A DNA stretch of 64,000 nucleotides from Desulfomicrobium escambiense DSM 10707 (GTDB lineage: Bacteria > Desulfobacterota > Desulfovibrionia > Desulfovibrionales > Desulfomicrobiaceae): positions 1 to 64,000 of the forward strand of contig NZ_AUAR01000006.1 in NCBI RefSeq assembly GCF_000428825.1, given 5' to 3'. Under the pieces are notes generated by a model. That model was not told the DNA's origin, made no database searches, and saw only the letters and a program-made list of their open reading frames with translations. Both the position numbers and the translations under genes were made by a program. Shown one piece after another: positions 1 to 64,000 of this stretch. Numbering within the stretch: position 1 is the stretch's first letter; each line of letters begins with the position of its first letter.

Positions 1-200
1 AGGGTGCGGCCATAATAGCCGCTGCGATAGCCCAGACGGCCCTCTGTGCGCTCACCCTTGGATGCTCCAAGGGCTGCGTCCATCTCGGCCTCCAACGTTT
101 GCTGGACAACCGCACGCACGAGTTCCTTCAAAACATCCTGTTCGCCTTCAAGAAGCCCTTTCAGTTCAGACGACGATAGAATAGAATTCTTCCTGACCAT
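1..200 (-). CDS. IS256-family transposase, N-terminal fragment (cut by window edge)
   Basis: The minus strand reads from an ATG at 198-200, behind a GGGAGGAG ribosome site, into about 66 residues that run off the left edge. The segment has the N-terminal hallmark of mutator/IS256 transposases: a short helical lead, then an LEAEMDAALGASKGER block followed by RLGYRSGYYGRT. The DDE catalytic core lies outside the window. Upstream, the motif TGTGCGGGATCTTC on the minus strand (about 272-285) resembles the ends of this IS family, so the element boundary is probably near 285-290, but the matching inverted repeat cannot be seen. Intactness cannot be judged. The bases from there to 461 hold no gene that I can support. 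Confidence 0.85.
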   Translation of the reverse strand, partial: MVRKNSILSSSELKGLLEGEQDVLKELVRAVVQQTLEAEMDAALGASKGERTEGRLGYRSGYYGRT

Positions 201-461
201 GGCAGACTCCTCCCGGAGTTGTGGATTGGTGGTACAACCCACACATGCCATGGTCTTTCTTTTTGCTGAAGATCCCGCACACTACCCCGTCTCCCTCGCC
301 AGGGGGGATGCGACATTACGTCACACAGCTCCTTCTCATGCGGGCAAACAGTTCTGTTGCCGGAAAATCGAGACAAACCGCAAGACCACTCTCACGTCGT
401 CCTTCTTGCCAAACAAGGACACTGCAGCTACGTGAGTTGATAGTAAACCCGGGAGTGGCTT

Positions 462-3400
462 ATGATACCGTTTCTTGCTTCATGGAAATTTCTGAAGTCG
501 TGGCAGAAAGTCCTGATTTCAATCTTCAGTTGCCTTGCATTGTACGCTGCGTTCGGTTTTTTTCTTCTCCCCCCGATTGTCCGATACGTTCTTGTGGAAA
601 AGGTTTCCCCGGCACTGCACCGTTCTGTTGACGCTCGAGAAATCCGCTTCAATCCCTTCACGCTGACTGCCGACATCACGGGTTTCACCATCGCTGAAAA
701 GGATGACGATGGCCAGTTCGTGGCCTTCGACGCCCTGCACGCCGACCTCGAGCTCAGCTCTCTGATTCGCCTGGCCATCGTCGTGCGCGACCTGAAACTG
801 GACGGTCCGCGCATCAATATCCGCCTCGACGGGGAAGGCCGCACCAACTTCGCAGATCTGCAGGGCGACACGCAGGAGACAGGCTCCGAAAAATCCGCGC
901 CCCTCATCGTGCCCCTGATCATCGAGCCCATCTCCATCGGCAACGGCACCATCATCTTCGAGGACCAGGCCCGGGGCGTGACGCATGTCGTCGATGAAAT
1001 CAATTTCCTGGTGCCCCAGTTCTCCTCGCGCAAGAAGGACTGGACGACCTTCATGACCCCGACCCTGTCCTTCCGGGCCAACGGAGCTCCGTTCAACCTC
1101 GAAGGCAAGACCATCCCCTTCGACGATTCCCTGAAGACCGAGTTCGAACTGAACGTCATGGACCTCGGCCTGCCCCAGTACTGGGCGTACGCACTGGCCA
1201 ACGAAAACCTCCAGTTGGCCAAGGGAACCTTGAGCCTCGAAAACAAGCTCGTCTTCGAGCGGCACGAGGACAGTTTGCCGACCTTTTCCCTGCAGGGCAC
1301 CGTCACCGGGCGCGACATCGAACTGACGGACAACGGGGAACCCGTCCTCTCGGCGGCCAGCACGGAAATCGTCCTGGACGACATCTCCATCCTGAACCTT
1401 GAGCTCGGACTGCGCTCCGTCAGCCTGGAAAGCCCGTTCATCAAGCTCGTGCGCAAAAAGGACGGCAGCCTGAACTGGATGGGCTACTTCACCCGCGAGC
1501 CGGCCCCGTCAAACGCGACAGCGGCAAACGGCAGCGTGTCGCCGAAAGCGGAAAACGCCACCGCGGGAACCGAAATCGCGGCAGCCGGAATGGGGAACGC
1601 CACGCAAGCCACGGCCAACGCGACCGCGCAGGCGGGCAACGCCACTGCCGCCGAAACTGCGCAACAGCCAGCCAGGACTCTGCTCCTGCAGATTCCCGAA
1701 GTGCGGCTCACGGACGGCCGTGTCCTGTTCAGGGACGAGACCATGCCCACCCCCTTCACCAAGGAAGTGCAGAAGCTTGACGTGACCGTCACCGACCTGA
1801 GCACGGCCGCCAACGCGACCACCCAGGCGGCGGTGCGGGCCCTGACGGCCGACGGCGAGGAGATCGGCGTGGAAGGGTCCTTCTCCGTCTCACCCATTCA
1901 GGCCAAGGCCCGCGTCGAGGCGCGCAATCTCGACATCCCCTCCTACTCGCCCTTCTTCCGGGACGCCCTACCCATGACCCTGGCCGCGGCCAAGGCCGAC
2001 GCTTCCGTAAACCTGATCCTGGACACCGCCAGCGCCGCCCCGCGCCTGGAAAATTCCAGGGTCGAGGTGCGCGGGCTGGCCCTCAAGGCCAAGGGCGACG
2101 CGGGCGACGTGCAACTCGGCAAGACGGCTTTGGACGGCATCTTCGTCGACATGGCCGGGCGCGAGGTCCGTACGGGCGTCCTCACCCTGGCCGACGCATC
2201 CGTAACCACGGGCGTGGACGCCGCAGGCCGCGCGACCCTCGTGGCCGCCCTGGCCGCGCCCTCGACATCGGCCCCGACCAAGCCGGCCGGCAACGCCGCG
2301 ACGAGCGTTGCGCCGGCCTGGAAAATCGCGAGCGGCGGAGCGGCCGTGTCCGATGTCCGCCTGCTGCTGTCCGGAAAGAAGGATGCCCCGATCCGCGTTA
2401 GCGCCCTGAAGGTCGGCCCCGTGAACGTGGACACGGCAAAGACGGCCGTGACCGTCGGCCCAGTGGACCTGTCGCTGAACCTCGACGTCGTCCGCGAGAA
2501 GGACGGGGCCATCGACCTGGCCAAGCTTTTCGCCCCGCAGGAATCCGCCTCCGGCAAGCCTGCGCCCAAGAGCTCCTCCCCGGCCTGGAGCGTTGCCGTG
2601 GAACAGTTCTCCCTGTCCGGGTCCGGCGTCTCCCTCACGGACCAGACCCTTGCCCAACCCTCGCACTTGGAGGTGGACCAGATATCCGTCCTGACGAAAA
2701 ACCTGTCCACGGACTTGGCCAAGGCCATCCCCCTGACCCTGTCCTGCCGCGTGGAGGAAACCGGGACCATCAAGGCGAGCGGCGACATCGTGCCCTCGAC
2801 CATGATCACCAAAGGGACCATCGATCTCTCCCGCATCCCCCTGTCCGTGGCCTCGGCCTACGTGGCCGACGCAGCCTCGGTGGATATCCCGTCCGGACGG
2901 CTCGGCGGCAAGCTGAACTGGCGCATGGGCGGCAAGGGCAAGGACCAGCTCTCCGGCTCCCTGAGAATCGATGACCTTCGCGTCACGGAAGGCCGGTCGA
3001 AAGCGGAAATCCTCGGCTTCAAGGCCCTGGACGTCTCGCAACTCGCCCTGCAGCTCTCACCGCTGGCCCTGAGCATCCGGGAAGTGGAACTCGTGGAGCC
3101 GCGCGCAGGTTTCGTCATCGACGCCCAGGGCCGCACCACCCTGGACCGCATCGCGCCGCCTTCAAAGAAACCCGCCAAGACGCAGCCGCAGAAGGCGGAA
3201 AAGTCCGAAGGCCTCACGTCCCTGGACATCGCGAGCTTCGCGCTCAAACAGGGCCGCTTCACCTTCGCCGACCAGACTCTCTCGCCGCAGTTTGCCTCCG
3301 TCGTCTCCCCGGTGGACCTTAACGTGCGCGGCATCTCCCTCGACCCGCAGAAACGGGCGGAGCTCGAACTCTCCGCGGTCGTGGACGGCTCGGCGGCCGT

Positions 3401-4400
3401 CAACGCCTCCGGCTGGATCAGCCCCCTGAAGGACCCGGTTCAAACCAACAGCACCGTGACGCTGCGCAACCTCGACCTGGTCGGCCTCTCGCCCTACTCC
3501 GCGAAATTCATCGCCTACCCCGTGGCCCAGGGCCAGCTCGACTGGGACATGAATGTCAGCACCGACGGCAGTAACCTGGCCATGCGCAACGCCATCAAGG
3601 CCCGCCGGCTCGAACTCGGCGACAAGGTCGAATCGCCCGACGCGGCCGACGTGCCGGTCAAGCTGGGCCTGGCCCTGCTGCGGGACATGTCCGGCAACAT
3701 CGCCATCAACCTCCCGGTCAAGGGCGACCTGAACGACCCGCAGTTCAGCATCGGCGGCATCGTCATGCAGGCTTTCCTGGGGCTTATCGTCAAGGCCGTG
3801 GCCTCGCCCTTCACCCTGCTGGCGAGCCTGGTGCCCGAGGGCGCGGGAGACGTGAGCAAGCTGGCCTTCCCTGCCGGGCTGGCCACCCCGTCCGAGGAAA
3901 CCACGAAGGGAATACAGGCCCTGGCCGACATCCTGAAGCAGCGCCCGGGTCTGAGCATCTCCATCGTCGGGCGCGCCGACCCGGTGGCGGACCGGAAGGC
4001 CATGGCCGACAGACAATTCCGGCGCAAGCTGCAGGTCATCAAGTACGACGACCTGTCGCGCAAAGAGCGCGAGCAAACCGTGCCGGAGGAACTGGAGATC
4101 ACGGACGAGGAGTATGCGGACCTGCTCTGGGAGGCCTACAAGGACGAACCCGTCGAGAAGGAGAAGAACGCCATCGGCATGCACAGGGAGGTTTCGCGCG
4201 AGGTGCAGGAAGCCAAGCTGCGCGAACTCATAAGCGTCACCGACGAGGATCTCGTCAGCCTGGCTGCGAGCCGCGCCGAATTCGTCAAGAACCAACTCGT
4301 ACAGGTTCTCGGCGTGGAGGCCGGACGGGTGTTCATGGGCGGCTCCGGACCGCAGGCCCTGTCCGGCGGCACCGAGGTGACGGTGGAGATCAAAAGCTAG
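462..4400 (+). CDS. Large AsmA-like DUF748 protein, inner-membrane anchored
   Basis: A 1312-residue protein with one N-terminal membrane segment (about residues 17-40) and a long periplasmic body. The segment is followed by the DUF748 signature (APLHRSVDAREIRFNPFTL-like, then a LHADLELSSL stretch), and AsmA/TamB-type beta-rich repeats continue to about residue 1150. The C-terminal part (about 1155-1312) has a GRADPVADRK motif and charged helices reminiscent of an OmpA-like end. AsmA-like proteins are linked to lipid transfer across the periplasm; that role is inferred here from family only. An Ala/Asn/Thr-rich linker at about 347-402 carries many Asn-Ala-Thr triplets. The start follows GGGAG with 6-base spacing. 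The gene appears to stand alone; acpS converges on it from the right. Confidence 0.8.
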   Translation: MIPFLASWKFLKSWQKVLISIFSCLALYAAFGFFLLPPIVRYVLVEKVSPALHRSVDAREIRFNPFTLTADITGFTIAEKDDDGQFVAFDALHADLELSSLIRLAIVVRDLKLDGPRINIRLDGEGRTNFADLQGDTQETGSEKSAPLIVPLIIEPISIGNGTIIFEDQARGVTHVVDEINFLVPQFSSRKKDWTTFMTPTLSFRANGAPFNLEGKTIPFDDSLKTEFELNVMDLGLPQYWAYALANENLQLAKGTLSLENKLVFERHEDSLPTFSLQGTVTGRDIELTDNGEPVLSAASTEIVLDDISILNLELGLRSVSLESPFIKLVRKKDGSLNWMGYFTREPAPSNATAANGSVSPKAENATAGTEIAAAGMGNATQATANATAQAGNATAAETAQQPARTLLLQIPEVRLTDGRVLFRDETMPTPFTKEVQKLDVTVTDLSTAANATTQAAVRALTADGEEIGVEGSFSVSPIQAKARVEARNLDIPSYSPFFRDALPMTLAAAKADASVNLILDTASAAPRLENSRVEVRGLALKAKGDAGDVQLGKTALDGIFVDMAGREVRTGVLTLADASVTTGVDAAGRATLVAALAAPSTSAPTKPAGNAATSVAPAWKIASGGAAVSDVRLLLSGKKDAPIRVSALKVGPVNVDTAKTAVTVGPVDLSLNLDVVREKDGAIDLAKLFAPQESASGKPAPKSSSPAWSVAVEQFSLSGSGVSLTDQTLAQPSHLEVDQISVLTKNLSTDLAKAIPLTLSCRVEETGTIKASGDIVPSTMITKGTIDLSRIPLSVASAYVADAASVDIPSGRLGGKLNWRMGGKGKDQLSGSLRIDDLRVTEGRSKAEILGFKALDVSQLALQLSPLALSIREVELVEPRAGFVIDAQGRTTLDRIAPPSKKPAKTQPQKAEKSEGLTSLDIASFALKQGRFTFADQTLSPQFASVVSPVDLNVRGISLDPQKRAELELSAVVDGSAAVNASGWISPLKDPVQTNSTVTLRNLDLVGLSPYSAKFIAYPVAQGQLDWDMNVSTDGSNLAMRNAIKARRLELGDKVESPDAADVPVKLGLALLRDMSGNIAINLPVKGDLNDPQFSIGGIVMQAFLGLIVKAVASPFTLLASLVPEGAGDVSKLAFPAGLATPSEETTKGIQALADILKQRPGLSISIVGRADPVADRKAMADRQFRRKLQVIKYDDLSRKEREQTVPEELEITDEEYADLLWEAYKDEPVEKEKNAIGMHREVSREVQEAKLRELISVTDEDLVSLAASRAEFVKNQLVQVLGVEAGRVFMGGSGPQALSGGTEVTVEIKS

Positions 4401-4411
4401 GGCCGAAGCGC

Positions 4412-4783
4412 TCAGGCTTCGAGGATGACTACGGCCACGGCGTTGTCGCGGCCGTGGGAGATGGAGAGGTGGGCGCGTGCCGCCCCCAGTTCGCGGAACC
4501 TGGCCTGTGCGGCGTTGTGGAAATGGATGGTCGGCTTGCCGAGGTCGTCGGAGCGCACCTCGATGTCCTGAAAGGTGACGCCCTGGCTGAAGCCCGTGCC
4601 CAGGGCCTTGGACGCGGCCTCCTTGGCCGCGAAGCGCGAAGCCAGGAAAGGGACGGCGTTGCCGGGCATGGCCGAGGATTCGGCCGCAGTGAGGATGCGG
4701 GCACAGAACTTCCCGCCGAACCTTTCATAGGAACGCGCGATCCTGTCCAGCTCCGCGATGTCGATGCCCACGCCGATGATCAT
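4412..4783 (-). CDS. acpS: Holo-[acyl-carrier-protein] synthase
   Basis: A 123-residue protein of normal length for AcpS, which transfers 4'-phosphopantetheine from CoA to the serine of apo-ACP in the cytoplasm. It begins with the GVGIDIAELDRI metal-binding motif and contains the second family motif FAAKEAASKALGTG, whose acidic residue completes the Mg site; HLSISH follows near the end. It lies downstream of ssb on the same strand but after a strong terminator, so it is probably transcribed from its own weak start or by read-through. Together with fabI at 26.3 kb it is one of two ordinary fatty-acid genes in the window. Confidence 0.95.
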   Translation of the reverse strand: MIIGVGIDIAELDRIARSYERFGGKFCARILTAAESSAMPGNAVPFLASRFAAKEAASKALGTGFSQGVTFQDIEVRSDDLGKPTIHFHNAAQARFRELGAARAHLSISHGRDNAVAVVILEA

Positions 4784-4837
4784 GCCCCAAGCCGCCGATG
4801 TCTGCCCCGGGTCTCCGGGGTCATTGCCAGGAAAAAA

Positions 4838-4864
4838 AGCCAGACGGGCCGAACCCGTCTGGCT
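4838..4864 (-). terminator. Rho-independent terminator of the ssb operon
   Basis: An 11-bp perfect stem (AGCCAGACGGG pairing with CCCGTCTGGCT) with a 5-base loop; on the minus strand it is followed by a T run (complement of 4832-4838). It sits 32 bases beyond the ssb stop and before acpS. Confidence 0.9.
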
Positions 4865-4895
4865 TTGTCATGCCATGGTTTCAAACCGTCCCAAC

Positions 4896-5372
<477 letters not shown>

Positions 5373-5399
5373 GTCGTCTCCTCGTATGTTGTCGGCCGC

Positions 5400-5750
5400 C
5401 TACGGTTTGGCGACCCGCTTTTCCAGTTCGCCGAGGCCTTCCTCGATCCGGTCCGTGGCCTGATTGGCGGCCTGCGGATCCCAGTCGGCCAGTCGGGCCT
5501 GCATGTCCTTGACGTCCTTCACGACCCTGGGCAGCCCCTCTTCCAGGAGCCTGCGGACCTCGTCGGGAACGTCCCCGAACTGATACAGGTCATCGAGAGC
5601 CCTGACAAGTTCGAGGACACCCTTCATCTCGTGCGGGAACCCGGGCGTGTTGTCCTCGAAGGCCAGTTTCCACAGTAAGGGCCAGGCCTTACGGACATCA
5701 TCCTCTGCATACGTATAGGCCAGGACGCGGACCTGCAGCACCCTGCCCAT
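5400..5750 (-). CDS. Small conserved-looking protein of unknown function
   Basis: A 116-residue helical, acidic protein that I do not recognise. I chose the start MGRVLQVRVLAY because its ATG overlaps the stop of the upstream biotinyl-like gene as TGATG, implying translational coupling; an in-frame ATG six codons earlier has no such support. The protein has no signal peptide or membrane segment, two Trp in its first half (KAWPLLWKLAF, then DWD later) and heptad-like Leu/Glu spacing toward the end. Its fixed position between the carboxylase genes and ssb suggests an accessory or housekeeping role, but nothing specific can be claimed. Confidence 0.7.
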   Translation of the reverse strand: MGRVLQVRVLAYTYAEDDVRKAWPLLWKLAFEDNTPGFPHEMKGVLELVRALDDLYQFGDVPDEVRRLLEEGLPRVVKDVKDMQARLADWDPQAANQATDRIEEGLGELEKRVAKP

Positions 5751-6400
5751 CAGTCCCGCTCCTCCCACTCGCTCTGGATGCGGCTGACGACCTCCTGGAT
5801 CTGGCCCAGCTGGCTCTCGGGACAGACGCCGATGAGGGGGGCGTCGCGGTCCACGGAGTCGTTGGTCTCGAAGTAGACCGCGTAGATGATGCCGCCGGGA
5901 CCGGCGTAACGCACCGAGGTTTCGCGCTTCATACGCGAGAGGATGAACAGTTCCATGCCGTCCTCGACGTGCACGGTCTGGCTGCCCTTGGTCTTGATCT
6001 TGATGTCCACTTCCGGGAAGAAGTAGTACTTGCCCTTCTCCGGCGCCAGGAAGAGGGACAGGGAGCGGCGCAGGATGCGGGCGATGACCTCCTCCTTGGT
6101 CAGGAAGTGGCGTATGGTCATGAGCTCCTGGCCGGCTTGCACGAACTGGCCGTTCCGCACGTCGCCCAGGAACATGACCTCGCCCTTCTGCGGGGCGTTG
6201 ATGGGGCGCTTGACCTGCTCGCGTTCGAGCCTGGCCAGAAGCGTGCCCGGCACCTCCTTCCAGGTGCCGCCGGGGCCGACCACGCGCACCCCGGGCTCGC
6301 TGGCCACGAACTCCACCTTGCCGCTGTGGGGCGCCCGGATGACGATCTTCTCGTAGGGCTCCTCGCGCAGCTCACGAAGCAATTCTTTGACGTCTATCAC
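5750..6400 (-). CDS. Biotin/lipoyl-attachment-like protein with degenerate biotin motif
   Basis: A 216-residue protein with two hammerhead-like segments. The first (about residues 18-100) contains RAPHSGKVEF and NAPQKGEVMFLGDV and has no attachment lysine. The second (about 145-195) matches the biotinyl-domain plan: a GMELFILSRMKRETSVRY hairpin, then AGPGGIIYAVYFETNDSV and APLIGV. The lysine aligned with the biotinylated Lys is K158, but the usual AMKM tetrapeptide is RMKR. The gene lies 9 bases after the fused carboxyltransferase and overlaps the next gene by one base. By context it is the carrier subunit of the carboxylase. Whether K158 is biotinylated is open; a pure scaffold role is the alternative. 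Confidence 0.75.
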   Translation of the reverse strand: MIDVKELLRELREEPYEKIVIRAPHSGKVEFVASEPGVRVVGPGGTWKEVPGTLLARLEREQVKRPINAPQKGEVMFLGDVRNGQFVQAGQELMTIRHFLTKEEVIARILRRSLSLFLAPEKGKYYFFPEVDIKIKTKGSQTVHVEDGMELFILSRMKRETSVRYAGPGGIIYAVYFETNDSVDRDAPLIGVCPESQLGQIQEVVSRIQSEWEERD

Positions 6401-6409
6401 GTACGACTC

Positions 6410-8650
6410 CTATCGGTAGTAAAGGTTGCGGCCGCCCATGGTCTGCAGGGACTGCACGAGGTTCCCGCGGATCTCGCGGCGGTCCCAGATGCCCTGGATG
6501 TGCCCGCGCGACAGGGCCTGGAAGGCGTTATGGTAGTTGGGCGGGATGTCCAGGCCGGTGGTCTCCTTGATGACGCCGGGGCCGGCGAAGCCGATGTTGG
6601 CCGAGCGCACGGCGAACTGGTACGGCGAGCAGCCCAGGAAGCTGGCTACGGGTCCGGCGTAGGAGTTGGTGTCGTAGAGGACCAGGTACAGGCCGCCGGC
6701 CTCGGTGTAGCGGCGCACGGCCAGGGTGCAGCGCGGCATCTGGATGACGCCGTTGACGCCTTCCTGGATGCGGATGCCCGCCGTGCCATGCACGTAGGAC
6801 AGGAAGGGCAGCTGCTTCTTGCGCGCCCGCTCCATGGCCCGGATGAACTTCTCGCCCTCGGCCGCACCGACGCTGCCGCCGCGGAAGGCGCCCATGAACA
6901 TGGCGACCATGACCGTGGTACCCTCAATGCGGGCCTCGAAGGTCATGCAGCCGCACTTGTGGCCCGTCTTGCGCTTGGCCTCGTCGAGCTTGAGATCGAA
7001 GCCCTCGAACTTGAGAGGGTTGGTGGACTCGATCTCCGTGAAGAGCTCGTAGATGGAGCCCGGATCGAAGATGTTGTGCAGGTACCACTGGTATTCCATG
7101 GGGAAGTGGTGGCCGCAGAAGCTGCACACGCCGGCCCACTCGCCGAAGAGGTCCGGGGCCCACTGGTCCAGGCAACCGTGCACGGCGGCGTTGGGACAGG
7201 GCAAGGCGCGATCCAGCTTGGCCTGGGGGCTGACGTACTGCCACTTGCCGCTGTTCTGGGCACCATCGTCCCAAACCGACAGGGAGGTCAGACCGGCCTT
7301 GTCCACGTCCTTCTTGTCCTTGCCGAAGGACAGCTTGGACGTGATGGCGTTCCAAAGCTTCGTCGAGCGCCCGACCACGACCTGCATCTCGGCGTGCATG
7401 TCCTCGGCCAGCTCCGTGACCTTCTTGTGCTGCTTCCCGAAGAGGTCGTAGCGGAAGTAGGAATAGAGGGAGGAGAAGAGTTCGCTGGTCCACTCGCTGC
7501 CGCGGCTGAACCAGTGGCGCTTGTCGAGGTAGGCGTGCTGGGCCATGCGACGGAACTTCATGTAGCGCGTCCAGAGCAGGCGCTCCTTGGCGCGGGTATT
7601 GAGGCTCCAGCGCACGTACACGTCGGCGCCCTTGTGGCGCTTCAGGGCGATGGAACGGAAGAGGCGCATGCCGCTGACGTTCAGCACGATCTCGTCCGTG
7701 GAGGCGATGACGGATTTGCGCAGCTTGCGGAAGAAGTCGTAGTGCTCGGGCCGGGCGCCAAGCTCCGGCTCATTGATCTTCCAGTCGATGTAGCCGTTGG
7801 CGCGGTTGTCGTCGGCCGTGATCTTGAGCTGCTTGGCGCAGTGCTCGATGAGCTTCGCCTCCGCGCGCTGCCCGCCGCGCAGGCGCCCTTCAATGGCCGC
7901 CGCGCCCTCTGGCGAGATGACCGAGTAGTAGCCGTGGGACATCATGATGCGCGTGTCGGCCAGGCCGATGGCCTCGGCGCCGCCGGAGCCGCCCTCGGAG
8001 ATGACGGCCACGATGGGCACCTTGAGCCCGGCCATCTCGTAGAGGTTCTTGGCGATCTGCTGCGCCGCCCCGGGGTAGTCCTCGATGGGGTAGGAGCCCG
8101 GCGTGAAGATATAGGTATGGATCGGGATGTTCTCGGTCTCGGCGACCTTCATGTAGTGCAGGGCCTTGGCGTTGCCCCAGGGCTTGACGGAGCCGCCGTT
8201 GCGGAACTCCTGCCCGTGCCCCTTCTCCTGGCCAATGACCATGACGGCCTGGTTGTGGACCTTCTTGCCGCGGCGGCGGGTGATGTAGGCGCGGGCGATG
8301 AGCATGCTCGGGTCGATGCTGTAGTCGTCCTGGCCTCCGATCTCGGTGTAGTTGTCGTAGACGTTCTCGAGGATGTCCTTGAGGCAGATGCGTTGGGGGT
8401 GGCGCACGATGCGCACCTTGTTCATGGGCGTCAGCTCGCGTTCGAGCTTCTTCTCCAGGAACTTGAACAGCTCCTCCAGGGTCTCCAGCTGGCGGATGGC
8501 CTCCTGCTTGGGCAGGCCGGGCTCGCGGGCCACGTATTCGCCGAGCTTGGCCTCCAGCATGGCCACGTTGGCGTTCTCGTCGGGTCCGAATATGTCCAGA
8601 ATGTACTTCAGGCGGTCCCGAAGCTCCTGTATGCGTTTTTCTATATCCAT
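6410..8650 (-). CDS. Fused carboxyltransferase (AccA-like then AccD-like halves)
   Basis: A 746-residue single-chain carboxyltransferase. The first part (about 1-330) resembles AccA: an N-terminal coiled helical segment, then PGSYPIEDYPGAAQQIAKNL and ISEGGSGGAEAIGLAD, the oxyanion-hole region. After a basic linker (about 330-470) the second half resembles AccD, with Cys clusters (CPNAAVHGC, then VCSFCGHHF) able to bind zinc and the GAFRGGSVGAAEGEKF and GIRIQEGVNGV blocks. The halves are in alpha-beta order, whereas E. coli has separate proteins. It would move CO2 from carboxybiotin to an acyl-CoA, most simply acetyl-CoA to malonyl-CoA. No clear ribosome site is seen before the ATG. A perfect GCCGGAAATTCCGGC palindrome lies upstream at 8692-8706. 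Confidence 0.85.
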   Translation of the reverse strand: MDIEKRIQELRDRLKYILDIFGPDENANVAMLEAKLGEYVAREPGLPKQEAIRQLETLEELFKFLEKKLERELTPMNKVRIVRHPQRICLKDILENVYDNYTEIGGQDDYSIDPSMLIARAYITRRRGKKVHNQAVMVIGQEKGHGQEFRNGGSVKPWGNAKALHYMKVAETENIPIHTYIFTPGSYPIEDYPGAAQQIAKNLYEMAGLKVPIVAVISEGGSGGAEAIGLADTRIMMSHGYYSVISPEGAAAIEGRLRGGQRAEAKLIEHCAKQLKITADDNRANGYIDWKINEPELGARPEHYDFFRKLRKSVIASTDEIVLNVSGMRLFRSIALKRHKGADVYVRWSLNTRAKERLLWTRYMKFRRMAQHAYLDKRHWFSRGSEWTSELFSSLYSYFRYDLFGKQHKKVTELAEDMHAEMQVVVGRSTKLWNAITSKLSFGKDKKDVDKAGLTSLSVWDDGAQNSGKWQYVSPQAKLDRALPCPNAAVHGCLDQWAPDLFGEWAGVCSFCGHHFPMEYQWYLHNIFDPGSIYELFTEIESTNPLKFEGFDLKLDEAKRKTGHKCGCMTFEARIEGTTVMVAMFMGAFRGGSVGAAEGEKFIRAMERARKKQLPFLSYVHGTAGIRIQEGVNGVIQMPRCTLAVRRYTEAGGLYLVLYDTNSYAGPVASFLGCSPYQFAVRSANIGFAGPGVIKETTGLDIPPNYHNAFQALSRGHIQGIWDRREIRGNLVQSLQTMGGRNLYYR

Positions 8651-8759
8651 AATGAGTGCGCGAATGCCTCGCAGGCTTGGGTTATGCCGGAATTTCCGGC
8701 GTCGCTTGAGCGCTTAATCAGTTTCCGGCGCGGTCGAAATCAGGGCGCGATGCGGTGCC

Positions 8760-10190
8760 CTAGAACGCCAGGATGGTTTCGGTCTTGCGCTTCAGGAAGT
8801 CGATGTTGGACTTCAGGGCCTCGCCCGAGGCGTTGACGCCTTCGAGCTTCAGGGCGTTCAGGAACTCGACGCCCCTGGCCTTGGCCTCGGCCAGATCCTT
8901 GCCCCAGATGATGGCCAGGGCCAGGTTGGGGTCGAAGTCCGTGGGGATCTCGTACTCGCGGTCCGTGGGCACCTGGCTGTGCAACTTGAGCCATTCCTGC
9001 TCGGGCCAGCCGAAGGAGGTGATGCGGCCGACCCACGGGGCGAACTTGTTGTCCGGGTCCTCGGCGATGATGCGGTATTCGATGCCCACGCCGTTCAGGG
9101 CGATGTCCTTCTGGGAATAGCCCAGGGGTGCGCCCAGACCCACCCGGATCTGCTCGGCGATGAGGTCCACGTCGCCCTTGCCCTTGATGGTCGCGATGCG
9201 GGCGGAAACGCCGTTCTCGACCTGGATGCGCGTGTTGACCTCCATCAGGAACGGCTGGCCCGTGGGGCTGACGATCCATTCCCAGGTGCCGACGTTGTCG
9301 TACCCGGCCTCGCGGGCCATGCGCAGGGAGTATTCGGTGATGTCTTCGAGGACCTTCTTGGCGTCGAAGGCGTAGCGCAGGGAGGACGGGTCGAAGCCGG
9401 GCGCGACCTCGATGCGCTTCTGGTGGCCCAGGGACTGGACCGAACAGTTGCGGGTGCCGAAGTGGACCGGATTCTGGCCGGTGCGGTCGGACACGACCTG
9501 CACTTCCAGGTGGTTGAAGTCGAAGATGCGCTGTTCGATGAGCACGCCCTCGTCGCGGAACTGGCGCTTGGCGTAGTTCTTGATGCGCCGCAGGGTGCTG
9601 CGGAACTTGTCGAGGTCAGCCACCTCCTCGATGCCCATACCGCCGCCGCCGGCCGAGGCCTTGACCAGGATGACGGGGTTGTTGATCCCCTGATCCTTCT
9701 GGAAATCGAAGAGGGACTTGGCGATGTGCTCGGCCTCGAGGTCGTCGGTCACGGGCTTGTCCGAGCCGGGCACCGTCGGCACGCCGAGCTTGCGGGCCAG
9801 GCGCTTGGTGTTGATCTTGTCGCCGAGCTCGCGGATGACCTGCCAGGAGGGTCCGATGAAGATGAGCTTGCGCTCGCGCTGCACCACGCGGCGGGCGAAG
9901 CGATAGTCCTCGGCGAAGAAGCCGTAGCCGGGGTGAATGGCGGTGGCGCCGGCCTGGTCGGCCACGGCGAAGATTTCGTTGGCGTCGAGATAGGAACTGA
10001 CCCGGTACAGGGACTCCTCGCCACCGAGCTTGCGGGCCAGGACGCAGTGCTCGCTGTGCCTGTCGGGCTCGGTGAAGAGCGCCACGAAGGCATGGCCCAG
10101 CTTGCGGCAGGCCTGCATGATGCGGATGGCGATCTCACCGCGGTTGGCGATGAGAATCTTATGTTGTCTGGGTTCGCTTGAGTTCTTCAT
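8760..10190 (-). CDS. accC: Biotin carboxylase-like ATP-grasp protein, divergent
   Basis: A 476-residue ATP-grasp protein of about biotin-carboxylase length: HKILIANRGEIAIRIMQACR at the N-terminus, the Gly-rich KASAGGGGMGIEEV loop, and MEVNTRIQVEN. It would carboxylate biotin using ATP and bicarbonate. In E. coli BC the last motif continues RIQVEHPVTE; here His is Asn and the following residues differ. The C-terminal third is also unlike standard BC: the Arg of VRWESH aligns with Lys in WLKLHS, and the YDSMIGKLI segment is replaced. The ATG at 10188-10190 was preferred over a longer frame because conservation begins there. It is first in the carboxylase operon, 109 bases before the fused transferase. 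Confidence 0.85.
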   Translation of the reverse strand: MKNSSEPRQHKILIANRGEIAIRIMQACRKLGHAFVALFTEPDRHSEHCVLARKLGGEESLYRVSSYLDANEIFAVADQAGATAIHPGYGFFAEDYRFARRVVQRERKLIFIGPSWQVIRELGDKINTKRLARKLGVPTVPGSDKPVTDDLEAEHIAKSLFDFQKDQGINNPVILVKASAGGGGMGIEEVADLDKFRSTLRRIKNYAKRQFRDEGVLIEQRIFDFNHLEVQVVSDRTGQNPVHFGTRNCSVQSLGHQKRIEVAPGFDPSSLRYAFDAKKVLEDITEYSLRMAREAGYDNVGTWEWIVSPTGQPFLMEVNTRIQVENGVSARIATIKGKGDVDLIAEQIRVGLGAPLGYSQKDIALNGVGIEYRIIAEDPDNKFAPWVGRITSFGWPEQEWLKLHSQVPTDREYEIPTDFDPNLALAIIWGKDLAEAKARGVEFLNALKLEGVNASGEALKSNIDFLKRKTETILAF

Positions 10191-10534
10191 GTCTGCAAGA
10201 GCCTTTTTCCTCGGATGGTCTGTTGGGCGTTGATTAAAGGGCGGAAATCCGCCACAAGGCCGGACCCGCTTATATGCATAATCGCATCGGAGCAAGCCTT
10301 GCGGGCCATGTTTCCCCCGGTGGACGGGCCGCGAGGCGCCAGGCAGGCAGTTTTGACAAGGAGTTGCAAGAGCGCTCCGATATCGTCTATGGTCAAAACG
10401 CCGTTGCCAGACTCACGTGCGATTGCTCCGACCGGTCTTACGCTCCTACACCAACGGTCTTTCCGCTGTCCAGATTCATGGGGCGACCGGTTCAACTCAT
10501 CGCTAACCCTTCTCAAACGCAAAGGATTTCGACC
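10191..10534. other. Divergent intergenic region accC / pnp
   Basis: About 344 bases separate the divergent accC and pnp starts, so promoters for both should lie here. A TTGACA hexamer occurs at 10353-10358 on the plus strand, but no convincing -10 follows at 16-18 bases, so I do not call a promoter. No RNA gene, repeat or small coding frame with support is visible. Confidence 0.4.
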
Positions 10535-11362
10535 ATGCAGCAACGGATGGAAGACGTGAAGAAAGCCGCGGACAGCATCGCAACAGCATGTCCCGAAGCG
10601 CCGAAGACCGCCCTGATCCTCGGCAGCGGCCTGGGCGACTGGGTAGAGGAAGGCTCCATCCGCCTGCGCATTCCCTACGCGGACATCCCCGGCTTTCCGG
10701 TTTCGACCGTCAAGGGCCACGCCGGCGCCCTGCTCCTGGCCGACGTCCAGGGCACGCCCGTCTTCGTCCTCTCGGGGCGCTTCCATCTCTATGAAGGATA
10801 CGACGCCGGGACCGTGACCATGCCGGTCCGCGTCCTGGGCTTACTTGGCGTCACGACCCTGATCGCGACCAACGCGGCCGGTGCCCTGCACCCCCTCTTC
10901 GCCACGGGCGGGCTCATGGTCCTGACGGACCACATCAACATGACCGGCCACAACCCCCTGACGGGCCCCAACATCGAAGCCTGGGGGCCGCGCTTCCCGG
11001 ACATGTCGCAGGTCTACTGCCCCGCCCTGCGCGAAAAGGCCATGCAGGCCGCCCTGCGCTGCGGACAGCGCCTGGAGCAGGGCGTCTACGTCGCCGTGGC
11101 CGGACCGAGCCTGGAGACGCCGGCCGAGACGCGCATGCTGCGCATCCTGGGCGCCGACGCCGTGGGCATGTCCACGGTGCCCGAGGCCATCGTCGCCCGC
11201 CACATGGGCATGAGGGTGCTTGGCATCTCGTGCCTGACCAACAAGAACCTGCCGGACTGCATGGCCCCCACCTCCCACGAGGAGATCCTGGACCAGGCAG
11301 GCCGTTCAGCCGCCGCCCTGGGCGCGCTGCTGCGCGCCCTCATCCCCAACCTGGGAGGATGA
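10535..11362 (+). CDS. Purine nucleoside phosphorylase (trimeric PNP-I type)
   Basis: A 275-residue protein of the inosine/guanosine-specific PNP family, which splits purine nucleosides with phosphate into base and ribose-1-phosphate for salvage. Visible family blocks are LILGSGLGDWVE (phosphate loop), GHAGALLLADVQG, SGRFHLYEGYD, ATNAAGAL, GPSLETPAE and GMSTVPEAIVARHMG (base pocket). The start at 10535 follows AAAGGA; longer in-frame starts lie in non-conserved sequence. The stop is one base before the next gene, whose GGAGG ribosome site lies inside this gene's end, so the two form a transcription unit. Confidence 0.93.
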   Translation: MQQRMEDVKKAADSIATACPEAPKTALILGSGLGDWVEEGSIRLRIPYADIPGFPVSTVKGHAGALLLADVQGTPVFVLSGRFHLYEGYDAGTVTMPVRVLGLLGVTTLIATNAAGALHPLFATGGLMVLTDHINMTGHNPLTGPNIEAWGPRFPDMSQVYCPALREKAMQAALRCGQRLEQGVYVAVAGPSLETPAETRMLRILGADAVGMSTVPEAIVARHMGMRVLGISCLTNKNLPDCMAPTSHEEILDQAGRSAAALGALLRALIPNLGG

Positions 11363-11363
11363 C

Positions 11364-12980
11364 ATGGCCGAACACACCCATCTGCTGGCCGAGATCAAGG
11401 AAAACATCGCCCGCAAGGACCCCATCAAGGCCCGGCTGGTGCTGGCGTACCTCGAAAACGTGGACCGATCCCTGCGAGAGCAGGTCCTGGGGACATTCCG
11501 TTCGGCCGATCCTGATTTCGCCGTACCCATCCTGGCCAGGTTCATGTCCGAACACCGCGACATGGTCTCGGAACTGCCCGTGGTCCGGGAAATCCTGGCC
11601 ATGAAAATCCTGTCCCAGCCGGACCTCGTTTCCCGGGCGATCCGCGACCCGCAGACCCCGTTCCGCAAGACGTACATCGCCATGGCCGCGGAGCTGCGTC
11701 TGGAATCCGTGGTCGGCGACCTGATCGACGCGTTGCTTGCGGCCTCGGACGTGGAGGAGATCAACCAACTCATTGAAACCCTTGGCGAGATCGGCGACCC
11801 GACGGCCACCACCCCCTTGAGCGATTTCCTCTACTCCGGGAACCGCACCCTGATCATCTCGGCCACCAAGGCCCTGGGCAAGCTCGGCACGCCCACGGCC
11901 ATGCTGCGGCTGGCCGAACGCATGGGCACGGACAACCAGCTCGACCTCCTGATCCTCGACATCTTCGCCAAGGTTCAGGACGCCATTTCCCTGGACAAGC
12001 TGAACGAGGCCATGCGCTCCCACTATGCCCACCTGCGCAGCTACGCCAAGAAGACCCTGGCGGCCATCGGGCCCAAGGCCGTGCCCCTGCTGACCGAGAA
12101 CCTGCTCTTCGACGACGCGGACCTGCGCGTGCACACCCTGAACGTCCTGGGCGACATCGGGGACCCGGCCGCCATCGCCCCCATCCGCAAGCTCCTGCAC
12201 AACCACCCCGAAGACGCCAACGTGCGCTTCGCCGCCTACGAGGCCCTGGGCCTCCTGCCCCTGGACCGGGGGGCCTACGTCCTGACCCAGGGGCTGGGCG
12301 ACCCCGTCGAGCACGTCTGCATCGCCGCGGCCAAGGCCATCGACCGCAACTTCAACGAGATCATGGCCGCCGGGATCAAGAACCTGGCCGGCGCCCGCGA
12401 CGAGGACGCCCACCGCATCATCCGCACGGTCATCAGCGCCCAGGCCAGGAGCATCTTCCTGAGCCTCATGACCGAGGAGCGCTTCCAGGACATGGCCGTG
12501 GCGCAACTGACGAAATCCCACAAGGACATCCGGGATTTCTTCTACGCCGTGCTGAAGGAGCAGGGGTACTCGGAGCTGGCCCTCAGGCTGCTGGCGCCCG
12601 AGACGAAGAAGGCCGCCGCCCGCAAGCGCATCTGCGCCGTGGACGACTCGCGCATGATCCTGAACATCTACAAGTCGACCCTGCACGAACTGGGCTTCGA
12701 GCCGGTCCTGTTCGAGTTCCCGGCCGGCGCACTGGAGTGGCTGGAGAAAAACAGGCCGGCCATGGTACTGACGGACCTGAACATGCCCGACATCACCGGC
12801 ATCGACCTGGCCAGGGCCATCCGCAGGAATTTCCCCAAGGAAGAGCTGCCGATCATCATGGTTACCACGCAAAACGAGGCCAACGACAACCGCGCCGCCC
12901 TGGAGGCCGGAATCAACGACATCACCCACAAGCCCTTCACGGCCGAAAGCCTGAAGGCGGTGATCAATAAATTCCTGTAG
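11364..12980 (+). CDS. HEAT-repeat protein with C-terminal response-regulator receiver domain
   Basis: A 538-residue cytoplasmic protein. Residues 1 to about 410 are helical repeats of HEAT type, with recurring IGDPTATTPL, LGKLGTPTAML, IGDPAAIAPI and ALGLLPLDRGA turns. From about residue 420 there is a complete CheY-like receiver: the acidic pair in CAVDDSRM, phosphorylation site D471 in VLTDLNMPD, the Thr of VTTQNEA and the Lys of THKPF. The receiver is at the C-terminus, an uncommon order, so phosphorylation probably modulates a protein-binding scaffold rather than DNA binding. No kinase gene is adjacent. It is coupled to pnp by 1-base spacing. The partner is unknown. Confidence 0.85.
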   Translation: MAEHTHLLAEIKENIARKDPIKARLVLAYLENVDRSLREQVLGTFRSADPDFAVPILARFMSEHRDMVSELPVVREILAMKILSQPDLVSRAIRDPQTPFRKTYIAMAAELRLESVVGDLIDALLAASDVEEINQLIETLGEIGDPTATTPLSDFLYSGNRTLIISATKALGKLGTPTAMLRLAERMGTDNQLDLLILDIFAKVQDAISLDKLNEAMRSHYAHLRSYAKKTLAAIGPKAVPLLTENLLFDDADLRVHTLNVLGDIGDPAAIAPIRKLLHNHPEDANVRFAAYEALGLLPLDRGAYVLTQGLGDPVEHVCIAAAKAIDRNFNEIMAAGIKNLAGARDEDAHRIIRTVISAQARSIFLSLMTEERFQDMAVAQLTKSHKDIRDFFYAVLKEQGYSELALRLLAPETKKAAARKRICAVDDSRMILNIYKSTLHELGFEPVLFEFPAGALEWLEKNRPAMVLTDLNMPDITGIDLARAIRRNFPKEELPIIMVTTQNEANDNRAALEAGINDITHKPFTAESLKAVINKFL

Positions 12981-13061
12981 GCATTCCGGATCGTGACCGC
13001 TCTGCGGCGCCTCGAAGGATGCAAGACATGGAGCAAGAGGCAACCACCCCGCCCTGCGGGC

Positions 13062-13247
13062 ACCCCTCCTTGGCAGGAGGGGAGTCGGAGCTGCTGCCGG
13101 CGAATCTTGTCACGCTAAGCTAGCAATGACGGATGTGGAACAACTGCATGGCGAGGAGTCTTCGACATGGCAATCCACCTTCGTTCTTCGGATCACAAAA
13201 CAACACGAGAGACAAGGATCTTGAATCTCCCCCTGCCAAGGGGGAGT
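13062..13247. repeat. Inverted pair of CCCC-TTGGCAG-GGGG repeats
   Basis: Two imperfect copies of a short palindrome in opposite orientation, at 13062-13086 (CCCCTCCTTGGCAGGAGGGG) and 13226-13247 (reverse strand ACTCCCCCTTGGCAGGGGGA), in the 342-base gap between convergent genes. The surroundings hold no gene. It resembles the dispersed palindromes common in proteobacteria but is a different family from the five pairs elsewhere in this window. Confidence 0.6.
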
Positions 13248-13322
13248 ACCCGAAGGGGGAGGGGGTATTCCCCCTTGACTGACCATCCGCCGCCCGAGCG
13301 AGACGGGTCGTGTCGAAAAAAA

Positions 13323-14657
13323 TCACCCCAACCCCAGGCGCTTCAACTTCTCGCGCAACGTCTTGCGGTCGATGCCCAGGATCTCGGCGGCGCGGGTCTT
13401 GTTGTCGCCCGTGCGGGCCAGGACGGAGCGAATGTGGTCCGCCTCGACCTCGGCCAGGGTCTTGTCGCCGTGGCGGGAGCGGGTGATGGTGAAGCGCATG
13501 GACTCGGGCAGGTCCGTCACGTCGATGACCGGGCCGTCGCCGATGATGACCAGCCGCTGCAGCAGGTTCTCGAGTTCCCGCACGTTGCCCGGCCAGGCGT
13601 ACTGACGGAAGGCTTCGAGGGCCTCGTCCGTCAGGCGCGGCACCTCGCGGTTCATGTCCGTGGCGAACTTGTGCAGGAAGTGGCTGGCCAGCATGAGGAT
13701 GTCGTCGCCGCGCTCGGCCAGCGACGGCAGCCGGATCTCGATGACGTGGATGCGGTAGAAGAGGTCTTCGCGGAACAGGCCCTGGTCGACCAGGCGGCGC
13801 AGGTTCTTGTGCGAGGCGGCGATGATGCGGGTGTCCACGGTGCGGATGCGCGAGGAGCCGACCATGGAAAATTCCTTGCTCTGCATGACACGCAGGAGCT
13901 TGGCCTGCAGGCTGGGGCTCGCGTCCCCGATTTCGTCGAGGAAGATGGTCCCGCCGTTGGCGATCTCGAAGAAGCCCGCCCTGCTCTCCTTGGCGCCGGT
14001 GAAGGCGCCCTTGACGTGGCCGAAGAGCTCGCTCTCCAGCAGCGTGTCCGGGATGGCCGAGCAGTTGACGGGCACGAAGGCGAATGCGCGACGGTCGCTG
14101 TTGTAGTGCACGGCCCGGGCCACCAGTTCCTTGCCCGTGCCCGATTCGCCGGAAATGAAGACGTTGGCGCTGGTTCCCGAGGCCTTGCGGATGAGGGCGA
14201 AGACGCCCTGCATCTCGGCGCAGTCCCCGATGATCCCGAAATTCCCGGCTTCCTGCTTCTCGTCGTGGGCGGCACGCCTGCGGGCCTGCTTGTCGAGGAT
14301 GCGCCGCACCGCGGCCAGCAGCTCCTCGCCCGTGAATGGCTTGGCCAGGTACTCCCCGGCCCCGTCGCGCATGGCCTCCACGGCCCCGCTCACGGACGGG
14401 TAGCCGGTGATCATCATGATCTCCGTGTCCCGGAAATTGTCGCGCACGTGTTTGATGAGTTCGAGGCCGTTGGCCCTGGGCATCTTGTAGTCCGTGATGA
14501 TGAGGTCCACGGGCGTCTCGTCCAGGAAGGCCCCGGCCTCCTCGACGCTGCCGCGGGTATGGACCTCGTAGCCGGCCGCGGCCAGATTGCGCGAGATGAC
14601 CTCGAGGGTGGCCGCGCTGTCGTCCACGGCCAGGATGGTCGCACCCTTGTCCTGCAT
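13323..14657 (-). CDS. NtrC-family sigma-54-dependent response regulator
   Basis: A 444-residue enhancer-binding protein. The receiver (about 1-120) has the phospho-site D56 in LIITDYKMP. The AAA+ domain (about 145-375) has Walker A GESGTGKE, the sigma-54 contact loop GAFTGA, Walker B GGTIFLDEIGD and arginine-finger regions. A Fis-type helix-turn-helix (NKTRAAEILGIDRKTLREKL) ends the protein. The start MQDKG is chosen for its AGGAG site at 6 bases; an ATG five codons upstream overlaps the kinase stop. It lies directly after the kinase and is its likely partner. The sigma-54 promoter with upstream repeats at 19277-19564 is the obvious candidate target, which is an inference from position. Confidence 0.95.
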   Translation of the reverse strand: MQDKGATILAVDDSAATLEVISRNLAAAGYEVHTRGSVEEAGAFLDETPVDLIITDYKMPRANGLELIKHVRDNFRDTEIMMITGYPSVSGAVEAMRDGAGEYLAKPFTGEELLAAVRRILDKQARRRAAHDEKQEAGNFGIIGDCAEMQGVFALIRKASGTSANVFISGESGTGKELVARAVHYNSDRRAFAFVPVNCSAIPDTLLESELFGHVKGAFTGAKESRAGFFEIANGGTIFLDEIGDASPSLQAKLLRVMQSKEFSMVGSSRIRTVDTRIIAASHKNLRRLVDQGLFREDLFYRIHVIEIRLPSLAERGDDILMLASHFLHKFATDMNREVPRLTDEALEAFRQYAWPGNVRELENLLQRLVIIGDGPVIDVTDLPESMRFTITRSRHGDKTLAEVEADHIRSVLARTGDNKTRAAEILGIDRKTLREKLKRLGLG

Positions 14658-14668
14658 GTCCTGTCTCC

Positions 14669-16216
14669 TCATTGCCCGGCTTCCGGCGCGTCGGTCCCGG
14701 CGCCGCCGGCCGCCCCGCCGCCTCCGGGACCGTCGGGGGCCGTCGCTCTGCACGGGAAGGTGATCTCGAAACGCGTTCCCCGGCCCGGCTCGCTCTCGAC
14801 CTCGATGACCCCGCCGTGGGCGGACACGATGCCATGCACCACCGCAAGCCCCAGCCCCGTCCCCTGGTCCACGTCCTTGGTCGTGAAGAAGGGGTTGAAG
14901 ATCTGCCGCCGCACCTCCGGGGTCATGCCCACGCCCGTGTCGCCCACGGCAAGGTAGACGTCATCCTTGAAGGACTGGGTCTGGATGGTCAAGACGCCGC
15001 CTGTCGGCATGGCGTGAATGGCGTTGACCACCAGATTGACCATGACCTGCTTGATGTGCTGCGGGTCGGCCATGATCGGCGGCAGGCCCTCGGTCAGGTC
15101 CGTGCGCACCTCGACCCGGCCGCGGGAGGCGCTCATCTCGATGAAATAGAGGGTGTCGCGCACGACCTGGTTCAGGTCCACCAGGTTTTTCTGCAGGGGC
15201 ACCTTGCGGCCGAAGATCATGAGCTTCTTGATGACCTCGCGGCTGTGCAGCGCGGACTTGACGATGCTGTCCAGATCCCTGGCGACCTGCGCGGGGAGCC
15301 CCGGCGTCTGCGCCGCCAGCTGGGCGAAGCCCAGGATGTTGGCCAGGGGCTCGTTCAGCTCGTGGGCCACGCCGGCCGCGAACTGCCCGATCTTGGCCAG
15401 CCTGTCGGCGTGTTGCAGCTGGCGCTCCAGATTGCGCCTGGTGGACAGGGCCTCGCGCTTGGAGATGATCCAGCCCACGTGCTTGGCCAGGGCGCGGAGC
15501 AGCTCGGCCTCCATGGGCAGGAAGGACTTGCCGTCCTGGCCGCACCCGTCGAGGCTGACGCTCAGCCGGCCGCGTTTGACGCGCTGCACGAAGACGTCCT
15601 CCCCGAGACGGCAGGCGGCGTCGGCCTGGAAATTCCCGCTGAGCATGATCTCGCCGTCGAGCACGAGGCGCACCCCCGTGGACTCCGGGTACTGGAAAGA
15701 CGGCGGGATGATGCCCAGGATCTCCCGCAGGATGTCGGGCAGGGGACTGTCCATGTCCGAGGAAACGATGCGGTTCATGGCGTGCAGGCAGGACAGCTCC
15801 TTGTTCAGGGCCACCAGCCGGTCGTGCTCGTGCTGCAGCTGGTGTTGGCGCTCGACGTGGGCCGTGACGTCCTGCCCCACGCACAGCACGCTGACCAGGC
15901 TGCCGTGGGAGTCGTAAAGGGACTTCATGTTCCAGTCGATGTAGACCTTGCTCCCGTCCCGCGCCCGCAGGGAGCCCTTCATGAAGCCCATGCTGCCGGC
16001 CCGGACGATGTCCTCAAACAGGACGCGCGCCTGCTCGCGACGCTTGGCGTCGACGCAGGACTCGAACCAGTCCCGGCCGGCGAGCTGGCTGATCTCGAAA
16101 CCGGACACCGCCTCGAAGCGGGAATTGCCATGGATGATCCGCCCCTTCTCGTCCAGGGTGATGACGATGCCGTGGCTGAGCTCCATGACGGTGTTGTAGT
16201 ATTCGGACAGGTTCAT
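14669..16216 (-). CDS. PAS-domain sensor histidine kinase (NtrB-like)
   Basis: A 515-residue soluble kinase with no membrane segment. A PAS domain (about 1-125, MELSHGIVITLDEKGRIIHG start) and a PAC-like end are followed by a GAF-like stretch (about 150-265). The HisKA helix carries the H-box AHELNEPLANILGFAQ near residue 283, and the ATPase has the N-box VNLVVNAIHAMP, DTGVGMTPE and GTGLGLAVVHG. It should autophosphorylate and donate to the adjacent NtrC-type regulator. The ATG at 16214-16216 has a GGAGGAAGC ribosome site; a longer frame lacks one. The signal is not evident; a cytoplasmic redox or metabolite cue is likely. Confidence 0.93.
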   Translation of the reverse strand: MNLSEYYNTVMELSHGIVITLDEKGRIIHGNSRFEAVSGFEISQLAGRDWFESCVDAKRREQARVLFEDIVRAGSMGFMKGSLRARDGSKVYIDWNMKSLYDSHGSLVSVLCVGQDVTAHVERQHQLQHEHDRLVALNKELSCLHAMNRIVSSDMDSPLPDILREILGIIPPSFQYPESTGVRLVLDGEIMLSGNFQADAACRLGEDVFVQRVKRGRLSVSLDGCGQDGKSFLPMEAELLRALAKHVGWIISKREALSTRRNLERQLQHADRLAKIGQFAAGVAHELNEPLANILGFAQLAAQTPGLPAQVARDLDSIVKSALHSREVIKKLMIFGRKVPLQKNLVDLNQVVRDTLYFIEMSASRGRVEVRTDLTEGLPPIMADPQHIKQVMVNLVVNAIHAMPTGGVLTIQTQSFKDDVYLAVGDTGVGMTPEVRRQIFNPFFTTKDVDQGTGLGLAVVHGIVSAHGGVIEVESEPGRGTRFEITFPCRATAPDGPGGGGAAGGAGTDAPEAGQ

Positions 16217-16278
16217 GCTTCCTCCGGGAATCCCCAACCCACCTAGCAGAGGCGGCCACGCCCGGCCAAGCAAAAAAC

Positions 16279-16304
16279 GGCGCGACCTCGGGAGAGGCCG
16301 CGCC
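16279..16304 (-). terminator. Terminator after the TauE/response-regulator operon
   Basis: On the minus strand an 11-bp stem (GGCGCGGCCTC with GAGGTCGCGCC, one mismatch) closes a 4-base loop and is followed by GTTTTTTG. It separates the upstream four-gene unit from the kinase/regulator pair. Confidence 0.88.
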
Positions 16305-16333
16305 GAAGATTCCGACTGTAGCCGGACAAAGGG

Positions 16334-17035
16334 TTAGTGGCCGCTGATCTTCAGGCCCCAGCCCTCGAAGACGAAGAGGATGCCGAAGCCGTACCACATG
16401 GTGTAGATGACGTAGAAGGCCAGGGAGAAGAACACGATGCCCATCTTGTCCTTGATCTTCTCCGGCACCACCTTGTAGTAATTGTACGCTGTCTCAACTA
16501 CTTTTGCAGCTATATTGACGGCGACCTTGGCCTCGGAAAAGGCCTTCTGCTTCTTCAGCTGACGATCAAATCCGCCCAGGATCGCGTTCCAATTGTACAG
16601 AGCGAGCCTGTCGTCCATGCCTTCGTACGACGGATACTTGGCCTTCAGTGCTGCGGCGTCGTTGTGGTACATCTTGTCCGAATCATCCAGACAAGCATTC
16701 AGGATGGCCAGATAGCTGCCCTTTACGGTCAGGCTCTTGCCCTGGGCCTCGGCCATGGCGCCCGCGCCCGTGATCAGAACGACACTCTGAGCGGCCTGCG
16801 CCTCGGTCTTCAGTTCCATGGTCACATCGACTTGAAAATCGCCAACACTCTTGACCTCTTCCCTCAGGTTGTCCACGTAGTAGGCCGAACCCTTGGAAAT
16901 GGAGTTGTAAAGGTTGTCGAGGTAGGCCATGGCGTTGTGCCCGTCGAACAAGGGCTGAAACATGGCGAACAGGACGATGAAGAAGACCACCAAGAGGGCG
17001 AGGCCTCCGTTGAATTCCTTTTTATTATGAATCAT
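16334..17035 (-). CDS. Two-TM membrane protein paired with TauE/SafE permease, function unknown
   Basis: A 233-residue protein with a membrane segment at each end (about 12-30 and 200-225) and a roughly 165-residue domain between, probably periplasmic. It contains no motif I recognise. The middle is helical and has few cysteines. The gene follows the TauE/SafE permease by four bases, so it is very likely a subunit or regulator of that transporter. It closes the sigma-54-controlled unit, with the terminator 29 bases downstream. Base composition is slightly lower in G+C in the middle part (about 16480-16720) than in the neighbours. Confidence 0.75.
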   Translation of the reverse strand: MIHNKKEFNGGLALLVVFFIVLFAMFQPLFDGHNAMAYLDNLYNSISKGSAYYVDNLREEVKSVGDFQVDVTMELKTEAQAAQSVVLITGAGAMAEAQGKSLTVKGSYLAILNACLDDSDKMYHNDAAALKAKYPSYEGMDDRLALYNWNAILGGFDRQLKKQKAFSEAKVAVNIAAKVVETAYNYYKVVPEKIKDKMGIVFFSLAFYVIYTMWYGFGILFVFEGWGLKISGH

Positions 17036-17039
17036 ATGA

Positions 17040-18317
17040 TCAATCCTTATACTTCAGAGTCTTGATATTCTTGAAGAACGCCCCGAATACCCAGATGCCG
17101 AACAAGGCGATGACGATGAAGAACAAGTACATGCCCACCGTGTCCATGACCTTGGCCGCGCCACTCATGGACGCGGGCAGGACTTCCATGCTGACCAGTT
17201 TCTTGGGCAGGGCGAAAAACCGGTTCACGAAACCGGCCATGACCGAAAGGGCGAAGAAGCCGCGGATGGTGATTCCGGGCACGACCTTGGTGACCAGCGC
17301 GCCGACCTGGATGCCGGCCAGTGAACCGAGCAGCATGCCCATGGCCAGGGTGTAGAAGATGAAGCCGTAGATGGCGTACTGGGTGATGGCGCCGTAGCCG
17401 GCGGTGAAGACGATCTGGAAGATGTCCGTGCCGACGGTGGTCAGCGACGAAACGCCCAGGATGTAGACGAAGATGGGGAAGGTCAGGAAGCCGCCTCCGA
17501 CACCCATGATGCCCGCGGCCATGCCGACCAGCACGCCGGACAGGACCAGGAAGAGCCAGGAGATCTTGCGGCCGCCAGGAATGAGGCCCTGGTCGAAGGA
17601 GACCATGGGCGGCAGGTTCACGGCCTGCAGCTTCTGTGCGATACCGGTCATACCCGCGCCTTCCTTGGTGTCATGGGCGCCGCCGGCATGACCGGCCTTC
17701 TTGGCGCTCCAGTAGTCGTACATGCCGTAGAAGCCCAGGAAACCGAGCATGACCGTGTAGACCACGGTGATGAAGGCGTCGCTCAGTACCGGGTTGATGT
17801 TGTAGAGCGCGCGGTTGATGCCCGCGCCCACGGTCGTGCCGACGATGGCGCCGATCAGGAACACGAAGGCCAGGGGAACGGACACGTTGCCCATCTTGCG
17901 GTGCAGGACGGAGCCCATGATGGCCTTGGCGAAGATGTGAAAGAGGTCGGTGCCGACGGCCAGAATGCCTTTGACGCCCGCGCTCATGAGGGCCGGGGCG
18001 ATGATGAAGCCGCCGCCCGCGCCGATGCAGCCGGAGATCAGGCCAGCGCCCACGCCGACGAAGATCGACACGCAAAAGATGAACAGGCTGTAGTAAGACG
18101 GGCTGTAGGCCTCCTTGCCGCCGATGGCGCTCGGCAGGGCCTGCCCGATCTCATCGGCGAAAGCCCACCCGCCCAGAATGCAGGGAATGAGCAGCAGCGC
18201 CAGCAGCCAGATCCGTTTCTTGTCACCCAGGATAATTCGGGCGTTTTCCACTTCCCACCGGGCAAAGGACCGTGAGCCCTCCACCATGAATGATCCCCAA
18301 TCTTTAAAGAATCCCAT
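17040..18317 (-). CDS. TauE/SafE family permease (sulfite/sulfonate-type anion transporter)
   Basis: A 425-residue integral membrane protein with about nine to ten hydrophobic segments and the duplicated TauE/SafE signature: GCIGAGGGFIIAPALMSAGV in the first half and MGVGGGFLTFPIFVYILGVS in the second. A soluble N-terminal lead of about 35 residues precedes the first segment and a hydrophilic loop (KAGHAGGAHDTKEG) splits the halves. The family moves sulfite, sulfonates, sulfate or other small anions; the substrate here is not shown by sequence, though sulfate or sulfite would fit a sulfate reducer. It lies 51 bases after two response-regulator genes and 4 bases before a two-TM partner. Confidence 0.9.
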   Translation of the reverse strand: MGFFKDWGSFMVEGSRSFARWEVENARIILGDKKRIWLLALLLIPCILGGWAFADEIGQALPSAIGGKEAYSPSYYSLFIFCVSIFVGVGAGLISGCIGAGGGFIIAPALMSAGVKGILAVGTDLFHIFAKAIMGSVLHRKMGNVSVPLAFVFLIGAIVGTTVGAGINRALYNINPVLSDAFITVVYTVMLGFLGFYGMYDYWSAKKAGHAGGAHDTKEGAGMTGIAQKLQAVNLPPMVSFDQGLIPGGRKISWLFLVLSGVLVGMAAGIMGVGGGFLTFPIFVYILGVSSLTTVGTDIFQIVFTAGYGAITQYAIYGFIFYTLAMGMLLGSLAGIQVGALVTKVVPGITIRGFFALSVMAGFVNRFFALPKKLVSMEVLPASMSGAAKVMDTVGMYLFFIVIALFGIWVFGAFFKNIKTLKYKD

Positions 18318-18368
18318 ACGTGTTTCCGCCTCCTCTTTATCGCAATTTCCCGAAATGTATACGGATGG

Positions 18369-18767
18369 TCACACCATCCCGTTCCCCTCTCCCGCTTTCT
18401 TCCTCCGGGCGCAGGCCTCCCGGATCTTGCCGACGAGCACTTCGAGTTCCACCGGCTTCATCAGATAGTCGAACGCTCCCATGGCCATGCCCGAAATGGC
18501 GACCTCCATGTTGCCGTGCCCGGTCAGCATGAGCACCTGCACCTGGGGAAAACGCATCTTGAGCTCCCGCAGGACCTGGATGCCGTCCATGTCCGGCATG
18601 CCGACATCGAGAACCACCGCGTCGACGGGCTCCTGATCGAGGAGCCTCAGCCCCTCGGGGCCACTGGTCGCCTCCAGGACCGAGAACCCCCGCCGGCGAA
18701 GCCGCTTGGCCGTGGCGGCCACGAAGTGCGCTTCGTCGTCTATAAGCAGGATTCTGTCCTCGGCCAT
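18369..18767 (-). CDS. Single-domain response regulator (CheY-like)
   Basis: A 132-residue receiver with no output domain. The acidic pair is in LLIDDEAHF, the phospho-site is D54 in VVLDVGMPDMDG, Thr is in MLTGHGN and Lys in YLMKPVE. A short basic tail follows. The ATG at 18765-18767 is preceded by AAGGAG and lies 10 bases after the previous regulator's stop; the longer open frame overlaps that gene without support. It should relay phosphate or bind a partner rather than DNA. No dedicated kinase lies inside this transcription unit, so the downstream kinase or another is needed. Confidence 0.92.
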   Translation of the reverse strand: MAEDRILLIDDEAHFVAATAKRLRRRGFSVLEATSGPEGLRLLDQEPVDAVVLDVGMPDMDGIQVLRELKMRFPQVQVLMLTGHGNMEVAISGMAMGAFDYLMKPVELEVLVGKIREACARRKKAGEGNGMV

Positions 18768-18777
18768 TCCAACTCCT

Positions 18778-19209
18778 TCAGCCTCTGCGGCTGGCGATCT
18801 CCCGGACCCGCGCGTCGACGATCTTCTCTTCGTGCCGCCGCTTCTTCTCCACCGCTTCCTTGACCTTTTCGACCAGCACATCGATGCCGCAAGGCTTCAT
18901 GAGGTAGTCCCAGGCCCCGAGACGGAGGCCGTCGATGGCCGATTCCACGGTGGCGTTCCCGGTCAGCATGATGACCTCGACCAGCGGGTACTGCTGCTTG
19001 ATGAGCCGCAGCACCTCGATCCCGCTGCACCCGGGCAGCTTCACGTCAAGGATGACGACCTCTATTTCGCCGTGTGACGCAAGCTTCTGCATGGCTTCCT
19101 CGCCGCTGCCTGCGTGAAACACCTCCATGCTGCGCATGGTCAGGCGCTTCCTCATGATGTCGACGAACTGCGCGTCGTCATCAACCAGCAAAATATTGGC
19201 GTCCGTCAC
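18778..19209 (-). CDS. Single-domain response regulator (CheY-like), first gene of sigma-54 unit
   Basis: A 144-residue receiver with an extended, highly charged C-terminal helix. The phospho-site is D55 in VVILDVKLPG, the acidic residues are in LLVDDDAQF, and MLTGNAT and YLMKPCG supply Thr and Lys. I take the GTG at 19207-19209 as the start: it sits five bases after a strong AAGGAGG, whereas the in-frame ATG nine codons earlier lacks a site. It is promoter-proximal, with the sigma-54 promoter about 68 bases upstream. Its sequence is related to, but clearly distinct from, the next regulator, so the pair may form a two-step relay. Confidence 0.9.
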   Translation of the reverse strand: MTDANILLVDDDAQFVDIMRKRLTMRSMEVFHAGSGEEAMQKLASHGEIEVVILDVKLPGCSGIEVLRLIKQQYPLVEVIMLTGNATVESAIDGLRLGAWDYLMKPCGIDVLVEKVKEAVEKKRRHEEKIVDARVREIASRRG

Positions 19210-19276
19210 ATACCCCTCCTTGAACGATTTCACCACCGCACGGGAACGCGGTCCTCAGCGCCCTGTTTCCGGAAAA

Positions 19277-19291
19277 GCAACGCCTGTGCCA
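19277..19291 (-). promoter_or_regulatory. Sigma-54 (-24/-12) promoter
   Basis: The minus strand reads TGGCACAGGCGTTGC, matching the TGGCAC-N5-TTGC consensus exactly, with GG and GC 10 bases apart. Transcription should start near 19265, leaving a short leader before the GTG at 19209. Three upstream palindromes (19447-19564) fit as activator sites. Confidence 0.9.
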
Positions 19292-19446
19292 AAAAAACGG
19301 CGAAAGGACGAACGATCCTCATGCGGCACAAACGGCCAGAAGACCTAACTATCTGATTTTCTGAAAGGCGAATTGCGGCATTCGTGGTCGCGACGGATAT
19401 GCCGAACCCAGACAGGACGGAAACGGAGGATACGGCGAGGGACAAC

Positions 19447-19564
19447 CGGGGTATTTCGCCCCACAGGTGCATTTCGCCCCACACCGGTCTACAGAACAGG
19501 CAATGCCCTGAAAACAAAGAGGATATTCACAAATACGGCATCCTGCGGGGCATTTCGCCCCACC
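19447..19564 (-). promoter_or_regulatory. Three upstream activator-like palindromes for the sigma-54 promoter
   Basis: The unit GGGGCGAAATRCCCC (minus strand) occurs at 19448-19462 and 19547-19561; a third copy with one degenerate arm is at 19466-19480. All three are followed on the plus strand by AC, giving GTGGGGCGAAAT on the minus strand. They lie about 157 to 270 bases upstream of the -24 element, the usual distance for enhancer-binding sites. The first two centres are 18 bases apart. The NtrC-type regulator at 13323-14657 is the nearest candidate binder. Confidence 0.7.
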
Positions 19565-19574
19565 GCCGCAGACG

Positions 19575-19609
19575 AAAAAAAGCGGGGGGGGGCCGCAGAA
19601 AGGCGGCCC
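19575..19609 (-). terminator. Terminator of the TPR-protein gene
   Basis: On the minus strand a 7-bp stem (GGGCCGC / GCGGCCC) with a 6-base loop is followed by a C-rich stretch and TTTTTTT. It lies 48 bases after the TPR gene's stop. Confidence 0.75.
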
Positions 19610-19656
19610 GGGAAAGAAAAACGAAGAAAACCGTGCGGAAAGCTCGGAACTTCGGA

Positions 19657-20145
19657 CTAAGCCTGGGCCAGGGCCTTCTCGACGGCTTCGGCCACCTCCG
19701 CCCCGGTCAGGGGCTCGCCGGTCTCGAACAGGGCGCGGTGGACATTGATTTCGCGCATGACGCCGATATGGTCGCGGTCCACGAACTTCTTCCAGACCTC
19801 CATGCACTTGTCGAGCTGGTCACGGCGGGCATAGGCCAGCCCGAGATAGAGGCAGGCCAGGTACTCGTTCGGTTGCTGCTTGTGGACCATGAGCAGGGTG
19901 TCCTTGGCCTGCATGTATTCGCCGAGATGATAGTGGCACAGCCCCTGCCGGATCCGGGCCTCCTTGTGCGCCCGGTTGGCCTTGAGCACCTCCTTGTACA
20001 GGTCGCGGGCAGCGGCATAGTCCTTGCGCACGTAGGCCGCATCGGCCTCCCCGATGTCCGCGCCGATGCCGGACACGGGCTTGTCGCCGTCGGCCTCGCG
20101 CAGGCGGCGGACCATGCCGAAGAGAAGATCGCGTCTGGAAATCAT
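19657..20145 (-). CDS. Tetratricopeptide-repeat protein
   Basis: A 162-residue protein with about three TPR units (about 30-135): ADAAYVRKDYAAARDLYKEV, then EARIRQGLCHYHLGEYMQAK and YLACLYLGLAYARRDQLDK. TPRs bind proteins; no enzyme domain is present. The N-terminus MISRRDLLFGMVRRLR has paired arginines but no hydrophobic stretch, so export by Tat is unlikely. Similar short TPR proteins are found next to respiratory complexes, but nothing of that kind is adjacent here. It has a GAGG ribosome site, its own terminator and a palindromic repeat pair upstream, so it is probably monocistronic. Confidence 0.8.
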   Translation of the reverse strand: MISRRDLLFGMVRRLREADGDKPVSGIGADIGEADAAYVRKDYAAARDLYKEVLKANRAHKEARIRQGLCHYHLGEYMQAKDTLLMVHKQQPNEYLACLYLGLAYARRDQLDKCMEVWKKFVDRDHIGVMREINVHRALFETGEPLTGAEVAEAVEKALAQA

Positions 20146-20233
20146 GGGTACCTCTATTTATAATGATGATGCTGCAATGGACGTGCAGGCCTCGACGAGC
20201 CGAGATATGCCATCGGCATTCCCGACGGCGGAG

Positions 20234-20350
20234 GGCATGGATTCCCGCCTTCGCGGGAATGACCCGGAGGCGTTGCGGTCGGCCGGGATGGTCTCTGCAT
20301 GGACCTGTGCCCATTTCGATGTCATTCCCGCGAAGGCGGGAATCCATGCC
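20234..20350. repeat. REPIN-like inverted pair of 30-bp palindromic repeats
   Basis: The unit GGCATGGATTCCCGCC-TTCGCGGGAATGAC (20234-20263) recurs as an exact reverse complement at 20321-20350, 30 of 30 bases, across a 57-base spacer. Each unit is itself a hairpin (ATTCCCGC / GCGGGAAT). It lies between the divergent TPR and FG-GAP genes; the rest of this 450-base gap holds no gene. Confidence 0.88.
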
Positions 20351-20595
20351 TTTCTAAGCCGCCCCCGAGACACACAATCCCCGCTCCATTCACCAGACAC
20401 GCAAACACGACGTATCTGCGAGCCTTCCGAACCACAATCCCGCGTCTCCTCGGTTCCGTCCGTTCCCGACCCGGCGCCCCGAGAACCGCGGTGATCGCGC
20501 CGCGCTGTTGACATTCCAAGGATTCCTTACCATGAAGAGCCACTTCATTGTGAGAAAACCGGCACAGCCCGAAATTTGTATTCCCGGAGGAGACA

Positions 20596-22230
20596 ATGTT
20601 CAAGAGACTTCTCGCCTGCCTCGCCGTCCTGCTTCTGTGCGCCGCCCCGGCCCTGGCCCAGCAGGCCAAGACCTTCGCGGTTCTCCCCTTCGGGGTGCAT
20701 GGGCCGCAGGAGTACCAATACCTGAGCCAGGGCATCCAGAGCATGCTGACCACCCGCCTGACCTGGCCCGACAACTTCACGCCGCTCGACGCGGGCGCCG
20801 TCAAAAAGAGCGTGGCCACTCCACCCGCCGACGCCACCGCGGCGGAGAAGATCCGCCAGACCCTGGGCGTGGACTATCTCGTGTGGGGCTCCCTGACGAT
20901 CATGGGTCAGGAATGCAGCCTGGACGTCAACACCCTCGACCCGGCCGGCGCCAACCAGCCCCGCCCGGTGCAGACGCAGCTGAACCAGGTCATCCCGACC
21001 CTGGAGACCGTGGCCGCGGACATCAACGCCCAGGTCTTCAAGCGCCCCGAGACGGCAACGGCCGCGGCCCAGCCCGTGGCCAAGCCCATGAACCAGGCCC
21101 TCATCGTCAACGAAACCCAGTCCGGCACGGCCTACGCCAACCCGTCCCTCAAATACGAAGACGCAGACACCTCCATGGGCCGCTGGCGCAGCCAGACCCT
21201 GTCCTTCGCCTCGCGCGGCATGGTCGTTTGCGACGGCGACGGGGACGGGAAGAATGAAGTGTTCCTCATGACGGACAGCTCGCTTTTCGCCTACCGCGTG
21301 ACCAACGGCGAGATGCGGCAGGTGGCCGAGCTGGAATTGCCCAAAAACCGAAACTACGTGCGCCTGAACAGCATCGACCTCAACCGTGACGGACGGCACG
21401 AACTGGTCGTGTCCAGCGCAATCGATCAGAAACCTTCGTCCTTGATTGCGGAATTCAACGGCAATTTATCCATCACCGAGGACAATATCCCCTACTTTCT
21501 GGGAGTGCTAAACATGCCCCCGGCCTTCACACCGACACTTGTCGGTCAGGGCGTGGGTAAAACCAAGTACATGCAGAGCAGCATCCACCAGATGGTCAAA
21601 ACGGGCGGAAAATTCGAACTGGGCCCCGCCATCAGCCTGCCCATGGGCGGCAACGTTTTCAACGTGACGTTCCTGCCCTTCGAGGACAGTCACCAGATTC
21701 TCATGATCGACGATTATGACCGCATGCGCGTGTTCAGCGCAACCGGCTCGCTGCTAACGGTGACCGAGGAGACCTATGCCGGCTCGAACCTCGGCGTTGA
21801 ATACCACCCGGCAGCGCTGGGCCTGAAAGCGCCGGACGCCAAGCATTCGCCGCAATACACCGTCTACATCCCCCTGCGCGCCATCCCGTGCAACCTGGAC
21901 AAGGACAACCGTTTCGAGTTGATCATCAGCCGCAACATCTCCGTCTCGGCCCAGATGTTTTCCAACTACCGCGACTATCCGCAAGGCGAAATGCACAGCC
22001 TCTACTGGGACGGTGTGGGCATGAGTCTGCAATGGAAGACCTCACGCATCAAGGGAACCATTGCGGATTACGCCCTGGCCGACCTGGACAACGACGGGGT
22101 CCTGGATCTGGTTGTCAGCGTCAACTCCCACACGGGCATGACCGGCACGGCGCGAAAGAAGACCACCGTCGTGGCCTATCCGCTGGATCTGTCCCAGTCC
22201 GGCGGCGAAATTCAAAAAACTGAACAGTAA
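20596..22230 (+). CDS. Secreted protein with FG-GAP/VCBS-like repeats, upstream of porin
   Basis: A 544-residue exported protein. A signal peptide (about 1-22, ending ALAQQ) is followed by a domain starting FAVLPFGVHGPQEYQYLSQG (about 27-150), like the small alpha/beta domains of TolB- or CsgG-type proteins. The rest has Asp-rich repeat turns typical of calcium-binding beta-propeller blades: DGDGDGKNEVF near 213, DLNRDGRHEL near 263 and DLDNDGVLDL near 497. It probably forms a propeller in the periplasm or on the outer membrane. The porin gene follows by 119 bases. Function is unknown. The start follows CGGAGGAGACA. Confidence 0.8.
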   Translation: MFKRLLACLAVLLLCAAPALAQQAKTFAVLPFGVHGPQEYQYLSQGIQSMLTTRLTWPDNFTPLDAGAVKKSVATPPADATAAEKIRQTLGVDYLVWGSLTIMGQECSLDVNTLDPAGANQPRPVQTQLNQVIPTLETVAADINAQVFKRPETATAAAQPVAKPMNQALIVNETQSGTAYANPSLKYEDADTSMGRWRSQTLSFASRGMVVCDGDGDGKNEVFLMTDSSLFAYRVTNGEMRQVAELELPKNRNYVRLNSIDLNRDGRHELVVSSAIDQKPSSLIAEFNGNLSITEDNIPYFLGVLNMPPAFTPTLVGQGVGKTKYMQSSIHQMVKTGGKFELGPAISLPMGGNVFNVTFLPFEDSHQILMIDDYDRMRVFSATGSLLTVTEETYAGSNLGVEYHPAALGLKAPDAKHSPQYTVYIPLRAIPCNLDKDNRFELIISRNISVSAQMFSNYRDYPQGEMHSLYWDGVGMSLQWKTSRIKGTIADYALADLDNDGVLDLVVSVNSHTGMTGTARKKTTVVAYPLDLSQSGGEIQKTEQ

Positions 22231-22349
22231 AAAAATTTTTACTTTTCGGCCAAACGCGACCAGAAAAGGCTTGCTTTTTGGACCCAAGTTGGCGTAGCTG
22301 ACTCTCAGGCGTCAGAAGAAAGTTTTTCCAACGCAAAAGGAGAAAGAAC

Positions 22350-23729
22350 ATGAAACGTTTTGCTCTCGTAGCCCTGGTAGCCGCCCTGCTGTTCAGCGTG
22401 GTCTCCAGCGCCTCCGCCACCGAACTGAAAGTTCGCGGCAACATTGACATGTACGGCATGTGGTCCGCCAACCTGGTCGACCACGATTCCGACGTCAAAG
22501 ACGGTGACAACTATTTCACCAACCAGCGCATGCGCACCTACTTTGACTACGTTGCCAACGAGAACCTGAAGGCCGTCCTGGGCCTGGAAATCGATAACAA
22601 CTGGGGCCAGGGCACTAGCGCTGATTGGGGCACCGACGGCAAGGGCAACATCGAAGTCAAGCACGCCTACTTGGACTTCACCATCCCGGACACCACCGTC
22701 AACGTCAAAGGCGGTCTGCAGTACGTGGCTCTGCCCAGCGTGTTCGGCAACCCCGTTTTTGAAGACGACGCAGCTGCGATCACTGTCGGTGCCCAGATCA
22801 ACGACATGTTCGGCATGACTGTTGGCTACTCCCGCGGTGCGGACAAGACCACGAACGTCGATAACAAACTTCTCGGCGACGGCGCTGATAACGACAACAT
22901 TGACATGGCTTTCATCGCGGCTCCTGTGACCCTCGATGGATTCAGCATCGCCCCCTACTTTGCCTACGCCTGGGTTGGCGACAACGCATACACTACCGAC
23001 CAGCAGCAGGCTTCTTCCTACGCTGCCGGCGACCTCCTCACCAATGCCGACGGCGATGCCACCATTTGGGTCGCCGGCGCAAACGCCGAACTGACCATGT
23101 TCGATCCGCTGACCTTCGCCGCCGACCTGATCTACGGCGCTGGCAATGCCGACGACTATGACACCAAGGGCTGGTACGCCGCCCTGGCCGCCTCCTACAA
23201 GATGGACTTCATGACCGCCACCCTGTTCACTACCTACGCAACCGGTGCCGACGAAGAAGCTGACCAAGACGACTACCTGCCGACCCTGGCCGAAGGCTGG
23301 GGCCTGACTCCCTATGTCGGCGGCGTGCGCGCTTTCAGCACCTCTTATGACTCCTTCGGTACCGACGCCTTGGGCGTTGGCTCCGACGGTACTGGCCTGT
23401 GGACCGTCGGCGTTGTGTTGGACAAGATCTCCTTTGTTGAGAAACTGTCCCACAAGCTGGTAATCGCCTACGCTAAGGGTACGGCTGATGAAGACGCCGC
23501 CTTTGCTACCCTTAATGCTGATGGCAGCGTAAAGGACCGTCTGGCCTTCACTGAAGAAGACAGCCTGTGGGAAGTGTACGTGGTCAACAAATACATGATC
23601 TACGAGAACCTTGCCGCCATCAACGAACTGAGCTACTTCAAGGCTTCTAGCGAACTGTATGAAGACGCCACCGGTGACGACCTGGATGCTTCTTACTTCG
23701 CCACCATCGGATTCCAGTACAAGTTCTAA
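22350..23729 (+). CDS. Outer-membrane porin (Desulfovibrio type)
   Basis: A 459-residue beta-barrel porin: signal peptide 1-23 (SSASA-TELK), alternating amphipathic strands, many Asp/Asn/Gly turns and the C-terminal Phe (FQYKF) used for BAM recognition. It resembles the abundant homotrimeric porins annotated in Desulfovibrio species and should give passive diffusion of small solutes. Codon use is more restricted than in its neighbours (many GAC, AAC, CTG, TCC), which suggests high expression. A good AAAGGAG site precedes the ATG and a strong terminator follows. Confidence 0.92.
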   Translation: MKRFALVALVAALLFSVVSSASATELKVRGNIDMYGMWSANLVDHDSDVKDGDNYFTNQRMRTYFDYVANENLKAVLGLEIDNNWGQGTSADWGTDGKGNIEVKHAYLDFTIPDTTVNVKGGLQYVALPSVFGNPVFEDDAAAITVGAQINDMFGMTVGYSRGADKTTNVDNKLLGDGADNDNIDMAFIAAPVTLDGFSIAPYFAYAWVGDNAYTTDQQQASSYAAGDLLTNADGDATIWVAGANAELTMFDPLTFAADLIYGAGNADDYDTKGWYAALAASYKMDFMTATLFTTYATGADEEADQDDYLPTLAEGWGLTPYVGGVRAFSTSYDSFGTDALGVGSDGTGLWTVGVVLDKISFVEKLSHKLVIAYAKGTADEDAAFATLNADGSVKDRLAFTEEDSLWEVYVVNKYMIYENLAAINELSYFKASSELYEDATGDDLDASYFATIGFQYKF

Positions 23730-23757
23730 TTTAGGTTTTCACGCCTGACGCCGAAAA

Positions 23758-23785
23758 GGCCGGAGTCGCAAGCTCCGGCCTTTTT
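23758..23785 (+). terminator. Rho-independent terminator of the porin gene
   Basis: Stem GGCCGGAG / CTCCGGCC with a short loop, followed by TTTTT, 28 bases after the porin stop. Confidence 0.93.
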
Positions 23786-23913
23786 CATTTCTGCCTGGCA
23801 TTCATCAATGGTGAACGCGAAAGCTCGTCATTCATGCCTGATGAAGGGTTTGACTTTTTAAAGGTTCGCGGCATAGGTATCTGGCGTTGAATGATTCGGC
23901 TCCCTGGGAGAAC

Positions 23914-23993
23914 GATGGGTTCCCGCCTTTGCGGGAATGACACCTGGCGGTGCGCCAAGCTTCTGTCATTCCCGTGAATACGGGAATCCATGC
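23914..23993. repeat. REPIN-like inverted repeat pair, diverged copy
   Basis: Two related palindromes in opposite orientation, 23914-23941 (GATGGGTTCCCGCC then TTTGCGGGAATGAC) and 23965-23993 (GTCATTCCCGTGAATACGGG then AATCCATGC). They differ at several bases from the copy at 20234 but keep the paired stems, so the changes look compensated. The rest of the 315-base gap before hisD is non-coding. Confidence 0.8.
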
Positions 23994-24044
23994 TTTTGTT
24001 CACCTTACGGACCATCCACTCCGAAACACGTTGCGAGAGCGTCC

Positions 24045-25355
24045 ATGCCTCTGAAATCCATATCCTACTCCATCCCTGCCGACTGGCCGGACATCTCCTC
24101 CTGGCTGTCTCGGCGCGATGCGGCCGAGGACAATGTCGAGCCGCTGGTGCGCGATATCCTGGCTAAGGTCCGGAAAACCGGCGACGACGCCGTAGCCGAA
24201 TACACCCGGCGCTTCGACTGCCCAACCATGTCTGCGGACGACCTGCGTGTCCCCCATTCCGACATTACCGCAGCTCTAGGGCAAATTCCCGCCTCCGACG
24301 CGGACATCATCCGCGAGGCTGCGGCCAACATCCGCGACTTTCACCAGCGCCAGAAGCAGAACTCCTGGATCACCACGCCGGCCCCCGGCACCACCCTGGG
24401 CCAACTCGTCCTGCCAGTGGACCGGGCCGGGCTGTACGTGCCCGGTGGCCAGGGCGGCGAGACGCCCCTCATTTCAAGCCTGCTCATGAACGCCATCCCG
24501 GCCCAGGTCGCGGGCGTACGGACGGTCTGCGCGGTCAGCCCGCCGCGCAAGGACGGAAGCCTCAACCCCTACATCCTGGCCACGGCGGCCATTCTCGGCA
24601 TCGAAAATGTCTTCGCCTGCGGATCGGCCTGGGCCATCGCCGCCCTGGCCTACGGGACCCGGAGCATCCCACGCGTGGACGTCATCGCGGGGCCTGGCAA
24701 CATCTTCGTGACCACGGCCAAGCGCCTGCTGGTGGGCCATGTCGGCATCGACATGATCGCTGGTCCCAGCGAAATCGCCATCCTGGCCGATTCCTCGGCC
24801 GACCCCGCATGGCTGGCCGCCGACATGCTCTCCCAGGCCGAACACGACCCTCTGGCATCGAGCCTCCTGGTCTCGCCCGACGCCGAACTGCTTGCCGCGG
24901 TGCGCAAGGAGCTCGAAATCCAGCTTCCGGCCCTGCCGAGGAACACCATCGCCGCCAAGTCCCTGTCCGAGTGGAGCGCCCTCATCCATGTCCCGGACCT
25001 GCAGACCGGCCTGGATTTCATCAACCGCCTGGCGCCCGAGCATTTCGAACTGAGCGTGGCCGACCCGTGGGCCTGGGTCGGTAGCGTGCGCAACGCCGGG
25101 GCCGTGTTCATGGGCCACAGCACGCCCGAACCCGTGGGCGACTATTTCGCCGGGCCCAACCACGTGCTGCCGACCCTGTCCACGGCGCGCTTCTCATCGG
25201 CCCTTTCGGTGGAAACGTTCTGCAAGAAGACGAGCCTCATCAGCACTGACCAGGCCTACATCGGCGCCAACGGCGCCAAGGTGGCCCGCCTGGCCCGCCT
25301 CGAAGGCCTCGAAGCCCACGCCCGCAGCGTGGAACAACGACTGGAGAAACCATGA
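24045..25355 (+). CDS. hisD: Histidinol dehydrogenase
   Basis: A 436-residue enzyme of normal HisD length that oxidises L-histidinol to L-histidine in two NAD-dependent steps. Visible blocks are LPVDRAGLYVPGGQGGETPL, RVDVIAGPGNIFVTTAK, GIDMIAGPSEIAILAD, QAEHDPLASSLL (zinc ligands) and the catalytic LAPEHFEL; HSTPEPVGDYFAGPNHVLPT closes the active site. The first ATG with homology is at 24045; an earlier frame starts inside a repeat. It is followed by purC with an ATGA overlap. Other his genes are not in the window. Confidence 0.96.
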   Translation: MPLKSISYSIPADWPDISSWLSRRDAAEDNVEPLVRDILAKVRKTGDDAVAEYTRRFDCPTMSADDLRVPHSDITAALGQIPASDADIIREAAANIRDFHQRQKQNSWITTPAPGTTLGQLVLPVDRAGLYVPGGQGGETPLISSLLMNAIPAQVAGVRTVCAVSPPRKDGSLNPYILATAAILGIENVFACGSAWAIAALAYGTRSIPRVDVIAGPGNIFVTTAKRLLVGHVGIDMIAGPSEIAILADSSADPAWLAADMLSQAEHDPLASSLLVSPDAELLAAVRKELEIQLPALPRNTIAAKSLSEWSALIHVPDLQTGLDFINRLAPEHFELSVADPWAWVGSVRNAGAVFMGHSTPEPVGDYFAGPNHVLPTLSTARFSSALSVETFCKKTSLISTDQAYIGANGAKVARLARLEGLEAHARSVEQRLEKP

Positions 25356-26251
25356 ACATCATCACCAAGACCAGCATCCGCGAGTACCCGCTTCTTTCGC
25401 GCGGCAAAGTCCGCGACATATACGAGATCGACCCGCAGACGCTTTTGATCGTCACCACGGACCGCATGTCGGCCTTCGACGTGATCATGAACGAGCCCAT
25501 CCCCTACAAGGGCGTGGTCCTCAACCAGATCACCCTGTACTGGATGGCTGCCTGCAAGGATCTGGTCCGCAACCACCTTCTGGCCACGGACGTGCGCGAC
25601 TTCCCCGCCGCCCTGGCCCCCCACGCCGGGGACCTCGAAGGCCGGGCAGTCATCGTGCGCAAGGCCAAGCCCCTGCCCATCGAGTGCATCGTGCGCGGCT
25701 ACCTGACGGGCTCGGGCTTCAAGGATTACAAGGCCACGGGCACCGTCTGCGGCTACAAGATCCCGGCCGGGCTGGTCGATTCCGACAAGCTGGAAACGCC
25801 CCTGTTCACGCCGTCCACCAAGGCGGACCTGGGCGCCCACGACGAGAACATCACCCTGGCCGACGCCAAGTCGCGCATCGGCGAGGGGCTGCTCAAAAAG
25901 ATCCAGGAACTGTCCCTGGCCATCTACTCCCGCGGCCGCGACCTGGCCGCCGAGCGCGGCATCATCATCGCCGACACCAAATTCGAGTTCGGCCTGGACG
26001 GCAAGGACATCCTGCTCATCGACGAAGTCATGACGCCGGACTCCTCCCGCTTCTGGCCTGCTGACAAGTACGTACCCGGACAGTCCCAGCCCAGCTTCGA
26101 CAAGCAGTACCTGCGTGACTGGCTGAGCGGAACCGGCTGGGACAAAACCCCGCCGCCGCCGACGCTGCCCGCCGAGGTCATCGCGGAAACGCAGAAAAAA
26201 TACCTGGAAGCGTACGAACTGCTCACAGGCACCCCCTTGCAATTGCCGTAA
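25352..26251 (+). CDS. purC: Phosphoribosylaminoimidazole-succinocarboxamide synthase
   Basis: A 299-residue SAICAR synthase of the longer type. It joins CAIR and aspartate using ATP in purine biosynthesis. Family blocks are SRGKVRDIYEI (nucleotide loop), TTDRMSAFDVIMNEPIPYKG, RKAKPLPIECIVRGYLTGSG, DTKFEFGLD and DEVMTPDSSRFW. The ATG overlaps the hisD stop by four bases, so translation is coupled. fabI follows after 24 bases with its own GGAGA site. Histidine and purine synthesis share AICAR, which may explain the pairing. Confidence 0.97.
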   Translation: MNIITKTSIREYPLLSRGKVRDIYEIDPQTLLIVTTDRMSAFDVIMNEPIPYKGVVLNQITLYWMAACKDLVRNHLLATDVRDFPAALAPHAGDLEGRAVIVRKAKPLPIECIVRGYLTGSGFKDYKATGTVCGYKIPAGLVDSDKLETPLFTPSTKADLGAHDENITLADAKSRIGEGLLKKIQELSLAIYSRGRDLAAERGIIIADTKFEFGLDGKDILLIDEVMTPDSSRFWPADKYVPGQSQPSFDKQYLRDWLSGTGWDKTPPPPTLPAEVIAETQKKYLEAYELLTGTPLQLP

Positions 26252-26275
26252 GGCGCAACCAACCGGAGAAGACAC

Positions 26276-27040
26276 ATGCTCGTTCAAGGGAAAAAGGCCC
26301 TCATTTTCGGCGTGGCCAACGACAAGAGCATCGCCTACGCCATTGCCAAGGAACTGAAAGACAACGGCGCGTCCATCGCCCTCAGCTATGCCGGCGAAGC
26401 CCTGAAGAAGCGGGTCGAGCCCATCCATGAGGAACTGGGCAGTGACTTCCTGTTCCAGTGCGATGTCTCCAGCGACGCGGCCATCGCTGAGTCCGCGGAG
26501 ATCGTGAAGGAGCAGTGGGGGAATTTCGACATCCTCGTGCACTCCGTGGCCTTTGCCAACCGCGACGACCTCAAGGGCCGCTACGTGGACACCTCGCGCG
26601 ACGGCTTCCATCTGGCCATGGACATCTCGGCCTACTCCCTGGTGGCACTGTGCAAGGCCTTCGACCCCCTGCTGAACGACAACGGATCGGTCATGGCCAT
26701 GACCTACTACGGGGCGGAAAAGGTCATCACCAACTACAACGTCATGGGCGTGGCCAAGGCCGCCCTGGAATGCAGCGTGCGCTACTTGGCCATGGACCTG
26801 GGCGAACGCGGCATCCGCGTCAACGCCATCAGCGCCGGTCCCCTGAAGACCCTCGCCTCCTCGGGCATCTCGGGCTTCAAGACCATCCTGGCCACCATCG
26901 AGGAACGCGCCCCCCTGCGCCGCAACATCATCCAGGAGGATGTAGGCAAGACCGGCCTCTTCCTGGCCTCGGACCTGTCCCGCGCCATCACGGGCGAGGT
27001 CATCTACGTGGACTCGGGCTACAACATCATGGGCATCTGA
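26276..27040 (+). CDS. fabI: Enoyl-[acyl-carrier-protein] reductase (NADH)
   Basis: A 254-residue short-chain dehydrogenase of FabI type that reduces the trans-2-enoyl-ACP bond in each round of fatty-acid elongation. The cofactor region is IFGVANDKSIAYAIA. The active site has Y144, Y154 and K161 in TYYGAEKVITNYNVMGVAK, spaced as in E. coli FabI. ISAGPLKTLASSGI is the substrate-loop region targeted by triclosan in homologues. It is the third gene of a hisD-purC-fabI unit that ends at a terminator. Confidence 0.97.
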   Translation: MLVQGKKALIFGVANDKSIAYAIAKELKDNGASIALSYAGEALKKRVEPIHEELGSDFLFQCDVSSDAAIAESAEIVKEQWGNFDILVHSVAFANRDDLKGRYVDTSRDGFHLAMDISAYSLVALCKAFDPLLNDNGSVMAMTYYGAEKVITNYNVMGVAKAALECSVRYLAMDLGERGIRVNAISAGPLKTLASSGISGFKTILATIEERAPLRRNIIQEDVGKTGLFLASDLSRAITGEVIYVDSGYNIMGI

Positions 27041-27061
27041 GGATCGCCGGACGCACAGGCA

Positions 27062-27087
27062 ACCCCTTCCCGCTGAAGGGGTTTTTT
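27062..27087 (+). terminator. Rho-independent terminator after fabI
   Basis: Stem ACCCCTTC / GAAGGGGT with a 5-base loop, followed by TTTTT, 22 bases beyond the fabI stop. Confidence 0.92.
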
Positions 27088-27156
27088 GTTGCAGGCACTT
27101 GCCGCCATATCCAAAGACAACCGTCGCAGTAAAATACGCCTTTTCCGGAGCTCTGC

Positions 27157-29700
27157 ATGACTTCGTCGCAAACATCCATCGCAGCCATGCCCACGCGCGG
27201 GTTTGCTGTTCTCTTCCTGGCCTTTCTCCTGTCAGGCATGTGCGCCCTGGCCTACCAGGTGGTCTGGGCCAGAATGCTGTCCCTCGTTTTCGGCAGCACC
27301 AACCAAGCCATATCCACGGTTTTGGCAGTCTTCATGCTGGGCTTGGCCTTGGGAAGCCATCTTGGCGCACGAATCAGCAGGCGCGGGAAGAATCTCGGCA
27401 GAATCTACGGCGTTCTGGAAATTGCGCTCGGAGTCTATGCTCTCGCATTTCCTCTGATCATCTCGACCGCGGAAACGATCCATGCCTCCATTTTTGCCGC
27501 ATCCCACGGAAGCGCACTGTCCCTTGCCCTATACCGTTTCATCATTGCCCTGATATTGCTGATCATTCCGACATCGCTCATGGGCGCGACTTTGCCCGTG
27601 TTGGCACAGTACGTCGAAAAGGACACGGGAAAGGCCGGCAAACGCATAGGCGTCCTGTATGCCATCAACACGTTCGGCGCTGCGCTTGGATCATTTGCCA
27701 GCGCATTCCTGTCCATTCCCTACTTCGGCCTCGACAAGACCATGTACTTTGCGGCGATCCTGAATGTGATCGTGGGCCTGACATGCGTGTTCGTTCTGCG
27801 CGACTGGTTCGTCCAACATGACGATACCCCGGCGTCACCGTCAAAAACCACGAAAAGATCCGTCACGGGAACGGAATCCCCTGATGACGGCCCGCACATC
27901 CCCTTTGCCCTTCCGATTCTCGTTCTTTTTCTTATCGGAACCGTCGGGATGCTACTCGAGAATGCCTGGAGCCACGCCCTCGTCTTGGTCTTCGGCACAT
28001 CTGTGTACGCCTTTTCGACCATGCTCACGGCCTATCTCATCGGTCTTTCGGTCGGATGCTATTTCGCGGCGAAATACCTTTTGCCTTACTCTTCCGGCAA
28101 ACTGCTCGCCGCCCTGCTGTTGATCGACGGCCTGGCCATACTGGCCGTCACGCCCGTCATCGGCTTTCTCCCGTCATGGTTTGTCGGAGTCTTCGGGGAC
28201 ATGCAGGCACAGTGGCACACGGTCATCGCCAAGGAATTCCTGGCCTGCGCCGCCCTGATGCTGATTCCGACCAGCATCGGCGGGGCCATTTTCCCCCTCT
28301 GTCTGCACACCATCGCACGCTCCAGGCAAAATCGGCACACGGGAACCGGCGTGGCCACATCCATCGCCTATATCTGGAACACGGCAGGTAGCATTTGCGG
28401 CGCCTTGGTGGCAGGTTTCGTCATCATCCCGCTGGTTGGATCCGAACGCTGCCTCATCATCGCGGCCAGCCTGACCCTGCTCGGCTCTGCCGCGGTCATT
28501 CTCGGCGCCAGACCCCGTTCGTCATTCCGTATGGCCTGGGCCGCGTGCCTCAGCCTGATCGCAGTGGCGGCTCCGATCTTTTTCACGACCTGGGATGCGA
28601 CGCGCATGAATTCAGGCGTTTACGTCTATTCAAAGTTCTTTGATTCCGAAGGCGCCCTGGAAAGGGAAATGAAGAACTACGAACTGATTTTCTATAAGGA
28701 AGGCTCCGCGAGCGTAGCAGTGCTTGAATCCTCCCACGGGCACCGGTTTCTGCGAGTCAACGGCAAGACGGACGGGTCCAGCGAAGGCGACAATACCACA
28801 CAGATGCTTCTGGGATACCTGCCGTACCTGTACGCAAAAAACACCGATAATGCCCTCGTTATCGGGCTCGGGACCGGAATCACATCGGCCTGCGTGCTCG
28901 ACCTGCCCGTTAAGTCAGTGGAAAGCATTGAAATCTCTCCCGAAGTCGTGACTGCGGCTCGTTTCTTTTCCGCGCTGAACGAGCGCGTCTTCACCGATGC
29001 CCGTTCGACGATCCGGGTTCTCGACGGACGCACATGGCTCGCTTCCATCCCCAAAAAATACGACATGATCATTTCCGAGCCGTCGAACCCCTGGCAAACA
29101 GGCAACGCCAATCTCTTCACGGCGGATTTTTTCCGTATTGCCGGAAGCAGACTCAACGAAGGCGGCATTCTGTGCCAGTGGATTCCGTACTACAACATGG
29201 ATAGCTCGCACTTCAAACTGATCATCAAATCATTGCAAAGCGTTTTTCCCTATGTCCATCTCTGGATGTCAGGAACAGACACGTTCTTGCTCAGCTCAAT
29301 GCAGCCCCTCGAAATCAATGCAGAACGATTAAGACACTTGTTTGACAAATCTGATATCCGCGACAAATTTCAAGATATGAACATCGACACGCCAGGCTCT
29401 CTGCTGAGCTTCTATTATCTCGATAGCAATTCTTTGAAAACGATGACTAGCGGCGTGCAGGGTTTGAACACGGACGTGTTCCCTGTTGTCGAGTTCCATT
29501 CTCCAAAATTTTTGCTTGGTCCTAATCGCCCAGATATTTTTTTTGAGATTCTTGAAATGTCCTACGCATCGTCCCTTGAAATTTCCGACCCAGATCTGGA
29601 CACAACAGCGCGCATTCTGCATCGACGCGCTTTCTTTTCTCGGTGGAGAATCCCGAACTCGGTGACGGAAAAAATGCTGAAGCGTTTACTCTACAACTGA
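27157..29700 (+). CDS. Fused membrane / spermidine-synthase-like protein
   Basis: An 847-residue protein. The first about 480 residues carry around 12 to 14 hydrophobic segments (FLLSGMCALAYQVVWARMLS start, typical of this fusion family). The rest is a soluble Rossmann methyltransferase-like domain with the SAM/decarboxy-SAM loop VIGLGTGITSACV near residue 567 and SEPSNPWQTGNANLF. Family members are annotated as fused MFS/spermidine synthase, but polyamine activity is rarely shown; an aminopropyl or methyl transfer linked to transport is possible. The ATG follows CCGGAGCTCTGC. The last 400 bases are AT-richer than surrounding genes. It stands alone between a terminator and a repeat-rich gap. 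Confidence 0.82.
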   Translation: MTSSQTSIAAMPTRGFAVLFLAFLLSGMCALAYQVVWARMLSLVFGSTNQAISTVLAVFMLGLALGSHLGARISRRGKNLGRIYGVLEIALGVYALAFPLIISTAETIHASIFAASHGSALSLALYRFIIALILLIIPTSLMGATLPVLAQYVEKDTGKAGKRIGVLYAINTFGAALGSFASAFLSIPYFGLDKTMYFAAILNVIVGLTCVFVLRDWFVQHDDTPASPSKTTKRSVTGTESPDDGPHIPFALPILVLFLIGTVGMLLENAWSHALVLVFGTSVYAFSTMLTAYLIGLSVGCYFAAKYLLPYSSGKLLAALLLIDGLAILAVTPVIGFLPSWFVGVFGDMQAQWHTVIAKEFLACAALMLIPTSIGGAIFPLCLHTIARSRQNRHTGTGVATSIAYIWNTAGSICGALVAGFVIIPLVGSERCLIIAASLTLLGSAAVILGARPRSSFRMAWAACLSLIAVAAPIFFTTWDATRMNSGVYVYSKFFDSEGALEREMKNYELIFYKEGSASVAVLESSHGHRFLRVNGKTDGSSEGDNTTQMLLGYLPYLYAKNTDNALVIGLGTGITSACVLDLPVKSVESIEISPEVVTAARFFSALNERVFTDARSTIRVLDGRTWLASIPKKYDMIISEPSNPWQTGNANLFTADFFRIAGSRLNEGGILCQWIPYYNMDSSHFKLIIKSLQSVFPYVHLWMSGTDTFLLSSMQPLEINAERLRHLFDKSDIRDKFQDMNIDTPGSLLSFYYLDSNSLKTMTSGVQGLNTDVFPVVEFHSPKFLLGPNRPDIFFEILEMSYASSLEISDPDLDTTARILHRRAFFSRWRIPNSVTEKMLKRLLYN

Positions 29701-29732
29701 TACGCATCCTGCCTGCATGAAGACGTCACAGC

Positions 29733-29776
29733 AATAAGTCGTCCACCCCTTGAAGAAGGAGAGAGGACGACTTATT
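29733..29776. repeat. 12-bp perfect inverted repeat, possible terminator
   Basis: AATAAGTCGTCC (29733-29744) and GGACGACTTATT (29765-29776) pair perfectly over a 20-base loop, 32 bases after the preceding gene. No long T run follows on the plus strand, so this is either a weak terminator or a protein-binding site. Confidence 0.5.
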
Positions 29777-29796
29777 CAACTGTCCGAAAAAAATAT

Positions 29797-29919
29797 TGGA
29801 TTCCCGCCTTCGCAGAAATGACGTTATGCTTGCTGTACTTTCTGCTTCTCTTTGACTTTCAACGGAAAAACAGGTCGTCCGCGAAATCTCAGATCATTCC
29901 CGCGAAGACGGGAATCCAT
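29797..29919. repeat. REPIN-like inverted repeat pair, diverged copy
   Basis: Units at 29797-29822 (GGATTCCCGCCTTCGCAGAA core, one arm mutated) and 29894-29919 (TCATTCCCGCGAAGACGGGA core) in opposite orientation. It belongs to the same family as the pairs at 20234, 23914, 39910 and 62521. Confidence 0.75.
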
Positions 29920-29970
29920 CTTCCTGCAGCCCACCGCAAACCAAATCCGACCCATACCCGCCTCAAGGTC

Positions 29971-30137
29971 TGTTGCCGGTGTGGCCCGTGGGTCCGTCGG
30001 CTGTCCGACTGAGCCAGGCATCGTTTGTTGAACCGTTGCCAAGCGTATTGTCCAGCCTTGCCGCGCCGCACGCAACGGTTCAACTCTACGAGGCCGGCGA
30101 AGAAATTCCGACGGACCCACGGGCCACACCGGCAACA
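29971..30137. repeat. 167-bp nested palindromic element (MITE-like)
   Basis: An outer 30-bp perfect inverted repeat (29971-30000, starting TGTTGCCGGTGTGGCC, against 30108-30137 ending GGCAACA) encloses an inner 13-bp perfect inverted repeat GTTGAACCGTTGC (30027-30039) with GCAACGGTTCAAC (30072-30084). No coding frame is supported inside. Long terminal repeats with no gene suggest a non-autonomous mobile element; no clear target duplication is visible. A structured RNA is the alternative. It lies in the 619-base gap before the thioredoxin gene. Confidence 0.75.
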
Positions 30138-30319
30138 GGCCGCCTCCCGCACGGCGACACATCCTTTTCCCCCATCCGCCAGCGCCCGCTTCGAACCGCC
30201 TTCCATACGCCGCAAACCGCATGGCCCGAACCATCTTCACCGCCGACACACCTTGCCCACTCCCCAAAGATGTTTATTCCCAAAGAGTTCAACCGCATTT
30301 CAAACCGGAGGCCACCCTT

Positions 30320-30751
30320 ATGGAAAAAATACATGCCGTCTGCCCGAATTGCCAGACCGTGAACGCGGTCCTCACCGACCGCATCCGCCAGCACCCTGTC
30401 TGCGCCAAATGCGCAACGCCCCTCCTGCCGGCCAACCCAATCGACCTCACGGACCAGACCTTCGACCGTTTCGTCTCCCGCTCGACCCTGCCCGTCCTCG
30501 TGGACTTCTGGGCGCCCTGGTGCGGGCCGTGCAAGATGATGGGCCCGGCCTTTGCCCAGGCTGCTGCCGCTCTCCAGGGTCAGGCCGTCCTGGCCAAGAT
30601 GGACACAGAGGCCCAGAGCGCTGTCCCGTCGCGCTTCGCCATCCAGTCCGTACCAAGCCTCGTCCTCTTCCGGCAGGGCCGGGAAGTAGCCCGCATGTCC
30701 GGGGCCATGCCCGCGGGCCAGATCCAAACGTGGGTGCGCCAGCATTTGTAA
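30320..30751 (+). CDS. trxC: Thioredoxin 2 (zinc-finger thioredoxin)
   Basis: A 143-residue TrxC. The N-terminus has two CxxC pairs (C8/C11 and C28/C31) forming the zinc finger typical of thioredoxin 2, and the thioredoxin fold has the WCGPC redox site (C68, C71) with the cis-Pro in SVPSLVLF. It reduces protein disulfides in the cytoplasm and is often linked to oxidative stress. The start at 30320 has GGAG upstream; a longer frame begins in the repeat region. No thioredoxin reductase lies nearby. Confidence 0.95.
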   Translation: MEKIHAVCPNCQTVNAVLTDRIRQHPVCAKCATPLLPANPIDLTDQTFDRFVSRSTLPVLVDFWAPWCGPCKMMGPAFAQAAAALQGQAVLAKMDTEAQSAVPSRFAIQSVPSLVLFRQGREVARMSGAMPAGQIQTWVRQHL

Positions 30752-30779
30752 TCCAAACAACTTCAAGAAAGCAGCACGG

Positions 30780-30809
30780 TTGACATTATGGCGTTTTTAT
30801 TGAATAAAA
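30780..30809 (+). promoter_or_regulatory. Sigma-70-type promoter and AT-rich palindrome before the GT39 gene
   Basis: TTGACA at 30780-30785 and ATAAAA at 30804-30809 are separated by 18 bases. The palindrome TTTTTATTGAATAAAAA (30794-30810) overlaps the -10 and could be an operator or part of a trxC terminator (arms GCGTTTT / AAAACGC, then TTTTT). A start near 30816 would give a short leader to the ATG at 30838. Confidence 0.55.
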
Positions 30810-30837
30810 ATCATACAAAACGCTTTTTCAATCGCAA

Positions 30838-32346
30838 ATGGCAACGTTCTTTCATGTACAAACTATTTTACAAATTCTTGGAACATCAACATCGCACATG
30901 AGCAGCACGCCAGGATATCACGTTGGAATATCCCTTGAACATGCATGGCGCAGACACCGCGTCTTCATGTGGGCTGTGGTTCTAACAGGCTTTTTCCTCG
31001 TTTCCTTCGTTGGCAACTTGGAACGAGGACTGCTTGAGACCACAGAAGGGCGTTACGCGGAGTGCGCCCTTGAAATGCTTTCAAGCGGCAATTTTTTGGA
31101 ACCGACGCTGGACTCCGCTCCCCATTGGGCCAAACCGCCCTTGGCCTACTGGTCCATGGCCGCTGGAATGCTCGTCGCGGGGGAGAACGAGGCCGGTGCC
31201 CGTCTCGGCACCGCTCTGTCCTTCCTCGGAACGGGCCTGGTGTTGGCCTGGCTGGCATGGTCGCTCTGGGGGGAATTCGCCGCACTGACGACATTGGGTG
31301 TCTACGCCACCTCCGTTCTCCCCATTCTTGGCGCCACATTTCTGAGCACTGACATGGTGCTGACCCTCTGGGAGAGTCTGGCCGTGGCGTGCTACGTCCT
31401 TTGGGCCCTTGCTCCCGGCCAGTCCAAAAAACTGCTGTTCGCGATGTGGACGGCTTTCGGCCTGGCCTTTCTGACAAAAGGCCCGCCAGGCCTCCTGCCT
31501 CTGCTCGCCATCATCCCGTGGCATGTATGGCGGTTTCGCGATGGAAAAGTATTTCTGCCGGCCGGTCTGATGATTTTCGTAATCATCGGCTTGAGTTGGT
31601 TTGCGGCCATCATCATAAAGAGGCCGGAACTGCTCTCCTTTTTCCTCAAGGAGGAAGTTGTCGGCCGGCTGACCTCGGACGCCTTTCACAGAAACCCCGA
31701 ATGGTGGAAGCCATTTGTCATCTACGTGCCTGTTCTCTTCGCCGGGCAGCTCCACTGGTTCTGGATGATGGGCAACCCTTTCAGAACATGGCAAAGCATG
31801 CCCCCGGAGCAGCGCACCTTTCTAGGACTCTGGATTGTCCTCCCTCTGGCCGTATTCTGCCTGGCCAAGAGCAGGTTGCCCCTCTACGTACTGCCGCTGT
31901 CCATCCCCATGACGATGTTCATCGCATTCGGCATTGCTCATCGCCGCGACCGCATTCCGCTTCGCCGCACTGCAGCAATCTTTGCAGGGGCGATTTTTCT
32001 TGCCATGGCCGCACGAATTCTTCTGGGCGTCCTTCCATTGCATCAGAACATGCGCGCCCTTCACGAAGCTATTCTGGCGGCAGGAGAAGGCGAGACCGTT
32101 GCGCTGGTCAAAGACAAGGCTTACGGGCTGCAATTCTACGCAGGAGGCAAACTGAGCTGGATTGGTGCTGGCAGTGGCGACAGAAAGCAAGCTCTGGACG
32201 ATTTCCTTGAATCGGCGTCGGGAAAATATCGGGTTGTGGCCAAAAAGAAGGACACGGAGCTTATCGTCTCGACCCTCGCAGCAGAAGGGCTTAATGGTAC
32301 GCAGGCTGAACACGCCGGGTGGGTAATCGTATCCTTCGAAAAGTGA
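30838..32346 (+). CDS. GT39/ArnT-type membrane glycosyltransferase
   Basis: A 502-residue GT-C fold protein with about ten to eleven membrane segments. After the first segment the acidic loop LLETTEGRYAECALEM matches the catalytic DE-x-RYAE loop of ArnT/PMT relatives, followed by APHWAKPPLAYW and FLTKGPPGLLPLL. It would use a polyprenyl-phosphate sugar as donor; the acceptor (lipid A or protein) is unknown. The C-terminal 110 residues are soluble. No ribosome site is clear; I keep the first ATG because the promoter at 30780-30809 fits it, but an ATG at 30898 is possible. G+C is lower than in the neighbours. Confidence 0.8.
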   Translation: MATFFHVQTILQILGTSTSHMSSTPGYHVGISLEHAWRRHRVFMWAVVLTGFFLVSFVGNLERGLLETTEGRYAECALEMLSSGNFLEPTLDSAPHWAKPPLAYWSMAAGMLVAGENEAGARLGTALSFLGTGLVLAWLAWSLWGEFAALTTLGVYATSVLPILGATFLSTDMVLTLWESLAVACYVLWALAPGQSKKLLFAMWTAFGLAFLTKGPPGLLPLLAIIPWHVWRFRDGKVFLPAGLMIFVIIGLSWFAAIIIKRPELLSFFLKEEVVGRLTSDAFHRNPEWWKPFVIYVPVLFAGQLHWFWMMGNPFRTWQSMPPEQRTFLGLWIVLPLAVFCLAKSRLPLYVLPLSIPMTMFIAFGIAHRRDRIPLRRTAAIFAGAIFLAMAARILLGVLPLHQNMRALHEAILAAGEGETVALVKDKAYGLQFYAGGKLSWIGAGSGDRKQALDDFLESASGKYRVVAKKKDTELIVSTLAAEGLNGTQAEHAGWVIVSFEK

Positions 32347-32489
32347 ATCCTCAGGTCTCGCGCTGTTCCTGATAATGCCAACAGGTCGGCCGGCCGAGAC
32401 CAATCAACCCTCAAAGCTTATTTCCCTGTCGCGCAAATTTCTTCTTGCCAAAGAGAAGACGCTGACATAGAGACGTTTTTCCCGAACGC

Positions 32490-32581
32490 GGAGAGGTGGC
32501 CGAGTCTGGCTTAAGGCGCACGCCTGGAAAGTGTGTGTACCTTAACGGGTACCGGAGGTTCGAATCCTCTCCTCTCCGCCA
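32490..32581 (+). tRNA. tRNA-Ser (GGA anticodon)
   Basis: A 92-base class II tRNA with the CCA encoded. The acceptor GGAGAGG pairs with CCTCTCC; the anticodon loop CTGGAAA gives anticodon GGA. A long variable arm (GTACCTTAACGGGTAC) is typical of serine tRNAs, and the T loop is TTCGAAT. The SRP RNA begins 17 bases downstream, so the two RNAs are probably cotranscribed. Confidence 0.96.
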
Positions 32582-32598
32582 TTTTTGACAAATCAAGC

Positions 32599-32682
32599 GA
32601 AGCCGGGTGGCGGATGCGCTGCCAACCCCGTCAGGTCCGAAAGGAAGCAGCGGTAACAGTTGCTTCCGGGTACCCGGCTTCC
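32599..32682 (+). ncRNA. ffs: Signal recognition particle RNA, small (4.5S) type
   Basis: An 84-base hairpin with GAAGCCGGGT paired to ACCCGGCTTC at its base and the universal Ffh-binding core at the tip: GTCAGGTCCGAAAGGAAGCA with a GAAA tetraloop, then AGCGGTAAC. It guides the Ffh GTPase to nascent membrane proteins. It follows tRNA-Ser closely and is ended by a T-rich hairpin. Confidence 0.96.
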
Positions 32683-32684
32683 CT

Positions 32685-32721
32685 GGCAGGTGCGAAATTT
32701 TTCGCTCCTGCCTTTTTTTTT
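32685..32721 (+). terminator. Terminator of the tRNA-Ser / SRP RNA unit
   Basis: Stem GGCAGG(TGCGAA) / (TTCGCT)CCTGCC followed by nine T residues, directly behind the SRP RNA. Confidence 0.93.
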
Positions 32722-32861
32722 ACCCGCCTGAGGCCGCATGACGGGTCAGGCCTTTTCAATCGCCAATTTGCCATTATAATCCCTAATTGTTCGGATTTGA
32801 TTTTCCGTTTTCCATCCCTTGCCCATATCGGGTACGGGACAAACCTTCTCAAGGAGGAATT

Positions 32862-33713
32862 GTGACAAAATTCTCAAGCCTGACAGCCGTCATTCTCGGA
32901 CTGGGTCTGCTGTTGCTGACCATGCCCGACCTTGCGGACGCCAAGCGTTTGGGAGGCGGCGGCTCTTTCGGGAGCAGGCCGTCCTATTCGAGAAGCTACC
33001 AGAAGCCGACCGCGCCTTCATCCACACCGACACAACAGGCGGCTCCCGGAGCCTCCCCCATGGGAGGACGCGGGATGTTCGGTGGCATGCTCGGCGGCAT
33101 GCTCATGGGCGGCCTTCTCGGCTCCCTGCTTTTCGGCGGGGGCTTCTCGGGAATTTCCTTCATCGATATCCTCCTCATCGGAGGGGGTCTTTTCCTGCTG
33201 TTCAGGTTCCTGCGCAGCCGCCAACCGATGCCCCAGACTGCCGGCGGTCCGGGGCGGGTTCACGACATGCAGCGCGGAGCCTGGGACAACCTCCGCTCCA
33301 CCCCGCACCAGACGGCTTCCGCTACGGAGAATTATCCACCCGGCTTCGACGCCAAGGAATTCCTGGACGGCGCCAAGGCGGCCTACACGCGCATGCAGGC
33401 CTCGTGGGACGCGCGCGACCTGAACGACCTGAAGCAGTTCACGTCGCCCGAGGTGTTCGCCGAGATCCAGTCGCAGGCCGCGGCCGATCCGGGCCCGGGC
33501 AAGACCGAGATCCTGCTGCTTGAGGCCCGCCTTCTGGAAGTCAAGACCATCGGCAACCAGACCATCGCCACAGTCCTCTTCGACACCATGCTGCGCGAGG
33601 ATTCCCCGGCGGCCCCGGCCGAACAGGTCCGCGAGGCGTGGCACTTCAGCCGCTACGAGACCGGAGGCGGCAGCCACTGGGTCGTGGAAGGCATTCAGCA
33701 ACTGGAGAAATGA
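32862..33713 (+). CDS. Tim44-like domain protein, exported or membrane-bound
   Basis: A 283-residue protein. The GTG start at 32862 is set by an ideal AAGGAGGAATT site; an upstream in-frame ATG has none. A signal-like segment (about 5-28, ending DLADA) precedes a Gly/Ser-rich stretch with GRGMFGGMLGGMLMGGLLGS, a second hydrophobic segment (about 96-115) and a Tim44-like (NTF2-fold) C-terminal domain from about 160 (EFLDGAKAAYTRMQASWDAR). In bacteria such proteins sit at the inner membrane; their role is unknown. The stop overlaps the next start as TGATG. Confidence 0.85.
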   Translation: MTKFSSLTAVILGLGLLLLTMPDLADAKRLGGGGSFGSRPSYSRSYQKPTAPSSTPTQQAAPGASPMGGRGMFGGMLGGMLMGGLLGSLLFGGGFSGISFIDILLIGGGLFLLFRFLRSRQPMPQTAGGPGRVHDMQRGAWDNLRSTPHQTASATENYPPGFDAKEFLDGAKAAYTRMQASWDARDLNDLKQFTSPEVFAEIQSQAAADPGPGKTEILLLEARLLEVKTIGNQTIATVLFDTMLREDSPAAPAEQVREAWHFSRYETGGGSHWVVEGIQQLEK

Positions 33714-33916
33714 TGGACGAGGCCTTCGAGGACGACGCCATTCCCTGCCCACTGTGTGGCAAGCCGGCGCGTATCGTGGGCAGATGAGCCGCGGCGCGCA
33801 TCTCCTGCAGGTTCTGCGGGAGCGATGTCCTGGCCTCGCGATTCAAGGACGAAATTGAAGCATTCAAACAGGGGCTCTGCCGCGGAGACGACGAGCACTC
33901 CGCGCCGGGAACCTGA
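33713..33916 (+). pseudogene. Zinc-ribbon mini-protein interrupted by in-frame TGA: candidate selenoprotein or pseudogene
   Basis: The ATG overlaps the stop of the Tim44-like gene. The frame reads 24 codons with IPCPLCGKPARIVGR, meets TGA at 33785-33787, then continues 42 codons with ISCRFCGSDVLASRF to a second TGA at 33914. The two CxxC pairs that make a zinc ribbon lie on either side of the TGA, so the product makes sense only if it is read through. Fourteen bases after the TGA a hairpin forms (33802-33810 with 33814-33822; apex TGCAGGTTCTGC), close in look to the fdhF SECIS apex of E. coli. Selenocysteine at codon 25 is therefore possible. A nonsense mutation (for example from CGA) is the main alternative, and the hairpin arms are partly forced by the CRFC codons. 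Confidence 0.6.
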
Positions 33917-33950
33917 CAACCGCAAACTTCATACCCTAAGGAATCGGAAC

Positions 33951-34700
33951 ATGAAAAAAGTCATCTCTCTGGCGGTGTTGCTGTGCTTCATTGCCGGCTC
34001 GGCCATGGCTGCGGCCCCCGAGGCGGCGCTCAAGGCCCTGAGCCTGGGCAACGAAATGTACACCCTCGAAAAGAGCCTCAAGACCAAGCCCCTGGCCATC
34101 GTGGTCATGGACGAGAGCATCGCCCAGGAACCCGCGGCGCTGTTCAATCTCGCGGCAGAACAGGTCGGTGCGGTCCGCGCCCCCTTCGGCGTCGACACGG
34201 GCCTGACCGTCAAGGCCAAGGACATCACCGCGCCGCTGATACTCGTCCTGGGTCTTGACGAAGCTTCCGTCTGGGCCGTGTACGCCAACACCCTGACCGC
34301 GTCCCCCGACCTGATCCATGCCGTGCTCAAGGGCCAGGTCACCGTCCAGGGCGCACTCCTTGACGCCGAAACCGGCGCGGTCAAGATCCTCGGTGCGCAC
34401 CCGGAGCAGCAGACCATGGTCGGCCGCTACCTGCTCGGCATGCCCGCCGAAGCCCCGGCCGCTGAAAATGCCCAGGCCGCCGAGGAAACACCGGCCGCGG
34501 ACAAGGCCGAGCCTGCCGAGGCCCATGCCGACGCCGCAGCACCGGCCGCAGACCATGCCGAACCCGTAGCGGCCGGTCACGACGCCCCCGCTGCCGAGGC
34601 TTCCTCCGAAGGCGGGTCCGGCTTCATGCTCATCATCCTTTTCGTCGTCGCCCTGGTCGGCGCCGTGGTCTTCCTGGACAAGGTCGTCCTCAAGGACTAG
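33951..34700 (+). CDS. Membrane-anchored carbonic-anhydrase-like protein lacking the zinc site
   Basis: A 249-residue exported protein: signal peptide 1-21, a domain to about 165, an Ala/Glu/His-rich linker (about 166-215), then one C-terminal membrane segment ending FLDKVVLKD. The domain follows the beta-carbonic anhydrase encoded at 35168 block by block: APEAALKALSLGNE with SPEQALQMLSEGN, PLILVLGL with PVLMVLGH, and GALLDAETGAVKIL with GAIYDILTGKVRII. Every catalytic position is changed: C77, D79, R81, H130 and C133 of the enzyme become M53, E55, I57, L102 and A105. The helical insert after the second zinc ligand is missing. It is probably a non-catalytic partner. Confidence 0.75.
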   Translation: MKKVISLAVLLCFIAGSAMAAAPEAALKALSLGNEMYTLEKSLKTKPLAIVVMDESIAQEPAALFNLAAEQVGAVRAPFGVDTGLTVKAKDITAPLILVLGLDEASVWAVYANTLTASPDLIHAVLKGQVTVQGALLDAETGAVKILGAHPEQQTMVGRYLLGMPAEAPAAENAQAAEETPAADKAEPAEAHADAAAPAADHAEPVAAGHDAPAAEASSEGGSGFMLIILFVVALVGAVVFLDKVVLKD

Positions 34701-34717
34701 TCCGGCAAACCTGCATC

Positions 34718-34751
34718 AAAGCGGCGCGCGGCTTTTGTCGCGCGCCGCTTT
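34718..34751 (+). terminator. Terminator after the carbonic-anhydrase-like gene
   Basis: A 13-bp perfect stem AAAGCGGCGCGCG / CGCGCGCCGCTTT with an 8-base loop and trailing T residues, 17 bases beyond the stop. It makes the two carbonic-anhydrase-type genes separate transcripts. Confidence 0.92.
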
Positions 34752-35167
34752 TATATTGCTCTTCCAGTTAGAGCGCCCAGCCTATCAGTGGATACCCACT
34801 GATGTCGTTGAGCGTTGATCCGAACGCGTCGGCACAAGCGCCCGAAAAACTGGATTGCCGCGTCGAAGACTCCACGCAATGACGGGCTCCACAAAGATCC
34901 ATCCAGCTTGAGCGAGTCCAGAAATGGCCTTTCGTGATTCATAATCCCATGGAGGTGCAACCCTCACGAGCCTTTTTATCCTCGCAATCCGATTATTTCT
35001 TTCAGATTTCCAAAACGTTACCTATTTACCCCACCTTTTTCCGACAAGAATCCTTGAAATACGCCCCAGGCTAGGCTAGGCTTGTGCATATTTTCCCGAG
35101 CTTTCTCCGGCCATCCGGGGGGTTCTAGCCCCCTTGCATACATCAACATGAAAAACAGGGGTTTGCC
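34752..35167. other. Intergenic region before carbonic anhydrase
   Basis: About 416 bases. Around 34853-34885 the string GATTGCCGCGTCGAAGACTC then CACGCAATGACG looks like a decayed palindromic repeat. Small open frames on the minus strand (34751-34967) have no ribosome site or coding bias. A direct CTAGG repeat (CTAGGCTAGGCT, about 35069-35080) lies upstream of the carbonic anhydrase gene, with TTGAAA near 35054 as a weak -35. I call nothing firmer. Confidence 0.35.
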
Positions 35168-36166
35168 ATGTTCATCAAGCGTCTTGTCCTGATCCTGCTG
35201 TTCCTTTTGGCCCCGATCGCAGCCCTGGCCTCCTCCGACGCAGCCCACCCGGTCAGCCCGGAGCAGGCGCTGCAGATGCTGAGCGAAGGCAACCTGCGTT
35301 TCGCCCTGGGCCAGTCCACCCACCCCAACACCAGTTTCTCCCGCCGTCTGGTGACCACCACCGACGGCCAGGCGCCTTTCGCCACGGTCATCGCCTGTTC
35401 CGACTCCCGCGTGCCCGTCGAGATTCTCTTTGACCAGGGCGTGGGCGATCTCTTCGTCATCAAGGTGGCCGGCAACGTGGCCGACACGGACGAGATCGGG
35501 TCCGCCGAGTACGGTGTGGACCATCTCGGCACGCCCGTGCTCATGGTCCTCGGGCACACCTACTGCGGCGCAGTCACGGCCGTGACCACCGGCGCCGAAG
35601 TCCACGGCAGCATCCCCAAGCTGGTGGACAACATCGTGCCCGCCGTGGAGAAGGCCAAACACGAGCATCCCGGAGCCGAACAGGCCGAACTCATAAACGC
35701 CGCCATCGAGGCCAACGTCTGGCAGGCTGTGGACGACATCATGACCAAGAGCCACGCCATCGCCGAACGCGCCGCCGCGGGCAAGGTCGTTGTGGTCGGG
35801 GCCATCTACGACATCCTGACGGGCAAGGTACGCATCATCGAACGCACCGAAGCGGCTCCGGCTGCCGCCCACGCGGCCCCCGAGGCCCACGCGGAAGCGG
35901 CCGCAACCGGGAAGGAAACCGCTGCTCATGACGACAAGGCTCCGGCCGAAAAGCACGCCGAGCCCGCCAAGGCGGAAAAGAAGGCCGAGGAGCATGCCGC
36001 CCCCGCCGCAAAGGATGCCGCCCATGACGAAAAGGCAGCGGCCCACGCCGAGGACGGGTCATCCGGCGGCGGCTTCGGTTTCTTCTCCTTCGTCATCTTC
36101 GTCCTGCTGCTCATCGGAGCGGTCTTCATTCTGGACAAGAAGGTCCTGAACCCGGAAGAAAAGTAA
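35168..36166 (+). CDS. Periplasmic beta-class carbonic anhydrase with C-terminal membrane anchor
   Basis: A 332-residue protein: signal peptide 1-22, a beta-carbonic anhydrase domain (about 28-225), a long Ala/Glu/His/Lys-rich linker (about 226-298), then a C-terminal membrane segment (about 304-323) ending FILDKKVLNPEEK. The zinc site is complete: C77, D79 and R81 in ACSDSRVP, and H130 and C133 in LGHTYCGAV. It interconverts CO2 and bicarbonate, here on the outer face of the inner membrane, which could help bicarbonate or CO2 supply. The tail layout is shared with the dead paralogue at 33951, including the FLDK/ILDKKVL end. Confidence 0.93.
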   Translation: MFIKRLVLILLFLLAPIAALASSDAAHPVSPEQALQMLSEGNLRFALGQSTHPNTSFSRRLVTTTDGQAPFATVIACSDSRVPVEILFDQGVGDLFVIKVAGNVADTDEIGSAEYGVDHLGTPVLMVLGHTYCGAVTAVTTGAEVHGSIPKLVDNIVPAVEKAKHEHPGAEQAELINAAIEANVWQAVDDIMTKSHAIAERAAAGKVVVVGAIYDILTGKVRIIERTEAAPAAAHAAPEAHAEAAATGKETAAHDDKAPAEKHAEPAKAEKKAEEHAAPAAKDAAHDEKAAAHAEDGSSGGGFGFFSFVIFVLLLIGAVFILDKKVLNPEEK

Positions 36167-36172
36167 GGAAAC

Positions 36173-36193
36173 AACCCGGCCCGGCCGGGTTTT
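36173..36193 (+). terminator. Terminator after carbonic anhydrase
   Basis: A GC-rich inverted repeat AACCCGGCC / GGCCGGGTT followed by TT and a T-rich tract, starting 6 bases after the stop. The tight loop makes it less certain than others here. Confidence 0.75.
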
Positions 36194-36234
36194 CCTTTTC
36201 CGGCCCGGCAACACGCAAACCTCGGACACACGCC

Positions 36235-37329
36235 ATGACCACCTGCGACGAAATCATCCGCCTGACCCAGGACCTGATCCGCATCCCCTCCATGCACTCG
36301 CGGCCGGAGGAAATCATGCGCTGCGCGGACTTCGTCGTGGGTTGGTGCGGGCGGCAGGACATCGCCGCGCGAAAGATCGTGCACGGGGGGACCCCGTCGG
36401 TCCTCGTCATGCCCGGAGCACACGCCCGCCTGCTGCTCATGACCCATATCGACGTGGTGGACGCGCCCGAGGAGCTTTTTTCGCCGCGCATCGAGGGAGA
36501 CAGGCTCCTCGGGCGCGGGGCCATCGACGACAAGTACGCCGTGGCCCTGTCGCTGGTTCTGTTCCGTGACAGGTTGCGGGCCCTGGAACGAAGCGGCCTG
36601 TCCCAGGCCGACATGGCTCTGGGCCTGCTCATCACCGGGGACGAGGAGACGGGCGGGGAAAACGGGGCGGCGCGGGCTCTGGAAGGGATCGACGCGGACT
36701 TCGCCATCGCCCTCGACGGCGGCGGCCCGGAACGGATCGTGACCCGCGAGAAGGGCGTCATCGACATCCTGCTGACGGCCACGGGCAAGGCCGCCCACGG
36801 CGCCCGGCCGTGGCTCGGGCTCAACGCCATCGACACGCTGCTCGAAGACTACGGGCGCATCCACGAGCTTTTCGGTGGCGACGACGGCCCCGACCACTGG
36901 CACCGCACCGTCAACTTCGGGAAGATTCGGGCCGGGGAATCCATCAATCAGGTTCCAGACACGGCCCAGGGCTGGTTCAACATACGCTTCACCGAGGACG
37001 ACGAACCGCGCCGCCTGGTCGAGGCCATAACCGAACGGGTGCGCAGCAGGGTCGACGTCCTCTCGGTCATCCCGGTCTTCGCTTCGCCGCCTTCGCCCAT
37101 GACCGACATCCTGCTCGACACCGCCCCCGGCGCAGTCCTGACCCGCGAGCACGGCGCCAGCGACGCGCGCCACCTCATGGACCGCGGAATCCCCGGCGCC
37201 ATCTGGGGGGCCGAGGGCTTCGGCACCCAGCATGGCCTCGGCGAATGCGTGTCCATCGCCTCCATCGCGAAACTCCACGGCCGGCTGTCGCTCCTGTGCG
37301 ACCGTCTCGAGTCGGACGGGAGCAAATAA
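36235..37329 (+). CDS. M20-family metallopeptidase/deacylase
   Basis: A 364-residue cytoplasmic zinc hydrolase of the ArgE/DapE/CPG2 group. The metal motifs are in order: THIDVVDAP (His and Asp ligands), GRGAIDDKYA (bridging Asp), GDEETGGENG (catalytic Glu and metal Glu), then the lid-domain dimer motif KAAHGARPWLGLNAI and a late His in FGTQHGLGE. The substrate cannot be read from sequence; N-acyl amino acids or dipeptides are usual. It is unrelated in close detail to the second M20 gene at 38744. Confidence 0.88.
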   Translation: MTTCDEIIRLTQDLIRIPSMHSRPEEIMRCADFVVGWCGRQDIAARKIVHGGTPSVLVMPGAHARLLLMTHIDVVDAPEELFSPRIEGDRLLGRGAIDDKYAVALSLVLFRDRLRALERSGLSQADMALGLLITGDEETGGENGAARALEGIDADFAIALDGGGPERIVTREKGVIDILLTATGKAAHGARPWLGLNAIDTLLEDYGRIHELFGGDDGPDHWHRTVNFGKIRAGESINQVPDTAQGWFNIRFTEDDEPRRLVEAITERVRSRVDVLSVIPVFASPPSPMTDILLDTAPGAVLTREHGASDARHLMDRGIPGAIWGAEGFGTQHGLGECVSIASIAKLHGRLSLLCDRLESDGSK

Positions 37330-37403
37330 TTTCTCTCCACACTTGTCCGCAGGGTCTGCATAGGCTAGAAAGGGCATGATTCAGCCCGAATCCGGAGTCG
37401 CTC

Positions 37404-38159
37404 ATGAGCCGCCTGCTGCAGATTCTGACCCTCATCCTCCTTTGCCCCGGCATGGCGGCAGCCCAGGGGAAGACGCTGGCCGTCGGCGTGGCGTCGGGCT
37501 TCCCGCCCTACCAGTTCGCGGTCGATGGACAGCCTGCCGGCTTCGACGTGGACGTGGCCAGGGCCGTGGCGGCCCGTCTCGGGATGGAGGCGCGCTTTGT
37601 CCAAGGCGATTGGGACAGCGTGGTCAGCATGCTGCGCATCGGCCGCATCGACATCATCGCGGGCATGGAAGTCAACGAGTTCCGTCTGGCCTATTTCGAC
37701 TTCACCGCTCCCTACTCCAGGCGCCACGATGCGGTCTTCGTCCCGGCGAACAGCACGGCGTCCGGGGTGGAGGACCTGTTCGGCCGCATCATCACCGGGG
37801 ACCGGCACTCATATGTGGAACTGCTCTGGAGGAAGGAAGGCATCCTCTCGCGCATCCGCGTCACCCAGACCAAGACCAAGGAGGATGCCTTGCGCCTCCT
37901 GGCCGAAGGAAAGACCGCGGCGGCCATCATGCCCCTTGAGGTGGGACGGTATCTGGCCCGGGAATCGGGCACGGGCGTGAAGGTCCTGACCACACCGGAC
38001 CCGGGCTCCGACGTAGCCATCGCCCTGCGCAAGGACCGGAACCGCCTGCAGGTGGACATGGACGCGGCCCTCGCGGCCATGCAGACCTCAGGGGAACTGG
38101 ACTCCCTGGCCAGGAAATGGTTCTCGCCGCCCGACCCCGGCAAACCGGCGAGGCCCTGA
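37404..38159 (+). CDS. Periplasmic solute-binding protein, family 3
   Basis: A 251-residue protein with a signal peptide (1-21, AAAQG) and the extracellular solute-binding fold of family 3: TLAVGVASGFPPYQF, GFDVDVARAVAARLG, and the DIIAGMEVNEFRLAYFDFT hinge region. Such proteins bind amino acids or similar ligands for ABC importers, or act as sensors. No permease or ATPase gene is adjacent, so it may be an orphan that feeds a distant transporter. It ends 20 bases before a convergent gene. Confidence 0.88.
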   Translation: MSRLLQILTLILLCPGMAAAQGKTLAVGVASGFPPYQFAVDGQPAGFDVDVARAVAARLGMEARFVQGDWDSVVSMLRIGRIDIIAGMEVNEFRLAYFDFTAPYSRRHDAVFVPANSTASGVEDLFGRIITGDRHSYVELLWRKEGILSRIRVTQTKTKEDALRLLAEGKTAAAIMPLEVGRYLARESGTGVKVLTTPDPGSDVAIALRKDRNRLQVDMDAALAAMQTSGELDSLARKWFSPPDPGKPARP

Positions 38160-38179
38160 GTCCAAGCCGCCGAAACGGA

Positions 38180-38587
38180 TCAGCTTTCCCGCGCGTTGAT
38201 GACCGTGATCTGGTCGTTGAGCGTCCAGAAATCGTAGACATACCCGATCAGAAAGAACCCGCCCGTCAGCATGTACAGGATCCCCGTGATCCATTTGCCC
38301 ATGTACATGCGATGCACCCCGAAAAGCCCCAGAAAGGTCAGCAGAATCCAGGCCAGGGAGTAGTCGATGCGCCCGGGCCGGAAACGCAAGCTGGCGTTTC
38401 TGACCATGGACGGGATGAGGAAGAGGTCCACGATCCAGCCGATGAAGAATAGACCCAGGGTGAAAAAGTAGACGGTCCCGGAAATGGGCTTGCCATAGTA
38501 GAAACGGTGCGATCCCGTGAACCCGAAGATCCAGAGCAGATACCCCATGAAGGTGCTGTGCGTGTCGACCATGGTTCCCTTGGGCAT
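38180..38587 (-). CDS. TM2-domain protein with two tandem TM2 units
   Basis: A 135-residue inner-membrane protein with four hydrophobic segments arranged as two TM2-like hairpins: YLLWIFGFTGSHRFYYGKPI followed by FFIGWIVDLFLI, then LLTFLGLFGVHRMYMGKWI followed by FFLIGYVYDFWTL. TM2 proteins are widespread and of unknown role. The start has CAGGAGG at 6 bases; a longer frame upstream has no site. It is divergent from the peptidase at 38744 across a 156-base gap that should hold both promoters. Confidence 0.85.
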   Translation of the reverse strand: MPKGTMVDTHSTFMGYLLWIFGFTGSHRFYYGKPISGTVYFFTLGLFFIGWIVDLFLIPSMVRNASLRFRPGRIDYSLAWILLTFLGLFGVHRMYMGKWITGILYMLTGGFFLIGYVYDFWTLNDQITVINARES

Positions 38588-38743
38588 GGTTGCCTCCTGT
38601 TGATGTGCGGTTTGCAAGGCGCGTGCGTGTCCGAATATGCAGGCGAAACGCGGGGATGCCCCGCCCGCCATGACCTTGTTGACCTTTTTTGAACAAAAGG
38701 CAATGATCCCGGTACTTCCCATTCACAAGGACACACCGCGACA

Positions 38744-39850
38744 ATGATCAACTCACAGCGACTGACCGACACCTTTCTCGACCTGGCCCGCATCGACAGC
38801 CCCTCCCTGCACGAAAAGGCCGTGGCCGACCATCTCTGCGCCCTGCTCGCGGGGCGGGGTTACGATATCCGCGTGGACAACGCCGGCGAGATCATCGGCG
38901 GGGACACGGGCAACGTCATCGTCCGCGTACCGGCCACGGGGCCGGGCGAGGCCATCGCCTTCTCGGCGCACATGGACTGCGTGCCGCCTTGCATCGGCGT
39001 GGAGCCGGTGCTGAATGACGGCGTCATCCGCGCGGCCGGCAACACGGTCCTGGGCGGCGACGACAAGGCGGGCATCGCCGCCATCCTGGAGGCCCTGTTC
39101 CACCTGGAGGAGGAGAAAATCCCGCACCCCGAGCTGTACCTGCTCTTCACCGTCTGCGAGGAAGCGGGCATGTTCGGGGCCAAGAACCTGGACTTCTCGC
39201 GCATCAAGGCCCACGAGGTCGTGGTCCTGGACGCCGGCGGGGACGTCGGCACCATCATCGTCCGCGCGCCGAGCAAGGCCGGCATCAGCGTGACCTTCCA
39301 CGGCCGCAGCGCTCACGCGGGCATCGAGCCGGAAAAAGGCATCAGCGCCATCCAGCTGGCCGCCCACGCCGTGAGCCACATGCGCCTGCTGCGCATCGAC
39401 GAGGAGACTGTGGCCAACCTCGGACGCATCGAAGGCGGCGGGCAGACCAACATCGTCCCGGACTGCGTGACCCTCACGGGCGAAGCCAGGTCCCAGACGA
39501 ACGCCAAGCTCATGGCCCAGATCGAGCACATGCGCCTGTGCTGCGTCAAAGCCGTGGAGGAGCTCGGCGGCAGCTTCGACTTCAGCCACGAAATCTCCTA
39601 CCCGGCCATGGACGTCCCGGCCCACAGCATGCTCCTGCACCGCGCCCTGCACGCCTGCAACGACCAGAACCTGACCTGCGCGGTCAAGGGCACGGGCGGC
39701 GGCAGCGACGCCAACGTCTTTGCGGGGCAGGGTCTGTCCTGCATCAACCTCGGCATCGGCATGAGCCGCGTGCATACCACCGACGAGTTCGTCCTCGTCG
39801 AAGACATGCTCAAGGCCGCGCGGCTGACGGCGGCGCTGATGCAGCGTTAG
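38744..39850 (+). CDS. M20 peptidase, PepT-like
   Basis: A 368-residue zinc peptidase resembling tripeptidase T-like M20B proteins. The metal motifs are SAHMDCVPPC, LGGDDKAGIAAIL, FTVCEEAGMFGAKNLD and GGGSDANVF, with a late HTTDEFVLVEDM. The lid domain carries GRSAHAGIEPEKGISAI. It should remove N-terminal residues from short peptides in the cytoplasm. A REP-like pair follows before gatB. Confidence 0.9.
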   Translation: MINSQRLTDTFLDLARIDSPSLHEKAVADHLCALLAGRGYDIRVDNAGEIIGGDTGNVIVRVPATGPGEAIAFSAHMDCVPPCIGVEPVLNDGVIRAAGNTVLGGDDKAGIAAILEALFHLEEEKIPHPELYLLFTVCEEAGMFGAKNLDFSRIKAHEVVVLDAGGDVGTIIVRAPSKAGISVTFHGRSAHAGIEPEKGISAIQLAAHAVSHMRLLRIDEETVANLGRIEGGGQTNIVPDCVTLTGEARSQTNAKLMAQIEHMRLCCVKAVEELGGSFDFSHEISYPAMDVPAHSMLLHRALHACNDQNLTCAVKGTGGGSDANVFAGQGLSCINLGIGMSRVHTTDEFVLVEDMLKAARLTAALMQR

Positions 39851-39909
39851 GAGACTGCGTTTTTGATCGAAGACGATTGCCGATGCGAAGGCGCTCCGCT
39901 CCACCACGT

Positions 39910-39988
39910 GTCATCCTTGCGAAGGCGGGGATCCAGTGTTTTCAGCATGCCGGAAAAAGGCATGGATCCCCTCCTTCGCGGGGATGAC
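39910..39988. repeat. REPIN-like inverted repeat pair, opposite arrangement
   Basis: Units at 39910-39936 (TCATCCTTGCGAAGGCGGGG core) and 39959-39988 (GGATCCCCTCCTTCGCGGGG core). The order of the two orientations is reversed relative to the pairs at 20234, 23914, 29797 and 62521, so the hairpins face outward. Confidence 0.75.
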
Positions 39989-40035
39989 TTCTCATGATAT
40001 CTCAGGCTGTTTGCAGTATTCTTCCGTTCATAACG

Positions 40036-40064
40036 CAAACGGGCGACCCTTGGGCCGCCCGTTT
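40036..40064 (-). terminator. Bidirectional-looking terminator at the gatB end
   Basis: Stem AAACGGGCG.CCC / GGG.CGCCCGTTT with T residues on the plus side and an A/T-rich tract on the other, between the converging peptidase gene and gatB. Confidence 0.75.
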
Positions 40065-40091
40065 TGTTTTTGCGAGATCTGACGCTTTAGC

Positions 40092-41522
<1,431 letters not shown>

Positions 41523-41537
41523 GGGCACTCCTTCGCT

Positions 41538-42188
41538 TCAGCCGGCGACGGGCTTGGCGGCGTACAGTTCCGGGTTGAGGGCCGGATCGTTATACATTTT
41601 GCACTGGAAATAGACTTTGGGACTCTTCAGGCCGCCTGCGTACTCGTCCACCAATTCAAGGACGGAGCGGGACAGGTCGTCATGCTGGGCACGGAGCACG
41701 CCGAGCTTCTCCCGGCAGCGTTCGAGGTGCGACGGGTCCACGTCATCCCGCTCGGTCTGCTCACGCATGTGAAAGATCTTGAGGCTCAGGATGGACAGGC
41801 GGTCCAGGGCCGCGCCGAGGGTCTCGGTGTTGTAGCGGCGGCGGTCTTCGGGGATGTCCCGCTGGGCCTCGAAGGCGGACACGGCCCGCACCAGCCAGGC
41901 GTCGACCTGTTCCATGAGGTCGTTGCGCTGCTGGTTGAGCCCGTCGATCTCGCGCTTGCAGGCGGTGATAACGCTGTCGTCCACGTCCTTGCGCCGGGCG
42001 CGGTCTTCGACGTGCCAGAGCAGGAAATTCTTGAGGTGCTGGCGCAGGACCAGCTCCACCAGGCCGTCGCCGTCCAGCGCCGGGATGTCCGCCGCAGGCT
42101 CCTCGAGGTGCCACAGGGCCACATGGTCGAGCTGGGCCGAAATGGCGGCGCGCAGAAGGGCCTTGAGGGCCGTAGGGGTCATGGTCAT
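41538..42188 (-). CDS. DUF4254 family protein
   Basis: A 216-residue all-helical cytoplasmic protein matching the DUF4254 pattern: LLWHVEDRARRKDVDDSVI, GLNQQRNDLMEQVD, and PEDRRRYNTETLGAALDRLSIL. No catalytic motif is recognisable. Its ATG overlaps the mltA stop as ATGA and gatB follows 15 bases later, so it is cotranslated in the unit. In Bacteroidetes and other groups DUF4254 genes lie near LPS or cell-envelope genes; no role is established. Confidence 0.85.
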   Translation of the reverse strand: MTMTPTALKALLRAAISAQLDHVALWHLEEPAADIPALDGDGLVELVLRQHLKNFLLWHVEDRARRKDVDDSVITACKREIDGLNQQRNDLMEQVDAWLVRAVSAFEAQRDIPEDRRRYNTETLGAALDRLSILSLKIFHMREQTERDDVDPSHLERCREKLGVLRAQHDDLSRSVLELVDEYAGGLKSPKVYFQCKMYNDPALNPELYAAKPVAG

Positions 42189-43336
42189 GGTGCGTCCTGT
42201 TTTTTGAGCAGAAGAAAAACGCGGCTTGGGGCCTGCAGGTGGCCGGCCAGAAATTCGGCCCTCTCGCCCGCCCCGCAGAAAAGGTCCAGGCGCGAGCCCT
42301 TGATGGCCCCGCCGCGGTCCTGAGCCAGGCCGAGAAAGGCCGCAGACTCCGCCGAGCCGCCCGGCTGCGGCAACCCGGCCTCCACGGCCAGGATGCTGCC
42401 CAGAGGCAGAAAGGCAGAATCTGTAGCCACGCTGACCATCGGCGTCAACGCCCGGCCCATGGCCCCCAGGGGCCCGTCATCGGCGATGCGGAAAAAAACG
42501 TAGCTCGGGTTGGTGTTCAGCAGGTCCGTGACGTCAGCCGGATGCTCGCGCAGGTACTGCCGGATGCGCTGCATGGACATCTCTTCCTTCGGGACGAGCC
42601 CGCGGTCGATCATGACCTTGCCCAGCGAAACATATTCATGCCCGTTCTTCCCGGCATAGAGAACGTGCCGCACGGACCCGTCGGGCAGCCGCAGCCGCCC
42701 GGAGCCCTGCACCTGCAGGAAGTAGACGTCGACGATGTCGCGGGTCCAGGCCACGGGCGGTTGCGCGCCGGCCAGCGCCCCGCGCGAGTCGATCTCCTCG
42801 CGGGTGAACGGGGGCAGGACCTTGCCCCCCTCCACGCGGCAGGTCAGGGTCTGACCCTTCCAACGCGGGTGGAACGCCCCGAGGTCCACGGTCTGCAGGT
42901 CCGCCGGCAGGCCGTAAATGGGGACCGGGAAGCGCGGGTCTGGGACCAGGCTGCCCTCGAACTCGGGCTCGTAGTAGCCCGTCATGAGGGGTTCGGGACG
43001 CACCTCGCGCCAGATGAACTCGCGCTCCAGCAGGCCGGGGTCGCCGCCCAGGCGCGGCAGCACTTCCAACATGTGCTCCAGGGAGGCCGCCAGCTCCGCC
43101 CACGTGCATTCGGGGCCGCCGGGTCCGAAGGCCTGCGCGCCCAGGGGCTTGGTCCGGACATAGTCCAGGGAGCGCAGCAACGCCTGAGCCATGGGCACGG
43201 GGTCGGCCGCGGCGGCATTGGCCACACGCGCGGCCAGCCCGGATCCGGGCCGCGCCTCAACCAGGGACGGGGCCTTGCCCGGCGCCGCGCAGGCGCACAG
43301 CAACGTAAGCGCGACGGCTGCCGCCAGAAGCCTCAC
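42185..43336 (-). CDS. mltA: Membrane-bound lytic murein transglycosylase A (lipoprotein)
   Basis: A 383-residue lipoprotein: the N-terminus VRLLAAAVALTLLCAC gives a signal with lipobox LLCA-C. The MltA domain shows LMTGYYEPEFEGSL, FTREEIDSRGAL, VYFLQVQGSGRLRLPDG and the catalytic-Asp block GSRLDLFCGAGERAEFLAG, where most homologues have W for C. It cleaves peptidoglycan to anhydromuramyl products on the periplasmic face. The GTG start overlaps the upstream stop as GTGA, so the start codon depends on coupling; no better ATG exists. Confidence 0.92.
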   Translation of the reverse strand: MRLLAAAVALTLLCACAAPGKAPSLVEARPGSGLAARVANAAAADPVPMAQALLRSLDYVRTKPLGAQAFGPGGPECTWAELAASLEHMLEVLPRLGGDPGLLEREFIWREVRPEPLMTGYYEPEFEGSLVPDPRFPVPIYGLPADLQTVDLGAFHPRWKGQTLTCRVEGGKVLPPFTREEIDSRGALAGAQPPVAWTRDIVDVYFLQVQGSGRLRLPDGSVRHVLYAGKNGHEYVSLGKVMIDRGLVPKEEMSMQRIRQYLREHPADVTDLLNTNPSYVFFRIADDGPLGAMGRALTPMVSVATDSAFLPLGSILAVEAGLPQPGGSAESAAFLGLAQDRGGAIKGSRLDLFCGAGERAEFLAGHLQAPSRVFLLLKKQDAP

Positions 43337-45102
43337 AGGCCGCGGCCCTTGTCCGGGATGCGCGCGTCGAAATACTTGCCCACGCCGTATTCCATGCGCC
43401 GGAAGAAGCGCTTGGGGTCGGGCCCGATGATCTGCATCTCGGGGTGCTTGTCCTGCATGTCGAGAGCGATGTTCATCTCCTTGGTGCAGCCCGTGGAAAA
43501 GGTGGCGTCCTTGCCGTGCCACTCGGCCGGGACCGGCTCGCCCATGAGCTCGAAGCTGTTCTCGATGTCGGCCACGGTCTGGAAGCGCCAGACGTCGATG
43601 AAGCCGCTGCGCTGGACCCGCTCCCACATGTACATCAGGTCGTCGCCGTCCATGCCTTCCATGAAGTGCTCGGCCGGGTTGATGATCATCAGGTTGGCGT
43701 GCTTGGCCCGCAGGTGGGAGACGAAGGTGTTGACCACGCGCAGGGCCACCTTGGTCTGGCCCGGAATGCTGCCGATGATGGCGCTGTAGAACATGACCTG
43801 CTTGCCCATGCCGCGGGCGCTGCGCATGCGCGCGATGATGGAATCGGCCTGGGCCACGACCTGCGACTCGGTGATCTTCGTCACCCGGGGCGACTTCTCC
43901 TTGAATACGACGCGGTCGCGCCCGTCCTCGTCCCGGAACAGGCACAGGACGTCGCGCGTGAAGAGGTGCGAGTTCTTCACCAGGCGACGGTGGTTGGCAA
44001 AACCCTTGGCCACGACGAGGTCGGCCTCCTTCCAGGCGCGGGCGAAGGTCACGCTGGTGCGCCACAGATTGAGGCGCTCGCGGGTCCCGTCGGAGATGAC
44101 GATGAGGGAGTCCTCGCGCTGGGCGCGCAGGAGGTCGTTCTTGCTCATGCGGCTGTTCTCCACCAGACGCGCCTCACCCAGGGCGCGGGCCAGGGCGCTG
44201 TCGTGCTCCACGTCCCAGAACACGGGGCTGTCGAGACAGAACCCCTCTTTCAGGGCCAGAATGACCTTGTGGCCGAGGCGCAGCAGGACGCGGATGAAAC
44301 GCAGGTCGAAGACGACTTCGCCGCTGCTGGCCGGCAGGAAGAGGATCTTGAGAGGCTTGCGGCCGTCACCGGGGCCCATGACCCTGGTCATGACCTCGGT
44401 GAATTCGGGCCACGAGGCGCAGATGTCGTCGAAAAAGGCCGGGCTGTCCGTGAACTCGCCGGGGCTTTCCCAGATCGCCGGGCGCAGCGAAAGCCGGCAC
44501 AGCCGGGCCAGTTCCAGCAGGTCGAGCTCCCAGCGCAGATTCTGGATGGACGTGCAGCCCAGGGTGGTTTCCGGGCAGGCGTACAGGCAGCGGTTCATGG
44601 CCGGCCGGGCCATGAAATCCTCGGCGCGCTTGTTGGCCAGCCTCTTTTCGGCGCGCTGGGGGTCGTGCACGCCGCTCATGGCCATGAAGATGGTCAGGAG
44701 CTGCTTCAGGAACCGCGACGGGATGAGAAACGGCGCGTGCAGCACCTGACGGATCTTGTTCCGGGACAGGGAAAAGATCTTGCGCCGCGTGTAGCGGTCC
44801 GTGATGTTGATGCGCACCAGGTGGACCAGCATCCTCCACTTTTCGCGGTACTCGGCCCGCAGGGTATCCGAGAGGCGCGTGTGCAGCAGGTTCTCGAACA
44901 TCTCGTCCGAACAGGGCACGAAGACCTGGTCGTCGTCGAGGTCGACCATGAAGCGCAGCTGCTCGGGCTGGGCGTTCTCGGCCGGGTTGACGCTGGGCTC
45001 GATGTTGTTCTCGGTCATGAAATGAAGGAGCCAGGCGTCGAGATAGGGGTCGCGGCCGTAGCGCAGCTCGCGGACCGAAAAGAAGTCGGGCAGCTTGGAC
45101 AT
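43333..45102 (-). CDS. DUF89/ARMT1-like protein
   Basis: A 589-residue soluble protein. The middle and C-terminal halves fit the DUF89 damage-control phosphatase plan: KILFLPASSGEVVFDLRFIR near 250, VISDGTRERL, and the strong EADLVVAKGFANHRRLVKN motif (aDlviaKG-x-N in the family). An N-terminal Cys cluster (CLYACPETTLGCTS near 170-185) could bind metal. The classic DNAGE is altered to SSGEVVFD, so activity is uncertain. It directly abuts nadK with no gap and overlaps mltA. Acting on phosphorylated metabolite by-products is an inference from family. Confidence 0.65.
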   Translation of the reverse strand: MSKLPDFFSVRELRYGRDPYLDAWLLHFMTENNIEPSVNPAENAQPEQLRFMVDLDDDQVFVPCSDEMFENLLHTRLSDTLRAEYREKWRMLVHLVRINITDRYTRRKIFSLSRNKIRQVLHAPFLIPSRFLKQLLTIFMAMSGVHDPQRAEKRLANKRAEDFMARPAMNRCLYACPETTLGCTSIQNLRWELDLLELARLCRLSLRPAIWESPGEFTDSPAFFDDICASWPEFTEVMTRVMGPGDGRKPLKILFLPASSGEVVFDLRFIRVLLRLGHKVILALKEGFCLDSPVFWDVEHDSALARALGEARLVENSRMSKNDLLRAQREDSLIVISDGTRERLNLWRTSVTFARAWKEADLVVAKGFANHRRLVKNSHLFTRDVLCLFRDEDGRDRVVFKEKSPRVTKITESQVVAQADSIIARMRSARGMGKQVMFYSAIIGSIPGQTKVALRVVNTFVSHLRAKHANLMIINPAEHFMEGMDGDDLMYMWERVQRSGFIDVWRFQTVADIENSFELMGEPVPAEWHGKDATFSTGCTKEMNIALDMQDKHPEMQIIGPDPKRFFRRMEYGVGKYFDARIPDKGRGL

Positions 45103-45951
45103 CTAGCTCTCCCTCACGAATCCTTTGGATTTGAGTTTGTGGGCGTAGTGGGAATGCAAGGGGCGGATCAGGTTGAGCGGCTTCTCTGCCCTGGAGGCGA
45201 TGACGTTGTCGCCGGGCGCAAGCACCACGCCAGTCTGGCCGTCCTGGGTCAGGTAGACGTCGACGTCGGCGTCGCGGACCAGGACGCGCAGGTCCTTCTC
45301 GAAAGGCATGACCATGGGGCGGAACGCGTGCAGGAAGGGGCAGATGGGTGTCAGAGCGAAGACGTTGAGCTCCGGATAGATGAGGGGGCCGCCGGCGGAT
45401 ATGGAGTAGCCCGACGAGCCGGTGGGCGTGGACACGATCATGCCGTCGGCCCGGACGGTGCCGAGGTGGTCGTTGCCGTACCACATGTCCAGGCGGATCA
45501 TGCGCGCCAGGCTCCCGCAGCTGATGACCAGGTCGTTGATGGCGTACCCCTTGTAAAACTCCTGGCCCCGCCGCACGACGTGGAAGCTTATCACCAGGCG
45601 CAGGGACATGTCGTACTCCCCACGCAGGATGGCCGTCAGGGAATCGCGCCAGTCCGTCGGCGACATCTCCGACAGGAAGCCGACCGTGCCCAGGTTCAGC
45701 CCCAGGATGGGAATGCTCAGGTCCTGGACGGCCCGGGCCACGGCCAGGAGGGTGCCGTCGCCGCCCAGGGTCAGGATCATTTCCGCGCCGGCCCAGGTTT
45801 CGGCCGGGGGCGCCGCTTCGCGCGACGTCTCGACGATGCGCGCCGAGCGGCCCTCGTGGAAGAGCCAGTCCCGGATCTGCCCGGCCATGCCGTGGGCCAG
45901 TTCGTTTCCGCTGCTGTGGACGATGACGATTTTGGTGATGATTTTGCCCAT
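45103..45951 (-). CDS. nadK: NAD kinase
   Basis: A 282-residue NAD kinase (ATP + NAD to ADP + NADP). The GGDGT motif is at residues 63-67 in MILTLGGDGTLLAVARA; the second motif is YAINDLVIS (Asn-Asp in place of the usual Asn-Glu), followed by VRADGMIVSTPTGSSGYSISAGGPL. The start MGKIITKIVIVHSSG matches family N-termini; the longer frame reaches through the sigma-28 promoter of the divergent gene and is rejected. It heads a minus-strand unit running to gatB. Confidence 0.94.
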   Translation of the reverse strand: MGKIITKIVIVHSSGNELAHGMAGQIRDWLFHEGRSARIVETSREAAPPAETWAGAEMILTLGGDGTLLAVARAVQDLSIPILGLNLGTVGFLSEMSPTDWRDSLTAILRGEYDMSLRLVISFHVVRRGQEFYKGYAINDLVISCGSLARMIRLDMWYGNDHLGTVRADGMIVSTPTGSSGYSISAGGPLIYPELNVFALTPICPFLHAFRPMVMPFEKDLRVLVRDADVDVYLTQDGQTGVVLAPGDNVIASRAEKPLNLIRPLHSHYAHKLKSKGFVRES

Positions 45952-46068
45952 TTGCGGGACTGTATGCAAAAGGCGACGGGTGTTCAAGGAAAGCCTGTCC
46001 AAGCTGAACGGCGTCGTCCCGCCTGAAATCAAAGAGAATTTTTTGTTCCTGATTTTTGTGAATTTTCC

Positions 46069-46095
46069 TAAAGTTCTCGCGACGACAACCGATAG
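46069..46095 (+). promoter_or_regulatory. Sigma-28 (FliA) promoter of the orf138-flgM unit
   Basis: TAAAGTTC (46069-46076), 11 bases, then ACCGATAG (46088-46095), against the consensus TAAAGTTT-N11-GCCGATAA. Three mismatches in 16. The GTG start follows 22 bases downstream, behind AGAGG. Confidence 0.85.
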
Positions 46096-46117
46096 GGAGA
46101 AGTAAGAGGTATAGCCC

Positions 46118-46534
46118 GTGACAGTGAATCCCTTCCTCGTCAAAAACGTGGTGCGGACCTATGACCAGCACCAAGACACCGGCCGACGCATCGCCAGGTT
46201 CAAGAAGTACATGGACCGCGCCGGACAGGGGGATTCCGTTTCCATTTCCAAGGAAGCCAAGCGCCGCCAGCTCGTGGAGAAGGTCGCCCGGGAGATCGTG
46301 GACAACCTCATCGGCTCGGACAGCACCAACCCGGTGGTCCGGGACATCAAGCAGCAGCTCATGAGCGAGTTCGGTGGGGACATGGTCTTCAGGTACCCTG
46401 CGGACGGGAGCGGGCTTCAGGTACTGAAGAAGACGGAACAAGGCGTCAGCGAATTGACCAACGGCCAGAAGGATGTTTTCATGCGCCGGCTGTGGGAGAT
46501 CGCCCTGAGCAGGGTCAACGAGACGATGCTCTGA
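46118..46534 (+). CDS. Unknown protein under flagellar sigma-28 control
   Basis: A 138-residue basic-to-neutral helical protein with a GTG start. It opens MTVNPFLVKNVVRTYDQHQD and has a KARFKKYMDR-like basic patch (RRIARFKKYMDRAG), SVSISKEAKRRQLVEKVARE, and an FRYPADGSGLQVL strand near the end. The SVSISKEA phrase resembles the DRISISEEG phrase of the adjacent FlgM, which hints at a shared ancestry or binding mode. No enzyme motif is seen. The sigma-28 promoter and position before flgM tie it to late flagellar genes. Confidence 0.75.
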   Translation: MTVNPFLVKNVVRTYDQHQDTGRRIARFKKYMDRAGQGDSVSISKEAKRRQLVEKVAREIVDNLIGSDSTNPVVRDIKQQLMSEFGGDMVFRYPADGSGLQVLKKTEQGVSELTNGQKDVFMRRLWEIALSRVNETML

Positions 46535-46613
46535 TATTTTTCATGCACGGGCGGGAAACCGCCGATGCGGCCGGCGCTGCCGGCGCAGCCGGGACACCCG
46601 GAGGGAGTGGAAC

Positions 46614-46919
46614 ATGACCATCAACACCATCACCACCAAGGTCAGCGGATACGAATCGCACCGCCTGGAGCAGCTGGAGCAGAAGCACCAGGAAGCCCAG
46701 AAGGCGGCCGCAAACCAGGAAGGCGCCAACGACCGCATCTCCATCTCCGAGGAGGGGCGCCTCAAGGCCGCGGCCTTCAAGACGGCGCAGGAAAGCGACG
46801 GGGTGCGCGCCGACAAGGTCTCGGACATCAAGGCCAGGATCGAGGCCGGCGAATACAAGCCCGAAGGCAAGGACATCGCGGCCAGCCTTGTGCGGCAGGA
46901 ACTCGACGTCTGGGGATAG
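46614..46919 (+). CDS. flgM: Anti-sigma-28 factor FlgM
   Basis: A 101-residue FlgM. The C-terminal half carries the sigma-28-binding pattern (RADKVSDIKARIEAGEYKPEGKDIA split over about 65-88, then ASLVRQELD), preceded by DRISISEEGRL. FlgM holds FliA inactive until export through the completed hook. It is 79 bases after the 138-residue gene, so FliA would raise its own inhibitor. The stop is close to a strong terminator. Confidence 0.92.
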   Translation: MTINTITTKVSGYESHRLEQLEQKHQEAQKAAANQEGANDRISISEEGRLKAAAFKTAQESDGVRADKVSDIKARIEAGEYKPEGKDIAASLVRQELDVWG

Positions 46920-46944
46920 ACCCGCGTCGGCAGAGGGAATGAAG

Positions 46945-46975
46945 AAGCCCGACCGGTCCGCCGGTCGGGCTTTTC
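46945..46975 (+). terminator. Terminator between flgM and fliW
   Basis: A 12-bp stem AAGCCCGACCGG / CCGGTCGGGCTT with TTTT on the plus side; its symmetry lets it also end fliW transcripts arriving from the right. Confidence 0.92.
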
Positions 46976-46982
46976 TAGTTTC

Positions 46983-47453
46983 TTATGAGTTGGCCAGGCG
47001 CCTGTCCCCTCCGTCCAAGTCCCGCAGCAGCACGCGCGAGGGATAGGGAAGATCCGTCTGCGGGGACTGCAGGCCCAGACGTTCCTGGACGTTGACGCAG
47101 ATGGGCCCCGTCAGGTTGAGGGTGCAGCCTTCTGGGTCTCCCTTGGGCACCGTGACGCTGACCAGGATGAACAGGTCGCTCACGCTCCGGATGCGGAGGA
47201 TGCGCTCCTCCACCGAGGCCAGGCGTATCTCGTAGCCGGGCAGGAAGGAGAACGGGTCGGCCAGCATCATGCCCATGCCGGGCATCTCCATGCTCTGCAG
47301 GAAGTGGAACGGCGAGCCGGGCTTGAACTCGACCAGTGCGAACTCCCGCAGGGACTCAAAGCCGATGAGGCCCCGCGGAAAACGGATGGTCTTGTCCAGG
47401 GACACCGTGATGGACCCGATGCGGGTGTTTATCGTCTGTCTGTGCTTGTCCAT
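46983..47453 (-). CDS. fliW: Flagellar assembly factor FliW
   Basis: A 156-residue FliW with [32 protein letters not shown] and [13 protein letters not shown]. FliW binds CsrA and flagellin in competition, so that CsrA represses flagellin translation when flagellin builds up. Its ATG lies 25 bases inside csrA, so translation is coupled and the two proteins are made together. It is the last gene of the flgN-K-L-csrA-fliW run. Confidence 0.95.
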
Positions 47454-47668
47454 AGTGCTGCCGCCATCATCAGGTCGTGGTTGTCGAGTTCAAGGGCCGA
47501 GGCGTTCTGGTTTTGCACCTTCTGGTACAACTCCTCACGATACACGGGCATGTGTTCGGGCACGTCGAGGCCGATCTTGATCTGCTGCCCCTTGATGCTC
47601 AGGATCGTGATCTTGATGTCGTCGCCCAGATGCACGCTTTCACCTGGCCGACGCGAGAGTATGAGCAT
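47429..47668 (-). CDS. csrA: Carbon storage regulator CsrA
   Basis: A 79-residue RNA-binding regulator: [20 protein letters not shown], then [20 protein letters not shown] and a longer-than-E. coli C-terminal tail. CsrA dimers bind GGA-containing leader RNAs to block translation. The 25-base overlap with fliW and its place directly after flgL (9-base gap) put it under flagellar control. Confidence 0.97.
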
Positions 47669-47677
47669 AAACCCTTC

Positions 47678-49474
47678 CTAGAGGTAGTTGACCAGGCTCA
47701 TCTTCATGATCATGGACGAGGATTTGAGGACTGTCTCATAGGACAGCTGCTGGTTGGCCAATTCCGTCAGGAGCGAGGCCAGGTCGACATCCTCGATGTT
47801 GCTCATGCGCTCGGTCTCGTTGAGCCCCAGACCCGAGAGCACCGTGTCGGCGACCTCGAGCCTGTTTTCCCGGGCGCCCACGGAAGCCAGCTGGGTGGTG
47901 AAATGTTCCTGGGAGGTCTTGAGGCTGTTGAGCGCTTCGGCGCAGCCTTGCTGGTCGTTGTTCTCCAGGGCCGCCACGAGCTTGCCCACGGCGACGAAGA
48001 TGTTCTTCTCCCCGGCCGAATCGCCGAAGGCGGGCTGGGAGCCGTGCTCGTAGTAGCCGCCGAAGACCTCGGAGCCGATGTTGTTGAGCTGCACGTACTG
48101 GCCCGCCGAAATCTCGACCTCGTGGGCCGCGGTCTGGGGGTGGATGACGAACTGGTCCCCCGCCTCCAGGCCGAACTCGCTGCCTCGCCCCGAAAGCACG
48201 AGCTTGCCGCCCGGCACGAGAAGTTCGACCGGCTTGACCGGATCGCCGGGATTTGGGGGCGTACTATTGGATACGGAATGCCCCGATAACCAAGTCCCCC
48301 CCCCGTCGGTGCTGTAGGAGTAGTTTATCGTCCCGCCTGTGCCGATAGTAATGGTATTTTCCATGCGCACCATTACGTCGCCATCGAAAAGACCACGCCC
48401 TTCGGCGTTGAGCGCAGAGCCCATCTTCACCACGCCCGTGGAACCGGACTTCACCGTGAATTCAGCTCCGACAAGATTCGTTCCTGACAGGCGTACCGCG
48501 CCGTAAGGCGTTTCCAGCAGCAAAGGCCTGGAATCCGGCATCGTCGTTGTCCAAGTCTCTGGAGAGCCGTTGACCTGGGCCGAAACGGTAATCGCCAAGT
48601 CCGTCCCCGACGCCGCGACGACGACATCAACATCCCGCTCGAACCCACCAAGAGGCTCGGCCACAACGTCGAGGCCGCCTGCTGTATACTTCACCGCAGA
48701 CTGGGACTCGTGATCCCCCTTGTACACGGCCGTGGGCGCGACGGTCAGCCAGGAACCGGTTGTCCGGTTGGTGTTGGTCTCGGGCGAAAGGTCGAGGACC
48801 CTGCCCTTGGGCAGTTGGAGGCTGACGCCGCCCATGTCCAGGACGCCGCCTGTCCCCACCGAGCCCGTAGTCCAGGTCTTTCCGCCGTCGCTGGAGTAGC
48901 GGCAGGGAATGGCAGCGTCGCCCACCGTAGCCGTGTCGCCTTCGTTGCCGATGAACTGCACGACGATGCTGCGGCTTGCGGCGCCCGAGGCCAGCCCCAG
49001 GCTCTTGCCGTCCTCGTCGTAGACCATGAGCCCTTCCTCGAAGGCGTTCTGCTCGAACTTCTGGCCACCGAAGATGGACTTGCCCTCGTAGCGGGTGTTG
49101 CCCAGGTTGACGAGTTGGCTGAAGAGCTGGCGGACCTCGTAGGCCGTGGCTTCGCGGTCCGAGGCCGTCATGGTGCCCGTGGACCCCTGCTCGGCCAGGC
49201 CCTTGAGCTTAGTCAGGATGGCGCTGGACTGGAGCATGGACTCGTCGGCCAGGTTCAGCCAGCCCGTGGCCGTGTCGATGTTGGCGCGGTACTGGTTGAT
49301 GGCCGACAGGGAGCTGCGGTAGTCGAGGACCCTGGCCGTGCCGACGGGATCGTCGGAAGGCTTGTTGATGCGCTTCTGGCTGGAGGCCTGCATGTTCAGT
49401 TCCATCAGGCGGGACTGGGTGTTCTGCAGGTTGAAGAGAAAACTGCTGTACTGGTTGCGAAGGGATACGCGCAT
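47678..49474 (-). CDS. flgL: Flagellar hook-associated protein 3 (hook-filament junction), enlarged
   Basis: A 598-residue FlgL, nearly twice the E. coli length (about 317). The N-terminal flagellin-like helix (SLRNQYSSFLFNLQNTQSRL, then RINKPSDDPVGTARVL) and the C-terminal one (NIEDVDLASLLTELANQQLS) are conserved. The extra sequence is a beta-rich surface domain in the middle (about 170-470), with Asn/Gly/Thr repeats such as TINYSYSTDGGGTWLSG and SSDGGKTWTTG. Its part at about 48240-48720 is AT-richer than the ends. It forms the second junction ring. flgK follows 10 bases upstream in the unit. Confidence 0.93.
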   Translation of the reverse strand: MRVSLRNQYSSFLFNLQNTQSRLMELNMQASSQKRINKPSDDPVGTARVLDYRSSLSAINQYRANIDTATGWLNLADESMLQSSAILTKLKGLAEQGSTGTMTASDREATAYEVRQLFSQLVNLGNTRYEGKSIFGGQKFEQNAFEEGLMVYDEDGKSLGLASGAASRSIVVQFIGNEGDTATVGDAAIPCRYSSDGGKTWTTGSVGTGGVLDMGGVSLQLPKGRVLDLSPETNTNRTTGSWLTVAPTAVYKGDHESQSAVKYTAGGLDVVAEPLGGFERDVDVVVAASGTDLAITVSAQVNGSPETWTTTMPDSRPLLLETPYGAVRLSGTNLVGAEFTVKSGSTGVVKMGSALNAEGRGLFDGDVMVRMENTITIGTGGTINYSYSTDGGGTWLSGHSVSNSTPPNPGDPVKPVELLVPGGKLVLSGRGSEFGLEAGDQFVIHPQTAAHEVEISAGQYVQLNNIGSEVFGGYYEHGSQPAFGDSAGEKNIFVAVGKLVAALENNDQQGCAEALNSLKTSQEHFTTQLASVGARENRLEVADTVLSGLGLNETERMSNIEDVDLASLLTELANQQLSYETVLKSSSMIMKMSLVNYL

Positions 49475-49484
49475 TGCCGGCCTC

Positions 49485-51575
49485 CTACTGCTTGAGCCCG
49501 AGCAGAACCTGCAGCATGGATTCCGCCGTGGTGATCAGCTTCGCGGCCGCCGTGTAGGCGTGCTGGAACTTGATCAGGTTGGTCATTTCCTCGTCCAGGT
49601 TCACGCCTGAAACGGATTCCTGGCGGGACAGAAGGTCCGTGGCCAGGGCCTCGTTGTACTCGTAGTTGAATTTGGCGCTCTGGGTGTCGGAGCCGGCCTT
49701 GGCCACGATGGTGGAATAATATTCCCCCAGTGTCTGCTGCGTGGTGCCTTCGGACTGGGTACGCGTCGACACGGAGGCGGACTGCAGCGCGGCGATGGCC
49801 TTGGCCGTGGTGTTGTCGCCCTCGTTCATCTCGCCGGCGCCGTTGACATGTCCGGTGTTGATGTAGGCGATGTTGCCGAGGATGGTCGAGTTGATTGCCA
49901 AATCGCCCGCGTTTGCGCCCTCGAAAAAGGTGTTGATGCCCAGGGCGGCCAGAAGGCCCGTGGAGTCTGAGCCGAAGGCGAAATCGTAGCCGTCCTTGGC
50001 TTTGATTTGCAGGTGCCCATCGATGATGTCGGCCGTAACGGTTCCGGAAGGGAAAGCGGCATTCACTGCATTCACGACATCCTGCAGCGAATTGGTCGTG
50101 CTGAAATTCTTAACCTCCAAATTCGTCGCATCAAAATCGAAATCCAACGGGGAAGACTGGACGATCTGTCCGGTCTGTTCATTGTAGACACTGATGACGA
50201 GGTTTCCGGCCGCAAGCTTGTCGCCGAACACCAGCCCGGCCGCGCTCCCCAGCGCTGCGCTCGTTGATCCGACACCGAAGCTGCCGATCACATTCTCGAA
50301 CCGCTCCATCCCCGTGCCCTGGGAATGAAGGCGGTTCACCTCCCAGGACAGACTTTCGGCGAAGGCGTCGAGCTTTTCCAGGTACCCGCCGATGCCCGCG
50401 TCGCGGAACTGGAAATACCCGGCCAGGCTGCCCCCCGTGAGCCGGCGATCGTTGTCCAGCCCGTTGCTCTGGACCTGTGGCGTGATGTTCACCTTGGACG
50501 AGGAGGTTTCGTACCAGAACAGGGACTTATTGGGGAGCACCTGAAACGTGTCGCCAGCCTGGAGGCTTGTCCCCGTGCCAATGTCGAACTTCAGGACCCC
50601 GCGGCCGTCGGGCATGAGAATGCCGTCCTTGCTCGCGGTAAACTCGGAGTTGCCGCTCTCGTCCTTGAGGAGGGTCTTCCCGCCATCGATGTAGACCTCA
50701 TACTTCACCACGGAGCCAACCTGGGAAACGATCTTCACCGTGTATTCCGTGGCACTCTCGCCATCATAGGCAATCGAACCCTTGAAAGATGAACCCGACT
50801 TCAGGTTCGCAATGGTCTGGGGCGCCTCGAAGGCCAGACGGAAGGAGTTGGACCCGTCCACCAGGGTGTGCCCGGCCGTGGTGGTGATGGTCAGGTTGCC
50901 CAGGCCGTTGTCGATGACGTTTATGTCCATCTTCTCGGCGAGCTGCCGGACGAGCTGCGTGCGCTCGTCACGCAGGCCGTTGGCGTTGTTCTTGCCCGTC
51001 TCCTCGGTAACAGTGATCTGCCGGTTGAGCTCGGCGATGCCGGTCAGAAGCTTGTTGATGGCGGTGACTTCGGCGGAGATGACGTCATCGGCCCCGTCCT
51101 GCAGGCGTTGCAGGTCGCCCTGCACGGACTGCACGGCGCTGACCAGGTTTGCGGCGTGGCCCAGCAGGGCCGACCTGGCGCTCGTGTCCTCGGGATTGGA
51201 CGCCAGGGTCTGCCAATCTGCCCAGAACGCCGCCAGCGCGGAATTGACGCCGTCGGTGCTCGACTCGTTCAGGACCATCTCCACGTTCTTCAGGTTCTCA
51301 TAGAGGGTCTGCCAACGCGCTTCATCCGAACTCTTGTCCAGGTACTGCGCCTCGATGAACTCGTCGAAATAGCGGACGACCTCCACGGCGTTGACCCCCG
51401 TGCCGAGCTGTCCAGGCGACGAGCTGATGTACATGCCGTCTTCCAGACGCACGGCCTGACGGCTGTAGCCGGGGGTGTTGGCGTTTGAAATGTTGTTGCC
51501 GACGACCTCGATGGCCGCCTGGTTGGCGAACAGGGATTTCTTCCCTATTTCGAGCATGGAGCCGATGCCGGCCAT
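49485..51575 (-). CDS. flgK: Flagellar hook-associated protein 1
   Basis: A 696-residue FlgK. The N-terminus MAGIGSMLEIGKKSLFANQA and ISNANTPGYSRQ match axial-protein rod motifs. The C-terminal helix SGVNLDEEMTNLIKFQHAYT and LITTAESMLQVLLGL closes the D0 domain. The central region (about 220-520) is variable. It forms the first junction ring between hook and filament. It abuts flgN with no gap, so both come from one message. Confidence 0.95.
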   Translation of the reverse strand: MAGIGSMLEIGKKSLFANQAAIEVVGNNISNANTPGYSRQAVRLEDGMYISSSPGQLGTGVNAVEVVRYFDEFIEAQYLDKSSDEARWQTLYENLKNVEMVLNESSTDGVNSALAAFWADWQTLASNPEDTSARSALLGHAANLVSAVQSVQGDLQRLQDGADDVISAEVTAINKLLTGIAELNRQITVTEETGKNNANGLRDERTQLVRQLAEKMDINVIDNGLGNLTITTTAGHTLVDGSNSFRLAFEAPQTIANLKSGSSFKGSIAYDGESATEYTVKIVSQVGSVVKYEVYIDGGKTLLKDESGNSEFTASKDGILMPDGRGVLKFDIGTGTSLQAGDTFQVLPNKSLFWYETSSSKVNITPQVQSNGLDNDRRLTGGSLAGYFQFRDAGIGGYLEKLDAFAESLSWEVNRLHSQGTGMERFENVIGSFGVGSTSAALGSAAGLVFGDKLAAGNLVISVYNEQTGQIVQSSPLDFDFDATNLEVKNFSTTNSLQDVVNAVNAAFPSGTVTADIIDGHLQIKAKDGYDFAFGSDSTGLLAALGINTFFEGANAGDLAINSTILGNIAYINTGHVNGAGEMNEGDNTTAKAIAALQSASVSTRTQSEGTTQQTLGEYYSTIVAKAGSDTQSAKFNYEYNEALATDLLSRQESVSGVNLDEEMTNLIKFQHAYTAAAKLITTAESMLQVLLGLKQ

Positions 51576-52049
51576 TTAGAACCTCCCGCGCAGCAAGGTG
51601 GCCGTGGCCGTGCGGTCGCGCCATGTTCCCTTGGCGGTGTAGGTGTTGCGCTCCTTCGGGGCGACTTGACTCTGGAAGTGGCTCAGCAGCGAACCGCTCT
51701 GCTTCCACAGGGCCATGGCCAGATCGGCGTTGACCGTGGCCTGGCGGGCGCTCTCCTGCTCGTCGGCGATGATTTTGGCGCGCCACGTCTCGAAAACCCG
51801 CCGCTCGACTTCGCCGAGTCCATCCAGAAAGGGCCCGAGCTTGGCGAAACCCGCCCGCTGCAGGGCATCGGCAAGTGACTCGCGCTCGCGGACAAGCTGC
51901 CGGATAAGCTCCTGAATGGACATCTCCAGCCCCGCCACCGCGTCGGGCTGCCCCGCGCGCAGGAGCGCGTGCTCTTCCCGCAGGAGCTGACAGAGAAGCT
52001 CCGTGCCTCTGGCCTGACGAATGAGACTGCCGAGTGTGATCTGTCGCAT
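51576..52049 (-). CDS. flgN: Flagellar export chaperone FlgN
   Basis: A 157-residue helical, charged protein at the position where FlgN lies in flagellar clusters, directly before flgK. It starts MRQITLGSLIRQ behind AAGGAAG; the longer frame has no site. Helices such as ELLCQLLREEHALLRAGQPD and LIRQLVRERESLADALQRAG fit the chaperone that escorts FlgK and FlgL to the export gate. FlgN is poorly conserved in sequence, so identity rests on length, helix pattern and position. Confidence 0.85.
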   Translation of the reverse strand: MRQITLGSLIRQARGTELLCQLLREEHALLRAGQPDAVAGLEMSIQELIRQLVRERESLADALQRAGFAKLGPFLDGLGEVERRVFETWRAKIIADEQESARQATVNADLAMALWKQSGSLLSHFQSQVAPKERNTYTAKGTWRDRTATATLLRGRF

Positions 52050-52132
52050 GGTGAACTTCCTTCGAAAATACGGACTTTGCTTCGGGTAGGGCAGGAAAGA
52101 CCTGCCCGCCGCTTGGGCCTCTTCCACGACTG

Positions 52133-52148
52133 TGCAAATTTCCGACCA
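52133..52148 (-). promoter_or_regulatory. Possible sigma-54 promoter of the flgN-K-L unit
   Basis: The minus strand reads TGGTCGGAAATTTGCA with GG and GC 10 bases apart and a TTTGCA end; the -24 box departs from TGGCAC. A start near 52123 leaves about 75 bases of leader before flgN. The 197-base gap is the only space for a promoter here. Confidence 0.4.
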
Positions 52149-52246
52149 CCGGGGTGTGCGAGCCTTCAGGGACGCGGCTAAGCGGATTTGCGGCCACAGG
52201 GCACGACACTGCGCCGCGCCCTTCCCGGCAAGATTTTCCGGCTCTG

Positions 52247-52849
52247 TCAGTCGCCGTTCTCCAAATCCATGCGCACCACCCGCAGGGCTTCCTCGAGATC
52301 CGAGGACGCCCTGGCCACGGGAGGCTCCGCCGGGGCCGGGCCGTTCGCCTTCTCGATGCTCCGGGCCAGCTGCTCGGCCTGGCGCTGGGCGGTCATGGCG
52401 GCCAGGGTTCCGGCCGGGACGTCCTGAACGCGGGCCTCGGCCTGGAGCTTCGAAAGGGCCTTGTGGTCCAGGGGCTTCAAGGGCTTGGCGGAGTCCGTGT
52501 CGCGGCTGGCGTTGACGAGACGCTGCGAGAGGTTCTCGTACAGGAGATCCGAGAGGCCGATGCCGCCGCTGCGGGACATCTTGACCGAGAGTTCCTGGTC
52601 GAACATGGACAGGTAGCTCTCCTCCTCCTTGGAGTGGAGCATGCCGTCCTTGGGCACCGAGGAGCGCATCTGCTTCCAGATCTGCCCGATGAACACGGCC
52701 TCGAAATCCTGGCAGGCCTTGCGGAGCTTGGCCTCGTCCTGGCCCTTGTCGCCGGGTTCGAGATGGGAGCGCAGCTCGCGCAGGCGGTTCTGCAGGCTTT
52801 GGCCGCCTTCCTGGGCAGGCAGGGCCGTGGGTGTGAGGAATTCGCTCAT
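52247..52849 (-). CDS. flgJ: Rod-binding protein, FlgJ N-terminal type without muramidase
   Basis: A 200-residue protein carrying only the rod-binding half of FlgJ: LRKACQDFEAVFIGQIWKQM, GMLHSKEEESYLSMFDQEL and RSGGIGLSDLLYENL. The enteric FlgJ glucosaminidase domain is missing; the C-terminal 90 residues are Ala/Arg-rich and not an enzyme domain. It should cap the growing rod, with peptidoglycan cleavage supplied by another enzyme. It lies 13 bases after flgI. Confidence 0.9.
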   Translation of the reverse strand: MSEFLTPTALPAQEGGQSLQNRLRELRSHLEPGDKGQDEAKLRKACQDFEAVFIGQIWKQMRSSVPKDGMLHSKEEESYLSMFDQELSVKMSRSGGIGLSDLLYENLSQRLVNASRDTDSAKPLKPLDHKALSKLQAEARVQDVPAGTLAAMTAQRQAEQLARSIEKANGPAPAEPPVARASSDLEEALRVVRMDLENGD

Positions 52850-52862
52850 GTCGTCTCCCGTG

Positions 52863-53978
52863 TTAGAGGACCTCGAGATCGGCGTGCAGCGATCCGGCCG
52901 ACTTCATGGTTCTCAGGATGGAAATGAGGTCGCGCGGCGTGGCCCCGATGGCGTTGAGGCCGTCGACAAGTTCCTGGATGGACGCCCCGTCCATGAGGAT
53001 GAGGCGGCGCTGCTCCTCCCGCACCCCGACCTGCGTGGACGGCGTGACCACGGTGCGGCCCTGGGCGAAGGCTCCGGGCTGGGAAACCTGCGGCTGTTCG
53101 GACACGATGACGTTCAGGTTGCCGTGGGATACGGCCACCTTCGACAAGGTGACGTTGGCCCCGAGGACCACGGTGCCGGTCTTCTCGTCGACCACGACCT
53201 TGGCCCGACTGTCGGGACGGACCTCCAGGTTTTCCAGGGAAGCCATGAGGGCCACGATGTTGCCCTGGTACTTCGGCGGAACCTGCAGGCGGACCGTGGA
53301 CGCGTCCTGCGCCGCGGCGTACTGCCCGCCCATGGCGCGGTTCAGGGTGTCCGTGACCTGCTTGGCCGTGGAGAAATCCTCCACGCCGAGCTGGATGGCC
53401 ACCTCGGCCTGCTCGTTGAACGAAAAGGGCACGCTGCGCTCCACCACCGCTCCACCGGGGATGCGTCCCACGGTGGTGATGTTCTTGGTGGCCGAGGCCG
53501 CCTCGCCGCTGGCGGAAAACCCGCCCACGGCCAGGGGACCCTGGCACAGGGCGTAGACGTTGCCGTCGACGCCCTTGAGGGGGGTCAGCAGGAGCACGCC
53601 GCCCAACAACGACGCCGCGTCGCCCACGGAAGAGACCGTGGCGTCGAGACGCGACCCGGGCCGGGACGAGGCGGGCATCTTGACCGTGACCATGACCGCG
53701 GCCACGTTCTTGGGCTTGAGGGCTGAACGGTCGACCTTCACGCCCATGCCCTCCAGCATGTTGGCCATGGACTGCACCGTGAACCGGGACCCGCTCTTGT
53801 CGCCGGTGCCGGGCAGGCCGACCACCAGGCCGTAGCCGACCAGATCGTTGGAGCGCACGCCCCCAAAGGTGGCGATGTCCTTGAGACGGGCGCCGTAGGC
53901 GGGACCGCAGAAGGCCGCCAGAACCACGATGATGACGAACCGGACCAGGCCGGCGCGAAGGCTAGAAGGGCCACACAT
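52863..53978 (-). CDS. flgI: Flagellar P-ring protein
   Basis: A 371-residue exported protein: signal segment about 10-30 ([19 protein letters not shown]), then [20 protein letters not shown] and [14 protein letters not shown], the family hallmark, and [19 protein letters not shown] near the end. It forms the P ring in the peptidoglycan layer. The ATG at 53976-53978 overlaps the flgH end by 17 bases and has GAGG upstream. Confidence 0.95.
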
Positions 53979-54648
53979 TGTCGAGTATCCTCGCGAGCCA
54001 CCCTGGGCGTTGCTTTTCGGCCAGGATGCCCTCGCCGTAGAGTTCGATGCGGGCTTCGGCCATGCTGGTGGATTTGATGGTGTTGTCGGCGTCGATGTCG
54101 CGGTCCCGGACCACGCCCTGGACCACGACGATCTGCGTCTCGCCGTTGACTCTCGTCTCCCTCGCGCCGACGACCTCCATGAGACCGCCGCCCAGAACGC
54201 GGGAAACCCGCGCCGCCACGGTGGTGCTGATGGTGCTTTCGCGCTTGGTCTCGCCGTCGCCTTCGAATTTGCTGGAGGAGTCGGCCTTGACCAGGGAATC
54301 CGCGCCGACCGTCGCACCGGGGATGAGCGGCAGCTTGTCCTTCCCGAGATATGCGCTGACGCCCAGGTCCACGTTGTTGGCCCTGTCGGCCGTGGTCGTG
54401 GCCTTGTTTTTGGCCAGGGTCGTCTCCACGACCTTGATGAGTACCACGTCGCCGACCCTGCGGGCGCGGGCGTCGGCGAAGAGCGACGTCGCGCCGTCGG
54501 GGTCGTAGAGGGAGCCCGGGTTGGTCGCCGGGTCCGCCCGTTCCTGTGGCGGAGGCGTGACGATGGCCGCGGGCATGGGCGGCCGGCTCGTGGCCCGGCA
54601 TCCGGCCAGGGCCAGAACGGCTATGAAAAGGTACGTCAGTCTGTGCAT
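53962..54648 (-). CDS. flgH: Flagellar L-ring lipoprotein
   Basis: A 228-residue lipoprotein with lipobox LALAGC at residue 17. The FlgH domain has [32 protein letters not shown], and [17 protein letters not shown]. It forms the L ring in the outer membrane. It lies 13 bases after flgA and overlaps flgI. Confidence 0.95.
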
Positions 54649-54661
54649 GTTTCCTCCCGGA

Positions 54662-55612
54662 CTACGGCACCAGGGCCGTTTCCGCGTCGACGATCCGTGC
54701 GGCCACCACCCGGCGGCTCTGCATGTTCCGGACCTTTATGGTGCTGCCGATGCCCCCGTCCTCGAGGCTCTCCACCGGCACGGTCAGCTTCAGGGATTCC
54801 CCCTCGTAGACCAGGGTCAGAACCTGGCCCTTGGCCACGACCGGGATGGGTTCCACGGCCTCGGCCGAAATGACCTGCCCCTCGCCTACGGGCGCGGTCA
54901 TGCGCAGGGGCAGCCCTCGCCCGTCCCAGGGCGGACGGGCCATGTAGGCCAGATTCTTGCGCGCGAACCCGACCAGCCCGGCCTCCAGCACGTCGCCCCG
55001 GTTCAGGACCCGGGACGCGCAGGGGACGGTCTTCCAGACATCGGCGAAGACCGTGCCCGTAAAGCTCTCAACCACGCGCCCGCCCTCGTCCACGGCTTCG
55101 AGCCGCAGGCTGATGCGTCCCGGCGCCGGCGTCGCAACGGGCACGACGCGGATCTGCACGGGCGTCGTGTCCTTGAGGAAGAGGTAGTCGGCGATGCGGT
55201 GCTCGCGGATTTCGACGTCACCCTCATAGCCGGCCAGCGCCGTCGTCAAAATTTTGTCGATACCGGAAATGAGGCTGCGGCCGCTGACGACCTGCCCCCC
55301 GCGCTGGACCTGCACCTGGTCCGGAACCTCGATGGGCGGCAGCCCCGGCCCCAGGCGCTGCTCGATGAGCTCGCGCAGCCTGGGCCCGTTCAGGTTGGCC
55401 CGTGCACCGGGAAACCGCGGCGCGGCCAGCAGCGGGGCATCCCCGACCCCGGCCAGCACGGCCTCGGCCCGCAGGCCCTCGGCCTTGGCCAGGTCGCGCA
55501 GGGCGATGGCCTCCCCGTCCACGCACACGGCTTCCGCCACGACCAGCCTGTCCTGGGACAAGGCCAGGCCGGGAATGAACAGGAGCGTGAGCAGGATGAC
55601 GAAAAGACGCAT
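54662..55612 (-). CDS. flgA: P-ring assembly chaperone FlgA
   Basis: A 316-residue exported protein with a signal peptide (1-20, IPGLALSQ). The SAF-like C-terminal half has VLNRGDVLEAGLVGFARKN, VISAEAVEPIPVVAKGQV and SIKVRNM-type strands (STIKVRNMQSRRVVAARI). It assists P-ring assembly in the periplasm. It is longer than E. coli FlgA (219) because of its extra N-terminal domain. It lies 3 bases after flgG. Confidence 0.93.
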   Translation of the reverse strand: MRLFVILLTLLFIPGLALSQDRLVVAEAVCVDGEAIALRDLAKAEGLRAEAVLAGVGDAPLLAAPRFPGARANLNGPRLRELIEQRLGPGLPPIEVPDQVQVQRGGQVVSGRSLISGIDKILTTALAGYEGDVEIREHRIADYLFLKDTTPVQIRVVPVATPAPGRISLRLEAVDEGGRVVESFTGTVFADVWKTVPCASRVLNRGDVLEAGLVGFARKNLAYMARPPWDGRGLPLRMTAPVGEGQVISAEAVEPIPVVAKGQVLTLVYEGESLKLTVPVESLEDGGIGSTIKVRNMQSRRVVAARIVDAETALVP

Positions 55613-55615
55613 TCC

Positions 55616-56398
55616 CTACCTCTTCAGCTGATTGGCGATCTGCAGCAGGGAGTCGGCCGTGGAAATGGACTTGGAGTTGGCCTCGTAGGCGCGCTGCCCG
55701 ACGATCATGTTGACCATCTCCTCGACGATCTCCACGTTGGACATCTCCAGAAACCCCTGGGCCAGGGTGCCGGCGTTGTTCTCGCCGGGCACGCTCTCCA
55801 CCGCCTCGCCCGAACCGTCGGTCTGGACGTAGAGATTGCGGCCCACGGCCTTGAGGCCAGCGGGGTTGATGAAGGTGTAGACGGGGATGTCCGTGGCCGC
55901 GATCTCCGCGCCCGCCTTGTCCACGCAGGTCAGATGTCCGTCCTCGGTGATGACGATGTTCTGGGTTTCGGGCGGCACGACGAACTCGGGCTGCAGGGGG
56001 TGCCCGTTGTCGGTCACGATGCGGCCGTCGCTGTCGAGCTTGAAGGCGCCGTTTCTGGTGTAGTGCTCTTCACCGTTGCGATCGACACGGAAGAACCCTT
56101 CGCCCTCGATGACCAGATCGAGCTGGTTGCCCGTGTTCTGGAAATCGCCCTGGGTGAAGATCTTGTGCACGGACACCGGACGCACGCCCATGCCCACCTG
56201 CATGCCCACAGGCAGCTGGTTGCCGTCCTGGGTGGTCGCCCCGGCGATCTTCATGTTCTGGTACATGAGATCCTCGAACTCGGCCCTGTTCTTCTTGAAG
56301 CCCGTGGTATTGACGTTGGCCAAGTTGTTGGAGGTGACGTCCAGGCTGAGCTGCTGGGCGATCATGCCCGAAGCGCTGGTCCATAAGGCTCGAATCAT
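55616..56398 (-). CDS. flgG: Flagellar distal rod protein
   Basis: A 260-residue FlgG of standard length: MIRALWTSASGMIAQQLSLD and VTSNNLANVNTTGFKKNRAE at the N-terminus, GEGFFRVDRNGEEHYTRNGA, and the C-terminal MSNVEIVEEMVNMIVGQRAY. It builds the distal rod. The ATG follows an AAGGAGA site. Confidence 0.97.
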   Translation of the reverse strand: MIRALWTSASGMIAQQLSLDVTSNNLANVNTTGFKKNRAEFEDLMYQNMKIAGATTQDGNQLPVGMQVGMGVRPVSVHKIFTQGDFQNTGNQLDLVIEGEGFFRVDRNGEEHYTRNGAFKLDSDGRIVTDNGHPLQPEFVVPPETQNIVITEDGHLTCVDKAGAEIAATDIPVYTFINPAGLKAVGRNLYVQTDGSGEAVESVPGENNAGTLAQGFLEMSNVEIVEEMVNMIVGQRAYEANSKSISTADSLLQIANQLKR

Positions 56399-56471
56399 AC
56401 TCTTCTCCTTGCGGCGCGGTGCGCCGCGGCCGGACTCCCGAACGGGGCGCCGCGGCCTGCATCCGTAATTA

Positions 56472-57248
56472 TTATCTCGGCGCGCCCACTTCGGCGATGG
56501 CCTTCTTGTCCTGCTCGAAGGTTCCGCTGATCATCTTCTGATAGGCCTCGAAGGCCCGCAGGGCCTCGATCATGTTGACCATCTCCGAGACCACCTCGAC
56601 GTTGGCGCTCTCCAGGAACCCTTGCTCCACCGTGGCGTCCTCGGCCGGGACGGGCTGGACGCCCGCGTCGGGCCTGACGCGCAGCATGGAGTTGCCGACC
56701 TTTTCCAGCGCGCGGGGATCCTCGACCCGGACCAGGGAGATGACGTCCACCGCTTCACCGTTCACGGACAGCTGGCCGCTCGAATCGACGAGCACCGTGC
56801 CGTCCTCGGGAATCTGCAGCGGACCGCCCTCGCCCAGGAGCTGATTGCCGTGGCCGTCCACGATGTAGCCTTCGCTTGAGCGGTGGTAGACGCCCTGGCG
56901 GGTTAAAAATTCCCCTTCCGGCGTCTGGACTCGGAAAAAGCCGTCACCGGCGATGGCCAGATCCAGAGGGTTGCCCGTGCTGCGCATGGTTCCCTGGGAC
57001 AAGTCTATGACCTGCTCGGCGATCCTGGGCTGGGCCAGGACGTTGCCCTGAGGCCACGGCACCCGGTCGCGCAGGCTGGTGTTGGGGTCCAACAGGTCGT
57101 GGGCGTAACGGCGGAACGTGTCCCGGAACGAGAGTTTGTCCGCCTTGAAGCCCGTGGTGTTCACGTTCGCCAAATTATTGGCGATGGTATCAAGCCTGTG
57201 CTGCTGGGTCAGGGCCCCGAACACGGCGCTGTAGCTGCTTTCTTGCAT
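56472..57248 (-). CDS. flgF: Flagellar rod protein FlgF-like
   Basis: A 258-residue axial protein with LDTIANNLANVNTTGFKADK, GDGFFRVQTPEGEFLTRQGV and a C-terminal ESANVEVVSEMVNMIEALRA. Relative to FlgG it lacks part of the middle, as FlgF does. The ATG at 57246-57248 follows a strong GGAGGA; an ATG six codons earlier lies inside that site. It is the first gene of the basal-body unit, and a sigma-54-like motif lies about 30 bases upstream. Confidence 0.9.
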   Translation of the reverse strand: MQESSYSAVFGALTQQHRLDTIANNLANVNTTGFKADKLSFRDTFRRYAHDLLDPNTSLRDRVPWPQGNVLAQPRIAEQVIDLSQGTMRSTGNPLDLAIAGDGFFRVQTPEGEFLTRQGVYHRSSEGYIVDGHGNQLLGEGGPLQIPEDGTVLVDSSGQLSVNGEAVDVISLVRVEDPRALEKVGNSMLRVRPDAGVQPVPAEDATVEQGFLESANVEVVSEMVNMIEALRAFEAYQKMISGTFEQDKKAIAEVGAPR

Positions 57249-57275
57249 GGGAATCCTCCTCGGCACGAGGCTTCT

Positions 57276-57291
57276 TGCACATACCAGGCCA
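57276..57291 (-). promoter_or_regulatory. Possible sigma-54 promoter of the flgF-flgJ unit
   Basis: The minus strand reads TGGCCTGGTATGTGCA: GG and GC are 10 bases apart, with TGGC at -24 and TGC at -12. A start near 57265 fits a short leader before flgF. Upstream activator sites are not evident. Confidence 0.5.
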
Positions 57292-57383
57292 GTGAGCCAA
57301 AGCCCGGATGCCGCGGGGAAACGACGCGGGAAAAAAACACTTGACGGCCATCCCCCCAGTCATGCAAGGGAAACGGTTGCAGA

Positions 57384-57458
57384 GCGGGTGTAGCTCAATG
57401 GCAGAGTACAAGCTTCCCAAGCTTGGAGTTGCGAGTTCGACCCTCGTCACCCGCTCCA
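57384..57458 (+). tRNA. tRNA-Gly (CCC anticodon)
   Basis: A 75-base tRNA with CCA encoded: acceptor GCGGGTG / CACCCGC, D-arm TAGCTCAATGGCAGAGTA, anticodon loop TTCCCAA (anticodon CCC) on a stem AAGC / GCTT, and T loop TTCGACC. It lies just before rimP, the place that tRNA-fMet (metY) holds in E. coli. A T-rich hairpin follows. Confidence 0.96.
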
Positions 57459-57498
57459 CTCCTGTATGTGGTCATACTGATATTCGGTAGCTGATGGG

Positions 57499-57530
57499 GG
57501 TGGGCCTTTTCGTGGTCCACCTTTTTTTTT
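57499..57530 (+). terminator. Terminator / attenuator between tRNA-Gly and rimP
   Basis: Stem GGTGGGCC / GGTCCACC (one G-T pair) with a 7-base loop and nine T residues, ending 13 bases before the rimP ATG. Read-through here would feed the nusA-infB operon. Confidence 0.88.
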
Positions 57531-57543
57531 CCGGCAGGCAATT

Positions 57544-58038
57544 ATGGACATGAACGAAATTCACGCAAGGCTTCTGGAACTGGTCACGCCCCTCTGTCTG
57601 GCGCGGGATCTCGAGATTTGGGGCATCGACCTGCTCTTCGGGGCCGGCGGACGCCACAAGATCGTGCGCGTCTACCTCGACTCCGCCCAGGGCGTGGGCA
57701 TCGAAGAGTGCGCCGACATCAGCCGCCACCTGAGCCTGGCCCTGGACGTCGAGGACATCATCCCCGGGGCGTTCACCCTGGAGGTCTCCTCGCCCGGCCT
57801 GGAACGCCCGTTCTTCTCGCTGGAGCAGATGACCGCCTACATCGGCCAGACGGTGCGTCTGCGCCTGGACAAGCCCCTTGAGGGCAGAAAAAATTTCAAG
57901 GGCAGCCTGCTTGCCATAAGTCCCCCCCTGTTCACCCTGTCCGACGGCGCGAACACCTTCGAACTGAACTGGGAGGACGTGGGCAAGATCAATCTCGTCT
58001 ACGAACACCACGACCAGGGCAAGCCCGGAAAACGATAA
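57544..58038 (+). CDS. rimP: Ribosome maturation factor RimP
   Basis: A 164-residue RimP that assists 30S assembly. Visible family blocks are GIDLLFGAGGRHKIVRVYLD, CADISRHLSLALDVED, FTLEVSSPGLERPF and RKNFKGSL. It heads the rimP-nusA-ylxR-infB-rbfA operon. A GGCAGGC site precedes the ATG. Confidence 0.95.
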   Translation: MDMNEIHARLLELVTPLCLARDLEIWGIDLLFGAGGRHKIVRVYLDSAQGVGIEECADISRHLSLALDVEDIIPGAFTLEVSSPGLERPFFSLEQMTAYIGQTVRLRLDKPLEGRKNFKGSLLAISPPLFTLSDGANTFELNWEDVGKINLVYEHHDQGKPGKR

Positions 58039-58086
58039 TATTTCGGAACGCGGCGGTTGTTTCCGCCCTCAGAACGGAGGACGTTC

Positions 58087-59403
58087 ATGAATTTGGAACT
58101 CAAGAAAGCCATCGATCAGATCAGCAAGGACAAGGGCATCGACCGGGAGATGCTGATCGACACCCTGGAAGAAGCCATTCGGGCCTCCGTGACCAAGAAG
58201 TATGGCGACAAGATGGATATCGAGGTCACCTTCAACGAGGAGACCGGCGAGATCGAAGTCTACCAGTTCAAGATCGTGGTCGAGGAGGTCGAGGATCCCG
58301 ACACCGAGATCATCATGGCCGACGCCATCAAGCACGACCCCAACGTCGAGCTTGACGACGCCATCGGATTCCGCCTGCAGGTCGAGGACCTGGGCCGCAT
58401 CGCCGCCCAGAGCGCCAAGCAGGTCATCATCCAGCGCATGCGCGACGCCGAGCAGGAAATCATTTACGAGGAATACAAGAACCGCAAGGGCGAGATCGTC
58501 AGCGGCATCATCCAGCGCCGCGACCGTTCGGGCTGGATCATCAACCTCGGCCGCACCGAGGCCCTGCTGCCCAAGGACAAGCAGATCCCGCGCGAGCGCT
58601 TCCGCCAGGGAGACCGTGTCGAGGGTCTGATCATCGACGTGCGCAAGGAAGGCCGCGGGCCGCAGATCATCATCACCCGCTCCGACTCCGAATACATGGT
58701 CGCCCTCTTCCGCCGCGAGGTGCCCGAAGTGGCCGACGGAACGGTCAACATCATGGGCGTGGCCCGCGACCCGGGCCTGCGCGCCAAGGTCACGGTCCTG
58801 TCCCAGGACTCCAACGTGGACCCGGTCGGCGCCTGCGTCGGCATCCGCGGCTCGCGCATCCACAACATCGTGCAGGAACTGCGCGGCGAGCGCATCGACA
58901 TCGTGCTCTGGAGCCCGGACATCGCCACCTACGCGGCCAATGCCCTGTCCCCGGCGCGCATCTCCAAGATCGCCATCGACGACGAGGAGAAGTCCCTGGA
59001 GGTCGTGGTGCCCGAAGACCAGCTGACCCCGGCCATCGGCAAGAAGGGCCAGAACGTCAAGCTGGCCGCAAAGCTGCTGGGCTGGAAGATCGACATCTTC
59101 ACCAACACCCGCTTCAACAAGGTGCACAAGAACCGGCAGCTCCTGGAGCAGTTGGCCAGCGCGGCCCAGGTCTCCGTGGCCGACTTCATCGAGGCGGGCT
59201 TCGACTCCCTCGAAGCCATCGCCGCCTGCACCAACGAGCAGCTCTTTGACATCCAGGGTATCGACGAGGAAAACATCGGCAACCTGCGCGCGGCCCTGAA
59301 CCTGCTCATCAGCCAGAACAAGGAAGAGGAGCCGGAAACGGTCGCGCAAGAGCCGGCGGAAGACGCCGGCGGCGAGCAGGCAGAGGCCGGGGAAGAGGAA
59401 TAG
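58087..59403 (+). CDS. nusA: Transcription termination/antitermination factor NusA
   Basis: A 438-residue NusA. The N-terminal RNA-polymerase-binding domain (about 1-130), S1 domain (about 135-200, GIIQRRDRSGWIINLGRTEA), and two KH domains (VDPVGACVGIRGSRIHNIVQ and AIGKKGQNVKLAAKLLGWKI) are clear. An acidic helix-hairpin-helix-like end (GIDEENIGNLRAALNLLI, then Glu-rich) replaces the double AR repeats of E. coli. The start follows CGGAGGACGTTC. It lies two bases before ylxR. Confidence 0.97.
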   Translation: MNLELKKAIDQISKDKGIDREMLIDTLEEAIRASVTKKYGDKMDIEVTFNEETGEIEVYQFKIVVEEVEDPDTEIIMADAIKHDPNVELDDAIGFRLQVEDLGRIAAQSAKQVIIQRMRDAEQEIIYEEYKNRKGEIVSGIIQRRDRSGWIINLGRTEALLPKDKQIPRERFRQGDRVEGLIIDVRKEGRGPQIIITRSDSEYMVALFRREVPEVADGTVNIMGVARDPGLRAKVTVLSQDSNVDPVGACVGIRGSRIHNIVQELRGERIDIVLWSPDIATYAANALSPARISKIAIDDEEKSLEVVVPEDQLTPAIGKKGQNVKLAAKLLGWKIDIFTNTRFNKVHKNRQLLEQLASAAQVSVADFIEAGFDSLEAIAACTNEQLFDIQGIDEENIGNLRAALNLLISQNKEEEPETVAQEPAEDAGGEQAEAGEEE

Positions 59404-59404
59404 G

Positions 59405-59662
59405 ATGGAACCTGTGGACGCGCCGGCCCGAAGCGGCCATCGGCCGATGCGCATGTGCGTCGTCTGCAGGCAGCGATTTTACAAGGACGAACTGCTGAGA
59501 TTTGTCTGCCCTGTTCACGGAGAGCTCACTCTGACCGCTGACAGCACCGGAAAACTGCCGGGACGGGGATTTTATCTTTGCCGCGATGCGGCGTGCCGGA
59601 ACAGATTCGAGCGATTCAAGGGCTGGCAGAAGAAATGCAAGGGGGTTGGGAATGTCCATTAG
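59405..59662 (+). CDS. YlxR/DUF448 protein
   Basis: An 85-residue member of the YlxR family found between nusA and inf[21 protein letters not shown], then [20 protein letters not shown]. YlxR binds RNA and has been tied to transcription regulation or RNase P in some bacteria. Two CxxC-like pairs (CVVC and CRDAAC) could bind metal. It overlaps infB by 11 bases. Confidence 0.92.
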
Positions 59663-62495
59663 ATTGCGCGTGAGGGATCTGGCCACGGAGCTTGATATCT
59701 CCAGCAAGGATTTGATGACGATATTGCGGGAGCTCAGGATTCCGGCCAAGAGCCACATGAGCAGCCTGACCGATGAAGAGGCCGATCAGGTGCGCAGCCA
59801 CCACCGAAACAGGTCCGCCGAGCCGCAGGTCGTCGAGACGCGCGCCACCTCGGGAGTCATCGTACGCAAGCGCCACAGGGCCGCGGCTGTCGAAGCCCCC
59901 TCCGCGGCCGAAGCCACGGCCGGCGAAACGCAAACCGAGGCCGAAGCCGGCGAGGCCGCTCCCGAAGCAGCCACTGAAAAGCCGAGAACTCGCAAGTCCG
60001 CTCGCGCCGTGGTCATCACGCCGGCCCGCATCATCACCCCGGAACCGGTCGCGCCGACAGCCGCGGAAGAGGCTGCCCCCGAAGCGCCCGAGACCGTAGC
60101 GGTCGCCGAGGCACCCGAAGCACCGGCAGAGCCCGTGGCCGCCGAAGCCCCTGCGCAGCCCGTCGCCGTCGAAGAGACGGCAGCCGAGGAAGACGCAGGG
60201 GACGGGGGCGACGAAACGGCCGAAGCCACGACGGATACAGCCGCCGAAGGCGATGACGAGGCCAAAAAGGGCCGCAAGAAAGGCAAAAAGCCCAAGCCGG
60301 CTCCGCCGACCGTCGCGGTCAAGGTCATTTCCCGCCCGACCATCGTCGAATTTCCCGACACCCGCCCCGAAGGCCAGCCGCCCGTCAGACCCATGGGTCC
60401 GGCCGCGCGCCCCATGGGCCCTGCCGCACAGCGCCCCATGGGCCCCGCCGGCCAGCGTCCGGGCGGCCCCGGCCAGCGTCCCGCCGGTCCCGCGGGCCCG
60501 CGCCCGGGCGGTCCCCGTCCCATGGGCCCTGGTGACACCGGCGCCCCCCGCCCCGCGCCCGAAGGCGAAGCCGCGCGCAATGCCCGCGGCAAGAAGAAGG
60601 GCCGTCGCACCGTGGAGGCCGAGGATCTGTACCGCAAGGAGGAGTTCAACCTGAGCAAGGGCAAAAAGGCCCAGCGCGCAGAGGCCCGCAGGGCCGGCGG
60701 AGCCCGCGCTCAGCAGCAGATCACCCAGCCGCTGAAGGCGTCCAAGCGCAAGATCCGCGTCGAGGACACCATCCGCCTGACGGACTTGGCCCATCAGATG
60801 GGCATCAAGGCCCAGGACCTGATCAAGAAGCTCTTCTCCATGGGCGTCATGGCGACCATCAACCAGTCGCTGGATTTCGATACCGCGCTGCTGCTGGCGG
60901 CCGAGTTCAAGTACGAGGTGGAGAAGGTCGGCTTCTCCGAAGACGAATTCCTGCTGCCCAAGGAGGCCGACAAGGCCGAGGACCTGAAGCCGCGTCCGCC
61001 CGTGGTGACCATCATGGGCCACGTCGACCACGGCAAGACCTCGCTCCTTGACGCCATCCGTTCCACGAGCGTGGCATCGGGCGAGGCCGGCGGCATCACC
61101 CAGCACATCGGCGCGTACCACGTCAACACGCCGCGCGGCGAAGTGGTATTCCTCGACACGCCCGGCCACGAGGCATTCACCACCATGCGCGCCCGCGGCG
61201 CCAAGGTCACGGACATCGTCGTCCTGGTCGTGGCCGCCGACGACGGCGTCATGGAGCAGACCCGCGAGGCCGTGAGCCACTCCAAGGCAGCAGGCGTGCC
61301 CATCGTCGTGGCCGTGAACAAGATGGACAAGGAAGGGGCCGACCCCGACCGCGTCAAGCGCGAGTTGTCCGACCTGGGCCTCATGCCCGAGGACTGGGGC
61401 GGCGAGACCATCTACGCCCACGTCTCGGCCAAGAAGCGCCAGGGCCTGGACGAACTGCTGGAACTGATCCTCCTGCAGGCCGAAGTGCTCGACCTCAAGG
61501 CCAACCCGGACAAGCCCGGCCGCGGCCACGTGGTCGAGGCGAAGCTTGACAAGGGACGCGGCCCCGTGGGCACGGTCCTCATCCAGGAAGGCCAGATCAA
61601 CCAGGGCGACGCCTTCGTCTGCGGCCTGATCAGCGGCAAGGTCCGCGCCATGTTCGACGACCAGGGCAACCAGATCAAGTCCGCCGGACCGGCCATCCCG
61701 ACCGAGATCCAGGGCTTCGAGGCCATCCCCGAAGCCGGCGACGAGTTCGTCATCGTCAAGGACGAGAAGGTCGCCCGCAAGATCGCCGAGGACCGCCGCG
61801 TCAAGCACCGCGACCGCGAACTGGCCAAGGAATCCAAGGTCACTCTGGAAAGCTTCCTGGCCTCCAAGGCCGGTGAAGAGGCCCAGAACCTGAACCTGCT
61901 GTTGAAGGCCGACGTGCAGGGCTCCCTGGAGGCCATCTCCGAGGCGCTGCGCAAGCTGTCCACGGACGAGGTCAAGATCGCCATCGTTCATGGCGGCGCC
62001 GGTGCCATCACCGAATCCGACATCCTGCTGGCCTCGGCCTCCAACGCCATCATCATCGGCTTCAACATCCGGCCCACGGCCAAGATCAAGGAAGTGGCCG
62101 AGCAGGAGAAGGTCGACATCCGCTTCTACGACATCATCTACAAGCTGGTGGATGACATCAAGGCGGCCATGTCCGGCATGCTCTCGCCCGACATCAAGGA
62201 AGTGTACCTCGGCCAGGCCGACGTGCAGCAGGTCTTCAGCGTGCCCAAGGTCGGCAACATCGCCGGCTGCATGGTCAGCGACGGCAAGCTCAAGCGCAAC
62301 GCCGGCATCCGCCTGCTGCGCAGCGGCGTGGTCATCTACACCGGCAAGCTGTCTTCCCTGAAACGATTCAAGGACGACGCCAAGGAAGTGACCAAGGGCT
62401 ACGACTGCGGTGCGGCCCTGGAGAACTTCAACGACATCAAGGTCGGCGACATCATCGAGGCCTTCGAACTGGTCGAGGAAGCCCGGACCATCTAG
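59652..62495 (+). CDS. infB: Translation initiation factor IF-2
   Basis: A 947-residue IF-2. The N-terminal domain ([20 protein letters not shown]) is followed by an Ala/Glu/Pro-rich stretch (about 75-230) and a Pro-Met-Gly region with repeated RPMGPA units (about 245-300). The G domain has GHVDHGKTS near 456, DTPGHEAF and [10 protein letters not shown] (Met for the usual Ile). The C-terminal domains bind fMet-tRNA. The ATG at 59652 lies inside ylxR and starts at the conserved N-terminus. Confidence 0.98.
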
Positions 62496-62520
62496 GCGAG
62501 GACGTAAAACGTGAAAAAAA

Positions 62521-62606
62521 GGCATGGATCCCCGCCTTCGCGGGGATGACAAGAAGGTAGCCCGGGCCGCCTGTGCGTCATTCCCGCGAAGGCGGGAATC
62601 CATGCC
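62521..62606. repeat. REPIN-like inverted repeat pair inside the infB-rbfA operon
   Basis: Units at 62521-62550 (GGCATGGATCCCCGCC then TTCGCGGGGATGAC) and 62577-62606 (GTCATTCCCGCGAAGGCGGG then AATCCATGCC) in opposite orientation, between the infB stop and the DUF503 start. It would form a hairpin pair in the operon message. Confidence 0.88.
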
Positions 62607-62649
62607 TTCCGTTTATCCGCCACGCCTGAACCGCAACGGATGTACGGCC

Positions 62650-62937
62650 ATGATCATCGGCACCCTGCGCCTGGAATTCCGTCTGCACGGCGTTTTTTCC
62701 TTGAAGGAAAAGCGGAAAAGCGCCAACAGTCTGAAGCAGAAGCTGCGCAACACCTTCAACGTCGCCGTGGCCGAGACCGAGTCCCAGGACTCGCACCAGA
62801 CCCTGGTCCTGGGCGTGGTCACGGTGTCCAATGAATCCGGTTACGTGCACAGCCAGCTGTCCAAGGTCCTGGCCATGGTCGAAGCCTCGACGTCCGACGA
62901 ACTGGTCCATGCCGACATGGACGTATTTGGAGCCTGA
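62650..62937 (+). CDS. DUF503 protein (YlxP-like)
   Basis: A 95-residue member of the DUF503/YlxP family found between infB and rbfA in many bacteria: LRLEFRLHGVFSLKEKRKSA, LKQKLRNTFNVAVAETESQD, and LVLGVVTVSNESGYV. It is a ferredoxin-like fold protein whose role is not established. The ATG at 62650 is the first with homology; upstream in-frame sequence is repeat. It lies 6 bases before rbfA. Confidence 0.9.
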   Translation: MIIGTLRLEFRLHGVFSLKEKRKSANSLKQKLRNTFNVAVAETESQDSHQTLVLGVVTVSNESGYVHSQLSKVLAMVEASTSDELVHADMDVFGA

Positions 62938-62943
62938 TTTTCT

Positions 62944-63288
62944 ATGCAAAGAAGCAATTCGCGCCGTGCCGTGCAGATGGGTGACCAGATCATGCAGGTC
63001 CTGGCCTCCCTCCTGGTTCAGGAGGTCGAGGACCCGACCCTGCAGCTCGTGACCATCACCGGAGTGCGCCTCAACCGGGACTTCAGCATCGCCGAGGTCC
63101 TCTACACCCACATCAGGGGACGCTCGGCCGAACCCGAGATCACCAAGGCCCTGACACGCGCCAAGGGTTTCCTGCGCACGCGCCTGGGCAAGGAGCTCAA
63201 GCTGCGGGGCATCCCCGACCTGCGCTTCCAGTGGGACACCTTTCTCGAGGACATGGTCTATGATGCCCCACCTCAAGCCGATCATTGA
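62944..63288 (+). CDS. rbfA: Ribosome-binding factor A
   Basis: A 114-residue RbfA of normal length: QMGDQIMQVLASLLVQEVED, LQLVTITGVRLNRDFSIAEV and LKLRGIPDLRFQWDTFLED. It helps mature the 5' end of 16S rRNA. Its last 29 bases overlap the nrnA start. Confidence 0.96.
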   Translation: MQRSNSRRAVQMGDQIMQVLASLLVQEVEDPTLQLVTITGVRLNRDFSIAEVLYTHIRGRSAEPEITKALTRAKGFLRTRLGKELKLRGIPDLRFQWDTFLEDMVYDAPPQADH

Positions 63289-64000
63289 GCACATCCGGGA
63301 GACCGACAACTTCCTGGTCCTCTCCCACGTGTCCCCCGACGGCGACGCCCTGGGCTCCATGCTGGCCATGGGCGAGTTGCTGGCGGCCCTGGGCAAGCGC
63401 GTGACCCTGTTCAACGAGTCCGGCATCCCCAGCCGTTTCTCCTGGCTCGCCCCCAAGCGCGAGATTCTGACGGCCCTGCCCGAAAACGAGCCGGACACCA
63501 TCATCGTGCTGGACTGCGGCAGCGCCGAGCGTACCGGCGAGGTCATCCGCCCGTGGCTCGCGTCCAAGACCGTGATCAACATCGACCACCACCTGGGCAA
63601 CCCGAAGTTCGGGACGATGAACTGGATCGAGGAGCGCTCCTCGTCCGTGGGTGAGATGGTCGGCATCCTGTCGCGCAAGCTCGGCGTGCCCATGGTGGGG
63701 CTGCTGGGTGAATACGTCTACCTGGCCCTCATCTCCGACACGGGCGACTTCTGTTTCAACAACACCCGCCCAGAAACCCTGGAGATGGCCGCCGAAATCC
63801 TGCGCCTGGGCCTGCTGCCCGGCCCCTTCCATGAGCAGAAGCAGTCCACCGGCACCCTGAACCAACTGCAGATGCGCGGCGAAGTGCTGCGGCAGGCCGG
63901 CCTCCACGCCGGCGGCCGCGTGACGCTCATCGCCTTCACCCGCGAACTCTTCGAGCGCACGGGCACCGGCCCCGAAGACACGGAAGGGCTGGTCAACACC
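63260..64000 (+). CDS. nrnA: DHH-family phosphoesterase NrnA, 3' end beyond window
   Basis: At least 247 residues, open to the right edge. The DHH subfamily 1 motifs are present: LVLSHVSPDGDALGSML, IIVLDCGSAERTG, INIDHHLGN near residue 108, and ISDTGDFCFNNTRPETLEMA. NrnA degrades nanoRNA and pAp. The start is one of two adjacent ATGs (63260 or 63263) inside rbfA; the first has GAGG nine bases upstream. The DHHA1 C-terminal domain lies beyond 64000. Confidence 0.93.
   Translation, partial: MMPHLKPIIEHIRETDNFLVLSHVSPDGDALGSMLAMGELLAALGKRVTLFNESGIPSRFSWLAPKREILTALPENEPDTIIVLDCGSAERTGEVIRPWLASKTVINIDHHLGNPKFGTMNWIEERSSSVGEMVGILSRKLGVPMVGLLGEYVYLALISDTGDFCFNNTRPETLEMAAEILRLGLLPGPFHEQKQSTGTLNQLQMRGEVLRQAGLHAGGRVTLIAFTRELFERTGTGPEDTEGLVNT

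Follow-up and report, generated by a model that had tools for sequence, protein, structure and literature searches.

A zinc-ribbon frame with an in-frame TGA

The window, a stretch of 64,000 nucleotides from Desulfomicrobium escambiense DSM 10707, contains on the + strand a predicted selenoprotein gene (33713..33916), delimited from its reading frame and its homologues, which would encode 67 residues with selenocysteine (Sec) at codon 25. The frame begins with the ATG at 33713 and continues through CPLCGKPARIVGR-TGA-AAARISCRFCGSDVLASRFKDEIEAFKQGLCRGDDEHSAPGT-TGA, where the first TGA (33785-33787, + strand) is the predicted Sec codon and the second (33914-33916) is the stop. Another possible start is the ATG at 33710; the second ATG (33713) is preceded by GGAG, located 5 bases 5' of it, and overlaps the stop codon (TGA, 33711-33713) of the upstream gene. 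The latter encodes a Tim44-domain protein (32863..33713, + strand; PF04280, E-value 5.9e-18) and has a presumed GTG start; upstream of it, positions 32490-32689 contain a tRNA gene followed directly by the small SRP RNA. The downstream neighbour (33952..34701, + strand) encodes an exported protein related to the product of a beta-carbonic-anhydrase-like gene at 35168-36166, and the two products cluster by BLAST. The product of 35168-36166 contains both the CSDSRV and HTYCG motifs and that of 33952-34701 contains neither of them, so the first of these tandem related exported proteins may be a catalytically dead paralogue, as judged from the sequence.

The first zinc knuckle, CPLC (33746..33757, + strand), precedes the in-frame TGA and the second, CRFC (33806..33817, + strand), follows it; both Cys pairs are invariant in 59 aligned sequences. 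The frame overlapping the Tim44-like gene, with one knuckle on each side of the TGA, was found just as the original prediction had described it, and the coding-like codon use that it had noted beyond the TGA was borne out. The GC3 of the frame is 0.79 on both sides of the TGA, and a comparison of 11 members of the genus gave in-frame pN/pS values of 0.29 for the part 5' of the TGA and 0.39 for the part 3' of it, versus 1.15–1.18 in the other frames.

Conservation of the TGA column and of the hairpin

When 199 related genomes were searched with X in place of the TGA, 26 clear homologues emerged, all 26 with TGA in the same column; three genus-level relatives gave no match. A profile made from these homologues matched 29 loci, every one with TGA, in 28 genomes that represent 12 genera and 6 families of the class; the next-best matches, which contain no stop, were Cys forms of a sister family, and one genome of the class (G012) had no clade match in the profile search. 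A scan of genome contigs indicated only two Desulfomicrobium MAGs as close named relatives. An even draw across the phylum added 49 further genomes in which the frame contains one in-frame TGA and two in which it has no stop, bringing the genomes with the in-frame TGA to about 77 (28 in the class and 49 from the rest of the phylum). The column was read directly in 63 distinct clade sequences: 61 of them have TGA and the two members without a stop (L147 and L148) have TGC, encoding Cys, exactly at this position. Neither Arg, Trp nor any other residue besides Sec and Cys was found at the column among these 63 sequences. In the sister family, the same column is occupied by Cys in 12 forms and by TGA in 15. 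Thus, the homologue search suggested by the original prediction yielded a column of Sec and Cys accompanied by a conserved hairpin, and the Arg or Trp outcome was not seen.

The predicted SECIS hairpin, CUCCUGCAG-GUU-CUGCGGGAG (33802..33822, + strand), is composed of arms 33802-33810 and 33814-33822, which form nine contiguous pairs, and the loop GUU (33811-33813), whose G comes from the AGG codon of the Arg in the second knuckle. It starts exactly 14 bases 3' of the TGA, as originally predicted, and its loop lies 23 nt from the TGA. As for the bulged-T-like apex proposed at the same time, T33806 can pair with G33818, and among the first 26 relatives nearly all have G or A as the partner base. 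Published limits for bSECIS elements comprise a stem of 4–16 bp, a loop of 3–9 nt with G in its first two bases, a spacing of 16–37 nt and an energy of ≤ −7.5 kcal/mol (PMC13188914); the hairpin of the window (9 bp, loop GUU, spacing 23, −13.5 kcal/mol) lies within all of them. An Rfam search over the window returned no SECIS match, its matches being only two tRNAs and the SRP RNA.

RNAalifold analysis of 26 sequences found the same 9-bp hairpin unprompted, with compensatory changes in five pairs. The share of paired cells was 89.8%, compared to 73.3% in shuffled alignments and no more than 61.6% after sliding of one arm, and the covariation score was 0.512 versus 0.227 in shuffled alignments, a value reached in none of the 500 shuffles. 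Covariation and synonymous-codon shuffles were relied on because dinucleotide shuffling gives the hairpins only modest z-scores (−1.1 for the window). In the synonymous shuffles the hairpin of the window, at −13.5 kcal/mol, contrasted with a mean of −3.2 kcal/mol (p 0.007); the original caution that the Cys codons in part dictate the apex was therefore a fair one, yet the observed hairpin is far stronger than such codons produce on average. The 61 Sec members have a mean of −8.7 kcal/mol versus −3.3 kcal/mol when shuffled, with p ≤ 0.05 in 32 of them. The Arg of the second knuckle is encoded by AGG in all 16 Arg cases among the 26 homologues; elsewhere, AGG accounts for 9% of all Arg codons of the window and, within the same genes, for 28 of the other 101. 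Four Sec members (L015, L019, L023 and L161) have weak hairpins under a simple contiguous-stem model, and a constrained stem search found no such hairpin in the Cys members L147 and L148. An alternative stem (e.g., GGUGAG-GUGU-CUCACC) takes the place of the usual one in seven members (L138, L139, L144, L145, L151, L152 and L162), with its loop 17 nt from the TGA and within the spacing limits of PMC13188914. Five of these (L138, L139, L144, L145 and L162) show a SECIS register shifted toward the UGA, and their adjoining gene looks like topA.

The genome of D. escambiense contains selA, selB and the gene for tRNA-Sec (selC), the test for which had been proposed together with the prediction. Among the 63 genomes checked, 59 contain selA and the remaining four are incomplete; in two genomes (L128 and L132) a selD-like gene follows about 0.4 kb downstream of the selenoprotein gene. 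Coding past the UGA, conservation of the UGA, exchange of Sec and Cys, covariation of the hairpin and the occurrence of the Sec machinery were each shown comparatively.

A lone in-frame stop in one genome would look like decay of a zinc-ribbon gene by nonsense mutation, or like a sequencing error, and the original prediction had allowed for a simple nonsense mutation; the identical type of stop in the identical column in about 77 genomes, purifying selection 3' of it and the covarying hairpin rule this out as an explanation for all practical purposes. The TGA might instead be a true stop, separating two short proteins or closing a regulatory short ORF with the second half separate or unread. 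The very small size of the ORF and its overlap with the Tim44 gene speak for such an arrangement, as does the circumstance that Sec readthrough is predicted from sequence, but the part of the frame past the TGA shows conservation at the protein level and supplies the second knuckle, no start codon is conserved 3' of the TGA and the Cys forms are a single uninterrupted open frame, which makes it highly improbable. Readthrough of the UGA as another amino acid, such as Trp or Arg, has in its favour that the codon by itself does not name the residue; it appears just as improbable, given that all relatives without TGA seen in the clade and in the sister family have Cys, that all well-assembled carriers checked have selA and that the hairpin, which conforms to the bSECIS model, is missing from the Cys forms of the clade. 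The 67-residue zinc-ribbon gene is thus almost certainly, on comparative sequence evidence, a functional selenoprotein gene in which the TGA at 33785-33787 is read as Sec, and the selenoprotein reading put forward originally is upheld by the 61 TGA and two TGC sequences and by the compensatory changes in the hairpin.

The predicted product and its relation to catalogued families

The insertion of Sec and its chemistry can be outlined as predictions. SelB, acting on the hairpin 14 bases past the UGA together with tRNA-Sec, would place Sec at codon 25, and the product would be a 67-residue zinc ribbon, CxxC-x9-Sec-x6-CxxC, probably cytoplasmic. The Sec between the knuckles, in the setting of an invariant Gly (G-R-U-A-x-A-R), would be the reactive group. 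Six columns are invariant among the 59 sequences, namely the four Cys, the Sec/Cys position and one Gly. AlphaFold models were of low to moderate confidence (pLDDT 64 and 74), and a fold search of the PDB revealed nearest solved folds that were mostly zinc ribbons (RNA polymerase subunits, LysW, YfgJ and ZifS), none of them significant; a PDB sequence search gave nothing useful. Given this level of model confidence and of fold similarity, metal binding is put forward as an inference: a single metal ion is probably bound by the four Cys.

The geometry of the clade is that of NF041197 (CxxC_Se_CxxC, dual CXXC motif small (seleno)protein; hypothetical protein OS_HP3, motif RxU). The likeness comprises the arrangement CxxC-x9-U/C-x6-CxxC, the small size, a hairpin across the second knuckle and the exchange of Sec and Cys, but the window protein has GRU instead of RxU and does not contain the C-terminal LANxPCDR-type motif. 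It scored 29.8 bits against NF041197 with Sec taken as Cys and 21.6 bits with Sec taken as X, below the cut-off of 40; two clade members exceeded this cut-off (42.9, and 41.6 with the N-terminus of the query trimmed). In a tree of 90 sequences, based on as few as 52 columns and stable at this fork, the window clade and the canonical NF041197 clade were split at 100/99. The same genome has a separate canonical NF041197 gene with TGA (G000:C36:132904-133062), and the canonical paralogue of another genus member (L070, G004:C1:11667-11825) has TGC, encoding Cys, and retains the hairpin (−13.9 kcal/mol), which looks like a recent replacement of Sec by Cys. By sequence, the window clade is the sister of NF041197, an already catalogued, uncharacterised selenoprotein family.

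A 2026 review placed both OS_HP3 (RxU) and hypothetical protein DW (GxU) under NF041197 (PMC13188914). The 2025 deep-Sep paper predicted DW in Desulfosarcina sp. BuS5 and D. widdelii, reported TGA and Cys homologues of it, and found nothing new in Desulfomicrobium orale (PMC12013277). The GxU motif fits the invariant G-x-U of the clade, which is G-R-U in the window, with Gly invariant in 59 rows, and D. widdelii also has OS_HP3, resembling the two-paralogue pattern found here. Since the clade has GxU, it is probably DW, matched by motif and by published description rather than by sequence. The novelty originally claimed for this selenoprotein therefore holds for a separate clade, but one that sits beside the known NF041197 and was probably predicted as DW in 2025.

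Two further zinc ribbons show a partial resemblance. The Lar restriction alleviation zinc ribbon (PF14354/TIGR03655) has a similar CPxCG ... CxxCG layout, and its models matched weakly (E-values 0.00059 and 0.0091), with scores under the cut-offs (20.5 versus 28.6 bits for PF14354 and 16.3 versus 39.6 bits for TIGR03655); unlike for Lar, no phage or restriction context was seen around the gene. No Lar protein is known to carry Sec. The FmdB-family selenoprotein (TIGR02605) is likewise reported to be a zinc ribbon with Sec, but its Sec is within the knuckle (UxxU, PMC13188914), whereas that of the window protein is located between intact knuckles.

Gene neighbourhoods and dissimilatory sulfite reduction

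Within Desulfomicrobium, the gene is located between the Tim44 and carbonic-anhydrase-like genes and adjoins Tim44, not dsr. The neighbours vary between families, and one common gene neighbourhood was accordingly rejected as a functional clue. Using NCBIfam assignments of the dsrA, dsrB, DsrO, DsrP and DVU0298 neighbours, DsrP/DsrO were found beside the gene at eight loci of other families and dsrA/dsrB at two, and a pair of TPR and DVU0298-family genes adjoins it at 11–12 loci in five families; in one genome (G446) dsrA is about 5 kb away. At two loci (L157 and L165) the gene is directly 5' of dsrAB on the same strand, with the TPR and DVU0298-family genes divergent on the other side; at eight others it faces DsrP.

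All 17 carriers in the phylum sample have dsrA, compared to 69 of the 141 genomes of the sample (p 1.7e-6, shared ancestry being ignored), and the association spans ten families; most dsrA genomes do not have the gene. The use of Sec does not explain the association, because nearly all sampled genomes have selA, and within the selA-positive genomes the p-value is 3.1e-6. A literature search found no zinc-ribbon selenoprotein tied to dsr. In the phylum sample the gene is present only where dsrA is, and in several families its neighbours include dsrAB, dsrOP and DVU0298-family genes; together these observations suggest an accessory part in redox chemistry or in the handling of chalcogens or metals. 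The leading functional guess, albeit a weak and tentative one, is an accessory role in dissimilatory sulfite reduction. That the clade is a dedicated Sec-dependent accessory of this pathway in the sulfate reducers of the phylum, e.g., a chalcogen or metal relay for DsrAB/DsrC or DsrMKJOP, is a more specific reading and a rather doubtful one.

Perhaps the function is tied not to sulfite reduction but to the Tim44-like membrane protein, i.e., to protein handling at the membrane. The overlap of the two genes in the window points in this direction, as do the Tim44 neighbour in most members of the genus and the nearby Tim44 gene in some members of another family (f2); elsewhere in the phylum the gene adjoins dsr genes, topA, selD or others without Tim44, and the connection seems unlikely to account for the function.

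The family is not unprecedented, and the novelty lies in the breadth of the clade, the covariation of the hairpin, the exchange of Sec and Cys within the clade and the link to dissimilatory sulfite reduction. Beside a family catalogued only as hypothetical, there is now a widespread and well-supported selenoprotein clade with TGA in about 77 genomes. It provides an example of Sec placed between two intact zinc knuckles and of a Sec-to-Cys replacement coupled with the absence of the SECIS, and it offers a connection of selenium with dissimilatory sulfite reduction that can be tested; if the clade were a dedicated accessory of that pathway, selenium would directly support sulfite respiration.
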